DNA of 38,397 bases, from contig QBMC01000022.1 in assembly GCA_003242035.1 (NCBI GenBank), positions 1-38,397 of the forward strand, written 5' to 3'. The translations under genes and the position numbers were made by a program. This stretch comes from Nodosilinea foveolarum (GTDB taxonomy: Bacteria; Cyanobacteriota; Cyanobacteriia; Phormidesmidales; Phormidesmidaceae). The notes beneath the pieces are model-generated. The model was not told the origin of the DNA. It saw nothing but the letters and a program-made list of their open reading frames with translations, and did no database searches. Of the stretch, positions 1 to 38,397 are shown one piece after another; the stretch's first letter is position 1, and every line of letters starts with the position of its first letter.

Positions 1-17
1 GCGTAACGCATTCTCAT
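1..17 (-). CDS. 5' end of a divergent gene cut by the window edge
   Basis: Read on the minus strand, a strong Shine-Dalgarno GGAGGTGG lies just before an ATG at 17, and the open frame begins M-R-M-R-Y before the window ends. A second in-frame ATG is at 11. Only five full codons are visible, so the product cannot be named. The strong ribosome binding site is the main support. The gene would be transcribed away from the peroxiredoxin gene and share the 430-base intergenic region with it. Confidence 0.4.
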
Positions 18-448
18 CGAACCACCTCCAGCGGACTTACCTACTGCCTAATTGTATCCAAATTTCCTTAATTTCCGATTAAGTCTATTACAGAGAAAAC
101 ACTAGAGATATGTATATCTTTTGAGCTATTAACGAGTTTCTAATATGGAGATTATTGTTAATTTGACTTAAACGACAACAGCACCCAAGGATACGTCAGC
201 GGTTTAGATCTTCTCTTTCCTATAGACCAAAGTGGAGTGTCAAGCTGCGTTAATGCGCTTAACCTTCGCAATCAACGAGTCTAAAACTTTTGCCATCTAG
301 CAACTATTAAGGGTAGCAAAAGGTGGTAAAGCCACTTTACCGAAACCACATCGGCGAATCGCCATAGCGCGAATCATCAACGGTCGGTGGGTTTATTAAT
401 GTTAATATTTTTGAATACTTTGAGTCGTATACATACAAGGAGAGCCTA
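18..448. other. Intergenic region between divergent genes, with a small palindrome
   Basis: This AT-rich stretch has no convincing reading frame. It contains a 7-bp perfect inverted repeat with a 3-base loop at 325-341 (GGTAAAG, CCA, CTTTACC) about 110 bases before the peroxiredoxin start, which could be an operator or a leader hairpin. A second short palindrome (GGCGA-A-TCGCC) follows near 353-363. I could not place a convincing sigma70 promoter. Confidence 0.35.
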
Positions 449-1054
449 ATGAGCGAGTCCGTTCAAGGATGTCTAAGAGTCGGTGAGAGCGCCCCCGACT
501 TCACTGCAACGGCGGTGGTCGATCAAGAATTTAAAACGATTAAGCTATCCGACTATCGCGGCAAGTATGTCGTGCTCTTTTTCTATCCGTTAGATTTTAC
601 CTTTGTTTGCCCTACAGAAATCACGGCCTTTAGCGATCGCTACGACCAGTTCAAAGACATCAACACCGAAGTGCTAGGCGTGTCTGTAGACAGTGAGTTC
701 TCTCACCTCGCCTGGATTCAGACCGACCGTAAAACTGGCGGCGTCGGCGATCTTAACTATCCGCTAGTTTCGGATATCAAAAAGACCCTCAGCGCCGACT
801 ACAACGTGCTAGACCCCGAAGCCGGTATCGCCCTGCGCGGTCTATTCATCATCGACAAAGAAGGTGTCCTCCAGCACGCCACGATTAACAACCTGTCGTT
901 TGGCCGCAGCGTAGATGAAACATTCCGCGTGCTTCAGGCCATTCAGTACGTTCAGTCTCATCCCGACGAGGTCTGTCCTGCTGGCTGGCAGCCGGGTGAT
1001 GCCACCATGAATCCAGACCCGATTAAGTCTAAAGAGTTCTTTGCATCTGTTTAA
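449..1054 (+). CDS. Typical 2-Cys peroxiredoxin
   Basis: A thiol peroxidase that reduces hydrogen peroxide and alkyl hydroperoxides using thioredoxin or NTRC, probably in the cytosol. The 201-residue length is normal for the AhpC/Prx1 family. The peroxidatic Cys54 sits in FTFVCPTE and the resolving Cys176 in EVCPAGW. GGVG at 97-100 matches the motif linked to over-oxidation sensitivity; the C-terminal YF position reads FF in KEFFASV. The start is supported by AAGGAG 7 bases upstream. A strong terminator follows, so the gene appears to be a single transcription unit even though another peroxiredoxin-like gene lies next to it. Confidence 0.96.
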
Positions 1055-1130
1055 GGCCATAGCTGCTTAAAAGGATTGTTCAGTTCTTATAAGACGAGTT
1101 GGGTGAACTGTCCCAATCCGGACGGCTGAT

Positions 1131-1171
1131 AAAAGGCCGATAGAATGTTACCTAGCATCTATCGGCCTTTT
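1131..1171 (+). terminator. Rho-independent terminator after the 2-Cys peroxiredoxin
   Basis: A perfect 14-bp inverted repeat (AAAAGGCCGATAGA and its complement) with a 13-base loop ends in TTTT. The A-run on the other side makes it potentially bidirectional. It ends only 22 bases before the next start codon, separating the two peroxiredoxin-like genes. Confidence 0.9.
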
Positions 1172-1193
1172 GACGTTTATATAGGAACAGCTC

Positions 1194-1733
1194 ATGCAGC
1201 TCACCTCCCACGATTTTAGCGGGCTGGTTAACCACCGGTTCTTCGATAACTTTCTACCGTTACCCGCCCATTGCCGGTTTCAGCTTGGGCAAACGCTGCC
1301 TGAGTTTACATTACCGGACGCTCAAAATAGCCAGCATCGGCTCTCGCAATACAAGGGCAAGCCAGTTGTACTGGCGTTTACGCGCATCTTTACCGAAAAG
1401 CAGTACTGTCCCTTTTGCTATCCGCATATTCTGGCGCTGATTGAAGCGCACCAGCAGTTTGTCGGGTTAGGCGCTGTGCTGCTGCTTATTACCAGTACAG
1501 ACAGCGCTCAGAGCCAAATTATTCAGCAAGATTTGTCCCTACCGATGCCCCTGCTGGTAGCTCCAAGCTGCCAAACGTTTCGTCAGTACGGCACCGGGCA
1601 AGCCTTGGGCGCACCATTACCCGCACAGTTCGTGCTAGATGGCCAAGGTAAGCTGCGCTTTCAGCATCTGTTTTCGTTTGCCCACCACAATGCAACGCCA
1701 GAAAGACTGCTCTGGGCCATTCGGAATCTATAG
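1194..1733 (+). CDS. AhpC/TSA-type peroxiredoxin-like protein
   Basis: A 179-residue redoxin-domain protein. The AhpC/TSA fold is recognisable from LGQTLPEFTLPD at about 31-42, the strand ending VVLAFTRIF, and a CxxC motif (Cys72 and Cys75) in QYCPFCYP at the normal peroxidatic position. The CPFC pair suggests a thiol-disulfide or PrxQ-like mechanism, which is inference. No signal peptide is seen. The start has AGGAA about 7 bases upstream. It is separated from the upstream 2-Cys peroxiredoxin by a strong terminator, so it probably uses its own promoter or read-through. tRNA-Ser lies downstream on the opposite strand. Confidence 0.85.
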   Translation: MQLTSHDFSGLVNHRFFDNFLPLPAHCRFQLGQTLPEFTLPDAQNSQHRLSQYKGKPVVLAFTRIFTEKQYCPFCYPHILALIEAHQQFVGLGAVLLLITSTDSAQSQIIQQDLSLPMPLLVAPSCQTFRQYGTGQALGAPLPAQFVLDGQGKLRFQHLFSFAHHNATPERLLWAIRNL

Positions 1734-1781
1734 TTCTAAACCTATAGCTCTCAATCTACAGCGGAAAACCCGCGAAACCAA

Positions 1782-1870
1782 CGGAGAAGGAGGGATTCGA
1801 ACCCTCGATGAAGTTTACACCCCATAACTCCTTAGCAGGGAGCCGCTTTCAACCACTCAGCCACTTCTCC
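1782..1870 (-). tRNA. tRNA-Ser, anticodon GCU
   Basis: The minus strand folds as a class II tRNA: acceptor GGAGAAG pairs with CTTCTCC, the discriminator is G, the anticodon stem GCTCC/GGAGT encloses CTGCTAA with anticodon GCT, there is a long variable arm, and the T-arm is AGGGTTCGAATCCCT. It decodes AGC and AGU serine codons. The 3' CCA is not encoded (GTTGG follows), so it must be added after transcription. Confidence 0.95.
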
Positions 1871-1932
1871 TTGAGTGAGCAACCATAATACCAAGAACTC
1901 TGCGAAAGCTCTAACTATATTTTCAAGGTTTT

Positions 1933-3210
1933 TCAAAAAACGCTATCCCTTACGCTATCCCCCACGCTATCCATTGGGGACAAATGCGGCATTGCGCCCT
2001 TTTGCACCCGAGGCAACCGGTGCTTAAAGCTACAGAGAATTTCCCAAGAAATCGTTTGGGCCATGTCCGCCCAACAATCCGCGCTCAGCGAATGCTCACC
2101 CGCTGCACCAATCAGCGTTACTACATCACCCACCTGCACCGTCTCTAGCTCAGACACATCTAACACGAGCTGATCCATCGTAATAGACCCAATTTGAGGC
2201 ACCAGGTAATCGCCTATCCCACACTCCAACTGATTAGACAAAATACGAGGCACTCCGTCTGCATAGCCAATGCCAACAATCGCGATTTTCATCGGCTGAG
2301 TAGCCACAAACCGATGACCATAGCTCACGCCAGTACCCAGCTCGATTTGCTTAATGTGCGTAATTCGAGCTTTGACGCCTAAGACAGGCCGCAAATCGGC
2401 TTGAGTCGCTTCGGGTTTGCTCGATAGGTGGGGCGCAGGGTACAAACCGTAGGTCGCTAGCCCAACTCGCACCATATCGTAATGCAAGGCCGAGTCTACT
2501 AGAGCTGCTGCCGAATTTGCCAAGTGCAACTTAGGCGGCAGCAGTCCCTCTTTTTTCAGGGCGGAAATTGCCCATTCAAACCGCTCGTGCTGAAGCTGCA
2601 TAATCGTCAGGTCGGGGCTATCCGCTATGGCCAGATGAGAATACAGGCTCGCAGGTTCTAAGTGAGGGAGCTGCTGCACCCACCGGACAAACTCCACCGG
2701 ACGCCGCCAGTCAAAGCCCAGTCGCGACATTCCCGTGTCCAATTTCAGATGCACCGGAACCGCCATCGACTGTCCGGTATTGGTATTTTCTGCGCCCGTA
2801 CCGGTATCGCGCCAATAGCCAGCTAGGGTTTCAGAAAAAATTAGCGCTTGTTTAGCATCGACAATCGTGGGCTGAAGTTGCCAGCGCGCGATCGCCCGCA
2901 TTTCACCCGGCTCATTCACCGCCCCCATCACTAAAATAGGGGCATTAATCCCTGCTTTTCTCAGCTCAATCCCTTCGGGCACCGTCGCCACCCCTAGCCA
3001 GGTCGCGCCCGAATTCAGGGCCACTTGAGCTACCGTAACCGCTCCATGCCCATAGGCATCGGCTTTTACCACCGTCATCAGATCCGTACTCGGCGAGAGT
3101 AATGCTTTGAGCGATCGCACATTATGCGCTAGCGCCGCCAAATCAATCTCTACCCAGGCTCTACAGCGGCGCATTGAGGAAAGCGCAGGCGTTTGATCCC
3201 AGCTCAGCAT
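1933..3210 (-). CDS. alr: Alanine racemase
   Basis: A PLP enzyme that interconverts L- and D-alanine and supplies D-Ala for peptidoglycan. Lys49 in VVKADAYGHG is the PLP lysine, and the catalytic tyrosine of the second active-site face lies in GVSYGHRF. Both the TIM-barrel and C-terminal beta domains are present (SITMDQLVLDVS, WEILCSF). At 425 residues it is longer than the usual 370-390. Extra length comes from an insert near 135-150 and a C-terminal tail made of a DSV-x repeat. ATG at 3210 has GAGG upstream; the internal Met13 is an alternative start just before the conserved RAWVEIDL. Confidence 0.95.
   Translation of the reverse strand: MLSWDQTPALSSMRRCRAWVEIDLAALAHNVRSLKALLSPSTDLMTVVKADAYGHGAVTVAQVALNSGATWLGVATVPEGIELRKAGINAPILVMGAVNEPGEMRAIARWQLQPTIVDAKQALIFSETLAGYWRDTGTGAENTNTGQSMAVPVHLKLDTGMSRLGFDWRRPVEFVRWVQQLPHLEPASLYSHLAIADSPDLTIMQLQHERFEWAISALKKEGLLPPKLHLANSAAALVDSALHYDMVRVGLATYGLYPAPHLSSKPEATQADLRPVLGVKARITHIKQIELGTGVSYGHRFVATQPMKIAIVGIGYADGVPRILSNQLECGIGDYLVPQIGSITMDQLVLDVSELETVQVGDVVTLIGAAGEHSLSADCWADMAQTISWEILCSFKHRLPRVQKGAMPHLSPMDSVGDSVRDSVF
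1940..1975. repeat. Three 12-bp tandem repeats in the alr C-terminus
   Basis: Three copies of ACGCTATCC followed by three variable bases run head to tail. The period is a multiple of three, so on the minus strand it encodes MDSVG-DSVR-DSVF at the very end of alanine racemase. It lies beyond the conserved domain. Confidence 0.85.
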
Positions 3211-3338
3211 AACGAGCGTACCTCTACTGCCTCAACAATATTTATCAACGTTCCATCATTTCAGATAGTCTATCAGCCACAAGCCGCCGATAATATGCCG
3301 TATGTGCTAGTATTTACGCATGATCCTGGCGGGATGAA

Positions 3339-3839
3339 ATGAGTAAAGTTCTCGTTTTAAATGCTTCTTACGAACCTCTGAACATCACAAGCTGGCGACG
3401 CGCGGTGGTGCTCATCATCAAGGGCAAAGCTGAACGGCTCGAAGAGCATCATCAGCAAATCTACCCCGGATTCCAAATGCCTACGGTCATCCGGCTGCGT
3501 CACTACGTTCGCATCCCCTACAAAGAAATTCCGCTCACGCGACGAAACTTATTGCACAGAGACAACAATACCTGCCAGTACTGCGGCTATGCAGGCGACG
3601 GCCTCACCCTAGACCATGTCATTCCGCGCTCTCGGGGCGGCGGCGATAGCTGGGAAAACATCGTCAGCGCCTGCGTTCGCTGCAATGTCAAAAAAGGCAG
3701 CCGTACGCCTAAAGAAGCGCGGATGCCACTGGCTAATCCGCCTCGAAAACCCCACAGCAGCCTTTATTTCGAAATCTCCAGACATGTACGCGGCGGCGTT
3801 CATCAAGAATGGCGGCAGTACGTCATCGGACTCAATTAA
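3339..3839 (+). CDS. HNH endonuclease family protein
   Basis: A 166-residue protein with a zinc-bound HNH fold in its second half: Cys79-x2-Cys82, the Asp92-His93 pair in LTLDHVIPRSRGG, Asn107 in WENIV, and Cys112-x2-Cys115. The N-terminal 70 residues (VLNASYEPLNITSWRRA) are typical of a stand-alone cyanobacterial HNH family. No methyltransferase or restriction partner is nearby, so a restriction role is unlikely; the physiological substrate is unknown. It follows alr divergently with about 130 bases between starts. Confidence 0.88.
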   Translation: MSKVLVLNASYEPLNITSWRRAVVLIIKGKAERLEEHHQQIYPGFQMPTVIRLRHYVRIPYKEIPLTRRNLLHRDNNTCQYCGYAGDGLTLDHVIPRSRGGGDSWENIVSACVRCNVKKGSRTPKEARMPLANPPRKPHSSLYFEISRHVRGGVHQEWRQYVIGLN

Positions 3840-4022
3840 ACGTCACTTCAACTCGCCTCATTTCAATCAGCTATTTCAGCTCAAGGCGTCACAAATAGCG
3901 TCGCATTCCCATCAGTCAGAGTCCTATTCGCTATCCGTTATGGCCATGCGGATCTGTCTGAGTCTAAGCGGGTTACCTACGATAGATAACCACTTTGCCG
4001 CTACTCTAAACGCCTGTCTTTT

Positions 4023-5285
4023 ATGTCGTTTTCAGACTCGATATTGTCTACGGAAAATACTTTGTTGGATAATCAAGCTTCAGAATCTAAGGAATCAATC
4101 GTCGAGACTCAGTCAGAAATGGGGGAGAGGGCGATCGCCGATCAAGCGGCCAGTCTTCGCCGCGCCGCCGGGTTCGAAGAAGACCCCGCAAAAGCGCTAG
4201 AAAAGCTGTTAAAAAAGCACAGCGGCTCCCATCAGATTGTGCTGCTGCAAGATTTTCCAGACCCGGACGCGCTTTCAGCGGCCTGGGCCTATCGCATCAT
4301 TGCCAGCGCCTATAATATCCAGTGCGACATCTACTATTCTGGGACACTCAGCCATCAAGAAAATATTGCGCTGGTGAAGCTGACCAACCTGCCCGCCAAA
4401 CGCTGGCCGACTCAGCCCAAAGACAGACCCGACCTAAGCCAATATCAGGGCTACATTTTAATCGACACTCAAGGGACAACCAGCCATCTAACAGATTTGG
4501 TAAAGGCCGCTGAGCTGCCGCTGATCTTAGTGGTCGATCATCATGCTAGCCAAGGCAAGCTTCGCGCCGAACTCGCTGATATTCGCCCAGATATTCACGC
4601 CACGGCAACTATCTTGACGCAGTATTTGCAGGCAGGTCTTATTCAGCTCGACCGCAGCAACATCACCCACGTCAAATGTGCAACGGCGCTAATGCATGGC
4701 CTGCGCTCAGATACGAGCCAACTAATGCAGGCGTCAGAGCCAGACTTTTTGGCCGCTGCGTACTTAAGTCAATATTATGATGCGCAGCTTTTGGGCGCGG
4801 TATTGCAGGCTTCTCGCTCTAGGCGGGTGATGGATGTGATTGAGCGATCGCTCCGCAACCGTCACATGCAAAACAGCGTCTCCATCGCGGGCGTCGGCTA
4901 CTTACGCTACGAAGACAGAGATGCCATTCCTCAGGCCGCAGACTTTCTGGTCACCGAAGAAAACGTCCATACCGCCGTCGTTTATGGCATCGTCCATGAC
5001 GAAGACGAAGAAAAAGAGCTGGTTGTCGGCTCGTTGCGAACCAATAAAATCACGCTCGACCCGGACGAATTTATCAAAGAAGCCTTTGGACAAGACAGCC
5101 AGGGCCGCTTCTTTGGCGGCGGCCGATCAATGGCTGGTGGCTTCGAAATTCCGGTGGGATTCCTTTCTGGTTTCTACGAAAACAGCGACTACAATCGCCA
5201 GAAGTGGGAAGTCTTCGACAAGCAAATCAAGCAAAAGCTACAGCGCCTAGTCGATCCAGAAAACGGCGTCCTCAACACTGACTAA
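4023..5285 (+). CDS. DHH-family phosphoesterase (NrnA-like)
   Basis: A 420-residue DHH/DHHA1 protein, a family that includes oligoribonucleases, pAp phosphatases and cyclic-dinucleotide phosphodiesterases. The metal-binding motifs are DFPDPDA (Asp80, Asp82), an Asp in LIDTQG and DHH at 172-174. The C-terminal DHHA1 domain ends in GGGRSMAGGFEIP, where Arg replaces the usual His of GGGH. The first 60 residues are low in conservation. No Shine-Dalgarno precedes the ATG at 4023, and Met33 is an alternative start. Known relatives suggest nanoRNA or pAp turnover; the exact substrate is not shown here. Confidence 0.82.
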   Translation: MSFSDSILSTENTLLDNQASESKESIVETQSEMGERAIADQAASLRRAAGFEEDPAKALEKLLKKHSGSHQIVLLQDFPDPDALSAAWAYRIIASAYNIQCDIYYSGTLSHQENIALVKLTNLPAKRWPTQPKDRPDLSQYQGYILIDTQGTTSHLTDLVKAAELPLILVVDHHASQGKLRAELADIRPDIHATATILTQYLQAGLIQLDRSNITHVKCATALMHGLRSDTSQLMQASEPDFLAAAYLSQYYDAQLLGAVLQASRSRRVMDVIERSLRNRHMQNSVSIAGVGYLRYEDRDAIPQAADFLVTEENVHTAVVYGIVHDEDEEKELVVGSLRTNKITLDPDEFIKEAFGQDSQGRFFGGGRSMAGGFEIPVGFLSGFYENSDYNRQKWEVFDKQIKQKLQRLVDPENGVLNTD

Positions 5286-5420
5286 ACACCGATGGCTAAA
5301 CACGGGCGGAGCATACGCAACTTCCTTAGCGGCTGTATCAGAGGTTACCTGTCCGGAGTGCATGTGACCAAATACTATAGAAGGCAGCAGTTAAGCATTT
5401 ATTAACAAGGGAGTCTCCAA

Positions 5421-6626
5421 ATGACGACATGCGAATATAGGCCGGGCTTAGAAGGCATTCCGGCCACGCAGTCGAGTATTAGCTACGTTGACGGGCAAAA
5501 TGGCCTGCTGGAGTATCGCGGCATCCGCATTGAAGAGCTAGCCGCCCAAAGCAACTTCTTAGAAACGGCCTACTTACTTATTTGGGGCGGGCTGCCCACC
5601 CAGCAAGAACTCACCACCTTCGAACACGAGGTGCAGTATCATCGCCGACTCAAATACCGCATTCGCGACATGATGAAGTGCTTTCCAGAAAGCGGACATC
5701 CCATGGACGCACTGCAAGCCTGCGCAGCAGCTTTGGGCTTGTTTCACTCTCGTCGCGAGCTAGAAGATCCTAGCTATGTACAAGACGCGGTGGTGCGCAT
5801 TATCGCCAAAATTCCGACAATGGTCGCCGCCTTTGCCCTAATGAGGAAAGGGAACGACCCAGTTCAGCCCAGAGACGATCTGGGCTATGCCGCTAACTTC
5901 CTCTACATGCTCAACGAGAAGGTACCCGACCCCTTAGCAGCCCGGATTTTCGACGTCTGCCTGGTGCTGCACGCAGAGCATACGATTAACGCCTCCACGT
6001 TCTCCGCAATGGTAACGGCCTCTACGCTGACTGACCCCTATGCGGTCGTGGCTTCGGCGGTCGGCACCCTAGCTGGGCCATTACATGGCGGAGCCAACGA
6101 AGAAGTCATTGCCATGCTCAAAGAAATTGGGTCGGTTGAAAACGTGCGTCCTTATGTCGAAGACCGGATGGCTAAACGGGCCAAAATCATGGGCTTTGGT
6201 CACCGTGTGTATAAAGTGAAAGATCCTAGAGCGGCGATCTTACAGCGATTGGCCGAACAGCTATTCGACAAGATGGGTCGCGACGCCTACTACGACATCG
6301 CGCTGGAGCTAGAGCTTGTAGTCGAAGAAAAGCTAGGACACAAGGGTGTGTATCCCAACGTAGATTTCTATTCGGGCTTGCTGTATCGCAAGTTGGGGAT
6401 TCCGACGGACTTGTTTACGCCTATATTTGCGATCGCCCGTGGCGCAGGCTGGCTTGCCCACTGGAAAGAGCAAATCGGCGAAAACCGCATCTTCAGGCCC
6501 ACCCAAATCTACACTGGCCCGCACGATCAGCCCTACGCTCATGTCGATGATCGACTTCACCTCTGGGAAAACTCTGGAAAAAGGACATCCGATCTGGCCC
6601 TTACCGAGTCCTCACGGATTGCATAA
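5421..6626 (+). CDS. gltA: Citrate synthase
   Basis: Condenses acetyl-CoA and oxaloacetate to citrate at the entry of the (branched) cyanobacterial TCA cycle. The 401 residues fit the short Gram-positive/cyanobacterial type. Catalytic residues are visible: His222 in GPLHGGANE, His261 in GFGHRVYK and Asp315 in PNVDFYSG. The start is well supported by AAGGGAG about 8 bases upstream. 2-methylcitrate synthase has the same motifs, but no prp genes are nearby, so citrate synthase is preferred. No clear terminator lies directly after the gene. Confidence 0.95.
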   Translation: MTTCEYRPGLEGIPATQSSISYVDGQNGLLEYRGIRIEELAAQSNFLETAYLLIWGGLPTQQELTTFEHEVQYHRRLKYRIRDMMKCFPESGHPMDALQACAAALGLFHSRRELEDPSYVQDAVVRIIAKIPTMVAAFALMRKGNDPVQPRDDLGYAANFLYMLNEKVPDPLAARIFDVCLVLHAEHTINASTFSAMVTASTLTDPYAVVASAVGTLAGPLHGGANEEVIAMLKEIGSVENVRPYVEDRMAKRAKIMGFGHRVYKVKDPRAAILQRLAEQLFDKMGRDAYYDIALELELVVEEKLGHKGVYPNVDFYSGLLYRKLGIPTDLFTPIFAIARGAGWLAHWKEQIGENRIFRPTQIYTGPHDQPYAHVDDRLHLWENSGKRTSDLALTESSRIA

Positions 6627-6716
6627 CCAGCATCCAGATCTAAAAACACATCTATCGACCAAAAACTTTTTATACTTTTTCAGAAAAACAATATCTTTCA
6701 AAAGTGACTGAGATCG

Positions 6717-6745
6717 TTGACAAACAGGGAATCAGATAATTTACT
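6717..6745 (+). promoter_or_regulatory. Candidate sigma70-type promoter
   Basis: A perfect -35 box TTGACA (6717-6722) is followed after 17 bases by TTTACT (6740-6745), one mismatch from TATACT. Transcription would begin near 6752. The downstream terminator at 6853-6882 would stop it before ndhA. Confidence 0.55.
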
Positions 6746-6751
6746 TCCGTC

Positions 6752-6882
6752 AAAAGCAGCTAGAAACAGCGGCAGTGATGGGCGTTACCCCTCTTGGCAA
6801 TACCGAATTGTCCCGTGAATATGTTTTCAGTGACGATTTTCAGGAACTCCAGCCCCTTCGACCTTGTGTCGAGGGGGTTTTT
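6752..6882 (+). ncRNA. Candidate small RNA between gltA and ndhA
   Basis: About 130 bases lie between a consensus-like promoter and a strong intrinsic terminator, with no start codon and frame of useful length inside. The size and layout fit a free-standing small regulatory RNA. I do not recognise it as Yfr1, 6S, tmRNA or another named family. The alternative is a long 3' UTR of gltA, but the internal promoter and the 225-base distance make that less attractive. Both ends are inferred. Confidence 0.45.
6853..6882 (+). terminator. Rho-independent terminator upstream of ndhA
   Basis: Stem CCCCTTCGAC / GTCGAGGGGG (one G-U pair) with a short loop is followed by TTTTT. It isolates ndhA transcription from gltA and from the candidate small RNA. 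Confidence 0.85.
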
Positions 6883-6906
6883 ATGTGTACCTATTGAAAG
6901 ATCGTT

Positions 6907-6938
6907 TAGATGGAGACTAAGCTAGACGGAGATTAAGC
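6907..6938. repeat. Two tandem 16-bp repeats upstream of ndhA
   Basis: TAGATGGAGACTAAGC and TAGACGGAGATTAAGC are adjacent and differ at two positions; a partial third TAGA starts at 6941. They lie 55-87 bases before the ndhA start, where an activator or repressor would bind. No known regulator can be assigned from the sequence. Confidence 0.6.
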
Positions 6939-6993
6939 GCTAGAATCTTCTAAAGACAGAGCGAGTAGGATAATTGTCGTCCTAGAAAACAGT

Positions 6994-8112
6994 ATGACTC
7001 CAGGCATAGACCTTCAAGGCACGTTCGTTCAGGCGCTGATAGATTTGGGACTCCCGGCGGGTGCCGCCAAAACCATATGGATTCCGCTACCCATGCTGCT
7101 GATGCTGTTAGCAGCAACCATCAGCATTTTTATCTCCGTCTGGCTAGAGCGTAAAATTTCCGCCGCTGCCCAGCAACGGGTTGGCCCAGAATACGTTGGG
7201 CCTTTAGGCGCACTACAAGCTGTTGCAGACGGCGTCAAGCTAGTTTTCAAAGCAGACATCACCCCCGCCAAGTCAGACCCTTACCTGTTTGTGCTGGGGC
7301 CTGTAATTGTCGTAATTCCGGTCTTTTTGTCTTTTCTTATCGTGCCCTTTGGCCAAAATATGGTCATTACCGATTTGGGCATCGGTATTTTTCTTTGGAT
7401 TGCGCTCTCCAGCATCGCGCCCATTGGCTTCTTAATGGCGGGCTACTCCTCTAATAACAAGTACTCACTTTTAGGCGGACTGCGCGCCGCTGCCCAATCC
7501 ATTAGCTACGAGATTCCGCTAGCGCTATCAGTTCTAGCCGTCGTCATGATGAGCAACGGCCTGAGTACTATCGACATTGTCAATCAGCAGTCTAGCTACG
7601 GCATTTTAGGCTGGAATATCTGGAGACAGCCGGTGGGCTTCGTTATCTTCTGGATTTCGGCCTTAGCAGAATGCGAGCGCTTGCCATTCGACCTACCCGA
7701 AGCAGAAGAAGAGCTGGTAGCGGGTTATCAGACTGAGTATACCGGCATGAAGTTTGGCCTGTTCTACGTCGGCTCTTACGTCAACTTGGTGCTCTCTGCC
7801 CTGATAGTTTCGGTACTTTATCTAGGCGGCTGGAACTTCCCCATTCCCGTAGAGACGCTCACCGGACTCTTTGGCATTAACGAAAACGCGCCCTGGGTGC
7901 AAATTATCACGGCTTCTTTGGGCGTCGTCATGACGATGCTCAAAGCCTACTTGCTGGTATTTCTCACTATTTTATTGCGCTGGACAGTGCCCCGCGTTCG
8001 CATCGACCAGCTTTTAGATCTAGGCTGGAAGTTCTTGCTACCGATTTCTCTGGTGAATTTGTTGGTCACCGCAGGGCTAAAACTCAGCTTCCCAATGGCC
8101 TTTGGTGGCTAA
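6994..8112 (+). CDS. ndhA: NDH-1 subunit NdhA (NuoH family)
   Basis: Membrane subunit at the junction of the NDH-1 peripheral and membrane arms, forming part of the plastoquinone chamber. The 372 residues contain about eight hydrophobic helices. The diagnostic motifs are [16 protein letters not shown] near 50-65, the quinone-site loop [20 protein letters not shown] and the following TEYTGMKFG. It is the first gene of ndhA-ndhI-ndhG-ndhE, the usual cyanobacterial order. In cyanobacteria the complex serves respiration and cyclic electron flow with ferredoxin as donor. No strong Shine-Dalgarno is seen. Confidence 0.97.
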
Positions 8113-8185
8113 GTTCGCTTTGCCTATCTGCGCTCTTTCGCTTCTATAATCTTCGCAACCGTTTATCCTACCTAGACCTCTTGCC

Positions 8186-8827
8186 ATGTTGAATTTCCTC
8201 AAACAAGTTGGAGACTACGCCAAAGAGACCGTTCAGGCAGCTAAGTTTATCGGTCAAGGTCTGTCCGTCACATTCGACCACATGAGCCGTCGCCCAGTCA
8301 CGGTGAAATACCCCTACGAAAAGCTGATTCCGTCAGAACGCTATCGGGGCCGCATTCACTTCGAGTTTGACAAGTGTATTTCCTGCGAAGTGTGCGTTCG
8401 TGTTTGCCCGATTAACCTGCCAGTGGTGGACTGGGAGTTCAACCGAGAAACTAAGAAAAAGACGCTGAATCACTACAGCATCGACTTTGGCGTCTGCATT
8501 TTCTGCGGTAACTGCGTGGAGTATTGCCCGACTAACTGCCTGTCGATGACGGAGGAGTACGAACTATCAGCGTATGATCGCCATAACCTCAACTACGACA
8601 GCGTAGCGCTAGGTCGATTGCCTTACAAGGTGACTGACGATCCGATGGTAGAAGCCATGAGAGAGCTGGCTTACTTGCCTAAAGGCGTGTTAGACCCTCA
8701 TGATTTGCCAGCCGGATCGCAGCGGGCTGGGCGATCGCCTAAAGACATCCTCGCCGAGCTAGAAGCCGAGAAAGCAAAAGCAGACGCTAATAAACCCGCT
8801 GAAGCGACGGCTGAAAGTAAAGAGTAG
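8186..8827 (+). CDS. ndhI: NDH-1 subunit NdhI, 8Fe-8S ferredoxin-like
   Basis: Carries the last two 4Fe-4S clusters before the quinone. Two cysteine sets are visible: [12 protein letters not shown] and [12 protein letters not shown], each followed by the closing Cys-Pro. The N-terminus has the membrane-associated helix region and [12 protein letters not shown], as in chloroplast and cyanobacterial NdhI. The 213 residues include a C-terminal Ala/Glu/Lys-rich tail (about 185-213) outside the conserved fold. It follows ndhA by 73 bases and is expected to be in the same operon. Confidence 0.97.
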
Positions 8828-8927
8828 ATGGTAAATTAATCAGGGCGATGGCAGGCACTCTTAAGCAAAGACTCAGGCCATCCACCGGAACAGCAGTAAA
8901 GCAGAAAATCGTGAGGAGAAAATTACT

Positions 8928-9530
8928 TTGAACTTGGCAGAAGGTGTTCAGCTAGTCTCGTTTGCTATCCTAGCCACGATTGTAATCGTGGGTGCGCTGG
9001 GTGTAGTTTTACTTTCTAACATTGTTTATTCTGCGTTTTTGCTCGGGCTGGTTTTTATCAGCATCTCTGGCATCTATATTTTGTTGAATGCAGGTTTTGT
9101 AGCGGCGGCGCAAGTGCTGGTCTATGTGGGCGCAGTTAACGTGCTGATTCTGTTTGGAATCATGCTAGTTAACAAACAAGAAGACTTCGTCCCGATTAAA
9201 AATGAGTGGATTGGCAGAGCGACAACGGGCGCGGTTTGTGTCGGCATTTTTGCGCTGCTAGGTAATACGGTACTGTCGCACCCCTGGTTAATCTCTACCG
9301 AAGTAGCCGCTGGCGACCAGGCGATTGAGATTATTGGTCGGCATTTCTTTACCGACTTTTTGCTTCCTTTCGAGCTAGCTTCGGTGCTGCTACTCGTTGC
9401 GTTAGTAGGCGCAATTATTCTGGCCCGCCGCGAGTATATCCCCGACGAAGCCGTTCCCCAAGGCGAATCTTTAACCTTGCCGGAGCGTCCTCGCGAGCTG
9501 GTGGCTGCTGGTGCACGAGACGAAGATTAA
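8928..9530 (+). CDS. ndhG: NDH-1 subunit NdhG (NuoJ family)
   Basis: A five-helix membrane subunit of the NDH-1 proton-pumping arm, 200 residues. The conserved part is AAQVLVYVGAVNVLILFGIMLVN split around 57-80, including the helix with the pi-bulge typical of NuoJ. The C-terminal REYIPDE and beyond is soluble. The start is TTG at 8928, supported by GAGGAG about 9 bases upstream; no ATG or GTG fits the family N-terminus better. Confidence 0.95.
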   Translation: MNLAEGVQLVSFAILATIVIVGALGVVLLSNIVYSAFLLGLVFISISGIYILLNAGFVAAAQVLVYVGAVNVLILFGIMLVNKQEDFVPIKNEWIGRATTGAVCVGIFALLGNTVLSHPWLISTEVAAGDQAIEIIGRHFFTDFLLPFELASVLLLVALVGAIILARREYIPDEAVPQGESLTLPERPRELVAAGARDED

Positions 9531-9605
9531 TCCGCAAGGACCGCAGATTCAGCTCAGGGCAGATTCTCGTTTAGCTATTTCTATCCAAGCCGCAGACTCA
9601 TTCCT

Positions 9606-9911
9606 ATGCAACTCGAATATTTCTTACTGCTAGCCGCCGCCCTATTCTGCATTGGCGTTTACGGCTTAGTCTCTAGCCGCAATGTCATCCGAGTACTGAT
9701 GTCGATTGAGCTAATGCTCAATGCGGTTAACATCAACTTAATGGCGTTTTCTAATTATCTCGACCCGGCACAGATCAAGGGACAGGTATTTTCAGTCTTC
9801 GTGATTACGATTGCAGCCGCTGAAGCCGCAGTGGGTCTGGCAATTGTCCTATCGATCTATCGCAACCGCGACACGGTAGACATGGAGCGGTTTAACTTGC
9901 TCAAGTGGTAG
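9606..9911 (+). CDS. ndhE: NDH-1 subunit NdhE (NuoK family)
   Basis: A 101-residue, three-helix membrane subunit. The family is recognised from [28 protein letters not shown] (split here: the glutamate in [11 protein letters not shown] and the second in [11 protein letters not shown] are the buried proton-channel carboxylates). The C-terminus ERFNLLKW is typical of cyanobacterial NdhE. It closes the ndhAIGE block; NAD kinase follows after 82 bases on the same strand. Confidence 0.97.
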
Positions 9912-9993
9912 CCGCGATCTTTATAAAGGGCTGCCTCTATAAACTGCTAATAAGCCAACCGCTAATGAGCCGGATGTTACTTAGGGCAAGTTC

Positions 9994-10959
9994 GTGCAGC
10001 TAGAGCAGGTCGTAATCGTATACAAGGCGGGCAACCAGCTAAGCAGAGGCTGGGCCGATAAGTGCGCGCGGCAGCTAGAGGCGCTGGGCGCTAAGGTAAT
10101 GATGGGGCCTAGCGGAGCGCAAGATAATCCCTATCCGGTCTTCTTGGAGTCAACGCCTATTCCCATTGACCTAGCGGTGGTTTTGGGCGGTGATGGTACA
10201 GCGCTGGCTGCGGCCAGACATTTAGCAGCGGATGATATTCCGATACTGGCCGTTAACGTAGGCGGACACCTGGGCTTTTTGACGGAGTCTGTTGAGGTCA
10301 CGGGCGATTTGGGGGGGGTTTGGGATCGACTACAGTCGGACAAGTTTGCGGTGCAGCAGCGGATGATGCTTCAGGCCCGAACGTACCGGGGGCCGTCGGG
10401 TCAGTTTGATGCGGTGAGCGATCGCTACTTTGCCCTCAACGAAATGTGTGTCAAACCCGCCTCGCCAAACCGCATGATTACCTCCATTTTGGAAGTAGAA
10501 ATCGACGGCGAAGTGGTCGATCAGTATCAGGGCGACGGGCTGCTTATTAGTACGCCCACCGGCACCACCGGCTACACGGTTTCGGCAAATGGCCCAATTG
10601 TTCACCCTGGGATGCACTCCATTACCGTCACGCCGATTTGCCCCATGAGCCTATCGAGCCGTCCGATTGTGCTGCCACCCGGCTGTACGGTGAGCGTTTG
10701 GCCGCTAAAAGATGAAGAGGGCAACACCAAGCTTTGGACAGACGGCGTGTTTGGCACCGCTATTTGGCCTCAGCAGCGGGTCGATATTCGGATGGCCGAG
10801 CACCTAGCAAAATTTATTATTTTGCAAAGGGATCACTCCTACTATCGAACGCTGCGCAGTAAGTTGCAGTGGGCAGGTGCCAGAGTAGATTACAGCGAGA
10901 ATGCTGAATCTGGGCCGAATGTGCCTAAAGATTCAAAAACTAGAAGCGACAAGGACTAG
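9994..10959 (+). CDS. nadK: NAD kinase
   Basis: Phosphorylates NAD to NADP in the cytosol. GGDGT at 65-69 is the signature catalytic motif, followed by the NE/D motif in FALNEMCVKP and by the glycine-rich STPTGTTGYTVSANGP. The 321-residue length is normal, with a short charged tail after RVDY that is not conserved. The start is GTG at 9994 with AGGG upstream. Placement after ndhE on the same strand is common in cyanobacteria and couples NADP supply with electron transport genes, though co-transcription is inferred. Confidence 0.95.
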   Translation: MQLEQVVIVYKAGNQLSRGWADKCARQLEALGAKVMMGPSGAQDNPYPVFLESTPIPIDLAVVLGGDGTALAAARHLAADDIPILAVNVGGHLGFLTESVEVTGDLGGVWDRLQSDKFAVQQRMMLQARTYRGPSGQFDAVSDRYFALNEMCVKPASPNRMITSILEVEIDGEVVDQYQGDGLLISTPTGTTGYTVSANGPIVHPGMHSITVTPICPMSLSSRPIVLPPGCTVSVWPLKDEEGNTKLWTDGVFGTAIWPQQRVDIRMAEHLAKFIILQRDHSYYRTLRSKLQWAGARVDYSENAESGPNVPKDSKTRSDKD

Positions 10960-11452
10960 CAGAATCGGTCTAGAAAAAGACAGCCGCTAGACCCACTATT
11001 TCACCGCCCAGAGCCTTCTAAGAACAACTTAATTCCGACCTCCACGCTTAGCTTCGTAGAGACCTAGATCGGTGGTATCGACCAGTGTGCTCATAAGCCA
11101 TGTCTTGCTTGGGAACAAGCGTGGTACTGATGCCGGTACAGGTGCCAAAACAGGTCTTTAAGCAACAGCACAAAGGAAATAGACGAGAGGGTGTCCATTC
11201 AACGAAGCAGTTATAGCTTATGAGGTCCTGATGAGGATAGTCATGATCTCGCTCAGGCTGAGCGTTGGCGAAGCCTCTCTAAAAGAGAATCGCCGACGGC
11301 GTCAGCGATTCTCTTTTTTTTGTGCCGTTCTTATCCCGAACTGACGTTATTTAGAATCTTTTCCGTCGAGGAGGAGTAAGGACTACTCGTGCCGCGTTAG
11401 TTGGGTAAGCAGACACCTTCAGACGTCAGTTCCGATACGTTGTTATCAGTAT
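10960..11452. other. Non-coding stretch with hairpins after nadK
   Basis: No supported protein gene occurs in these 493 bases. Features seen: a hairpin GCTTG-GGAA-CAAGC at 11107-11120, a GCGTTGGCGAAGCCTCTC segment near 11262-11280 that resembles a dispersed repeat familiar from cyanobacterial genomes, the strong terminator at 11281-11321, and a 10-bp inverted repeat (11338-11347 and 11423-11432) around a small GAGTA/TACTC hairpin. The part ending at the terminator could encode a structured RNA on the plus strand. Confidence 0.5.
11281..11321. terminator. Very strong bidirectional intrinsic terminator
   Basis: AAGAGAATCGC pairs perfectly with GCGATTCTCTT across an 11-base loop, followed by a run of eight T on the plus strand. 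On the minus strand the same stem ends in TTTT, so it can also terminate the lipoprotein-side transcript coming from the right. Confidence 0.9.
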
Positions 11453-12061
11453 TTACTCGGTGGGAGATGCCGTTAAATCTACGATTGAAATGACAATTTT
11501 GCTCGCTTCCACTGGTGAAACATTCTGGCAAGGTGGTTGAGCAGGGTAGTTTTGCGCAATCGTTGTGGCTCCGACTAGTCGATATGAGCCGTCAGTATTG
11601 GTCAGCCACTGACTAAAGAGTTGGCTGGGCTGATCAGCTTTGTCCGCAGGGCTGTAGTAAAGGTCGTGGGCTGCGCCGAATGCCGGTGAGTCAAAAGATT
11701 GAGTCGTCAGGCCATCCGTATTTTCGGGAGGGGACGGTTGACGACGGTATTCAATGGCAAAACATTGATTCTTTGGATCGCGGTAGATCAAACCATAAGA
11801 CTGCAACCCGTCTAAGCGATAGTCAGCTAGGACAAAATCGGATGGAATGTAGGCGGGAGCCATCACCGGCAGATGATTGATTTTCGTTAGGACTTCTGGC
11901 GAAATTTTACCCAAGAAAGCGCCTGCGGGTGGCGGTGGCGGCACAGAAGTAGAAGGTACAGGCAATTCGTTAGGGGATGCTGGTTCACTCTGGAGCGAAG
12001 GGCTACAGCTCGATAGACTAACAATCAGTAGCGCGATTACCCATAGAACAGGCTTTTTCAA
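11453..12061 (-). CDS. Predicted lipoprotein of unknown function
   Basis: A 202-residue protein whose N-terminus is a lipoprotein signal: two lysines, a hydrophobic stretch and the lipobox LSSC with Cys19. A Pro/Ser/Glu-rich linker follows (about 20-47), then an unrecognised domain with two cysteines that could pair (in NQCFAIEY and PPCQNV). The start is TTG at 12061 with AGGAG 7 bases upstream. It is expected on the periplasmic face of a membrane. The cupin gene lies 29 bases upstream on the same strand, so the two may be co-transcribed. No function can be assigned. Confidence 0.7.
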   Translation of the reverse strand: MKKPVLWVIALLIVSLSSCSPSLQSEPASPNELPVPSTSVPPPPPAGAFLGKISPEVLTKINHLPVMAPAYIPSDFVLADYRLDGLQSYGLIYRDPKNQCFAIEYRRQPSPPENTDGLTTQSFDSPAFGAAHDLYYSPADKADQPSQLFSQWLTNTDGSYRLVGATTIAQNYPAQPPCQNVSPVEASKIVISIVDLTASPTE

Positions 12062-12090
12062 GCGATTTCTCCTATTTTCTCTACTACTTC

Positions 12091-12561
12091 CTAAACCATT
12101 GGACTGTAGGGCTGACCACTCTTGTACTCGAACCGCCTGATACCATCCGCCGTCGGAACGCAGACCAAATCTTTGTCTGGATAGTCTGCGCGATCTGGAG
12201 AGGTTCTATCGCCCACTTCTAAATACACTGCCGAGTGCTCAGAGCGATTAACCAAGTGATGTCCATTGGCCACGCCTGCCGCAAATCCTGCCATCTCTCC
12301 AGCGGTTAGCGTCTGCTCGCCTTCGTCGGTAATCAGCGTGAGTTCGCCTTGGACAACATACACAAACTCATCTTGAGCTGAGTGCCAGTGACGAAGGGCG
12401 GATTGTGCGCCGGGTTCGAGGGTAGTTAGGTTTACGCCAAAGTTTTTGAGTCCGGCAGCTTCGCCGACTTTTTTACGCGATCGCCCTTCCACCACCGACC
12501 TAAAAGGCTCTGGATAAGTCGTCCCGGTCTGCGTAGAAATCGCCTTAGGATCTATTTTCAT
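12091..12561 (-). CDS. Cupin-domain protein
   Basis: A 156-residue single-domain cupin. The first cupin motif is HWHSAQDEFVYVVQGE with metal ligands His58, His60 and Glu65; the second contains the GHHLVN histidine near 101. Related proteins are often described as cupin enzymes or binding proteins, and the acidic C-terminal PDRADYPDKDLVC resembles a set of small soluble cupins of unknown substrate. No signal peptide is seen. It lies between a lipoprotein and a glutathione transferase on the same strand, but this does not reveal the substrate. Confidence 0.8.
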   Translation of the reverse strand: MKIDPKAISTQTGTTYPEPFRSVVEGRSRKKVGEAAGLKNFGVNLTTLEPGAQSALRHWHSAQDEFVYVVQGELTLITDEGEQTLTAGEMAGFAAGVANGHHLVNRSEHSAVYLEVGDRTSPDRADYPDKDLVCVPTADGIRRFEYKSGQPYSPMV

Positions 12562-12631
12562 CAGGTTTATATTTTAGGCGTCTACGTCTTGTAAAGCTAA
12601 ATATCTAAAGCGCACAGGTCTGAAGAATGCA

Positions 12632-13264
12632 CTAGACCTTAGCTATCCATCCTGGCTCGATGGGGATTGCCATAAATTCTGGGCGAGCCTCCAGACGTTG
12701 AGACAATACTGAAACGGCTGGATAGCTATGAACATTAATAACATCAGGCATTAGAAACTGCGTAAATTGCCAGGCAACACCCACGGTGATGTCAGCCTGA
12801 GAAAGTTGTCCGCCTACCAACCAATCATCGGTATCAGCAGCGTAGGGTTCGATTAGATCGTAGGCAGCAACTAATTGGGATTGGATGCGATCGCGCCAAG
12901 GCTGGTACTGCTTATCGTTAGGTCGCTTGCGTTCGTATTCAATTTGCACACTTTTATCACAGGCATTTAGCCCTAGTCCGATTAGCCGAATGGCCGTTTG
13001 GTAGTCGGCGATCGCCTCAGGCATCAGCGTTTTCCCATTATCAGCGATGCGCTTTGCATAGTTCAGTATCAGCGTCGAATCCATCAATACCTCACCGTCG
13101 TCGCAAACAAACGAAGGTGCTTTCAACAGCGGATTGACTTTGCTAAACGCATCCATACTCCGAAACACAGAAATCTCAGACAGCTCGAAAGGAATAGCTA
13201 GATAGCGCAAAGAGAGCGCCACCCGTCGAACATAAGGAGAATCGAGCATTCCGACTAGCTGCAT
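12632..13264 (-). CDS. Glutathione S-transferase family protein
   Basis: A 210-residue protein with the N-terminal thioredoxin fold (DSPYVRRVALSLRYL, where Ser8 is in the position of the catalytic Ser/Tyr), the cis-proline loop in LLKAPSFV and the glutathione-binding MDSTLIL at about 60. The C-terminal all-helical GST domain follows, with LVGGQLSQADITVGVAW containing the N-capping Asp. Likely a cytosolic glutathione transferase or isomerase; the substrate is not predictable. AGGTAG precedes the ATG. Confidence 0.88.
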   Translation of the reverse strand: MQLVGMLDSPYVRRVALSLRYLAIPFELSEISVFRSMDAFSKVNPLLKAPSFVCDDGEVLMDSTLILNYAKRIADNGKTLMPEAIADYQTAIRLIGLGLNACDKSVQIEYERKRPNDKQYQPWRDRIQSQLVAAYDLIEPYAADTDDWLVGGQLSQADITVGVAWQFTQFLMPDVINVHSYPAVSVLSQRLEARPEFMAIPIEPGWIAKV

Positions 13265-13318
13265 CTATCTACCTGGTATTACGTATGCTTTTAAGGAAAC
13301 CACGGATCTGCCGTTCCG

Positions 13319-13822
13319 TTAAGCAGGCAACGCTGAAAAAATCCCTTCTATCAAAGATTTCGTTTTGTCATCGAGCTTTCTCCAATCCACCTCACCCGAC
13401 GAAGCCAACAAGTCGATATCCGCTTCGAGCGATCTATCCGAATCCGTAGAATAGTTCGTGGTACAAACCTGATAGCACAGCGCCCAGACATCTACAGTTT
13501 GTTCCGCAGCCTTCGCCTTTGTTAGCTTAAGCGTATAGAGCGGCGACGGTTGAGGCAGTTGCGACATTAACGCAGCGACTCGATCATGCTCTTCGGTAGG
13601 GACCCCATGAAGCTGCTGCTGAAGTTTGGAATAGGTCTGCTTTTGCGCTTCGGTCGTCTCTTCTGGCCAAATCAAATTCTCTTCGTATTCACCCTTCCAG
13701 GTAGACTCATCCAACTGCTTACGCAGATTATCAATCACGCGAATCAGCGCAGGCTGCATCAACTGTTCGACCTGAGCGCGCGCCAATGGTGTAGAAAATG
13801 TAGATGTCATAAAAGATGTCAC
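13319..13822 (-). CDS. Conserved hypothetical protein coupled to ruvC
   Basis: A 167-residue soluble protein without recognised domains. It is rich in Glu, Gln and Leu, with probable helices ([20 protein letters not shown]). The likely start GTG at 13822 overlaps the ruvC stop codon by 4 bases (GTGA) and has AAGGAGG just upstream, a layout typical of translational coupling; Met5 at 13810 is an alternative. The coupling suggests co-expression with the Holliday-junction resolvase, but there is no direct evidence of a recombination role. Confidence 0.75.
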
Positions 13823-14328
13823 GGAGCCTCCTTTTCGTCCATTCGAAACCAGGCGGTCAGGGCCACCGCGAGACCATCCGCCGCGTCGTCTGGCTTAGGA
13901 ATTTTATCTAGCTTTAGTTCGCGCGTAATCGCATCTTGCACATCTGCTTTGTCGGCATTGCCATGTCCGGTAATAGACTGCTTTATTTGAGCAGGTGTAA
14001 ACTCGACAAAAGGCAAGTTGCGCTGAGCCAGCACCAGCATCACCACGCCGCGAGCCTGCGCGACCAAAATGGTATTACCCATTTTATAGAAAAACAGTTT
14101 CTCAATGGATACTAAATCAGGCTGGTACTCGTCAATCACACTGTGCAAATCGTCGTAGATAGTAGATAGACGCTTACCCATGTCGGTGCGAGCAGCCGTC
14201 TGGACGATGCCGTAGTCAATGACTTGGATATCTGGGTTGAGCGATCGCATTTTGGCCGGGTCGTACTCAATCACACCAAAGCCCAAAATAGCTAACCCTG
14301 GGTCAAGCCCTAAGATACGTTGTGTCAT
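13819..14328 (-). CDS. ruvC: Crossover junction endodeoxyribonuclease RuvC
   Basis: Resolves Holliday junctions after RuvAB branch migration. The 169 residues show the RNase H-like fold with its four acidic residues: Asp9 in [13 protein letters not shown], Glu76 in VSIEKLFF, and the Asp pair near 147-151 in [12 protein letters not shown]. The loop [16 protein letters not shown] is the conserved dimer/DNA-binding segment. It lies 62 bases from the end of chlI on the same strand, and its stop codon overlaps the next gene. Confidence 0.96.
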
Positions 14329-14390
14329 AAGGTCTGTCCACAGGATTGTCCTGACGTTATATAGTCTGATATCGTCCTGACTGGCCTAAG

Positions 14391-15467
14391 CTATCGAACG
14401 CCCGCAGGCTGACGGCCATTCGAGCTAGGTTCGGCGACCCCAAACGTTTTGCTAAACGTTTTTTCAACCTTAAATCCAGAATCAATCGACTCCAACGGAT
14501 CTTTACGCAAACGGTGACGCAAGCAGAGAGCAATCACCGTTTGAATATCTTCTAAGGTCACTTCAGTGCGGCCCTCGTAGGCAGCTAGCGCTTTAGCCGC
14601 CCGGTTGGTTACAATATCGCCGCGCAAGCCATCCACATTTAGCTCCGAGCAAACCTCTGAAATTTTAACGCGAAACTCACGCTCTAGCTGCACATCTTTC
14701 AGCCGTTTCTGAGCATCGAGAATCTTCTCGCGAAGCGCATCCTGCTCAGTTTTGCACTGAGTCGAGAACGCATCGGGGCTTTGGTCAAAAGCGGTACGCT
14801 GCTCCACAATTTGTACGCGCTGCTCAGGATCGCGCACGGTACGAATTTCAGCGTGCATCCCAAAGCGATCCAGCAGTTGAGGACGCAGTTCGCCTTCCTC
14901 GGGGTTGCCTGAACCGATGAGCACAAACTCCGCCGGGTGACGAATAGAAATGCCCTCACGCTCTACCGTGTTCCACCCGGAGGCCGCTGAGTCTAGCAGA
15001 ACGTCTACTAGGTGATCGTCTAGTAAATTGACCTCATCCACGTAGAGCAAGCCGCGATTGGCTTTAGCTAGTAGCCCTGGCTCAAAGGCTTTTTTACCCT
15101 CCGACAGAGCTTTTTCAATATCAATGGTGCCGCAAACCCGGTCTTCGGTTGCGCCTAAGGGCAGATCTACCATAGGCACTTTCTTGGTGCCCACAACCAC
15201 TTCTGTGTCGCCTAAATCCGCTTTCACATCAGGATTATCAGGCGCACGGTTAAAGGGATCGTTTTCAGCGACCTCAATTTCGGGGAGGAGGTCGGCGAGG
15301 GCGCGAATAGTCGTGGATTTGCCTGTGCCGCGATCGCCCATAATCATCACGCCACCAATCTTAGGATCGATCACATTGAGAATCAGCGCTAACTTCATAT
15401 CCTCTTGGCCGATGACCGCAGTAAAGGGAAAGACGGCTCTTTTCGCTGGCGGCTTGGGGGTGCTCAC
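14391..15467 (-). CDS. chlI: Magnesium chelatase ATPase subunit I
   Basis: AAA+ subunit that, with ChlD and ChlH, inserts Mg into protoporphyrin IX, the first committed step of chlorophyll synthesis. The Walker A motif GDRGTGKS is at 44-51, Walker B in [12 protein letters not shown] at about 140-151, and the sensor/arginine-finger region in [21 protein letters not shown]. The 358-residue length is normal. Only about 60 bases of native upstream DNA remain before an IS200/IS605-type element, so its promoter is either very short or partly supplied by the element. Confidence 0.97.
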
Positions 15468-15527
15468 AGGTTTATCTATCTATCTATTAGTTATTGTCTA
15501 ACCATTGTGCCATAGGAAGATGACCCT

Positions 15528-15640
15528 GTTGACTACTCCCCGTCCTAAAGGAACGGGGATTCCCCAGCTCACGCTGAGGGGTTTCTGCTTCAAAGCAACT
15601 GCCGCACGAGAGCTAGGCTCTTGCAGGTCTTACGCTCGCT
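15528..15640 (-). ncRNA. Probable TnpB guide RNA (omegaRNA) region
   Basis: In TnpB systems the guide RNA overlaps the 3' end of tnpB and continues to the right end of the element. Here the region holds stacked stems: CCCCTCAGC/GCTGGGG and CCCCGTTCC/GGACGGGG. The expected guide would then be read from the flanking DNA toward chlI, starting near 15527 (CAGGGTCATCTTCC). Assignment rests on known TnpB biology and position; the boundaries are inferred. Confidence 0.5.
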
Positions 15641-16743
15641 CCACAGACTTCGACCGCTAGACCAGCGGCAAGTATATTCATCGCTGCGTTGATATCTCTA
15701 TCATGCTGAACCGCACAGCTAGGACATGTCCAATTGCGAATACTCAACGGCAGCTTATTGACCGTGTGACCGCACGAATGACAGCGCTTAGAACTCGGGA
15801 ACCAGCGGTCAATCTTGACCAGCGTTCGCCCGTACCACTCGCACTTGTATTCAAGCTGCCTCACCAACTCACCCCAGCTCGCATCACTGATCGCCTGAGC
15901 GAGCTTGTGGTTTCTCATTAGGTTCTTCACAGCCAAGTCCTCGACGGCAATCAATTGGTTTTCTCGCACCAATCGAGTCGTCAGCTTGTGAAGCAAATCT
16001 CTTCTAGCATCCACAATCTCAGCGTAAACGCGGGCCACCCGCTCTCTCGCTTTATAACGGTTGTTCGAGCCTTTCACCTTACGGCTAAGCGCCTTCTGAG
16101 CTTTGCACAGCTTGCGATACTTAGCCTTAAACCCTTTCGAATTGGCAACCTTCTCGCCCGTGCTGAGCGTCATCAGGCTAGTGATACCCAGGTCAATGCC
16201 AATCTGGTTGTCAGATTTTGGCAGCGGCTCTATATCAACGTCTACCAACAAAGAAACCGTCCATCTGCCAGCAGGCGAAAGCTTGACGGTGATAGTCGAA
16301 GGCTCAGCGTTAGCAGGCAAAAATCGACTCCAGCGAATCGGCAGCGGCTGCGCGCATTTAGCCAAGTAGACTTGACCGCCAGTGTACTTAAACGCCGACT
16401 TCGTAAACTCAGCGCTACCGCCGTTTCGCTTCTGTTTGAAGTTCGGGTACTTGGCCCGCCCTGCGAAGAAGTGAGTGAAAGCGCTTTGCAGATGTCTTAG
16501 CCCTTGCTGAAGCGCGACGCTGCTAACCTCCGTCAAGAAAGACAGCTCAGCCTCTTTCTTCCAGCTCGTGAGCAGCTTAGAAGTATCGCTATAGCTAACT
16601 CGCTTTTGTTCTCCATACCAAGCTTCAGTCCTGACAGACAGGGCTTTGTTGTAGACCAAGCGAGCGCAACCCAACGTCCGCCGCAGCAAGTTCTCTTGCT
16701 CAACGGTGGGGTAGAAACGATACTTGAAAGCTTTGTTGCTCAT
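15613..16743 (-). CDS. tnpB: TnpB, RNA-guided nuclease of an IS200/IS605 element
   Basis: A 376-residue OrfB/TnpB with the split RuvC active site intact: Asp184 in GIDLGITSL, Glu268 in VEDLAVKNL and Asp350 in HDRDINAAMNI. The zinc ribbon is complete (Cys321, Cys324, Cys340, Cys343). The N-terminal helix-turn-helix (FYPTVEQENLLRRTLG) is typical. TnpB proteins are known to cut DNA at sites matching a guide from the element end, which favours element retention. No frameshift or missing residue is seen, so the protein is probably active. No tnpA accompanies it. Confidence 0.93.
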   Translation of the reverse strand: MSNKAFKYRFYPTVEQENLLRRTLGCARLVYNKALSVRTEAWYGEQKRVSYSDTSKLLTSWKKEAELSFLTEVSSVALQQGLRHLQSAFTHFFAGRAKYPNFKQKRNGGSAEFTKSAFKYTGGQVYLAKCAQPLPIRWSRFLPANAEPSTITVKLSPAGRWTVSLLVDVDIEPLPKSDNQIGIDLGITSLMTLSTGEKVANSKGFKAKYRKLCKAQKALSRKVKGSNNRYKARERVARVYAEIVDARRDLLHKLTTRLVRENQLIAVEDLAVKNLMRNHKLAQAISDASWGELVRQLEYKCEWYGRTLVKIDRWFPSSKRCHSCGHTVNKLPLSIRNWTCPSCAVQHDRDINAAMNILAAGLAVEVCGASVRPARA

Positions 16744-16925
16744 GCCTTAAATTATAGCGTGTTCTCTGTAAGAAGATGGCCAAATTACGACGAAGCATAG
16801 GCTAAGACTGTTCGCTAGCAATCACTTGAGAGAGGTATGTCACGACATCTCTGCCCTAAAGGGAACGGGGTTTTGTGACCTGCTCTCAAACTCTCTTCAA
16901 ACTGACAAGCTGCTCTACGTAAAGC

Positions 16926-16961
16926 AAAAAGCAGACACCTCTAGATGAAGCGCCTGCCTTT
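16926..16961 (-). terminator. Intrinsic terminator after tRNA-Pro
   Basis: On the minus strand AAGGCAGGCGC pairs with GTGTCTGCTTT (three G-U pairs) and is followed by TTTTTGC. It lies about 26 bases past the tRNA 3' end and stops tRNA transcription before the IS element. Confidence 0.7.
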
Positions 16962-16986
16962 CAGCTTATGAGCAAATCAATGCGAA

Positions 16987-17060
16987 TCGGAGCGACAGGA
17001 TTTGAACCTGCGACCCCTACTACCCCAAAGTAGTGCGCTACCAAGCTGCGCTACGCCCCG
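16987..17060 (-). tRNA. tRNA-Pro, anticodon GGG
   Basis: On the minus strand the acceptor CGGGGCG pairs with CGCTCCG (one G-U), the discriminator is A, the D-stem is GCGC/GCGC, the anticodon stem CTACT/AGTAG encloses TTGGGGT with anticodon GGG, and the T-arm is GCAGG TTCAAAT CCTGT. It reads CCC and CCU proline codons. The CCA end is not encoded. Confidence 0.95.
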
Positions 17061-17093
17061 AAGTGTTCGATTTGCCTATCAAGAATAGCATAC

Positions 17094-17660
17094 CTATGCG
17101 CGGCGGTTGTCTTTAGTCACACGCCACGCGCCCTCCCCACCCGAGCGAAATCCAACGCGGTTGAAGGCAAAGCCCGCCTCGTAAAAGGTGGTGCCATAGC
17201 TGTCGATTTCTTTTAGAGAGAGCTTGAGTAGATTAGAAAGTTCGGAGGTTCTAAGCTGCCATCCCTTGCCAGCAGCGCTCTCTAGCGATTCGTAATAGGC
17301 CAGCGGGTCAGTGGGTTGAATTTTAGCGGCAAGTTCCTCAGCAAATACTTTCATCAGCGTCAGCATCTCTGAGTTGCTGATGGTTAGATCAGAGGAGCCG
17401 ACTTCATCTGTCGCGCCAGCGCTCTGTCTACATCCGCTGCCTCGACGCGCTATAAATTCGGCAACGTTCCCGCCTACCTTAATAAAATCATGTAGCGCAT
17501 CTAATTCAGTTAACTGCTCAGCGCTGACATAGGCCCTGTTGCCGATTTTTTCGCGGTCAATTCCTAAGTCTTTCATGCGCTTGTATACAGCGCTTCTAGC
17601 TAACTTGTAGCGAGTAATTAGCTGATTGACCGGGACTCTGTCTATATCGCCATCGCTCAT
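17094..17660 (-). CDS. Helix-turn-helix protein, cyanobacterial type
   Basis: A 188-residue protein with an N-terminal helix-turn-helix of the MerR/excisionase sort (VNQLITRYKLARSAVYKRMKDLG, written here in pieces: VNQLITRYKLARS then AVYKRMKDLGI) and a short wing-like strand ending NRAYVSAEQL. The remainder (about 95-188) is a separate conserved-looking region (LRTSELSNLLKLSLKEIDSYG, FEAGFAFNRVG-like) resembling a second helix-turn-helix dimer region. Likely a DNA-binding regulator. GAGGA lies 7 bases before the ATG. A long imperfect inverted repeat just upstream could be its own operator. Target genes are unknown. Confidence 0.65.
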   Translation of the reverse strand: MSDGDIDRVPVNQLITRYKLARSAVYKRMKDLGIDREKIGNRAYVSAEQLTELDALHDFIKVGGNVAEFIARRGSGCRQSAGATDEVGSSDLTISNSEMLTLMKVFAEELAAKIQPTDPLAYYESLESAAGKGWQLRTSELSNLLKLSLKEIDSYGTTFYEAGFAFNRVGFRSGGEGAWRVTKDNRRA

Positions 17661-17666
17661 ACTCTA

Positions 17667-17726
17667 TCCTCTGGACAGTCCTCAGGAAGACTTCTACACA
17701 TACTATCCTTAAGACTGTCTGGAGGA
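17667..17726. promoter_or_regulatory. Imperfect inverted repeat upstream of the HTH gene
   Basis: Arms at 17667-17686 and 17707-17726 share TCCTC, GACAGTC and AGG in inverted orientation: 16 of 20 positions match and two more would be G-U pairs in RNA. The first arm touches the Shine-Dalgarno region of the helix-turn-helix gene, so binding here would block its transcription or translation. An operator for autoregulation is the simplest reading. Confidence 0.45.
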
Positions 17727-17734
17727 CAAGAAAG

Positions 17735-17763
17735 AGCGCCTAGTTGTAATGGCTCTAGGCGCT
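17735..17763 (-). terminator. Intrinsic terminator of the TPR gene
   Basis: On the minus strand AGCGCCTAG pairs perfectly with CTAGGCGCT across an 11-base loop and is followed by CTTTCTT. It lies about 33 bases after the TPR gene stop codon. Confidence 0.75.
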
Positions 17764-17795
17764 TAAGGCTCTGCAATGAGCCTAAGTCCGATTTG

Positions 17796-18383
17796 TTACG
17801 GCCCCGCCATTACTTGATCTAAAAGACTAAGAACGTATTGTTCGCTTTGGTAGTCGCCGATGCCCTGGTAGATATTCAGCGCTTGTCGGAAGTGGGACTC
17901 TGCCTGTGAATAGTCCCCGATGGCCCAGTAGCTATCAGCGATGCCCTGCAAAGCAGCGGCGGTACTAGGATGATCGCCTAGCGCCTGATAAATAGCGCGC
18001 GCCTGCCCTTGAGAACTAATCGACTGCTGATGATTGCCTAGAAGCGCATAGACAACGCCTATACCCATGAGGGCTTCGGCTTCCTGTTGCTGGCTACCGA
18101 TGCTGCGAGCAGCAGAAATCGCCCGTTCGTATGAGGCGATCTCCGTCTGATACTGCCCTGACTTCATCTGCTGCCAGCCTTCGTCCAACAGTCTGTTTGC
18201 TTCGGCTAATAGCTCATTTGCAGTGGTTTGAGCGATCGCCGAAGCGGACTCAGAAGCTAGAGCAAGAAGAGTAAACGGGTGGTAGAACCCCAAGCTTATA
18301 GAAGAATTAATCCAGGCGGTGATGGCAAAGCCACTCACAGAAAGAGCAATTCCATTGCGGCAGACCCTGTTTGAGATTTGCAT
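17796..18383 (-). CDS. Tetratricopeptide-repeat protein
   Basis: A 195-residue protein with a hydrophobic N-terminal segment (about 11-45) that probably anchors or exports it, followed by about three TPR units. The helices are recognisable from EALMGIGVVYALLGNHQQSI, ALQGIADSYWAIGDYSQAE and SHFRQALNIYQGIGDYQSE. TPR units mediate protein-protein contacts, so no enzymatic function is implied. A terminator follows the gene. A partner is not evident among the neighbours. Confidence 0.8.
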   Translation of the reverse strand: MQISNRVCRNGIALSVSGFAITAWINSSISLGFYHPFTLLALASESASAIAQTTANELLAEANRLLDEGWQQMKSGQYQTEIASYERAISAARSIGSQQQEAEALMGIGVVYALLGNHQQSISSQGQARAIYQALGDHPSTAAALQGIADSYWAIGDYSQAESHFRQALNIYQGIGDYQSEQYVLSLLDQVMAGP

Positions 18384-18527
18384 AGCTAGATACGGAGAAT
18401 GAGTAGGTGCTACTTTATACTAGCCCTGCCAGTGATCTCAGTCACGATGCAACTCTACTTTCGTTCTGTCAGCCCAGCATCTCCACGAATCGCTGCTGTA
18501 GCAACCGATACAATGATCTCGATAGGT

Positions 18528-19736
18528 TTAGTATCCGTAGCTCCAGCGAGCGTAGTATCCGCGCGCGTCGATATGGGTGAAAATTGAGGAGCTAGCCAGA
18601 CCGCCTCGACTGCCCCACCAGCTATTGAGCTGATCGTAAACGGTATAGGAATGGAGGCCAGTCACGACAAAGTCGATGGCGTCTCCAGACATATGGCGCG
18701 AATACAGCGCCCCGCCAACTGCCCGGTTGGAGGCCGGGTCGCGATACCAGGAATTGATGCTAATGGGGCGATCGCCCAATCGAGCGCGGACTTCTTCCAT
18801 CACTCTCGCAATGCGAATAATGCCATAGGTCACGTTGCGATTTACCGGAATGCGGCTGCCATCTTTAGTCGCTTCTGCCCAAGTGAAATTGCCGTTAGGG
18901 ACAATCGGCTCGGATAGGTAAAAGGTGCTGTTAAAGCCGGGGAGTTGGAAAGCGCCAGTAGGCTTGCTCGTAACCGGCGGTGTCGACGTAGGGACGGACT
19001 GAGGGGTAGCGCCGCTTTGGTGAGGTGTATTGTCGGACTGGTTGCCTTCAACGACAATGTCTGGGGCATAGGCGTACCATTCTTTATAGCTGCGATCGCC
19101 CAATCCGGTATTTGCCAGCACCACTCGAACATGATTACCCTCAGCTAGCTGGCTTTCGATTAGTTCAAACTGAGTGCCGTTTTTCACAAAAATTTTCTCA
19201 GAGGCAGAAAGCTGAGAAGACAGCACGGGCCGGAGCTTGAAGAGCGTATCGCTGACAACTTTGAGCTTAATGGTAGAGCCAGAGATCTGCACATCGGGCT
19301 GGTAGGCGTACCAAGTATTGCGATTATTAGGGCCAAGAAACTTATTGGCTAACGCTATTTTGACGTGGTTACCCGCAGCCGGTAGATAAGATTGCAGGTC
19401 GAACTCAGTTTTATTTTTGACAAATACCTTTTCATCATTCGCAAGCTGAGAGGACAGAGCAGGCCGCTCCTTAAAAAGCGTGTCGCTAACCACGCGGAGC
19501 TTAACTGGCGAAGATTCAATTTGAATATCTGGATTGTAGCCGTACCAGATGCGTTGATTATTACCGAGCGTTTGGTTAGCTAAAACCAGCCGCGTATGGT
19601 TGCCTTCAGCCTCGGTGTACGAAATAACTTCGAACTCGGTGCCGTTTTTGACAAAAACCTTCTCTGATTGAGAGAGCTGGCTTGATAGCTTGGGACTGAG
19701 CTTGAACAGCGTATCGCTAACCACTTTTACTTTCAC
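18528..19736 (-). CDS. Three-repeat protein with a C-terminal M15 peptidase domain
   Basis: A 402-residue protein with three 75-residue repeats at about 1-76, 78-153 and 156-230. Each begins VKLKVVSDTLFK-like and ends WYAYxPDI. After a Ser/Thr/Pro linker (about 232-262) comes a peptidase M15A-type domain with the zinc ligands His348 and Asp355 in SRHMSGDAIDF and His388 in FTHIDARG. This family trims peptidoglycan peptides (D-Ala-D-Ala or L-Ala-D-Glu type). The start is GTG at 19736; a stop codon lies six codons upstream, so no signal peptide is encoded. Export may need another route or lysis. The repeats may bind the wall. Confidence 0.82.
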   Translation of the reverse strand: MKVKVVSDTLFKLSPKLSSQLSQSEKVFVKNGTEFEVISYTEAEGNHTRLVLANQTLGNNQRIWYGYNPDIQIESSPVKLRVVSDTLFKERPALSSQLANDEKVFVKNKTEFDLQSYLPAAGNHVKIALANKFLGPNNRNTWYAYQPDVQISGSTIKLKVVSDTLFKLRPVLSSQLSASEKIFVKNGTQFELIESQLAEGNHVRVVLANTGLGDRSYKEWYAYAPDIVVEGNQSDNTPHQSGATPQSVPTSTPPVTSKPTGAFQLPGFNSTFYLSEPIVPNGNFTWAEATKDGSRIPVNRNVTYGIIRIARVMEEVRARLGDRPISINSWYRDPASNRAVGGALYSRHMSGDAIDFVVTGLHSYTVYDQLNSWWGSRGGLASSSIFTHIDARGYYARWSYGY

Positions 19737-19944
19737 TGCAAACTCAGCTCCCTAATGATGATGTGAGGCCATTGGCATCTTAGCGCCTGCACTTGGATGA
19801 CTCGCTCCAAGGTCAATCTAAACCCTAATGCCTCAGGTAAAATAACAAAACTTGTTTCATTTATAAACTTTGAGGGGTCAGACAGGCGTGATTTAAAGGC
19901 AACTTCCACACTGATTCGGCCAATATAACGGCCAATCTCGTGAA

Positions 19945-20328
19945 TTAGAGATCGACACTCAGATCGAAAAAAGGCGCTTCGCCCAAGGCTTTAACCAGTT
20001 CGACCGCCGCTTCTGGGGGCCATTCGCCCTCACCTTTACGCCCGCTGAGTAAAATAAATCGCAGACTGTAGAGAGCAGGAAACCCTTCTACCTCTAGCCA
20101 AATAGTCGCTGTTTCTTGCTCGCAGGTGAGCTTTTCCTCATCCATCAGCTCTGAGGCCATGTCCCGCATCGTGTCGCTAAGTTGCCGGACGCAGCGGCAA
20201 AAGTCTGAAAATTCAGTCGCTGTGAGTTCTATCGCCCAGTGCTCTCCGGAGAGCAGTCCGCAAAATTTTTCGGCAGTCGGGTCCCAGCCGAGCCGCCAGC
20301 CATTACCCGATTTAATCTGGCGATTCAT
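19945..20328 (-). CDS. DUF1818 protein
   Basis: A 127-residue soluble protein of the cyanobacterial DUF1818 family, recognised from the GNGWRLGWDP start, FCGLLSGEHWAIELT, and the WPPEAAVELVKALGE end. No catalytic motif or membrane segment is visible and the function is unknown. Its ATG overlaps the 3' end of the frameshifted upstream gene by 17 bases, suggesting translational coupling with that partner. No intrinsic terminator is obvious just downstream. Confidence 0.8.
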   Translation of the reverse strand: MNRQIKSGNGWRLGWDPTAEKFCGLLSGEHWAIELTATEFSDFCRCVRQLSDTMRDMASELMDEEKLTCEQETATIWLEVEGFPALYSLRFILLSGRKGEGEWPPEAAVELVKALGEAPFFDLSVDL

Positions 20329-20694
20329 CTGGCGCTAGGGGGTGGGAGAGTTTCCATTCGAGCCGAAAGTTCGTAGGGCGTTCCTTGCTGTAGAGGTGAT
20401 AGCGAATAATTCTAGCGACTAGGGTATTGTCTTCTGCCACCTGCCCGGTTTTGCTGCTGTATTGATTTTCTAAGGGCAGCGCTGGCAGTTGCTCGTAGAT
20501 CTTGGGGCGATCGCCCCAGGATCGATCCGACGCAGTTGAGCGGGCTGAGCCTGTGCAGGCGCAAGACTCGTCAACAAAAATGGAGAGCGTTGCCAATCAA
20601 CTCTCCCCACGCCTATCAAAATAAAAGTCACCGTTCCTAAAAATCCTATTTGGAGCCGCCTCAACCCACGATTTCGGCTTGAGAAATGCTTCAT
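20312..20694 (-). pseudogene. Secreted hypothetical protein gene with a one-base frameshift
   Basis: Two overlapping minus-strand frames give one protein when joined. The first (from ATG 20694) encodes a signal peptide region ending PAQAQPAQLRRIDPGAIAP; the second continues KIYEQLPALPLENQYSS and ARIIRYHLYSKERP to the stop at 20312. The switch falls at the HIP1 sequence GCGATCGCCCC near 20504-20514: one extra C would restore a single 127-residue protein. Similar secreted proteins precede DUF1818 in cyanobacteria as far as I recall. A real mutation, a homopolymer sequencing error or a programmed frameshift are all possible. Confidence 0.65.
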
Positions 20695-20740
20695 AGGCGT
20701 TACTTTCTGAAAACAGTGGACGCTTTAATTTTGCTAACCT

Positions 20741-20965
20741 TTACTCGCCAATAATTTCAGGCTGAGTGAGTTCGTCCGACATCTCCACGATTGCTCGTAG
20801 CACGGGCTTCATTTTGGACTCGTCCATATTATCGAATTCTTCGAAACGACGACGCTGAGCGCGGTTGGCTACCTGCACCGTAATCCGGTAGCGGTTGGAG
20901 GCAGCGCTGATTAAATCTTCAGTGCGGCGCATGACCTGCTGACTGTCAAAAGGAAGTCGCTTCAT
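20741..20965 (-). CDS. rpoZ: RNA polymerase omega subunit
   Basis: A small subunit that supports assembly of the beta-prime chain. The product from ATG 20965 is 74 residues, the usual cyanobacterial size: [20 protein letters not shown], then the conserved [13 protein letters not shown]. The open frame extends 17 codons upstream to an earlier ATG at 21016, but that extension has no family similarity and nearly reaches the ispE end, so I chose the internal start. It lies 68 bases after the ispE stop codon on the same strand. Confidence 0.88.
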
Positions 20966-21033
20966 AGGGTTCAAAAATAGATAGAGATTTTTCAGTGTAG
21001 CAAACTCAAGGGCCATTAAGGTTTGACGGTGCG

Positions 21034-21990
21034 CTAGTCTTCCTTTCTCAGGCCATAGGCGGTAAACGGCGCGACGAATAGCTGAAGGTCAAGGTCGCTA
21101 ATTTGTTGGCGGATGGTTTGAGCGATCGCCTCCGCTTGTTCAGGCAGTTCGCACAGCGTAAAAACAGTCGGGCCAGAGCCAGACATCATGGTTCCTAGTC
21201 CGCCCTGTCCCACAGCCGCAGCGGTCATGGTTTCTTTAAGCTGCGCCACTTTTGGGTGAGCAGGCAAGACAACCTTTTCCAAATCGTTGTGTAAATAATT
21301 GCCAATTGTCGGCGGATTAAGGTCGCGCAGCGCCTTCACCATCGTGCTAGAACGAATGCGAGCCTGACGTTCTTCTAGGGTGGCGCGATCGCCGATTGGC
21401 TGATAAGTCTGCTCGAACCGCTGGCGATAGGTTTTGTAGGCCCAGGGCGTAGAGACGGAGAGGCTGCTGTATTTGGCTAAGACGACGGTAAGCTTAGGCG
21501 TATGAGAAATGGAGGCCACTTCTTCGCCTCTGCCAGTAGCGATCGCACACCCGCCCACAAAGCAAAAGGGAATATCCGAGCCAAGCTGTGCGCCCAGTTC
21601 TTGCAGCTCTAGGCGAGTTAATCCTAAGTTCCACAGCATGTTCAGCCCTAGCAGGGTCGCTGCCGCATTCGACGAGCCACCGGCTAGCCCCGCGCCGACT
21701 GGAATTTTTTTCTCAATATGAATCTCTACGCCGCCAAACTGATTGGTTCTGTTCGGAAAGGTCTTTTGCACCAGCGTCACGGCTTTATAGGCCAGATTTG
21801 AGGCATCTGTCGGCACCTGTGGATGGTCGCACTCAATGCGAGTATTCGGCGTGTTGAGCGGGGTTAAGGTGATGCGATCGCACAGAGCAACGCTCTGCAT
21901 CACCATCACCAGCTCGTGAAATCCATCCGGGCGATCGCCCACAATTTCGAGATAGAGATTGATTTTGGCATTAGCAAGAATAGTTAGCAT
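21034..21990 (-). CDS. ispE: 4-diphosphocytidyl-2-C-methyl-D-erythritol kinase
   Basis: GHMP-family kinase that phosphorylates CDP-ME in the MEP pathway feeding carotenoid, chlorophyll phytyl and quinone synthesis. The 318 residues begin with [22 protein letters not shown]; the ATP-binding motif is [17 protein letters not shown] and the C-terminal glycine loop is [12 protein letters not shown]. The start codon is 3 bases after the rsmA stop, so the two are co-transcribed and probably translationally coupled, a common cyanobacterial arrangement. Confidence 0.96.
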
Positions 21991-21993
21991 AGA

Positions 21994-22857
21994 TTAAGAC
22001 ACTGGAGAGTTAGACGTGATCGCCCCTATTTTTTCATCAACGGCATCGCTAAGCGACACCCACTGAGCCACGCCTAGCTCTTCCGCACGAGCTTGAGGAT
22101 TAATCGAAAGGCTCTCTAAAACTGAGCTAAGCGCATCGCGTTCGATAATACTCTGTAGATTGTTGCGAAGCATTTTTCGCTTTTGAGAAAAGCCCAGCTT
22201 GACCAGTTGGCCCAGTCTGACCGGATCTTGGGCCGGAGTCGGGAACGGACGCGGACGGATGCGAATGACGGCAGAGTCTACCTTTGGCGGTGGCTTGAAG
22301 GCGCTAGGCGGCACCGGACAAATTTCTGTACAGTCGGCCAAATACTGAGCGCGAATAGTGAGTGCGCCGTTGGCTCTAGTACCCGGTTCGGCGCAGAGGC
22401 GATCGCTAATTTCTTTTTGCACCAGCAGCACAATATTGTCGAAAGGCTGCGGATTCGGCTGGCGCAGCGTCCCCAGCAGTTTTTCTAAAATGGGCGCAGT
22501 GATGTAATAGGGAATGTTCGCCACAACCTTATTAGGGCGCGGCTGTTCAAAGTCGATCAGCGCCTGCTCAAAGTTCAGCTTCAGAAAATCCGACTCAATC
22601 AATCGAAACTGCCCCGAGGCCACGTCAGCAATGAACTGTTCGCTAAGCTGTAAGCACAGGTCTCGGTCGATCTCAACGGCCAGAACGGGCGCGACTGAGT
22701 TGAGTAATCGCTGCGTGAGGACGCCCTGACCGGGGCCGATTTCTAAGATGCGATCGCCCTCCACAATTTCCGCTGCCGTTACAATCTGGTTAAGCACCTG
22801 ATCGCTTTGGAGCCAGTGTTGGCCAAATCTTTTGCGCGCTCTTTGGGCCACTGGCAA
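21994..22857 (-). CDS. rsmA: 16S rRNA dimethyladenosine transferase
   Basis: Dimethylates two adjacent adenines in helix 45 of 16S rRNA during small-subunit maturation. The 287 residues contain the SAM-binding EIGPGQGVLTQ at about 41-51, the catalytic NIPYYIT (motif IV) and the C-terminal helical domain with FSQKRKMLRNNL. N-terminal RKRFGQHWLQ is typical. It is the first gene of the rsmA-ispE unit; DUF3082 lies divergently upstream. Confidence 0.96.
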   Translation of the reverse strand: MPVAQRARKRFGQHWLQSDQVLNQIVTAAEIVEGDRILEIGPGQGVLTQRLLNSVAPVLAVEIDRDLCLQLSEQFIADVASGQFRLIESDFLKLNFEQALIDFEQPRPNKVVANIPYYITAPILEKLLGTLRQPNPQPFDNIVLLVQKEISDRLCAEPGTRANGALTIRAQYLADCTEICPVPPSAFKPPPKVDSAVIRIRPRPFPTPAQDPVRLGQLVKLGFSQKRKMLRNNLQSIIERDALSSVLESLSINPQARAEELGVAQWVSLSDAVDEKIGAITSNSPVS

Positions 22858-22995
22858 AATCGTCCTAATCTAAGAAAATAGTCTCTCATTCTAGAAGTGA
22901 ATCGCCCAAGCCGTAAACCGCCATGAATGATTACTATGGAAAAAGACGCGGCCCAAACATTGAGTTGTTTAGCGTGATAACCCAGCGATCGCCCT

Positions 22996-23349
22996 ATGAA
23001 TAAGCCTACAAATCTCAGCAACCCGCCCATAGAAGAGAAGCTTTCGGCCACCCCCCTACGCTGCTTCACAGGGGCACTCACCGCAGGCACATTTTCTTTA
23101 CTAGCCTATCGGCTGACGCTCTCTATCGCCACGAACTTTGCCAATAAGCCGGTAACTTCAGATAATCCAGCCGTCGTGAATATCTCGGCAGCAGTGCGAA
23201 CGCTAGTAACCGGCATGGTGGCTTTAGGGGCGGGCGTATTTGGCATTGCGGCGATTGGCCTAGCCGCACTCGGCATCCAGCTATTAATTAAGAAAGCGAC
23301 GGGAACAAAAACAGACGCCCTGGATGAATCGGGTTCATCTGAACCGTAG
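22996..23349 (+). CDS. DUF3082 membrane protein
   Basis: A 117-residue cyanobacterial membrane protein with two hydrophobic segments, about 27-47 (GALTAGTFSLLAYRLTLSIA) and 72-100 (VTGMVALGAGVFGIAAIGLA). The length and segment spacing fit the DUF3082 family, often found next to rsmA-ispE. The function is unknown. It is divergent from rsmA with a 138-base shared promoter region. A 12-bp tandem repeat begins at its stop codon. Confidence 0.75.
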   Translation: MNKPTNLSNPPIEEKLSATPLRCFTGALTAGTFSLLAYRLTLSIATNFANKPVTSDNPAVVNISAAVRTLVTGMVALGAGVFGIAAIGLAALGIQLLIKKATGTKTDALDESGSSEP

Positions 23350-23384
23350 TTTGAGCAGCCGTTTGAGCAGCCGTTTGAGCAGCG
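23349..23384. repeat. Three 12-bp tandem repeats after DUF3082
   Basis: GTTTGAGCAGCC is repeated three times in direct tandem, the last copy ending CG. It begins at the DUF3082 stop codon. The period matches the repeat at the alr 3' end but the unit differs. Confidence 0.85.
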
Positions 23385-23517
23385 ATCTCCAGAGATTGCT
23401 CATCGGCCTGACGGGTGATGAGGTATCCTAACGACAATAAAAGCGCCCGCAAAGAGCGCCCATAGAGAGCGTCAATTTGATCGCGTTGATTTATTGGGAT
23501 TGTCTTAAGAGAGCCAT

Positions 23518-24906
23518 ATGTCACAGATTTTCATCTCAGCCGGTCACGGCGGCCTGGAAAATGGCGTGCGTGATGTGGGCGCAACAATCGCGGGTACAAC
23601 CGAAGCGCAGGAGATGATTGCGTTAAGAGATTTGATATTGCCAGAATTGCGATCGCGCGGTTATGAAGTCCTCTCTGTCCCCGACGACCTCAGCGCTAGC
23701 CAAAGCATCGCCTGGATTAACGCCCGCGCTAAATCTGGCTCAGTCGCCCTCGAAATCCACGCCGAAAAATTTAGCAACCAGGCCACCCGAGGGGCCACCG
23801 TCTATTACATCGCCAACAACAGAGAACGCCGCAAACAGGCAGAACTCATCCTGCTTTCTCTGATCAAGCAAGTGCCGACGCTACCCAGTAGAGGCGTTCG
23901 CCCAGACACCTCATCGGGCAACGGTCGGCTCCAGTTTGTTCGACAAACCCTGCCCCCGGCCTTACTCGCTGAAATTGCCTACCTCACCAACGCCAACGAC
24001 TTCGCACTCCTCACTCAGCGCCGTCGCGACTTTGCCATTGGGTTAGCCAATGGGCTAGCCGCCTGGAGCGACATCGTCTCAGGAACTAAACCCTCTCGGC
24101 CTACTGTGCCTGACCCTACTCCGTCTAGCCCCACAGTGCCTGATGACTATCCCCGCATTAATATCTCCATTAACGGCGGCGAGCCTTATGCCGAGCAGGG
24201 GATCATCATTAAAGGCAACGCCTATCTGCCAATCGATCTGGCCGACCGGCTAGGCGTTGCGATCACAGGCCAAGAAATTAGCCGCGTTCGCTATCGGGGC
24301 ATAGTCTATATCAAGGCTGTTGACCTCAAGCCCTTCAGGGTCTCAGTGGGCTGGGATGCCGCCTCGCGGACGCTGAAATTAACGACGGCAGCGGCGCTGA
24401 ATATTTGCCCTGGCACCATCGACTTGATCATGAGTCATGGCAGCACTACGGAGTTTCACCTCACGCTGTTTTTGCGCGCAGAAAACGAGAAGGCGCTGGA
24501 GCTGTTTCCGAACCTACCGGCGCTCTATCGCGAAGAAGCCACCATTGAAGGAGTAGATTATGACATTGCCTTTTGCCAGATGTGCGTAGAAACGGATTTT
24601 TTACGCTTTGCGGGGCCGCTGCGACCCGAGCAGAACAACTTTGCTAGATTGGCGAACGGATCGGGCAATCTGGCCAGATTCGACAGCGCTCAGTTAGGGG
24701 TTCGCGCTCAGATTCAGCATCTTAAGGCATATGCCAGCACAGAGCCGCTGGTACGGCCTCAAGTCGATCCGCGCTTTGAGTTTGTCAAAAGGGGCGTCGC
24801 GCCTTTCGTCGGACAGCTCTCTGGATTGTGGTCAGCAGATCCGCTCTATGGGCAGAAGATTTTAGCTCGACTAGAAAACCTGTACAAAGTAGCTGGCATT
24901 CTTTAG
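23518..24906 (+). CDS. Peptidoglycan hydrolase: amidase plus glucosaminidase fusion
   Basis: A 462-residue protein with three parts. Residues 1-185 are an Amidase_3 domain with zinc ligands His10, Glu29 and His81 and catalytic Glu152 in LLAEIAYL. After a Pro/Thr linker, about 215-290 resemble a copper-amine-oxidase N-terminal-like stalk (INGGEPYAEQGIIIKGNAYL). Residues 300-462 look like a glucosaminidase-type lysozyme domain (FCQMCVETDFLRF, EQNNFARL). Together they would cut both the stem-peptide amide and the glycan strand. A stop codon lies four codons before the ATG, so no signal peptide is encoded. SpoIID follows on the same strand. Confidence 0.82.
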   Translation: MSQIFISAGHGGLENGVRDVGATIAGTTEAQEMIALRDLILPELRSRGYEVLSVPDDLSASQSIAWINARAKSGSVALEIHAEKFSNQATRGATVYYIANNRERRKQAELILLSLIKQVPTLPSRGVRPDTSSGNGRLQFVRQTLPPALLAEIAYLTNANDFALLTQRRRDFAIGLANGLAAWSDIVSGTKPSRPTVPDPTPSSPTVPDDYPRINISINGGEPYAEQGIIIKGNAYLPIDLADRLGVAITGQEISRVRYRGIVYIKAVDLKPFRVSVGWDAASRTLKLTTAAALNICPGTIDLIMSHGSTTEFHLTLFLRAENEKALELFPNLPALYREEATIEGVDYDIAFCQMCVETDFLRFAGPLRPEQNNFARLANGSGNLARFDSAQLGVRAQIQHLKAYASTEPLVRPQVDPRFEFVKRGVAPFVGQLSGLWSADPLYGQKILARLENLYKVAGIL

Positions 24907-25079
24907 CGAGCAGCGCCCAGCGATTAGACCACCCATTCCATCAATTCAGGGGTCAACTCGGAAACTGCCACTGCATATGTTTAGAATGGCTCAAATTTCC
25001 GGGATGGTTGGGGAACGCTGGAAAAATAATTCAATCCAACTTGATACCGTCTGCTACTCACACCTTCTGCACGGCTCCT

Positions 25080-26288
25080 ATGAACTCGCACAACGCTTTT
25101 GCTAAAAACTGGCTCTTTCGCCTGAGCGCAACTCAGCCAGTAGGCTCTGGTAAAACGCCACTGTCCACGCTGAAAAAAGGTCTGGCCTGGTGCGGTGGAT
25201 TGTTGGTATGGCTGATTTTGATACTGCCTGCTCAAGCCGCCGTGGAAATGCGCGTGGCCGTTAGTCAGGGTAATAACGCGATTAGCGTGGGCACCTCTAC
25301 GCAGGGCATCATCAAAAATGGCAGCGGACAGGCGCTTTATCAGCTACCTGGGCTTCAGGGCATCACGATTGAAGCGGATGCAACTGGGGTGGATTTGACC
25401 AACGGCGGCAATACGCTAGCAGAGTCCAACGCTTTTTGGCTAGAGCCTTCTGAAGATGGCTTTGTGTGGATAGGCGACAAGTGGTATCGCGGCCGCGTGA
25501 TGGTGACGCTAGAAGGCGGTAAGCTGACGGCAATTAACTACGTGGATTTGGAAGATTATTTGTACAGCGTAGTGGGTAGCGAAATGCCGGTTAGCTGGCC
25601 TCAAGCGGCCTTGCAGTCTCAGGCTGTAGCGGCTCGCTCCTATGCGCTGTATAAGCAGGCGCGAACTCGCAATCCGCTGTATGACGTGGACGCCACTACT
25701 ACTTACCAAGTTTATAAAGGGCTGTTGCAAGAAGCGCCTAGCACCATTTCGGCGGTCGATGCCACCAAGAATCAGGTCGTGACCTACAACGGTCAAGTAA
25801 TTGAGGCTCTTTTCCACTCTTCTTCGGGTGGCTTTACCGAGAATGCGAGTGATGTTTGGAGTAGCGATGTTCCTTACTTGCGCGGCGTGGAAGACTACGA
25901 CCAGACCTCGCCGGTCTTCAGGTGGAAGGAAACATTTAGCGTGAACGAATTTAGTAGCAAAATTGGCAGCGTCGGTCAGGTGAGCAGCATCGGGTCGCCG
26001 ACGCTCACAAAGCTAGGACGCGTGGCTTCTATTACGATTGCGGGCGATCGCGGATCTAAAGTCCTCAAAGGCAGTGATGTTCGCTCTGCTTTGGGTTTGC
26101 GCAGCACTCGCTTTACAATCGCCCTGGATAAAAACGCAGGGAAGGTCACCGTCACCGGTTCTGGCTTCGGTCACGGCGTAGGCATGAGCCAATGGGGGGC
26201 CAGGACATTAGCTGACCAGGGCTGGAGCTTTGATCAAATTTTGCAGCACTATTATCAGAGTACGGCGATCGCCCAACTAGAAAACTAA
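25080..26288 (+). CDS. SpoIID/LytB-domain protein, probable peptidoglycan lytic enzyme
   Basis: A 402-residue exported protein. The signal peptide is GLAWCGGLLVWLILILPAQA, cleaved after AQA. The SpoIID core contains YLYSVVGSEMPVSWP (the catalytic glutamate of the family), QSQAVAARSYAL, FHSSSGGFTENA and the C-terminal GFGHGVGMSQWGA. SpoIID removes or degrades denuded glycan strands in spore formers; cyanobacterial homologues presumably act on peptidoglycan as well. I chose ATG 25080 because it places the signal peptide correctly; the frame is open back to 24828 inside the preceding gene but that part has no family character. Confidence 0.87.
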   Translation: MNSHNAFAKNWLFRLSATQPVGSGKTPLSTLKKGLAWCGGLLVWLILILPAQAAVEMRVAVSQGNNAISVGTSTQGIIKNGSGQALYQLPGLQGITIEADATGVDLTNGGNTLAESNAFWLEPSEDGFVWIGDKWYRGRVMVTLEGGKLTAINYVDLEDYLYSVVGSEMPVSWPQAALQSQAVAARSYALYKQARTRNPLYDVDATTTYQVYKGLLQEAPSTISAVDATKNQVVTYNGQVIEALFHSSSGGFTENASDVWSSDVPYLRGVEDYDQTSPVFRWKETFSVNEFSSKIGSVGQVSSIGSPTLTKLGRVASITIAGDRGSKVLKGSDVRSALGLRSTRFTIALDKNAGKVTVTGSGFGHGVGMSQWGARTLADQGWSFDQILQHYYQSTAIAQLEN

Positions 26289-26312
26289 ACCCTCACCCGT
26301 AATATGACCTTT

Positions 26313-26362
26313 AGAACTTAGGAGACACCCGCTATCTAAACGGCTGCTCCTAGGTTCTTTTT
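26313..26362 (+). terminator. Intrinsic terminator after the SpoIID gene
   Basis: AGAACTTAGGAG pairs with CTCCTAGGTTCT (one G-U) across a 22-base loop, followed by TTTTT. It lies in the 93-base gap between two convergent genes. Confidence 0.8.
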
Positions 26363-26381
26363 ATACGATGTGCAGACATAC

Positions 26382-27704
26382 TCAGGTTTCGTTGAGTCGG
26401 CGACGAAATTCTGCCTCTAACTGGTCGGCCCGGTCAACTTCTTGCTCTAGCAGCCCAGACTCAGTGCTGTACACGGCTTCATCCGCTCGCAGTATTTTCT
26501 GACTAGCAAACTGTCGGGCAAACGCCAGCTTTTCTTTCAAAGATGCGCCTAGTCGGTTCACGGCTTCTGCCCGCTCAGCCCGTTCAGCGTTGCGTCGCTC
26601 AATTTTGCGATTGCGCCACTGCACCCAGTAATAGCGACCTAGCGGCACGGCTAAAAAGGCAATGCCATAGCCCAGCGCTAGCCAAAAAAGTAGCTGCGCC
26701 AGTCCGCCAAATCCCAGGGCGATCGCCACTGGCAGCCTAGTTCGCAGCACCAGTGAACCAATAATCAGTAACGCACCCAAACCAATGGATATCAACACCT
26801 GATCCGAAGACGCTTGCGTAAACTTGCGTTTAGTCTCTTTCAAGTAGGCCCCTACAGACTGACGACCCCGCTCTACCGCCGACACCTGAAGCTCGGGGAA
26901 GTAATACACCATTTCGCCCGCTGGACTCACTTCTGGCTGGCCGTTAAAGCGGGTGAGTACCGGCAGCATGTAGTCCTCAAATTCTTTATCCCAACCTGAG
27001 CCTAAATCGTCTAAATAAGGCACCACTTGCTCTGCAATGATAGCGCCGCCATCGTTGCGGATGATATTGCCAATCGTTCGCCAGCGACGCTCTTCTAAAT
27101 CGGCATTAGGATCGCCATCGCCAAACAGAAAAGAAAATATCGCTTCGAGGAAGTTGAGGCGATCGCCCCCTTCACCTGATCGCCCTGCCGCCGATCTACT
27201 AGAACGACCAACAGACCGATTAGGATTGCGCCGTCCGCCCCTGCCGTAGTTGAAGTTGAACAGGTAGAAAAAGTTGAACGGGGAGATGTAAAAGCCGCCG
27301 CCGCCGCGATTGTCCCGGTTATCACCACCGCCCTGACTTTGAGCCGCAATCGTCAGCGCAAAAATAGCCAGAAATACGGCCGCAACCAACACCATCAAGA
27401 TGATGCCAAACGAGATTCGAATAATGTAGAAAAGGACGTTCCAAACCTTAGACAGTATTGCTTGAAGCCTAAGCTGCCAGTACTTATTACGCAGTACACC
27501 TCGAAAATTACGCGAAAATTCGTAGGCAATTTCGCCCGAGTCTGAAACCTGCATATGGCCCTGAGTTTCAGAAGCTAGCGCCAGCAGCCCCTGCTGAGCA
27601 ATCTCTACATTCAGGCCCGCTTTAGCCGCGACATCGCCGACGGTGACGCGATAGTCAAGCGCCTCTACCGCCTGCATTACTTGCTTGTCGAGTTCTACTA
27701 CCAT
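26382..27704 (-). CDS. Conserved cyanobacterial membrane protein of unknown function
   Basis: A 440-residue protein. Residues 1-70 look like a small helix-turn-helix-type domain (VTVGDVAAKAGLN). One hydrophobic segment is at about 90-120, followed by a Gly/Asn/Arg-rich loop with an FNFFYLFNFNYG cluster and by EERRWRTIGNIIRNDGGAI. Two more hydrophobic segments lie near 305-345 and a charged, coiled-coil-like tail near 370-440. Similar proteins occur in cyanobacteria and plastids; I cannot assign a function. ATG 27704 is preferred over GTG 27710 because GAGG lies 9 bases before it. Confidence 0.7.
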   Translation of the reverse strand: MVVELDKQVMQAVEALDYRVTVGDVAAKAGLNVEIAQQGLLALASETQGHMQVSDSGEIAYEFSRNFRGVLRNKYWQLRLQAILSKVWNVLFYIIRISFGIILMVLVAAVFLAIFALTIAAQSQGGGDNRDNRGGGGFYISPFNFFYLFNFNYGRGGRRNPNRSVGRSSRSAAGRSGEGGDRLNFLEAIFSFLFGDGDPNADLEERRWRTIGNIIRNDGGAIIAEQVVPYLDDLGSGWDKEFEDYMLPVLTRFNGQPEVSPAGEMVYYFPELQVSAVERGRQSVGAYLKETKRKFTQASSDQVLISIGLGALLIIGSLVLRTRLPVAIALGFGGLAQLLFWLALGYGIAFLAVPLGRYYWVQWRNRKIERRNAERAERAEAVNRLGASLKEKLAFARQFASQKILRADEAVYSTESGLLEQEVDRADQLEAEFRRRLNET

Positions 27705-27752
27705 TCGCACTTACCTCAAAAAAAGTACAGCCTTAGGCTATCTCGCTTAGCC

Positions 27753-27768
27753 CAGATCACTTGATCTG
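27753..27768. promoter_or_regulatory. Palindrome upstream of the membrane-protein gene
   Basis: A perfect 7-bp inverted repeat with a 2-base centre, CAGATCA-CT-TGATCTG, about 50 bases before the start codon at 27704. Position and symmetry fit a dimeric regulator site, but no regulator can be named. Confidence 0.35.
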
Positions 27769-27862
27769 TAGTCTGTATTATTCAGTATAAGAGGCGAATA
27801 GTTGAGTGGGTACAAGCGCAGGGTTCGGATTGCCCTCTGGTCGAGACTACCGCTACGAACCT

Positions 27863-27905
27863 AAAAAAACGCCGCTATTCCGGGAAGGGAGTAGCCGCGT
27901 TTTAG
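27863..27905 (-). terminator. Intrinsic terminator of the CURT1/CAAD gene
   Basis: On the minus strand AAAACGCGGCTA pairs with TAGCGGCGTTTT (one mismatch) across a 14-base loop and continues into a run of seven T. It lies about 125 bases after the stop codon. Confidence 0.7.
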
Positions 27906-28031
27906 GGCTTACAACGAAGTGTTGTAACGAGTTGTCTGATCGTCAGTTCCGACACTAATGTCCCGGAATATTAATCACGAAAAATTAGTCTCAGAATATC
28001 AGCACTAGAGCATTCAAGCGCGAGCAGCCGT

Positions 28032-28490
28032 TTAAAGCTGAGACGCCCGACCCAAGATTTGATCTTTGAGCGCGTTCATTTCGCTGGCTAGCTCGCTGCG
28101 ATTAGACGCTTTGAGTAAGTAGCGGTAAATGAACCAGCCGCTGTAGAGCAAACCGATTAGCTCCAGGGAAGGGGCTAAAACCGGCACATCGTTGAGGGCA
28201 TCTAGAATGGCCAGCGTCATTTTGATGGATAGAAACAGGCCAAAAAATAGACCTAGCGCAATTAATGGACGCTTGTACTCAACGAAGAACTCGCCGAAGT
28301 ATTTGTCCAAATCGCCTAACTTACCCACCACCTGCGCAGTCACTCGCTTTACCTGGGCAACGGTTTCCGCCGTCGCATCTTCTGTAGTACCGGCAGTCCC
28401 TTCGGTCTTAAGTTTCACTTGGGCGACCGTCTCATCTGTATACGGGTCGCCTTCCGCACCGAAATCATCTGTTTTAAAGTCTGTAGCCAT
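28032..28490 (-). CDS. CURT1/CAAD-domain thylakoid membrane protein
   Basis: A 152-residue protein with an acidic, Thr/Glu-rich N-terminus (1-45), an amphipathic helix (about 46-68), two closely spaced membrane helices (about 74-99 and 105-126) and a C-terminal amphipathic helix. FFVEYKRPLIALGLFF and LIGLLYSGWFIYRYLL are typical of CAAD domains, the membrane module also found appended to some cyanobacterial aminoacyl-tRNA synthetases and shared with plant CURT1, which bends thylakoid membranes. Here it stands alone, so a thylakoid-shaping role is likely. TETVAQVK occurs twice in the N-terminal part as an internal repeat. Confidence 0.82.
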   Translation of the reverse strand: MATDFKTDDFGAEGDPYTDETVAQVKLKTEGTAGTTEDATAETVAQVKRVTAQVVGKLGDLDKYFGEFFVEYKRPLIALGLFFGLFLSIKMTLAILDALNDVPVLAPSLELIGLLYSGWFIYRYLLKASNRSELASEMNALKDQILGRASQL

Positions 28491-28903
28491 AGCTATTTAT
28501 GGAAGTAACAACATTGGGAATTGGGATTAAATTGAGACTAGTCATCGAGCGTAGAAATTAAGGCACCATGATAGCGCCTTGAACTCGCGGTGACTAGAGC
28601 AAGTAGGAAAAACTACGCAACCGTAGTTTCACAGTCACAGTAAAACTATTCTTGCCACCCTTAGATTTTTTTTCGCCCGTCTGGAGAAACAAATTGGCAA
28701 AAAAATCTGAGGGAAAAAATAGGCGGCTTAGCTGAACGGCTTAATTAACTACTTGCTCGCAGATATTATAATACTCTAGTACTACTCAAAGAGCACGATC
28801 AGCTAAGCGTGAAAAATTGTGAGGCTTTAGGCGCGATCGCTCACCAAATCAAACCCATTCCCTAAAATAAAAGTCCAGAGCGCCCAATCAGGAGACACTT
28901 CTC
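28491..28903. other. Divergent promoter region between CURT1/CAAD and hflX
   Basis: About 410 bases without a gene. A hairpin AAACTACG-CAAC-CGTAGTTT sits at 28610-28629; on the minus strand it is followed by a T-run, so it could act as an attenuator in the CURT1/CAAD leader. A smaller AAGGC/GCCTT pair is at about 28560-28580. A HIP1 site is near 28835. Confidence 0.4.
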
Positions 28904-30598
28904 ATAGAAAAAATCTACGGCGAGCTAAAAGGACTCAAATCTAGCCAGCTAAAAGAACTCCAGCGAGTGTACCATCAGCGACTGCCCGTAGACCGGGTGA
29001 CCACACCAGAGTTCGCCCAGCGGCTAGCCTCTATCAGTACGGATATCAATCAGGCCGTCTGCGCGTATATCGACCGGCGCGGTCACGTCATCAGAGTAGG
29101 CGTAGGCAGTCCGCACCAAACGCAAATTCCGGTGTTAGAACTGCCTCGCTACGGCGCAGAACGGCTGTGTGGCATTCGCTGCGTGGCCACCCAGCTCAAA
29201 ATAGAGCCACCGAGTCACAGCGTCCTCACCGCCATGGCTATTCAAAGGTTAGATGCGATCGCCCTGCTCACCCTCACCGGCACCGGCTTCAAACGCAAAG
29301 GTGGCGGCGCAACTGGCTACATCCGCGATGCCTATTTAGCGCATCTCGTTCCAGACCCGGTGGAAAAGTGGATCGTCTCAGAACCGCTAACGCTAGACGA
29401 GCTAGACGAGCAAGACTTTCTAGACTTAGCCGAAAGTTTGGAGGAAGAATTTCGCCGCGTCTTTGTCGCACAGCAAGTAGACACCGATCACGAGCGCGTG
29501 ATTGTCGTGGGCTTACAAACTGATCGAATGGACGAAGATACGTTCAATAACGGGCTAGAAGAAGTCGCGAGACTGGTCGATACAGCAGGCGGCGATGTAC
29601 TAGAAACGGTGACTCAAAAACGGTCAAAGCCTCACCCGAGAACGGTTATTGGCGCGGGTAAGGTCGATGACATTGCGCTGTCGGTGCAGACGCTGGGGGC
29701 GAATTTGGTGGTGTGCGATCGCGATCTATCCCCCGCCCAGGTACGCAACTTAGAAGCCCACATCGGTGTTCGCGTCGTAGACCGCACCGAGCTGATTTTG
29801 GATATCTTCGCGCAGCGGGCGCAGTCTGGCGCAGGTAAATTGCAGGTAGAACTGGCCCAGCTCGAATATCAGCTACCCAGGCTCACCGGACGCGGTCAGG
29901 CCATGTCCAGACTCGGGGGCGGTATTGGCACTCGAGGCCCCGGTGAAACCAAGCTGGAGACCGAGCGACGAGCCATTCAAAAGCGGATCACTCGCTTGCA
30001 AAGAGAAGTGGATGGCATCCAGGAGCATCGGGCCAGAATGCGACAGCGGCGGCAGCATCAGTCCGTGCCGTCGGTGGCGATTATTGGTTATACCAACGCG
30101 GGCAAATCTACGCTGCTCAATCGGCTAACGGACGCGGAAGTCTACGCGGCAGATCAGCTTTTTGCCACCCTCGACCCGACGACGCGAAGAATTAGCATCC
30201 CAGAGGCGGACAGTCATGAGGTGCGATCGCTCGTCCTCACCGACACCGTAGGCTTCATTCAAGACCTACCGCCCGCCCTGATGGATGCCTTTCGCGCCAC
30301 CCTCGAAGAAGTCACCGAAGCCGACGCGCTAATTCACGTCGTCGATGCCTCGCATCACGCCTGGAAAGAGCATATTCGTTCAGTTATGGGCTTGCTGGGT
30401 CAGATGCCGATTGCGCCAGGGCCAATTTTACTGGTGTTCAACAAACTAGACAAAGCTAATACTGATGCTTTAGAGCTGGCAAAAGACGAGTACCCGCAGG
30501 CCGTATTTATCTCCGCCGCCAACAATTTAGGGATGGACACGCTGCGGCAGAAAATACTTCAGCTCATTGACTATGCCGTTGCGAAAGAAGCAGGTTAA
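28904..30598 (+). CDS. hflX: GTPase HflX
   Basis: A ribosome-associated GTPase that rescues or splits stalled 70S ribosomes. The nucleotide-binding motifs are GYTNAGKSTLLN (G1), DTVGFIQDLP (G3) and NKLDKA (G4); the HflX domain has GAGKVDDIAL and the RLGGGIGTRGPGETKLE glycine-rich segment. Cyanobacterial proteins are about 560 residues. The first ordinary start is GTG at 28967, but the conserved N-terminus (EKIYGELKGLK, SSQLKELQRVY) lies upstream in the same open frame, which has no ATG, GTG or TTG back to a stop at 28868. AGGAGA is 8 bases before ATA at 28904, so I place the start there. Confidence 0.85.
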   Translation: MEKIYGELKGLKSSQLKELQRVYHQRLPVDRVTTPEFAQRLASISTDINQAVCAYIDRRGHVIRVGVGSPHQTQIPVLELPRYGAERLCGIRCVATQLKIEPPSHSVLTAMAIQRLDAIALLTLTGTGFKRKGGGATGYIRDAYLAHLVPDPVEKWIVSEPLTLDELDEQDFLDLAESLEEEFRRVFVAQQVDTDHERVIVVGLQTDRMDEDTFNNGLEEVARLVDTAGGDVLETVTQKRSKPHPRTVIGAGKVDDIALSVQTLGANLVVCDRDLSPAQVRNLEAHIGVRVVDRTELILDIFAQRAQSGAGKLQVELAQLEYQLPRLTGRGQAMSRLGGGIGTRGPGETKLETERRAIQKRITRLQREVDGIQEHRARMRQRRQHQSVPSVAIIGYTNAGKSTLLNRLTDAEVYAADQLFATLDPTTRRISIPEADSHEVRSLVLTDTVGFIQDLPPALMDAFRATLEEVTEADALIHVVDASHHAWKEHIRSVMGLLGQMPIAPGPILLVFNKLDKANTDALELAKDEYPQAVFISAANNLGMDTLRQKILQLIDYAVAKEAG

Positions 30599-30607
30599 TT
30601 ACGAGTG

Positions 30608-30634
30608 GCCGCTTAGCAAATATTCGCTAAGCGG
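30608..30634. terminator. Hairpin between convergent hflX and nuclease-like gene
   Basis: GCCGCTTAGC pairs perfectly with GCTAAGCGGC across 7 bases. The right arm overlaps the stop codon of the minus-strand gene. There is no T-run on either side, so it is a weak terminator or an mRNA-end structure serving both genes. Confidence 0.5.
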
Positions 30635-31241
30635 CTAGTGCTCCTAGCAAAATTGACATCACAACTGGCAAAGAGCTAGGAACGGCGTAGATGGTCGTAT
30701 CCTTGACGATATGCTGCGCCTCAATATCAAAACGACCGAACACCCAAGCATCTCCAGTCGTTACCGCGCCGTATAGCGTTTCCTTCATCTTTTCTAATTG
30801 GGAAATTGCAATCATCTCAATCGCTAGCTGCGTAAATCCTCGGGCTAAGTCGCCGTTTTTTGCTTCTATCACCAGCAGACTTTTGGGGCCTCTCACCAGA
30901 TAATCCAGCTTGCCTTTAAGCTGATTGCTAACCGTCAGAGGATACTCAATTCGGAGCTGGCTCCCAGAGAGTTCGGCGATTTTGAAGAGAATAGGTGAAG
31001 CCAGCGTCTCGCGACGAGCAATCTCACTCGACAGGCTAACCGTTATCTCCATTCGCTTTTCCAATTCGAGCTGTAGCGGAGCGGCAACCTCTACAGGAAC
31101 ATCTGCCTTGGGTAGAGAAAGCTTAGTTGAACTAAAACTAACGCCAAATTCAGAGAGGATATCGTCCGTCTCGTAAGGCATCTCAAAATACGAGCGAAAC
31201 GTATAGGACTTGCCTTTCTCTAAAAGATTCAGACGAGACAT
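30627..31241 (-). CDS. PD-(D/E)XK nuclease-like protein
   Basis: A 204-residue protein whose second half shows a PD-(D/E)XK pattern: Asp113 in GKLDYLV, Glu126 and Lys128 in LLVIEAKNGDL and a following Gln138, with Glu73 a possible helix-1 acid. This fold covers restriction, repair and RNA-processing nucleases. The first half has no recognised domain. No methyltransferase, helicase or toxin-antitoxin partner lies next to it, so it appears to be a stand-alone protein and its substrate is unknown. It is convergent with hflX. Confidence 0.6.
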   Translation of the reverse strand: MSRLNLLEKGKSYTFRSYFEMPYETDDILSEFGVSFSSTKLSLPKADVPVEVAAPLQLELEKRMEITVSLSSEIARRETLASPILFKIAELSGSQLRIEYPLTVSNQLKGKLDYLVRGPKSLLVIEAKNGDLARGFTQLAIEMIAISQLEKMKETLYGAVTTGDAWVFGRFDIEAQHIVKDTTIYAVPSSLPVVMSILLGALAA

Positions 31242-31308
31242 AGCCTATTGCCAAATGGAAGGTGCTTCTAATCTATCGCGATTCCACTGCAATCATTCAG
31301 TTCGCGAG

Positions 31309-31716
31309 TCAGTCCGTTGGAGATTCAAATCCAGAGAGCGTTGCCAGTTCGCCTAGTGGCTGTGCGCCTTGGTAATACTCGCCCCCAATTATCCAGGTAG
31401 GATATGCCTCTATCCCCACCGAATCGCACAGCTCTACTTGCGCCCCAAACCCTTCTGGATCGCACTCTACGTAGGGAATTTGGGTCGCCGCACCGCCAAA
31501 GTAATCCTTTTGAACCGCGCAGTGCGGACACCAGTAAGCCCCATACATTTTTGCGCCCGTTTCGGTGAGGTAATCGGCCAAACGAGCCTCATACGAATCC
31601 GCCAAATTGCTGCACCCGACGAGGGTCGCTACGAACAGAATAGAACTCGCAGAACCTGCTATCTTTGCAGCGCGAGGCAACCGATTGTGCATAAGCCGTA
31701 CCTGTTTGCGTAGCAT
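31309..31716 (-). CDS. Thioredoxin-like lipoprotein
   Basis: A 135-residue product from ATG 31716, chosen because GGAG lies 7 bases before it; the open frame extends to 31803 without a better site. A hydrophobic stretch ends in the lipobox LVGC, so the protein is expected to be membrane-anchored outside the cytoplasm. The thioredoxin fold has the active site YWCPHC and the cis-Pro loop YPTW. ELCDSVGI supplies an additional cysteine. The sequence is similar to the thioredoxin domain fused to VKOR in cyanobacteria, suggesting a role in disulfide formation. It is divergent from the HtrA gene. Confidence 0.75.
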   Translation of the reverse strand: MLRKQVRLMHNRLPRAAKIAGSASSILFVATLVGCSNLADSYEARLADYLTETGAKMYGAYWCPHCAVQKDYFGGAATQIPYVECDPEGFGAQVELCDSVGIEAYPTWIIGGEYYQGAQPLGELATLSGFESPTD

Positions 31717-31844
31717 ATCCACACTCCACATTACTAAAATAAGCTGGCACAATAAGGAACAACTTCTTACCCTATAAGGACGAGCGCCAGCAGGTGCGCC
31801 CATAGGCTTAGCGCTACTCGCCCGTCACCTACGAGAAAGACTCG

Positions 31845-33068
31845 ATGAACATCATTCATAATTTGGCTCCGCTTGGTCTGTGCTTACGATGGATTACCGC
31901 TACGGCGATCGCTCTCCTGCTCACCAACAGCCTATGGACGCTGCCCGCGAGTGCTCAAGACTCAGCGACTCAGTCACTAGATATTCCCGAACAGTCTATT
32001 CCTAAACAGTCCCCAGCGCTCAGCGCCCTTGCTTCAGAAAGTTTCGTCGCGCAGGCCGTTCGCACTGTAGGCGACGCGGTGGTAAGGATTGACACCGAGC
32101 GCACCATTACGCGCAACGTGCCCGATCTGTTCTACGAAGATCCCTTTTTTCGAGGCAGACTGGGCGGGCCAAACTTTCAAAACATTCCGCAAGAGGAGCA
32201 CCTGAAAGGGCAGGGGTCAGGGTTCATCATCAATCAGGGCGGTGATATTTTAACGAACGCTCACGTGGTTAACGGTGCTGATACCGTGATGGTGACCCTC
32301 AAAGACGGGCGTTCGTTTGATGGCGTAGTTGAAGGCGTAGACGACATTACCGATTTGGCGGTAATCCACATTGATGCCAAAGGCGAAGCGCTGCCGATCT
32401 CTCAACTGGGTGATTCGGATGCCGTATCGGTGGGCGATTGGGCGATCGCCGTCGGCAACCCACTTGGCCTAGACAATACTGTTACCCTCGGCATCGTCAG
32501 CACGCTCAAGCGCTCTAGCGCTGCGGTTGGCATTCCCGACAAGCGCATCGACTTTATTCAAACCGACGCGGCGATTAATCCGGGTAACTCAGGCGGACCA
32601 TTGCTTAACGCTAGAGGCCAGGTCATCGGCATTAACACCGCCATTCGAGCCGACGCCATGGGGATCGGATTTGCCATTCCGATTAATAAGGCCAAAGCGA
32701 TTCAGGCGAATTTAGCTAGAGGCGAGCGCATTGCTCATCCTTATCTGGGCGTACAAATTGCCACGCTTACGCCCGACATGGCAAAGATTAATAACGAAGA
32801 CCCGAACAGCGCGATTCAACTCCCCGAAACTGAAGGCGTTTTAGTGGTCCGAGTATTACCCAACACGCCTGCGGCAGCAGCCGGACTGCGCCGAGGCGAT
32901 GTGATTGTCAAAATTTCTGGCAGGTCAGTCACCAGGGCCGATCAGCTCCAGAGCCAGATTGATCAAGTCTCGGTTGGCGAGGCGTTAGAGGTGACTTTGA
33001 AAAGGGGCGATCGCACCCAACTTTTCTCAGTAAAAACAGCCGATCTATCCACTCAAGAGAAGGCATAA
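31845..33068 (+). CDS. HtrA/Deg-family serine protease
   Basis: A 407-residue exported protease for damaged or misfolded proteins in the periplasm or thylakoid lumen. A signal peptide ends at PASAQ near 38. The trypsin-like domain has His140 in TNAHVV, Asp170 in DLAVI and Ser249 in GNSGGPL. One PDZ domain (about 300-395) includes LGVQIATL and GLRRGDVIVKISG. Cyanobacteria carry three paralogues (HtrA, HhoA, HhoB); which one this is cannot be decided here. The TspO-like gene follows after 24 bases on the same strand. Confidence 0.95.
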   Translation: MNIIHNLAPLGLCLRWITATAIALLLTNSLWTLPASAQDSATQSLDIPEQSIPKQSPALSALASESFVAQAVRTVGDAVVRIDTERTITRNVPDLFYEDPFFRGRLGGPNFQNIPQEEHLKGQGSGFIINQGGDILTNAHVVNGADTVMVTLKDGRSFDGVVEGVDDITDLAVIHIDAKGEALPISQLGDSDAVSVGDWAIAVGNPLGLDNTVTLGIVSTLKRSSAAVGIPDKRIDFIQTDAAINPGNSGGPLLNARGQVIGINTAIRADAMGIGFAIPINKAKAIQANLARGERIAHPYLGVQIATLTPDMAKINNEDPNSAIQLPETEGVLVVRVLPNTPAAAAGLRRGDVIVKISGRSVTRADQLQSQIDQVSVGEALEVTLKRGDRTQLFSVKTADLSTQEKA

Positions 33069-33092
33069 CTCAGTCTGAGGTGAGTAAAACAA

Positions 33093-33926
33093 ATGACAAA
33101 CCAAACCACTCAGCCGAGTGCAAAGACGCCTAAAAATCACATCGGGCGGCAGTGGCTCACGGTGGCGACTGTGCTCCTGTCCATCGCCGTCAACATCCTG
33201 TCTATTCCCTTTCCGCCCGAGGGTAAAAACATCGGCGAAGTCTCCGACACCACGTTTGGCAATGTTCTAATTACGCCTGCTGGCTATGCCTTTCCGTACA
33301 TCTGGAGCCTGGTTTACATAGGACTTATTGCCTTTGCGATCTATCAGTTTTTGCCCCAGCAGCGCTACAGCCAGCCGATTGCAAAAACGGCCTGGGGAGT
33401 AGTGGGCGCAGCCGTTTTGCAAATACTTTGGGTCTTCGCCTTTCTCACGTCCTATTTTTGGCTCAGCGTCATCCTGATGATCGGGATTTTTGCCTGCTTG
33501 CTGTTTGCCTACCTGCAAACTCGCTCGGTCAAACCCAATCGCAAAGTTCGCTGGCTGTTGCAAGCGCCCATTAGTATTTACTTTAGCTGGATTACGGTAG
33601 CTGCCGTCGTCAACATCGCGTCAGTGCTGATGATCAATCTACCCGAGTACTGGTCTACGGTGTCTACTGGCCCAGCGGCGCTAACGGTGGTGATGATGAC
33701 TATTTGCGCTGCTCTATCGGCGACAGTTGCCCTTCGCCAGGGAGATGCTTCGTATCCGGCGGTCACGGTTTGGGCATTGAGTGCGATCGCCGTCCGTCAT
33801 GCCGCCATCCCCTCGCTAGCCTTTCTAGGCGTTGGCCTAGCCATTGGCCTCACGGTGATCATCGTGCGAATTGTCGCCAACGGCAGAGGCCGCACCCAGC
33901 CATCTTACCCGGCGGATATGCCGTGA
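33093..33926 (+). CDS. TspO/MBR-like tryptophan-rich membrane protein
   Basis: A 277-residue integral membrane protein with about seven hydrophobic segments. LITPAGYAFPYIWSLVYIGL and LQILWVFAFLTSYFWLSV resemble the core of the TspO/MBR family, which in other bacteria binds porphyrins or relatives; the C-terminal helices are an extension beyond the five of classical TspO. It starts 24 bases after the HtrA stop and is probably co-transcribed. Its last 22 bases overlap the 3' end of the convergent glycosyltransferase gene. Function in this organism is inferred from the family only. Confidence 0.72.
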   Translation: MTNQTTQPSAKTPKNHIGRQWLTVATVLLSIAVNILSIPFPPEGKNIGEVSDTTFGNVLITPAGYAFPYIWSLVYIGLIAFAIYQFLPQQRYSQPIAKTAWGVVGAAVLQILWVFAFLTSYFWLSVILMIGIFACLLFAYLQTRSVKPNRKVRWLLQAPISIYFSWITVAAVVNIASVLMINLPEYWSTVSTGPAALTVVMMTICAALSATVALRQGDASYPAVTVWALSAIAVRHAAIPSLAFLGVGLAIGLTVIIVRIVANGRGRTQPSYPADMP

Positions 33927-35296
33927 ACGGTCTTCACCCACTTCAGCTTTTTCGGGCGCACAGAAATCCGCATCGCCATCGTCGCAATCACCACAATCCA
34001 GTGCAGCATATATAAATTGCCCCGCACCGTTTGCACCACTGCGCTCCACACCGAAGTCTCTTCGGCCCGACGCAGCGTTTTGAACATCCCCACCAAAGAC
34101 ATTCCCACTGAAAGAATCACAATCGGGCCAAAAACGGGCGTCTGTCGGCGAATCAGGGCGATTCCCAAATCGGGCAATACCACCGCTGGCATCATGTACT
34201 GAATAATCCAGTAGCTCGCCATATCAATACTTTTCTGCCAGCCCAGCCGATTTTTCGCGAGCTGCCGCCAATAGTCCAAGTAGCGCTGAAAGCCGCCTTC
34301 TGCCCAGCGATTGCGCTGATGCCATAAAGCTAGCGCATTGGTCACGCCTTCTTCGCCTACCGCAGGCGTAAACAGCAGGCCAATATTCCACTGTCGCAAA
34401 TGGAGCTGAATGGTCAAATCCAAATCGTCCGTAATGGTCTCTTCGTTCCAGCCGCCGCACTGGGCGATCGCCTCACGCCGCACAAACTGACCGTTACCCC
34501 GCAGTTCGCCAATCCCACCAATCGCAATCCGCCGCTCCTGCATATAGCTATCGAGCGCCATTTCCGCCTTTTGCCCTCTCGTCCAAAAGTTTGTGCTGGC
34601 ATTCTCAATGGCCTTACGCACCTGCACCGCCCCCGTTTTAGCCGTTTCAAACATCGGCACCACCTGTCGCAGCAGGTCATTAGGTACGCGCGCATCGGCA
34701 TCAAACACAGCCAAAAGGTCGCCCTGGGTCTGAGGCCAGACTAAGTTCAGCGCACCGGACTTGCCGCCTTTGGCATCTGGCCCTCGGTGGACGACGCTGA
34801 GCGCCGGATACTGCTGAGCTAGGTCATCTAAAATTTGGGCGGTGCGATCGCTACTATTATCATCAATCATCCACAGGTCGTAGCGCGAGGCGGGATAATC
34901 CAGATGCAGCAGCGACTCGACCAAATCGCCAATCACATTTTCTTCGTTTTTAGCCGCAACCAGCAGCGAAATGTAGGGCCAGTTCTCGTACGAAGCTGTA
35001 GAAACGAGATCTTCAGAGCGAACAGACGGCAACTGCGCCGGGGCAGGCTGAGGACGAGAGAGCATCACTCGCAGCGCGTGAATGCCCATCAGTCCTGCGA
35101 CGACCAAGACAAATTCGTGACCCCAGCTCACAAAATGCAGAACAACCGTTAATAGCCAAAGACTAGAGAGCGCGATCGCGGCCTTTAACCGCCGCCCATC
35201 GTACCCCTTAAACAGCTCATCTGGGTCGAAACCCCCATCCAACTCTCCGGCAAATTTGAAATCGGTATCGTCTATGGGTTCAGCAAAATCTGCCAT
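33905..35296 (-). CDS. Family 2 glycosyltransferase, probable monoglucosyldiacylglycerol synthase
   Basis: A 463-residue membrane glycosyltransferase. GT2 motifs are complete: MIDDNSSD (Asp145-146), DAD at 199-201, TDD at 289-291 and QRNRW at 327-331. There are two N-terminal and several C-terminal membrane segments. GGIGELRGNGQFVRR and the ending KLKWVKTVHG match what I recall of Synechocystis Sll1377, which makes GlcDAG, the first step of galactolipid synthesis in cyanobacteria. If correct, this enzyme feeds thylakoid MGDG and DGDG. A different GT2 function is possible but less likely. Confidence 0.8.
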   Translation of the reverse strand: MADFAEPIDDTDFKFAGELDGGFDPDELFKGYDGRRLKAAIALSSLWLLTVVLHFVSWGHEFVLVVAGLMGIHALRVMLSRPQPAPAQLPSVRSEDLVSTASYENWPYISLLVAAKNEENVIGDLVESLLHLDYPASRYDLWMIDDNSSDRTAQILDDLAQQYPALSVVHRGPDAKGGKSGALNLVWPQTQGDLLAVFDADARVPNDLLRQVVPMFETAKTGAVQVRKAIENASTNFWTRGQKAEMALDSYMQERRIAIGGIGELRGNGQFVRREAIAQCGGWNEETITDDLDLTIQLHLRQWNIGLLFTPAVGEEGVTNALALWHQRNRWAEGGFQRYLDYWRQLAKNRLGWQKSIDMASYWIIQYMMPAVVLPDLGIALIRRQTPVFGPIVILSVGMSLVGMFKTLRRAEETSVWSAVVQTVRGNLYMLHWIVVIATMAMRISVRPKKLKWVKTVHGISAG

Positions 35297-35534
35297 ACGT
35301 TGTTTTGTTTAGGTCCCCTAACAAGATTTATCAATTTAACCATATTCCCTCTCAATTCCCTTTGGCCGCATCCTGCTAGCAAGGGTCGCTTCCGCCGCAA
35401 TGCGGGCATCCTGAAGGCAACATTTATCAGTATCTAGCTCGATTAGCGATCGCCTACCTTGCGCAACCACGGCTAGTGCCAAACAGTAATCAAGTTCTCG
35501 ATACAGAGCCATTTAAGGAAAATCCACCGCAGCC

Positions 35535-35909
35535 ATGTCTCTCCAATCTATTAAGCCTGCCACCAAGCCAGAAGCTAGCGTTTATATGCCTTACTACCAG
35601 GGCAAAAAGCGCAATGCCTTACCCTACGCCATCGGCCTCTACAAACAGGCCAACATTGAAGGCGAACGCAAAATAGAAGGCTGCGACAGCATTCCTTTTC
35701 TGGCCACCTGGAACGTTTCCATGCTGCCCGCCGACCTCACCCGCTGCCGAATGCAATTCGATGGTGACGCCGAACTCACCTACGAAATTACGATGGCAAC
35801 CTTCGAATTTGTAGACTTTTTAATCAGCGTCGTCGTCGCGATGAACCAGGACAGAGAGCCAGATTTCGACCAAAGCTTTTACCGTAAGCTGCTAAGAATA
35901 GACGAATAA
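35535..35909 (+). CDS. EbsA-like protein, type IV pilus biogenesis in cyanobacteria
   Basis: A 124-residue soluble protein. VYMPYYQGKKRNALPYAIGLYKQ (read as VYMPYYQGKKRN and LPYAIGLYKQ), the IPFLATWNVS core and the FYRKLLRIDE end match what I recall of cyanobacterial EbsA, needed for type IV pilus assembly and biofilm self-suppression in Synechococcus elongatus. No pilus genes are adjacent, so the call rests on sequence alone. An intrinsic terminator follows about 130 bases downstream. Confidence 0.6.
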   Translation: MSLQSIKPATKPEASVYMPYYQGKKRNALPYAIGLYKQANIEGERKIEGCDSIPFLATWNVSMLPADLTRCRMQFDGDAELTYEITMATFEFVDFLISVVVAMNQDREPDFDQSFYRKLLRIDE

Positions 35910-36040
35910 GGCCAACTAACGGGTTAACAGAGTTGAGCTAAACAGCTAGCGATTTTTGCTGACGACCGGTGGCAACTTAGTCGCTGTTTGATGACTATAT
36001 CCGTTGTTTCAAGTCTCTGAAATCACTTATGATTGCTTAG

Positions 36041-36084
36041 AAAGAGCTGGCCAGACCCAAACAGGGACTCAGGCTAGCTCTTTT
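36041..36084 (+). terminator. Intrinsic terminator after the EbsA-like gene
   Basis: AAAGAGCTGGCC pairs with GGCTAGCTCTTT (one G-U) across a 19-base loop and is followed by TTAATTT. It lies about 90 bases before the next start codon. Confidence 0.75.
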
Positions 36085-36172
36085 AATTTAAGTGCTAATT
36101 TAAGGGTGACTCGCTTCCAGCTAAGGGCGACTCATACCAGTGATCAACGCTATCGTTGAAAGGAGTGAGGGC

Positions 36173-37282
36173 GTGCCCCAACTATCTAGCCAAACATCTA
36201 CTCGCGCTTCCAAGCATCTGCTGATTGGATCGACAGAAGCCTTTAGCGGCAAGTCTGCCACTGTTTTGGGACTAGCCCTACAGTTGAGAGAGAAAGGGCT
36301 GGACGTAGCCTACGCCAAACCCATCGGCACCTGCCTCAGTGAAGCTAATGACGGCATTGATGAAGACGTCCGCTTTATTAGTCAAACGCTAGAACTCAAA
36401 GCCAATCGCCTTAGGCCCACTTTGTTTACGCTAGACGAAGCCACCATCAAGCAGCAGCTCTCAGTAGAAAAGCAGGACTATCTGCAAAAAGTGAAGCGAT
36501 CGCTAGCTAGCCAAGACGAAGATATCTTATTGATTGAAGGACCAGGTACGCTAGAAGAGGGTTCGCTGTTTGGCCTTTCTCTGCCTGATATGGCAGAGGC
36601 CAGCGATGCGGCGGTTGTCCTTGTCGCTCGCTATCATTCGGCGCTGATTGTAGATAAGCTGCTGGCGGCTTACGAAAAGTTGGGCAATCGCTTACTAGGC
36701 GTTGTCATTAACGATGTTCCTGAAAATCTGCTAGCGATCGCCCAAAACGAAGTACGCGACTGCCTAGAGCGGCATCACATTCGCGTCTTTGGCATCCTCC
36801 CGAGAACGCCCATTATGCGCAGCGTCAGCGTAGAGGCATTAGCGCATCACCTCAAGGCCGAAATTTTGAACCAGCCGGGGCGCATGGATCAGATCATGGT
36901 GGAGGAAATTTCCATCGGGGCGATGAACGCCAACTCAGCGCTGCGCTACTTTAACCAAGCGCACAATATGGTGGTGGTGACGGGGGGCGATCGCTTCGAC
37001 ATCCAAATGGCGGCGCTAGAAAGCTCCACCCAGTGCCTAGTCCTCACCGGTCGGCTCTCACCGCGCAGCGACCTACTCGACAGAGCGCGCGATTTGGAAG
37101 TCCCTATTCTATCGGTAGATTTAGACACGCTAACAACGGTCGAAATCATTGAAAAAGCTTTTGACCAGGTGCGACTGCACGAACCCATCAAGGTAGAGTG
37201 CATCGGTCACCTGATGGCTCAGCACTTTGACACCTCAAGGCTAATGAATAGCCTGGGCCTTGATCCAGACATTCCGGCATAA
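36173..37282 (+). CDS. BioD-like P-loop plus DRTGG-domain protein
   Basis: A 369-residue protein resembling the N-terminal regulatory half of large phosphotransacetylases, without the PTA catalytic domain. Residues 15-200 form a BioD/CobQ-like P-loop NTPase (GSTEAFSGKSA at 19-29). The C-terminal half has the DRTGG domain (GRMDQIMVEEISIGAMNANSA in pieces, then VVVTGGDRFDIQMAAL). The start is GTG at 36173, with AGGAG 7 bases upstream; an upstream in-frame GTG at 36140 has no such signal. A direct repeat AAGGGtGACTCg/AAGGGcGACTCa lies near 36103-36136. Function is unknown, possibly metabolite sensing. Confidence 0.78.
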   Translation: MPQLSSQTSTRASKHLLIGSTEAFSGKSATVLGLALQLREKGLDVAYAKPIGTCLSEANDGIDEDVRFISQTLELKANRLRPTLFTLDEATIKQQLSVEKQDYLQKVKRSLASQDEDILLIEGPGTLEEGSLFGLSLPDMAEASDAAVVLVARYHSALIVDKLLAAYEKLGNRLLGVVINDVPENLLAIAQNEVRDCLERHHIRVFGILPRTPIMRSVSVEALAHHLKAEILNQPGRMDQIMVEEISIGAMNANSALRYFNQAHNMVVVTGGDRFDIQMAALESSTQCLVLTGRLSPRSDLLDRARDLEVPILSVDLDTLTTVEIIEKAFDQVRLHEPIKVECIGHLMAQHFDTSRLMNSLGLDPDIPA

Positions 37283-37371
37283 AGCGTTTTGAATACAATA
37301 ATTCTGTAAGAATTTTCGAGGGTTTGGTAGAATTGCACTTAACTTTGATCGTTTAACCCCCAAGGTAGCCG

Positions 37372-37887
37372 TTGAGTCAGTCCGTCGAAAATCCGTTTGA
37401 CGCCGTTAAGGTAGATGACTTTTTGCAAGAGCTGGCGACGATCCAGCAGTCTGGCTCAAAGCGTATTGCCATTCTAGGATCGCGCCATGTGCCCATTACC
37501 CACCAGCGGCTAATTGAGCTGATGGGCTATGCGCTGGTATTAGGCGGCAACCGGGTGATTACCTCAGGTGCGGCTGGGACAAATGCGGCAGTAATTCGAG
37601 GGGCGATGAAGGCTGACCCCAATCTGCTGACGGTGATTTTGCCCCAGAGCTTAGACCGCCAGCCTAGAGAGAGCCGGGAGCAGCTAGAGGAAGTAACGAA
37701 TCTGGTAGAAAGCTCTCAAAACGATACGCTGCCGCTGGCAGATGCGAGTGCGATGTGCAATGCAGAAATTATTTCTCGCTGCCAGCAGCTCATCTGCTTT
37801 GCCTTTCACGATAGTAAAACGCTCTTACAAACCTGTCAGGATGCGGAAGATCAGCGTAAGATCGTCACGTTGTTCTATTTTGACTAG
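37372..37887 (+). CDS. SLOG/DprA-like nucleotide-binding protein
   Basis: A 171-residue single-domain Rossmann protein of the DprA/LOG superfamily, known in cyanobacteria as a recombination-mediator-like family. The nucleotide loop is IAILGSRH at about 32-39, followed by VITSGAAGTNAAVIRGA, which matches the DprA GGARGIDxxAH position without its terminal His. The start is TTG at 37372 with AAGG 7 bases upstream. It lacks the winged-helix part of true DprA. DNA binding is possible but ligand sensing is equally likely. Confidence 0.65.
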   Translation: MSQSVENPFDAVKVDDFLQELATIQQSGSKRIAILGSRHVPITHQRLIELMGYALVLGGNRVITSGAAGTNAAVIRGAMKADPNLLTVILPQSLDRQPRESREQLEEVTNLVESSQNDTLPLADASAMCNAEIISRCQQLICFAFHDSKTLLQTCQDAEDQRKIVTLFYFD

Positions 37888-37908
37888 TCGTTTTGACTGC
37901 CTAAATCT

Positions 37909-38271
37909 TTGACTGAAATCTTCCAATCTATTTACGCACTGCCGTATGTTTCTGCGGCAAATGTGCTGTTGTGCAGTGTGGTGATCGCCGCCGTCCTCAT
38001 CTACCTTCCCTATTTGGTCGTTGGCTTAGGTCGCTTCCAGGTCGGCTACGACATGGCCGCCCCCCGCTCCTTATTCGACAAGCTGCCAGACTACGCTCAG
38101 CGAGCAACCTGGGCGCATCAAAATTCTTTTGAATCGTTTGCACTATACGCACCAGCGGCGCTGATGGCCTTTTTCGTCGGGTTGCCTGCCGAGCTGGTAC
38201 TCACCTCTGCGGTGATGTATTTAGTTAGCCGAGTGACGTATTCTTTGTTCTACAGTAACTACTCAGGTTAG
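37909..38271 (+). pseudogene. MAPEG-family membrane protein gene truncated by an IS element
   Basis: The frame starts at TTG 37909 and encodes three hydrophobic segments with the MAPEG hallmark PDYAQRATWAHQNSFESFALYAPA. Family members run to about 130-140 residues with a fourth helix; here the frame ends after SLFYSNYSG at a TAG that lies inside the IS66 terminal sequence, so the last helix is missing. The break is at about 38254, where GTAAC begins the IS end. MAPEG proteins are glutathione-dependent or lipid-modifying membrane proteins; this copy is probably non-functional. Confidence 0.75.
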
Positions 38272-38397
38272 AAATTGGGTAAGAGAGGCTGTCCAAGAAA
38301 CACGGTTTTGAGCGCATTGAGAACCGGCAAACCTTGTTTTCTCAGCGTTGAGAGATAGCCTCGAATTCTACAGAACTGCTGAGCGCCCGTTGCGGCG
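38255..38397 (-). mobile_element. IS66-family insertion sequence, right part only
   Basis: The sequence from 38255 begins GTAACTACTCAGG, consistent with IS66 terminal repeats that start GTAA, and immediately contains the C-terminal codons of an IS66-type transposase on the minus strand. The element continues beyond the window, so the other end and the expected 8-bp target duplication cannot be checked. Confidence 0.75.
38268..38397 (-). CDS. IS66-family transposase, C-terminal part
   Basis: Translation of the minus strand gives 42 residues ending at TAA 38268: FCRIRGYLSTLRKQGLPVL, then NALKTVFLGQPLLPNF. RIRGYxSTLRKQG is characteristic of the C-terminus of IS66-type DDE transposases common in cyanobacteria. 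The gene continues past the right edge, so whether it is intact is unknown. Confidence 0.78.
   Translation of the reverse strand, partial: AATGAQQFCRIRGYLSTLRKQGLPVLNALKTVFLGQPLLPNF

Follow-up and report, generated by a model that had tools for sequence, protein, structure and literature searches.

Where does translation of hflX begin in Nodosilinea foveolarum? The question is raised by a 38,397-nt stretch of its genome (the whole of which is called the window here) in which the hflX frame is open on the forward strand from position 28871 to a stop ending at 30598. An in-frame TAA (28868-28870) bounds any upstream start, and the frame holds no ATG, GTG or TTG from 28871 up to GTG 28967-28969, exactly as the initial annotation of the locus had stated. 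That annotation placed the start at ATA (28904-28906), with a Shine-Dalgarno-like AGGAGA (28890-28895) 8 nt before it, a spacing that the window sequence confirms. Comparison with relatives, described below, indicates that hflX translation almost certainly starts at ATA 28904, and that a start codon of this weak type is a property of the gene far beyond this strain.

The hflX locus of the window

The 575-aa frame is HflX by its match to NCBIfam TIGR03156 (476.4 bits vs. a cut-off of 216.75). Read from ATA, and with the stop codon included, the coding sequence spans 28904-30598 on the forward strand, an assignment that rests on the open frame, the TIGR03156 match and an N-terminus conserved in relatives. 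The codons between ATA and GTG (28907-28966) encode the conserved EKIYGELKGLK. The genome, a draft assembly of 4.75 Mb in 299 contigs of which the window is contig C144, carries a single hflX; the two other matches, both weak (26 bits), come from different GTPase-like frames.

The leader and first codons (28872-28936) fold with -15.9 kcal/mol (z -2.27 against shuffles, for the whole 65 nt), which is better than most shuffles. The fold includes a possible small hairpin, GAGA-CACT-TCTC (28892-28903), that lies 5' of the ATA and overlaps the Shine-Dalgarno sequence. It is of doubtful weight because it is not visible in most members of the genus.

The homologous codon in cyanobacteria

In what follows, position 0 is the codon homologous to ATA 28904 of the window, AUH stands for AUA, AUC or AUU, and ordinary start codons are ATG, GTG and TTG. 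Loci were drawn from named genomes and from the genus, family and phylum, and represent a subset of the genomes with a match; 162 of 386 phylum genomes matched at the cut-off, and a small-genome family (f20) mostly did not. The 196 cyanobacterial loci that entered were reduced to 177 by removing one without a match, 14 duplicates and four with a truncated or diverged N-terminus. Two of these four, both from family f25 (L196 and L198), have a diverged N-terminus and an in-frame ATG 20 codons upstream, which counts against universality.

Position 0 of the primary cyanobacterial hflX is ATC or ATA in 165 of the 177 distinct loci, and it is ATA in all seven genomes of the genus. None of the 177 has ATG, GTG or TTG exactly there. 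The initial annotation, which named ATG at this codon as the outcome that would speak against an AUA start, had also described related proteins as beginning with Met at this place; the former is absent from these relatives, and the latter does not hold for primary cyanobacterial hflX. Nor is the AUA start a rarity of this strain, as first supposed, since the weak codon belongs to the gene across the phylum.

Three kinds of locus make up the set. In a pass with the N-terminal profile, 135 loci had no ordinary codon from codon -8 to +2, with ATC (83) or ATA (52) at position 0. Five more also lack an ordinary codon over this range and have an AUH codon adjoining position 0. In the remaining 37 an ordinary codon does occur within this range, at codon -2 in 27 of them; no other kind is present. 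An AUH start is thus not obligatory, and where an ordinary codon lies upstream, position 0 sometimes drifts (ACT, ACA, GTT, GGA, ATT). In the first pass, which took in 178 distinct primary loci, 140 had no ordinary codon within 8 codons upstream of position 0, with ATC at position 0 in 82, ATA in 52, AAT in four, GTC in one and AGT in one; the six with AAT, GTC or AGT have an Ile codon one place earlier.

Ordinary starts are the rule in two groups of sequences within the phylum. All eight loci of family f20 have them, as do all 12 hflX paralogues. These second hflX copies, carried by several cyanobacteria and in several cases with ATG exactly at position 0, look as if they had been freed from the weak start. 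The non-photosynthetic cyanobacterial classes contributed six loci, three with ordinary starts, two with AUH and one with AUH adjoining position 0.

Locating the start

The upstream limit is set by the frame itself. In 119 of the 135 cyanobacterial AUH loci no ordinary codon occurs anywhere in the upstream open frame, and in 50 of the 135 the upstream stop and position 0 have no more than three codons between them; the frame therefore cannot start much earlier than position 0. The downstream limit comes from mismatch frequencies over 4107 locus pairs. Codons 1-21 show mismatches of 0.178/0.062/0.529 at codon positions 1/2/3, and codons 22-60 show 0.178/0.045/0.513, but the 20 codons upstream of position 0 show 0.641/0.624/0.609, without codon periodicity; because locus pairs are not independent, the comparison is to be read as a pattern, not as a P value. 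Since codons 1-21 behave like codons 22-60 and unlike the upstream sequence, the start is not later than position 0. The stretch with EKIYGELKGLK, taken at first sight for the conserved HflX N-terminus, is thereby upheld as coding sequence kept in relatives, and the window's hflX frame offers no ordinary codon compatible with this N-terminus.

Two further observations bear on the same point. Shine-Dalgarno-like tetramers occur 4-17 nt before position 0 in 53 of the 135 cyanobacterial AUH loci (background 0.043). Several hflX paralogues, as well as loci from Bacillota and from the Myxococcus phylum, have ATG, GTG or TTG exactly at position 0, which makes it an initiator position elsewhere. With the onset of coding at position 0 and ATC or ATA in nearly all primary loci, the comparison strongly supports the ATA start that had been proposed for the window.

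Initiation at another near-cognate codon close by, such as the ACG at -2 in Nostoc-like cyanobacteria (ACG CCT ATA) or CTT or CTC in the window, is the best of the competing placements, and an improbable one. ACG is at -2 in 56 of the 140 first-pass loci without a nearby ordinary codon, ordinary starts have arisen preferentially at this same place (the 27 of 37 noted above), and the same ACGCCT precedes GTG in type-A infC of several cyanobacteria. Yet the -2 codon is otherwise varied and is even a stop in four of the 140 (TAG in three, TGA in one). A base-by-base comparison shows the coding pattern setting in at position 0, not at -2. In other phyla, moreover, a stop lies directly before or one codon before the AUH codon in some loci (L308, L349, L312); in L308 and L349 it directly precedes ATT, after a purine-rich Shine-Dalgarno sequence. 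The window itself has CTT and CTC as codons -2 and -1.

A start at GTG 28967, with the 21 codons upstream of it left untranslated, has in its favor that this is the first ordinary start codon of the hflX frame, but it would delete the conserved N-terminus, whose codons share the coding pattern of codons 22-60, and it is very unlikely. Of the 177 loci only 11 have an ordinary start codon at this site, and the six further loci compared at genus level read ATT or ATC; relatives thus do not share a start there, in agreement with the initial annotation, and the GTG is best taken as coding for an internal Val. The nearest downstream ordinary codon has no fixed place across loci: in 65 of the 122 that lack an upstream one it comes 40 or more codons into the frame. 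Shine-Dalgarno-like tetramers precede it in just 3 of 132 cyanobacterial AUH loci.

There is hardly any case for ribosomes starting at an upstream ordinary codon in another frame and then shifting into the hflX frame: an ordinary codon whose frame runs over position 0 is present in 36 (+1) and 38 (+2) of the 135 AUH loci, but in either frame the majority of loci lack one, the encoded peptides do not resemble each other, and the 20 upstream codons lack codon periodicity. A sequencing or assembly error at 28904, conceivable in a draft of 299 contigs, is refuted in practice by ATA in seven of seven genus genomes and the lack of ATG in all 177 loci.

Constraint on the codon

Codon usage at position 0 was compared with that at other Ile codons in a redundancy-reduced set of 65 loci (<80% nucleotide identity). 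Position 0 is ATC in 54 and ATA in 11, and never ATT. The Ile three codons past position 0 is ATC in 30, ATT in 19 and ATA in seven, and later Ile codons are ATT (268), ATC (141) and ATA (34). On a quick tree of the 177 loci, the fewest switches between ATA and ATC at position 0 number 10, and those between AUH only and an ordinary codon from -3 to 0 number 18. ATA is a single transition from ATG, yet ATG is not found at position 0 in any of the 177. We read this pattern of codons as selection against AUG at position 0, plus release once an upstream start arises. Amino-acid constraint on the Ile is an alternative for part of the pattern.

Features of the cyanobacterial leader

Part of the cyanobacteria appear to share a hairpin at -26 to -11. 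Across 173 distinct leaders, the proportion of cells with standard pairing at six anchored pairs is 0.524; the shuffle control gives 0.428, with a maximum of 0.471 among 300, and sliding the pairs gives 0.298-0.427. At least five of the six pairs form in 50 of the 173 leaders, 42 of which have a G-rich tract just 5'. The stems vary in sequence while pairing is preserved (e.g., L010, L039, L120 and L024). In a scan of 177 leaders, the best hairpin outscored every one of 20 shuffles in just 23, so that it characterizes at most some of the phylum. Lying between the purine tract and the start, it is possibly a structured spacer.

A GCCT box directly precedes position 0, with G at -4 in 99, C at -3 in 118, C at -2 in 100 and T at -1 in 116 of the 135 cyanobacterial AUH loci. 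An extended codon-anticodon pair involving U at -1 was considered and dropped: the base is T in these 116 cyanobacteria but mostly C (14 of 16) in the phylum of Myxococcus. A search of four loci against Rfam for a known RNA family at the hflX start gave one weak sub-threshold match, on the opposite strand.

hflX in other phyla

Loci from other phyla, read with the N-terminal profile, are the best-scoring matches around chosen center genomes and not a random sample of the phyla. Among such best matches, the phylum of a Chloracidobacterium record (32 loci) has eight ordinary starts, 17 AUH codons at position 0 and seven AUH codons adjoining it. The phylum represented by a Deltaproteobacteria bacterium record (50 loci, likewise best matches) has 11 ordinary, 38 AUH and one other, and the best matches in the phylum of Myxococcus (50 loci) have 31 ordinary, TTG and ATG included, 16 AUH and three CTG. 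Bacillota yielded 36 loci, 20 of which did not match the cyanobacterial-type N-terminus and one of which was a duplicate; the starts are ordinary in all 15 that remained. Three hflX loci (L476, L490, L491) have CTG as their inferred start, as does one infC locus (L369, genome G447).

Shine-Dalgarno tetramers precede the AUH codon in 15 of 17, 34 of 38 and 15 of 16 loci of the Chloracidobacterium-record, Deltaproteobacteria-record and Myxococcus phyla, and the first downstream ordinary codon in 4 of 17, 5 of 37 and 2 of 16, respectively. The pairing of a weak codon with a Shine-Dalgarno sequence is present in the window. As a family trait it is mixed, being the usual state of AUH loci in these three phyla but present in only the 53 of 135 cyanobacteria counted above. 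On comparative grounds, then, most sampled cyanobacteria keep an AUH-type start of hflX, and so do many representatives of three other phyla.

infC and lepA in the same genomes

The start of infC, the gene for initiation factor IF3, was read in the same genomes, with lepA as a control; in all 30 phylum genomes read, lepA has ATG, at a single constant location. The infC of the window's genome (G000, L267) lacks an ordinary codon all the way from the preceding stop to the conserved block, and an ATC follows GAGGA. It is of a divergent type, the only type found in this genome and in three other members of the genus (G002, G003, G004), and ATC follows GAGGA in all four. This divergent IF3 gene (L267, L263, L265, L269) scores about 150 bits, and the common type about 240; other members of the window's family carry the common type or both.

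Common-type (type A) infC in the 30 phylum genomes, read by eye, begins with GTG or ATG, frequently in the form ACGCCTGTG; for many cyanobacteria a strict parallel with infC is weaker on this account. The second infC copies of ten cyanobacteria mostly have ATC (one was not located and one is ambiguous). Two non-photosynthetic members of the phylum have the same codon in both genes, infC and hflX being ATT and ATT in G088 and ATC and ATC in G075. In 22 further genomes, also by eye, the infC start is apparently AUH in 21 and CTG in one; two genomes (G537, G097) have an ordinary infC codon upstream in frame as well. The hexamer ACGCCT occurs directly before the weak start both in hflX (e.g., L010; ATA or ATC) and in type-A infC (L240, L250, L256; GTG).

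A possible role for the weak start

Translation of hflX would initiate at AUA 28904, positioned by the Shine-Dalgarno sequence AGGAGA, and the initiator tRNA would presumably insert fMet there, as it does for other near-cognate codons. IF3 rejects non-AUG codons. Too little IF3 for the number of 30S subunits present, or a loss of stringency in its proofreading, would then be expected to let both genes, infC and hflX, initiate more often. HflX splits stalled 70S ribosomes and IF3 prevents 30S from rejoining 50S, as described in PMC9067457; the predicted outcome is a joint rise of an anti-association factor and a 70S-splitting factor.

Several claims of different strength are involved. The sequences themselves show where the start lies, that it is conserved and that AUG is nearly absent from it, whereas control by IF3 and the purpose of such control are inferred. 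The explanation taken as a whole, a conserved weak AUH start of hflX at AUA 28904 that works like the AUU of infC, is likely to be right. That the AUH start behaves like infC AUU, with IF3-type discrimination as the reason it has been kept, is favored with some reserve on the analogy between the two genes. Strong Shine-Dalgarno sequences and AUH codons at both infC and hflX suggest a shared response to the IF3 level, and a dependence of hflX expression on initiation factors would fit the apparent ATC start of infC in the same genome. By this reckoning hflX joins infC as a gene whose AUH start is deeply conserved, and is probably repressed by IF3.

The main rival to control by IF3 is that the AUH start is real but merely a device for low expression, with no special role for the factor, which we consider a distinctly less probable reading. 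It draws on the other weak codons (TTG, GTG, CTG) found at position 0 in relatives and on hflX of E. coli K-12, which is annotated with a TTG start. As an argument only, the three other phyla mostly pair the weak codon with a strong Shine-Dalgarno sequence, as infC does, and this is not the cheapest route to low output; furthermore, infC shares the weak start in the same genomes.

The IF3-dependent reading can be extended, tentatively and with slightly less than even confidence, to an ancient IF3-sensing pair, hflX and infC, that spans Cyanobacteriota and three or more other phyla. When IF3 runs short, or subunits outnumber it, HflX would rise directly through the choice of start codon, AUG would be selected against, and in part of the cyanobacteria the covarying hairpin would serve as a structured spacer.

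Few bacterial genes outside infC are known to keep an AUA, AUC or AUU start over long evolutionary distances. If hflX is a second one, and a ribosome splitter, start-codon choice as a readout of the state of IF3 and the subunits becomes testable in ordinary strains. The N-terminus of hflX would also be misannotated wherever gene callers accept only ATG, GTG and TTG. No report of a non-AUG hflX start was found in the open-access texts searched, where the family-wide AUH start appears to be unreported; Gvozdjak and Samanta (2020), on genes preferring non-AUG starts, could list hflX.

Comparison with known systems

The closest parallel is infC. Like hflX, it has a near-cognate AUH start, usually with a Shine-Dalgarno sequence, that is widely conserved, and it encodes a factor that keeps the ribosomal subunits apart. 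Autocontrol of infC by IF3 has been demonstrated experimentally in E. coli, whereas control of hflX is deduced; hflX would be the target, and the infC product the sensor.

Discrimination by IF3 against non-AUG codons is exploited for infC and for Streptomyces sigR (PMC5472188). According to this account, the sigR start is GTC in 32 of 34 species and GTT in two; sigR resembles hflX in its conserved non-canonical start, and is a stress gene with a strong ribosome-binding site. It differs in being confined to one genus, in its codon (GTC) and in that its repression by IF3 has been shown experimentally. In S. aureus, the starts of infC (AUA), ccpN (AUA) and cvfC1 (AUU) were mapped by ribosome profiling (PMC13009471). 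The conserved AUH starts of staphylococcal ccpN and cvfC1, which have an extended Shine-Dalgarno sequence, are like that of hflX, but these are other genes, of narrower conservation as described there, and their starts are established by ribosome profiling and reporters.

Proteogenomics of Nostoc PCC 7120 led to peptide-based gene revisions with ATA or ATT starts (PMC8557916), and relatives of this strain have ATA at hflX; the genes concerned are unnamed in the main text of that study, and hflX could be among them. In Bacillales, the uORFC-6-1 leader of hflX (PMC8632094), as presented there, ties expression to the state of the translating ribosome, a likeness to the scheme proposed here. It does so by a stalling upstream reading frame, which is a difference, and the sampled hflX loci of Bacillota have ordinary starts.
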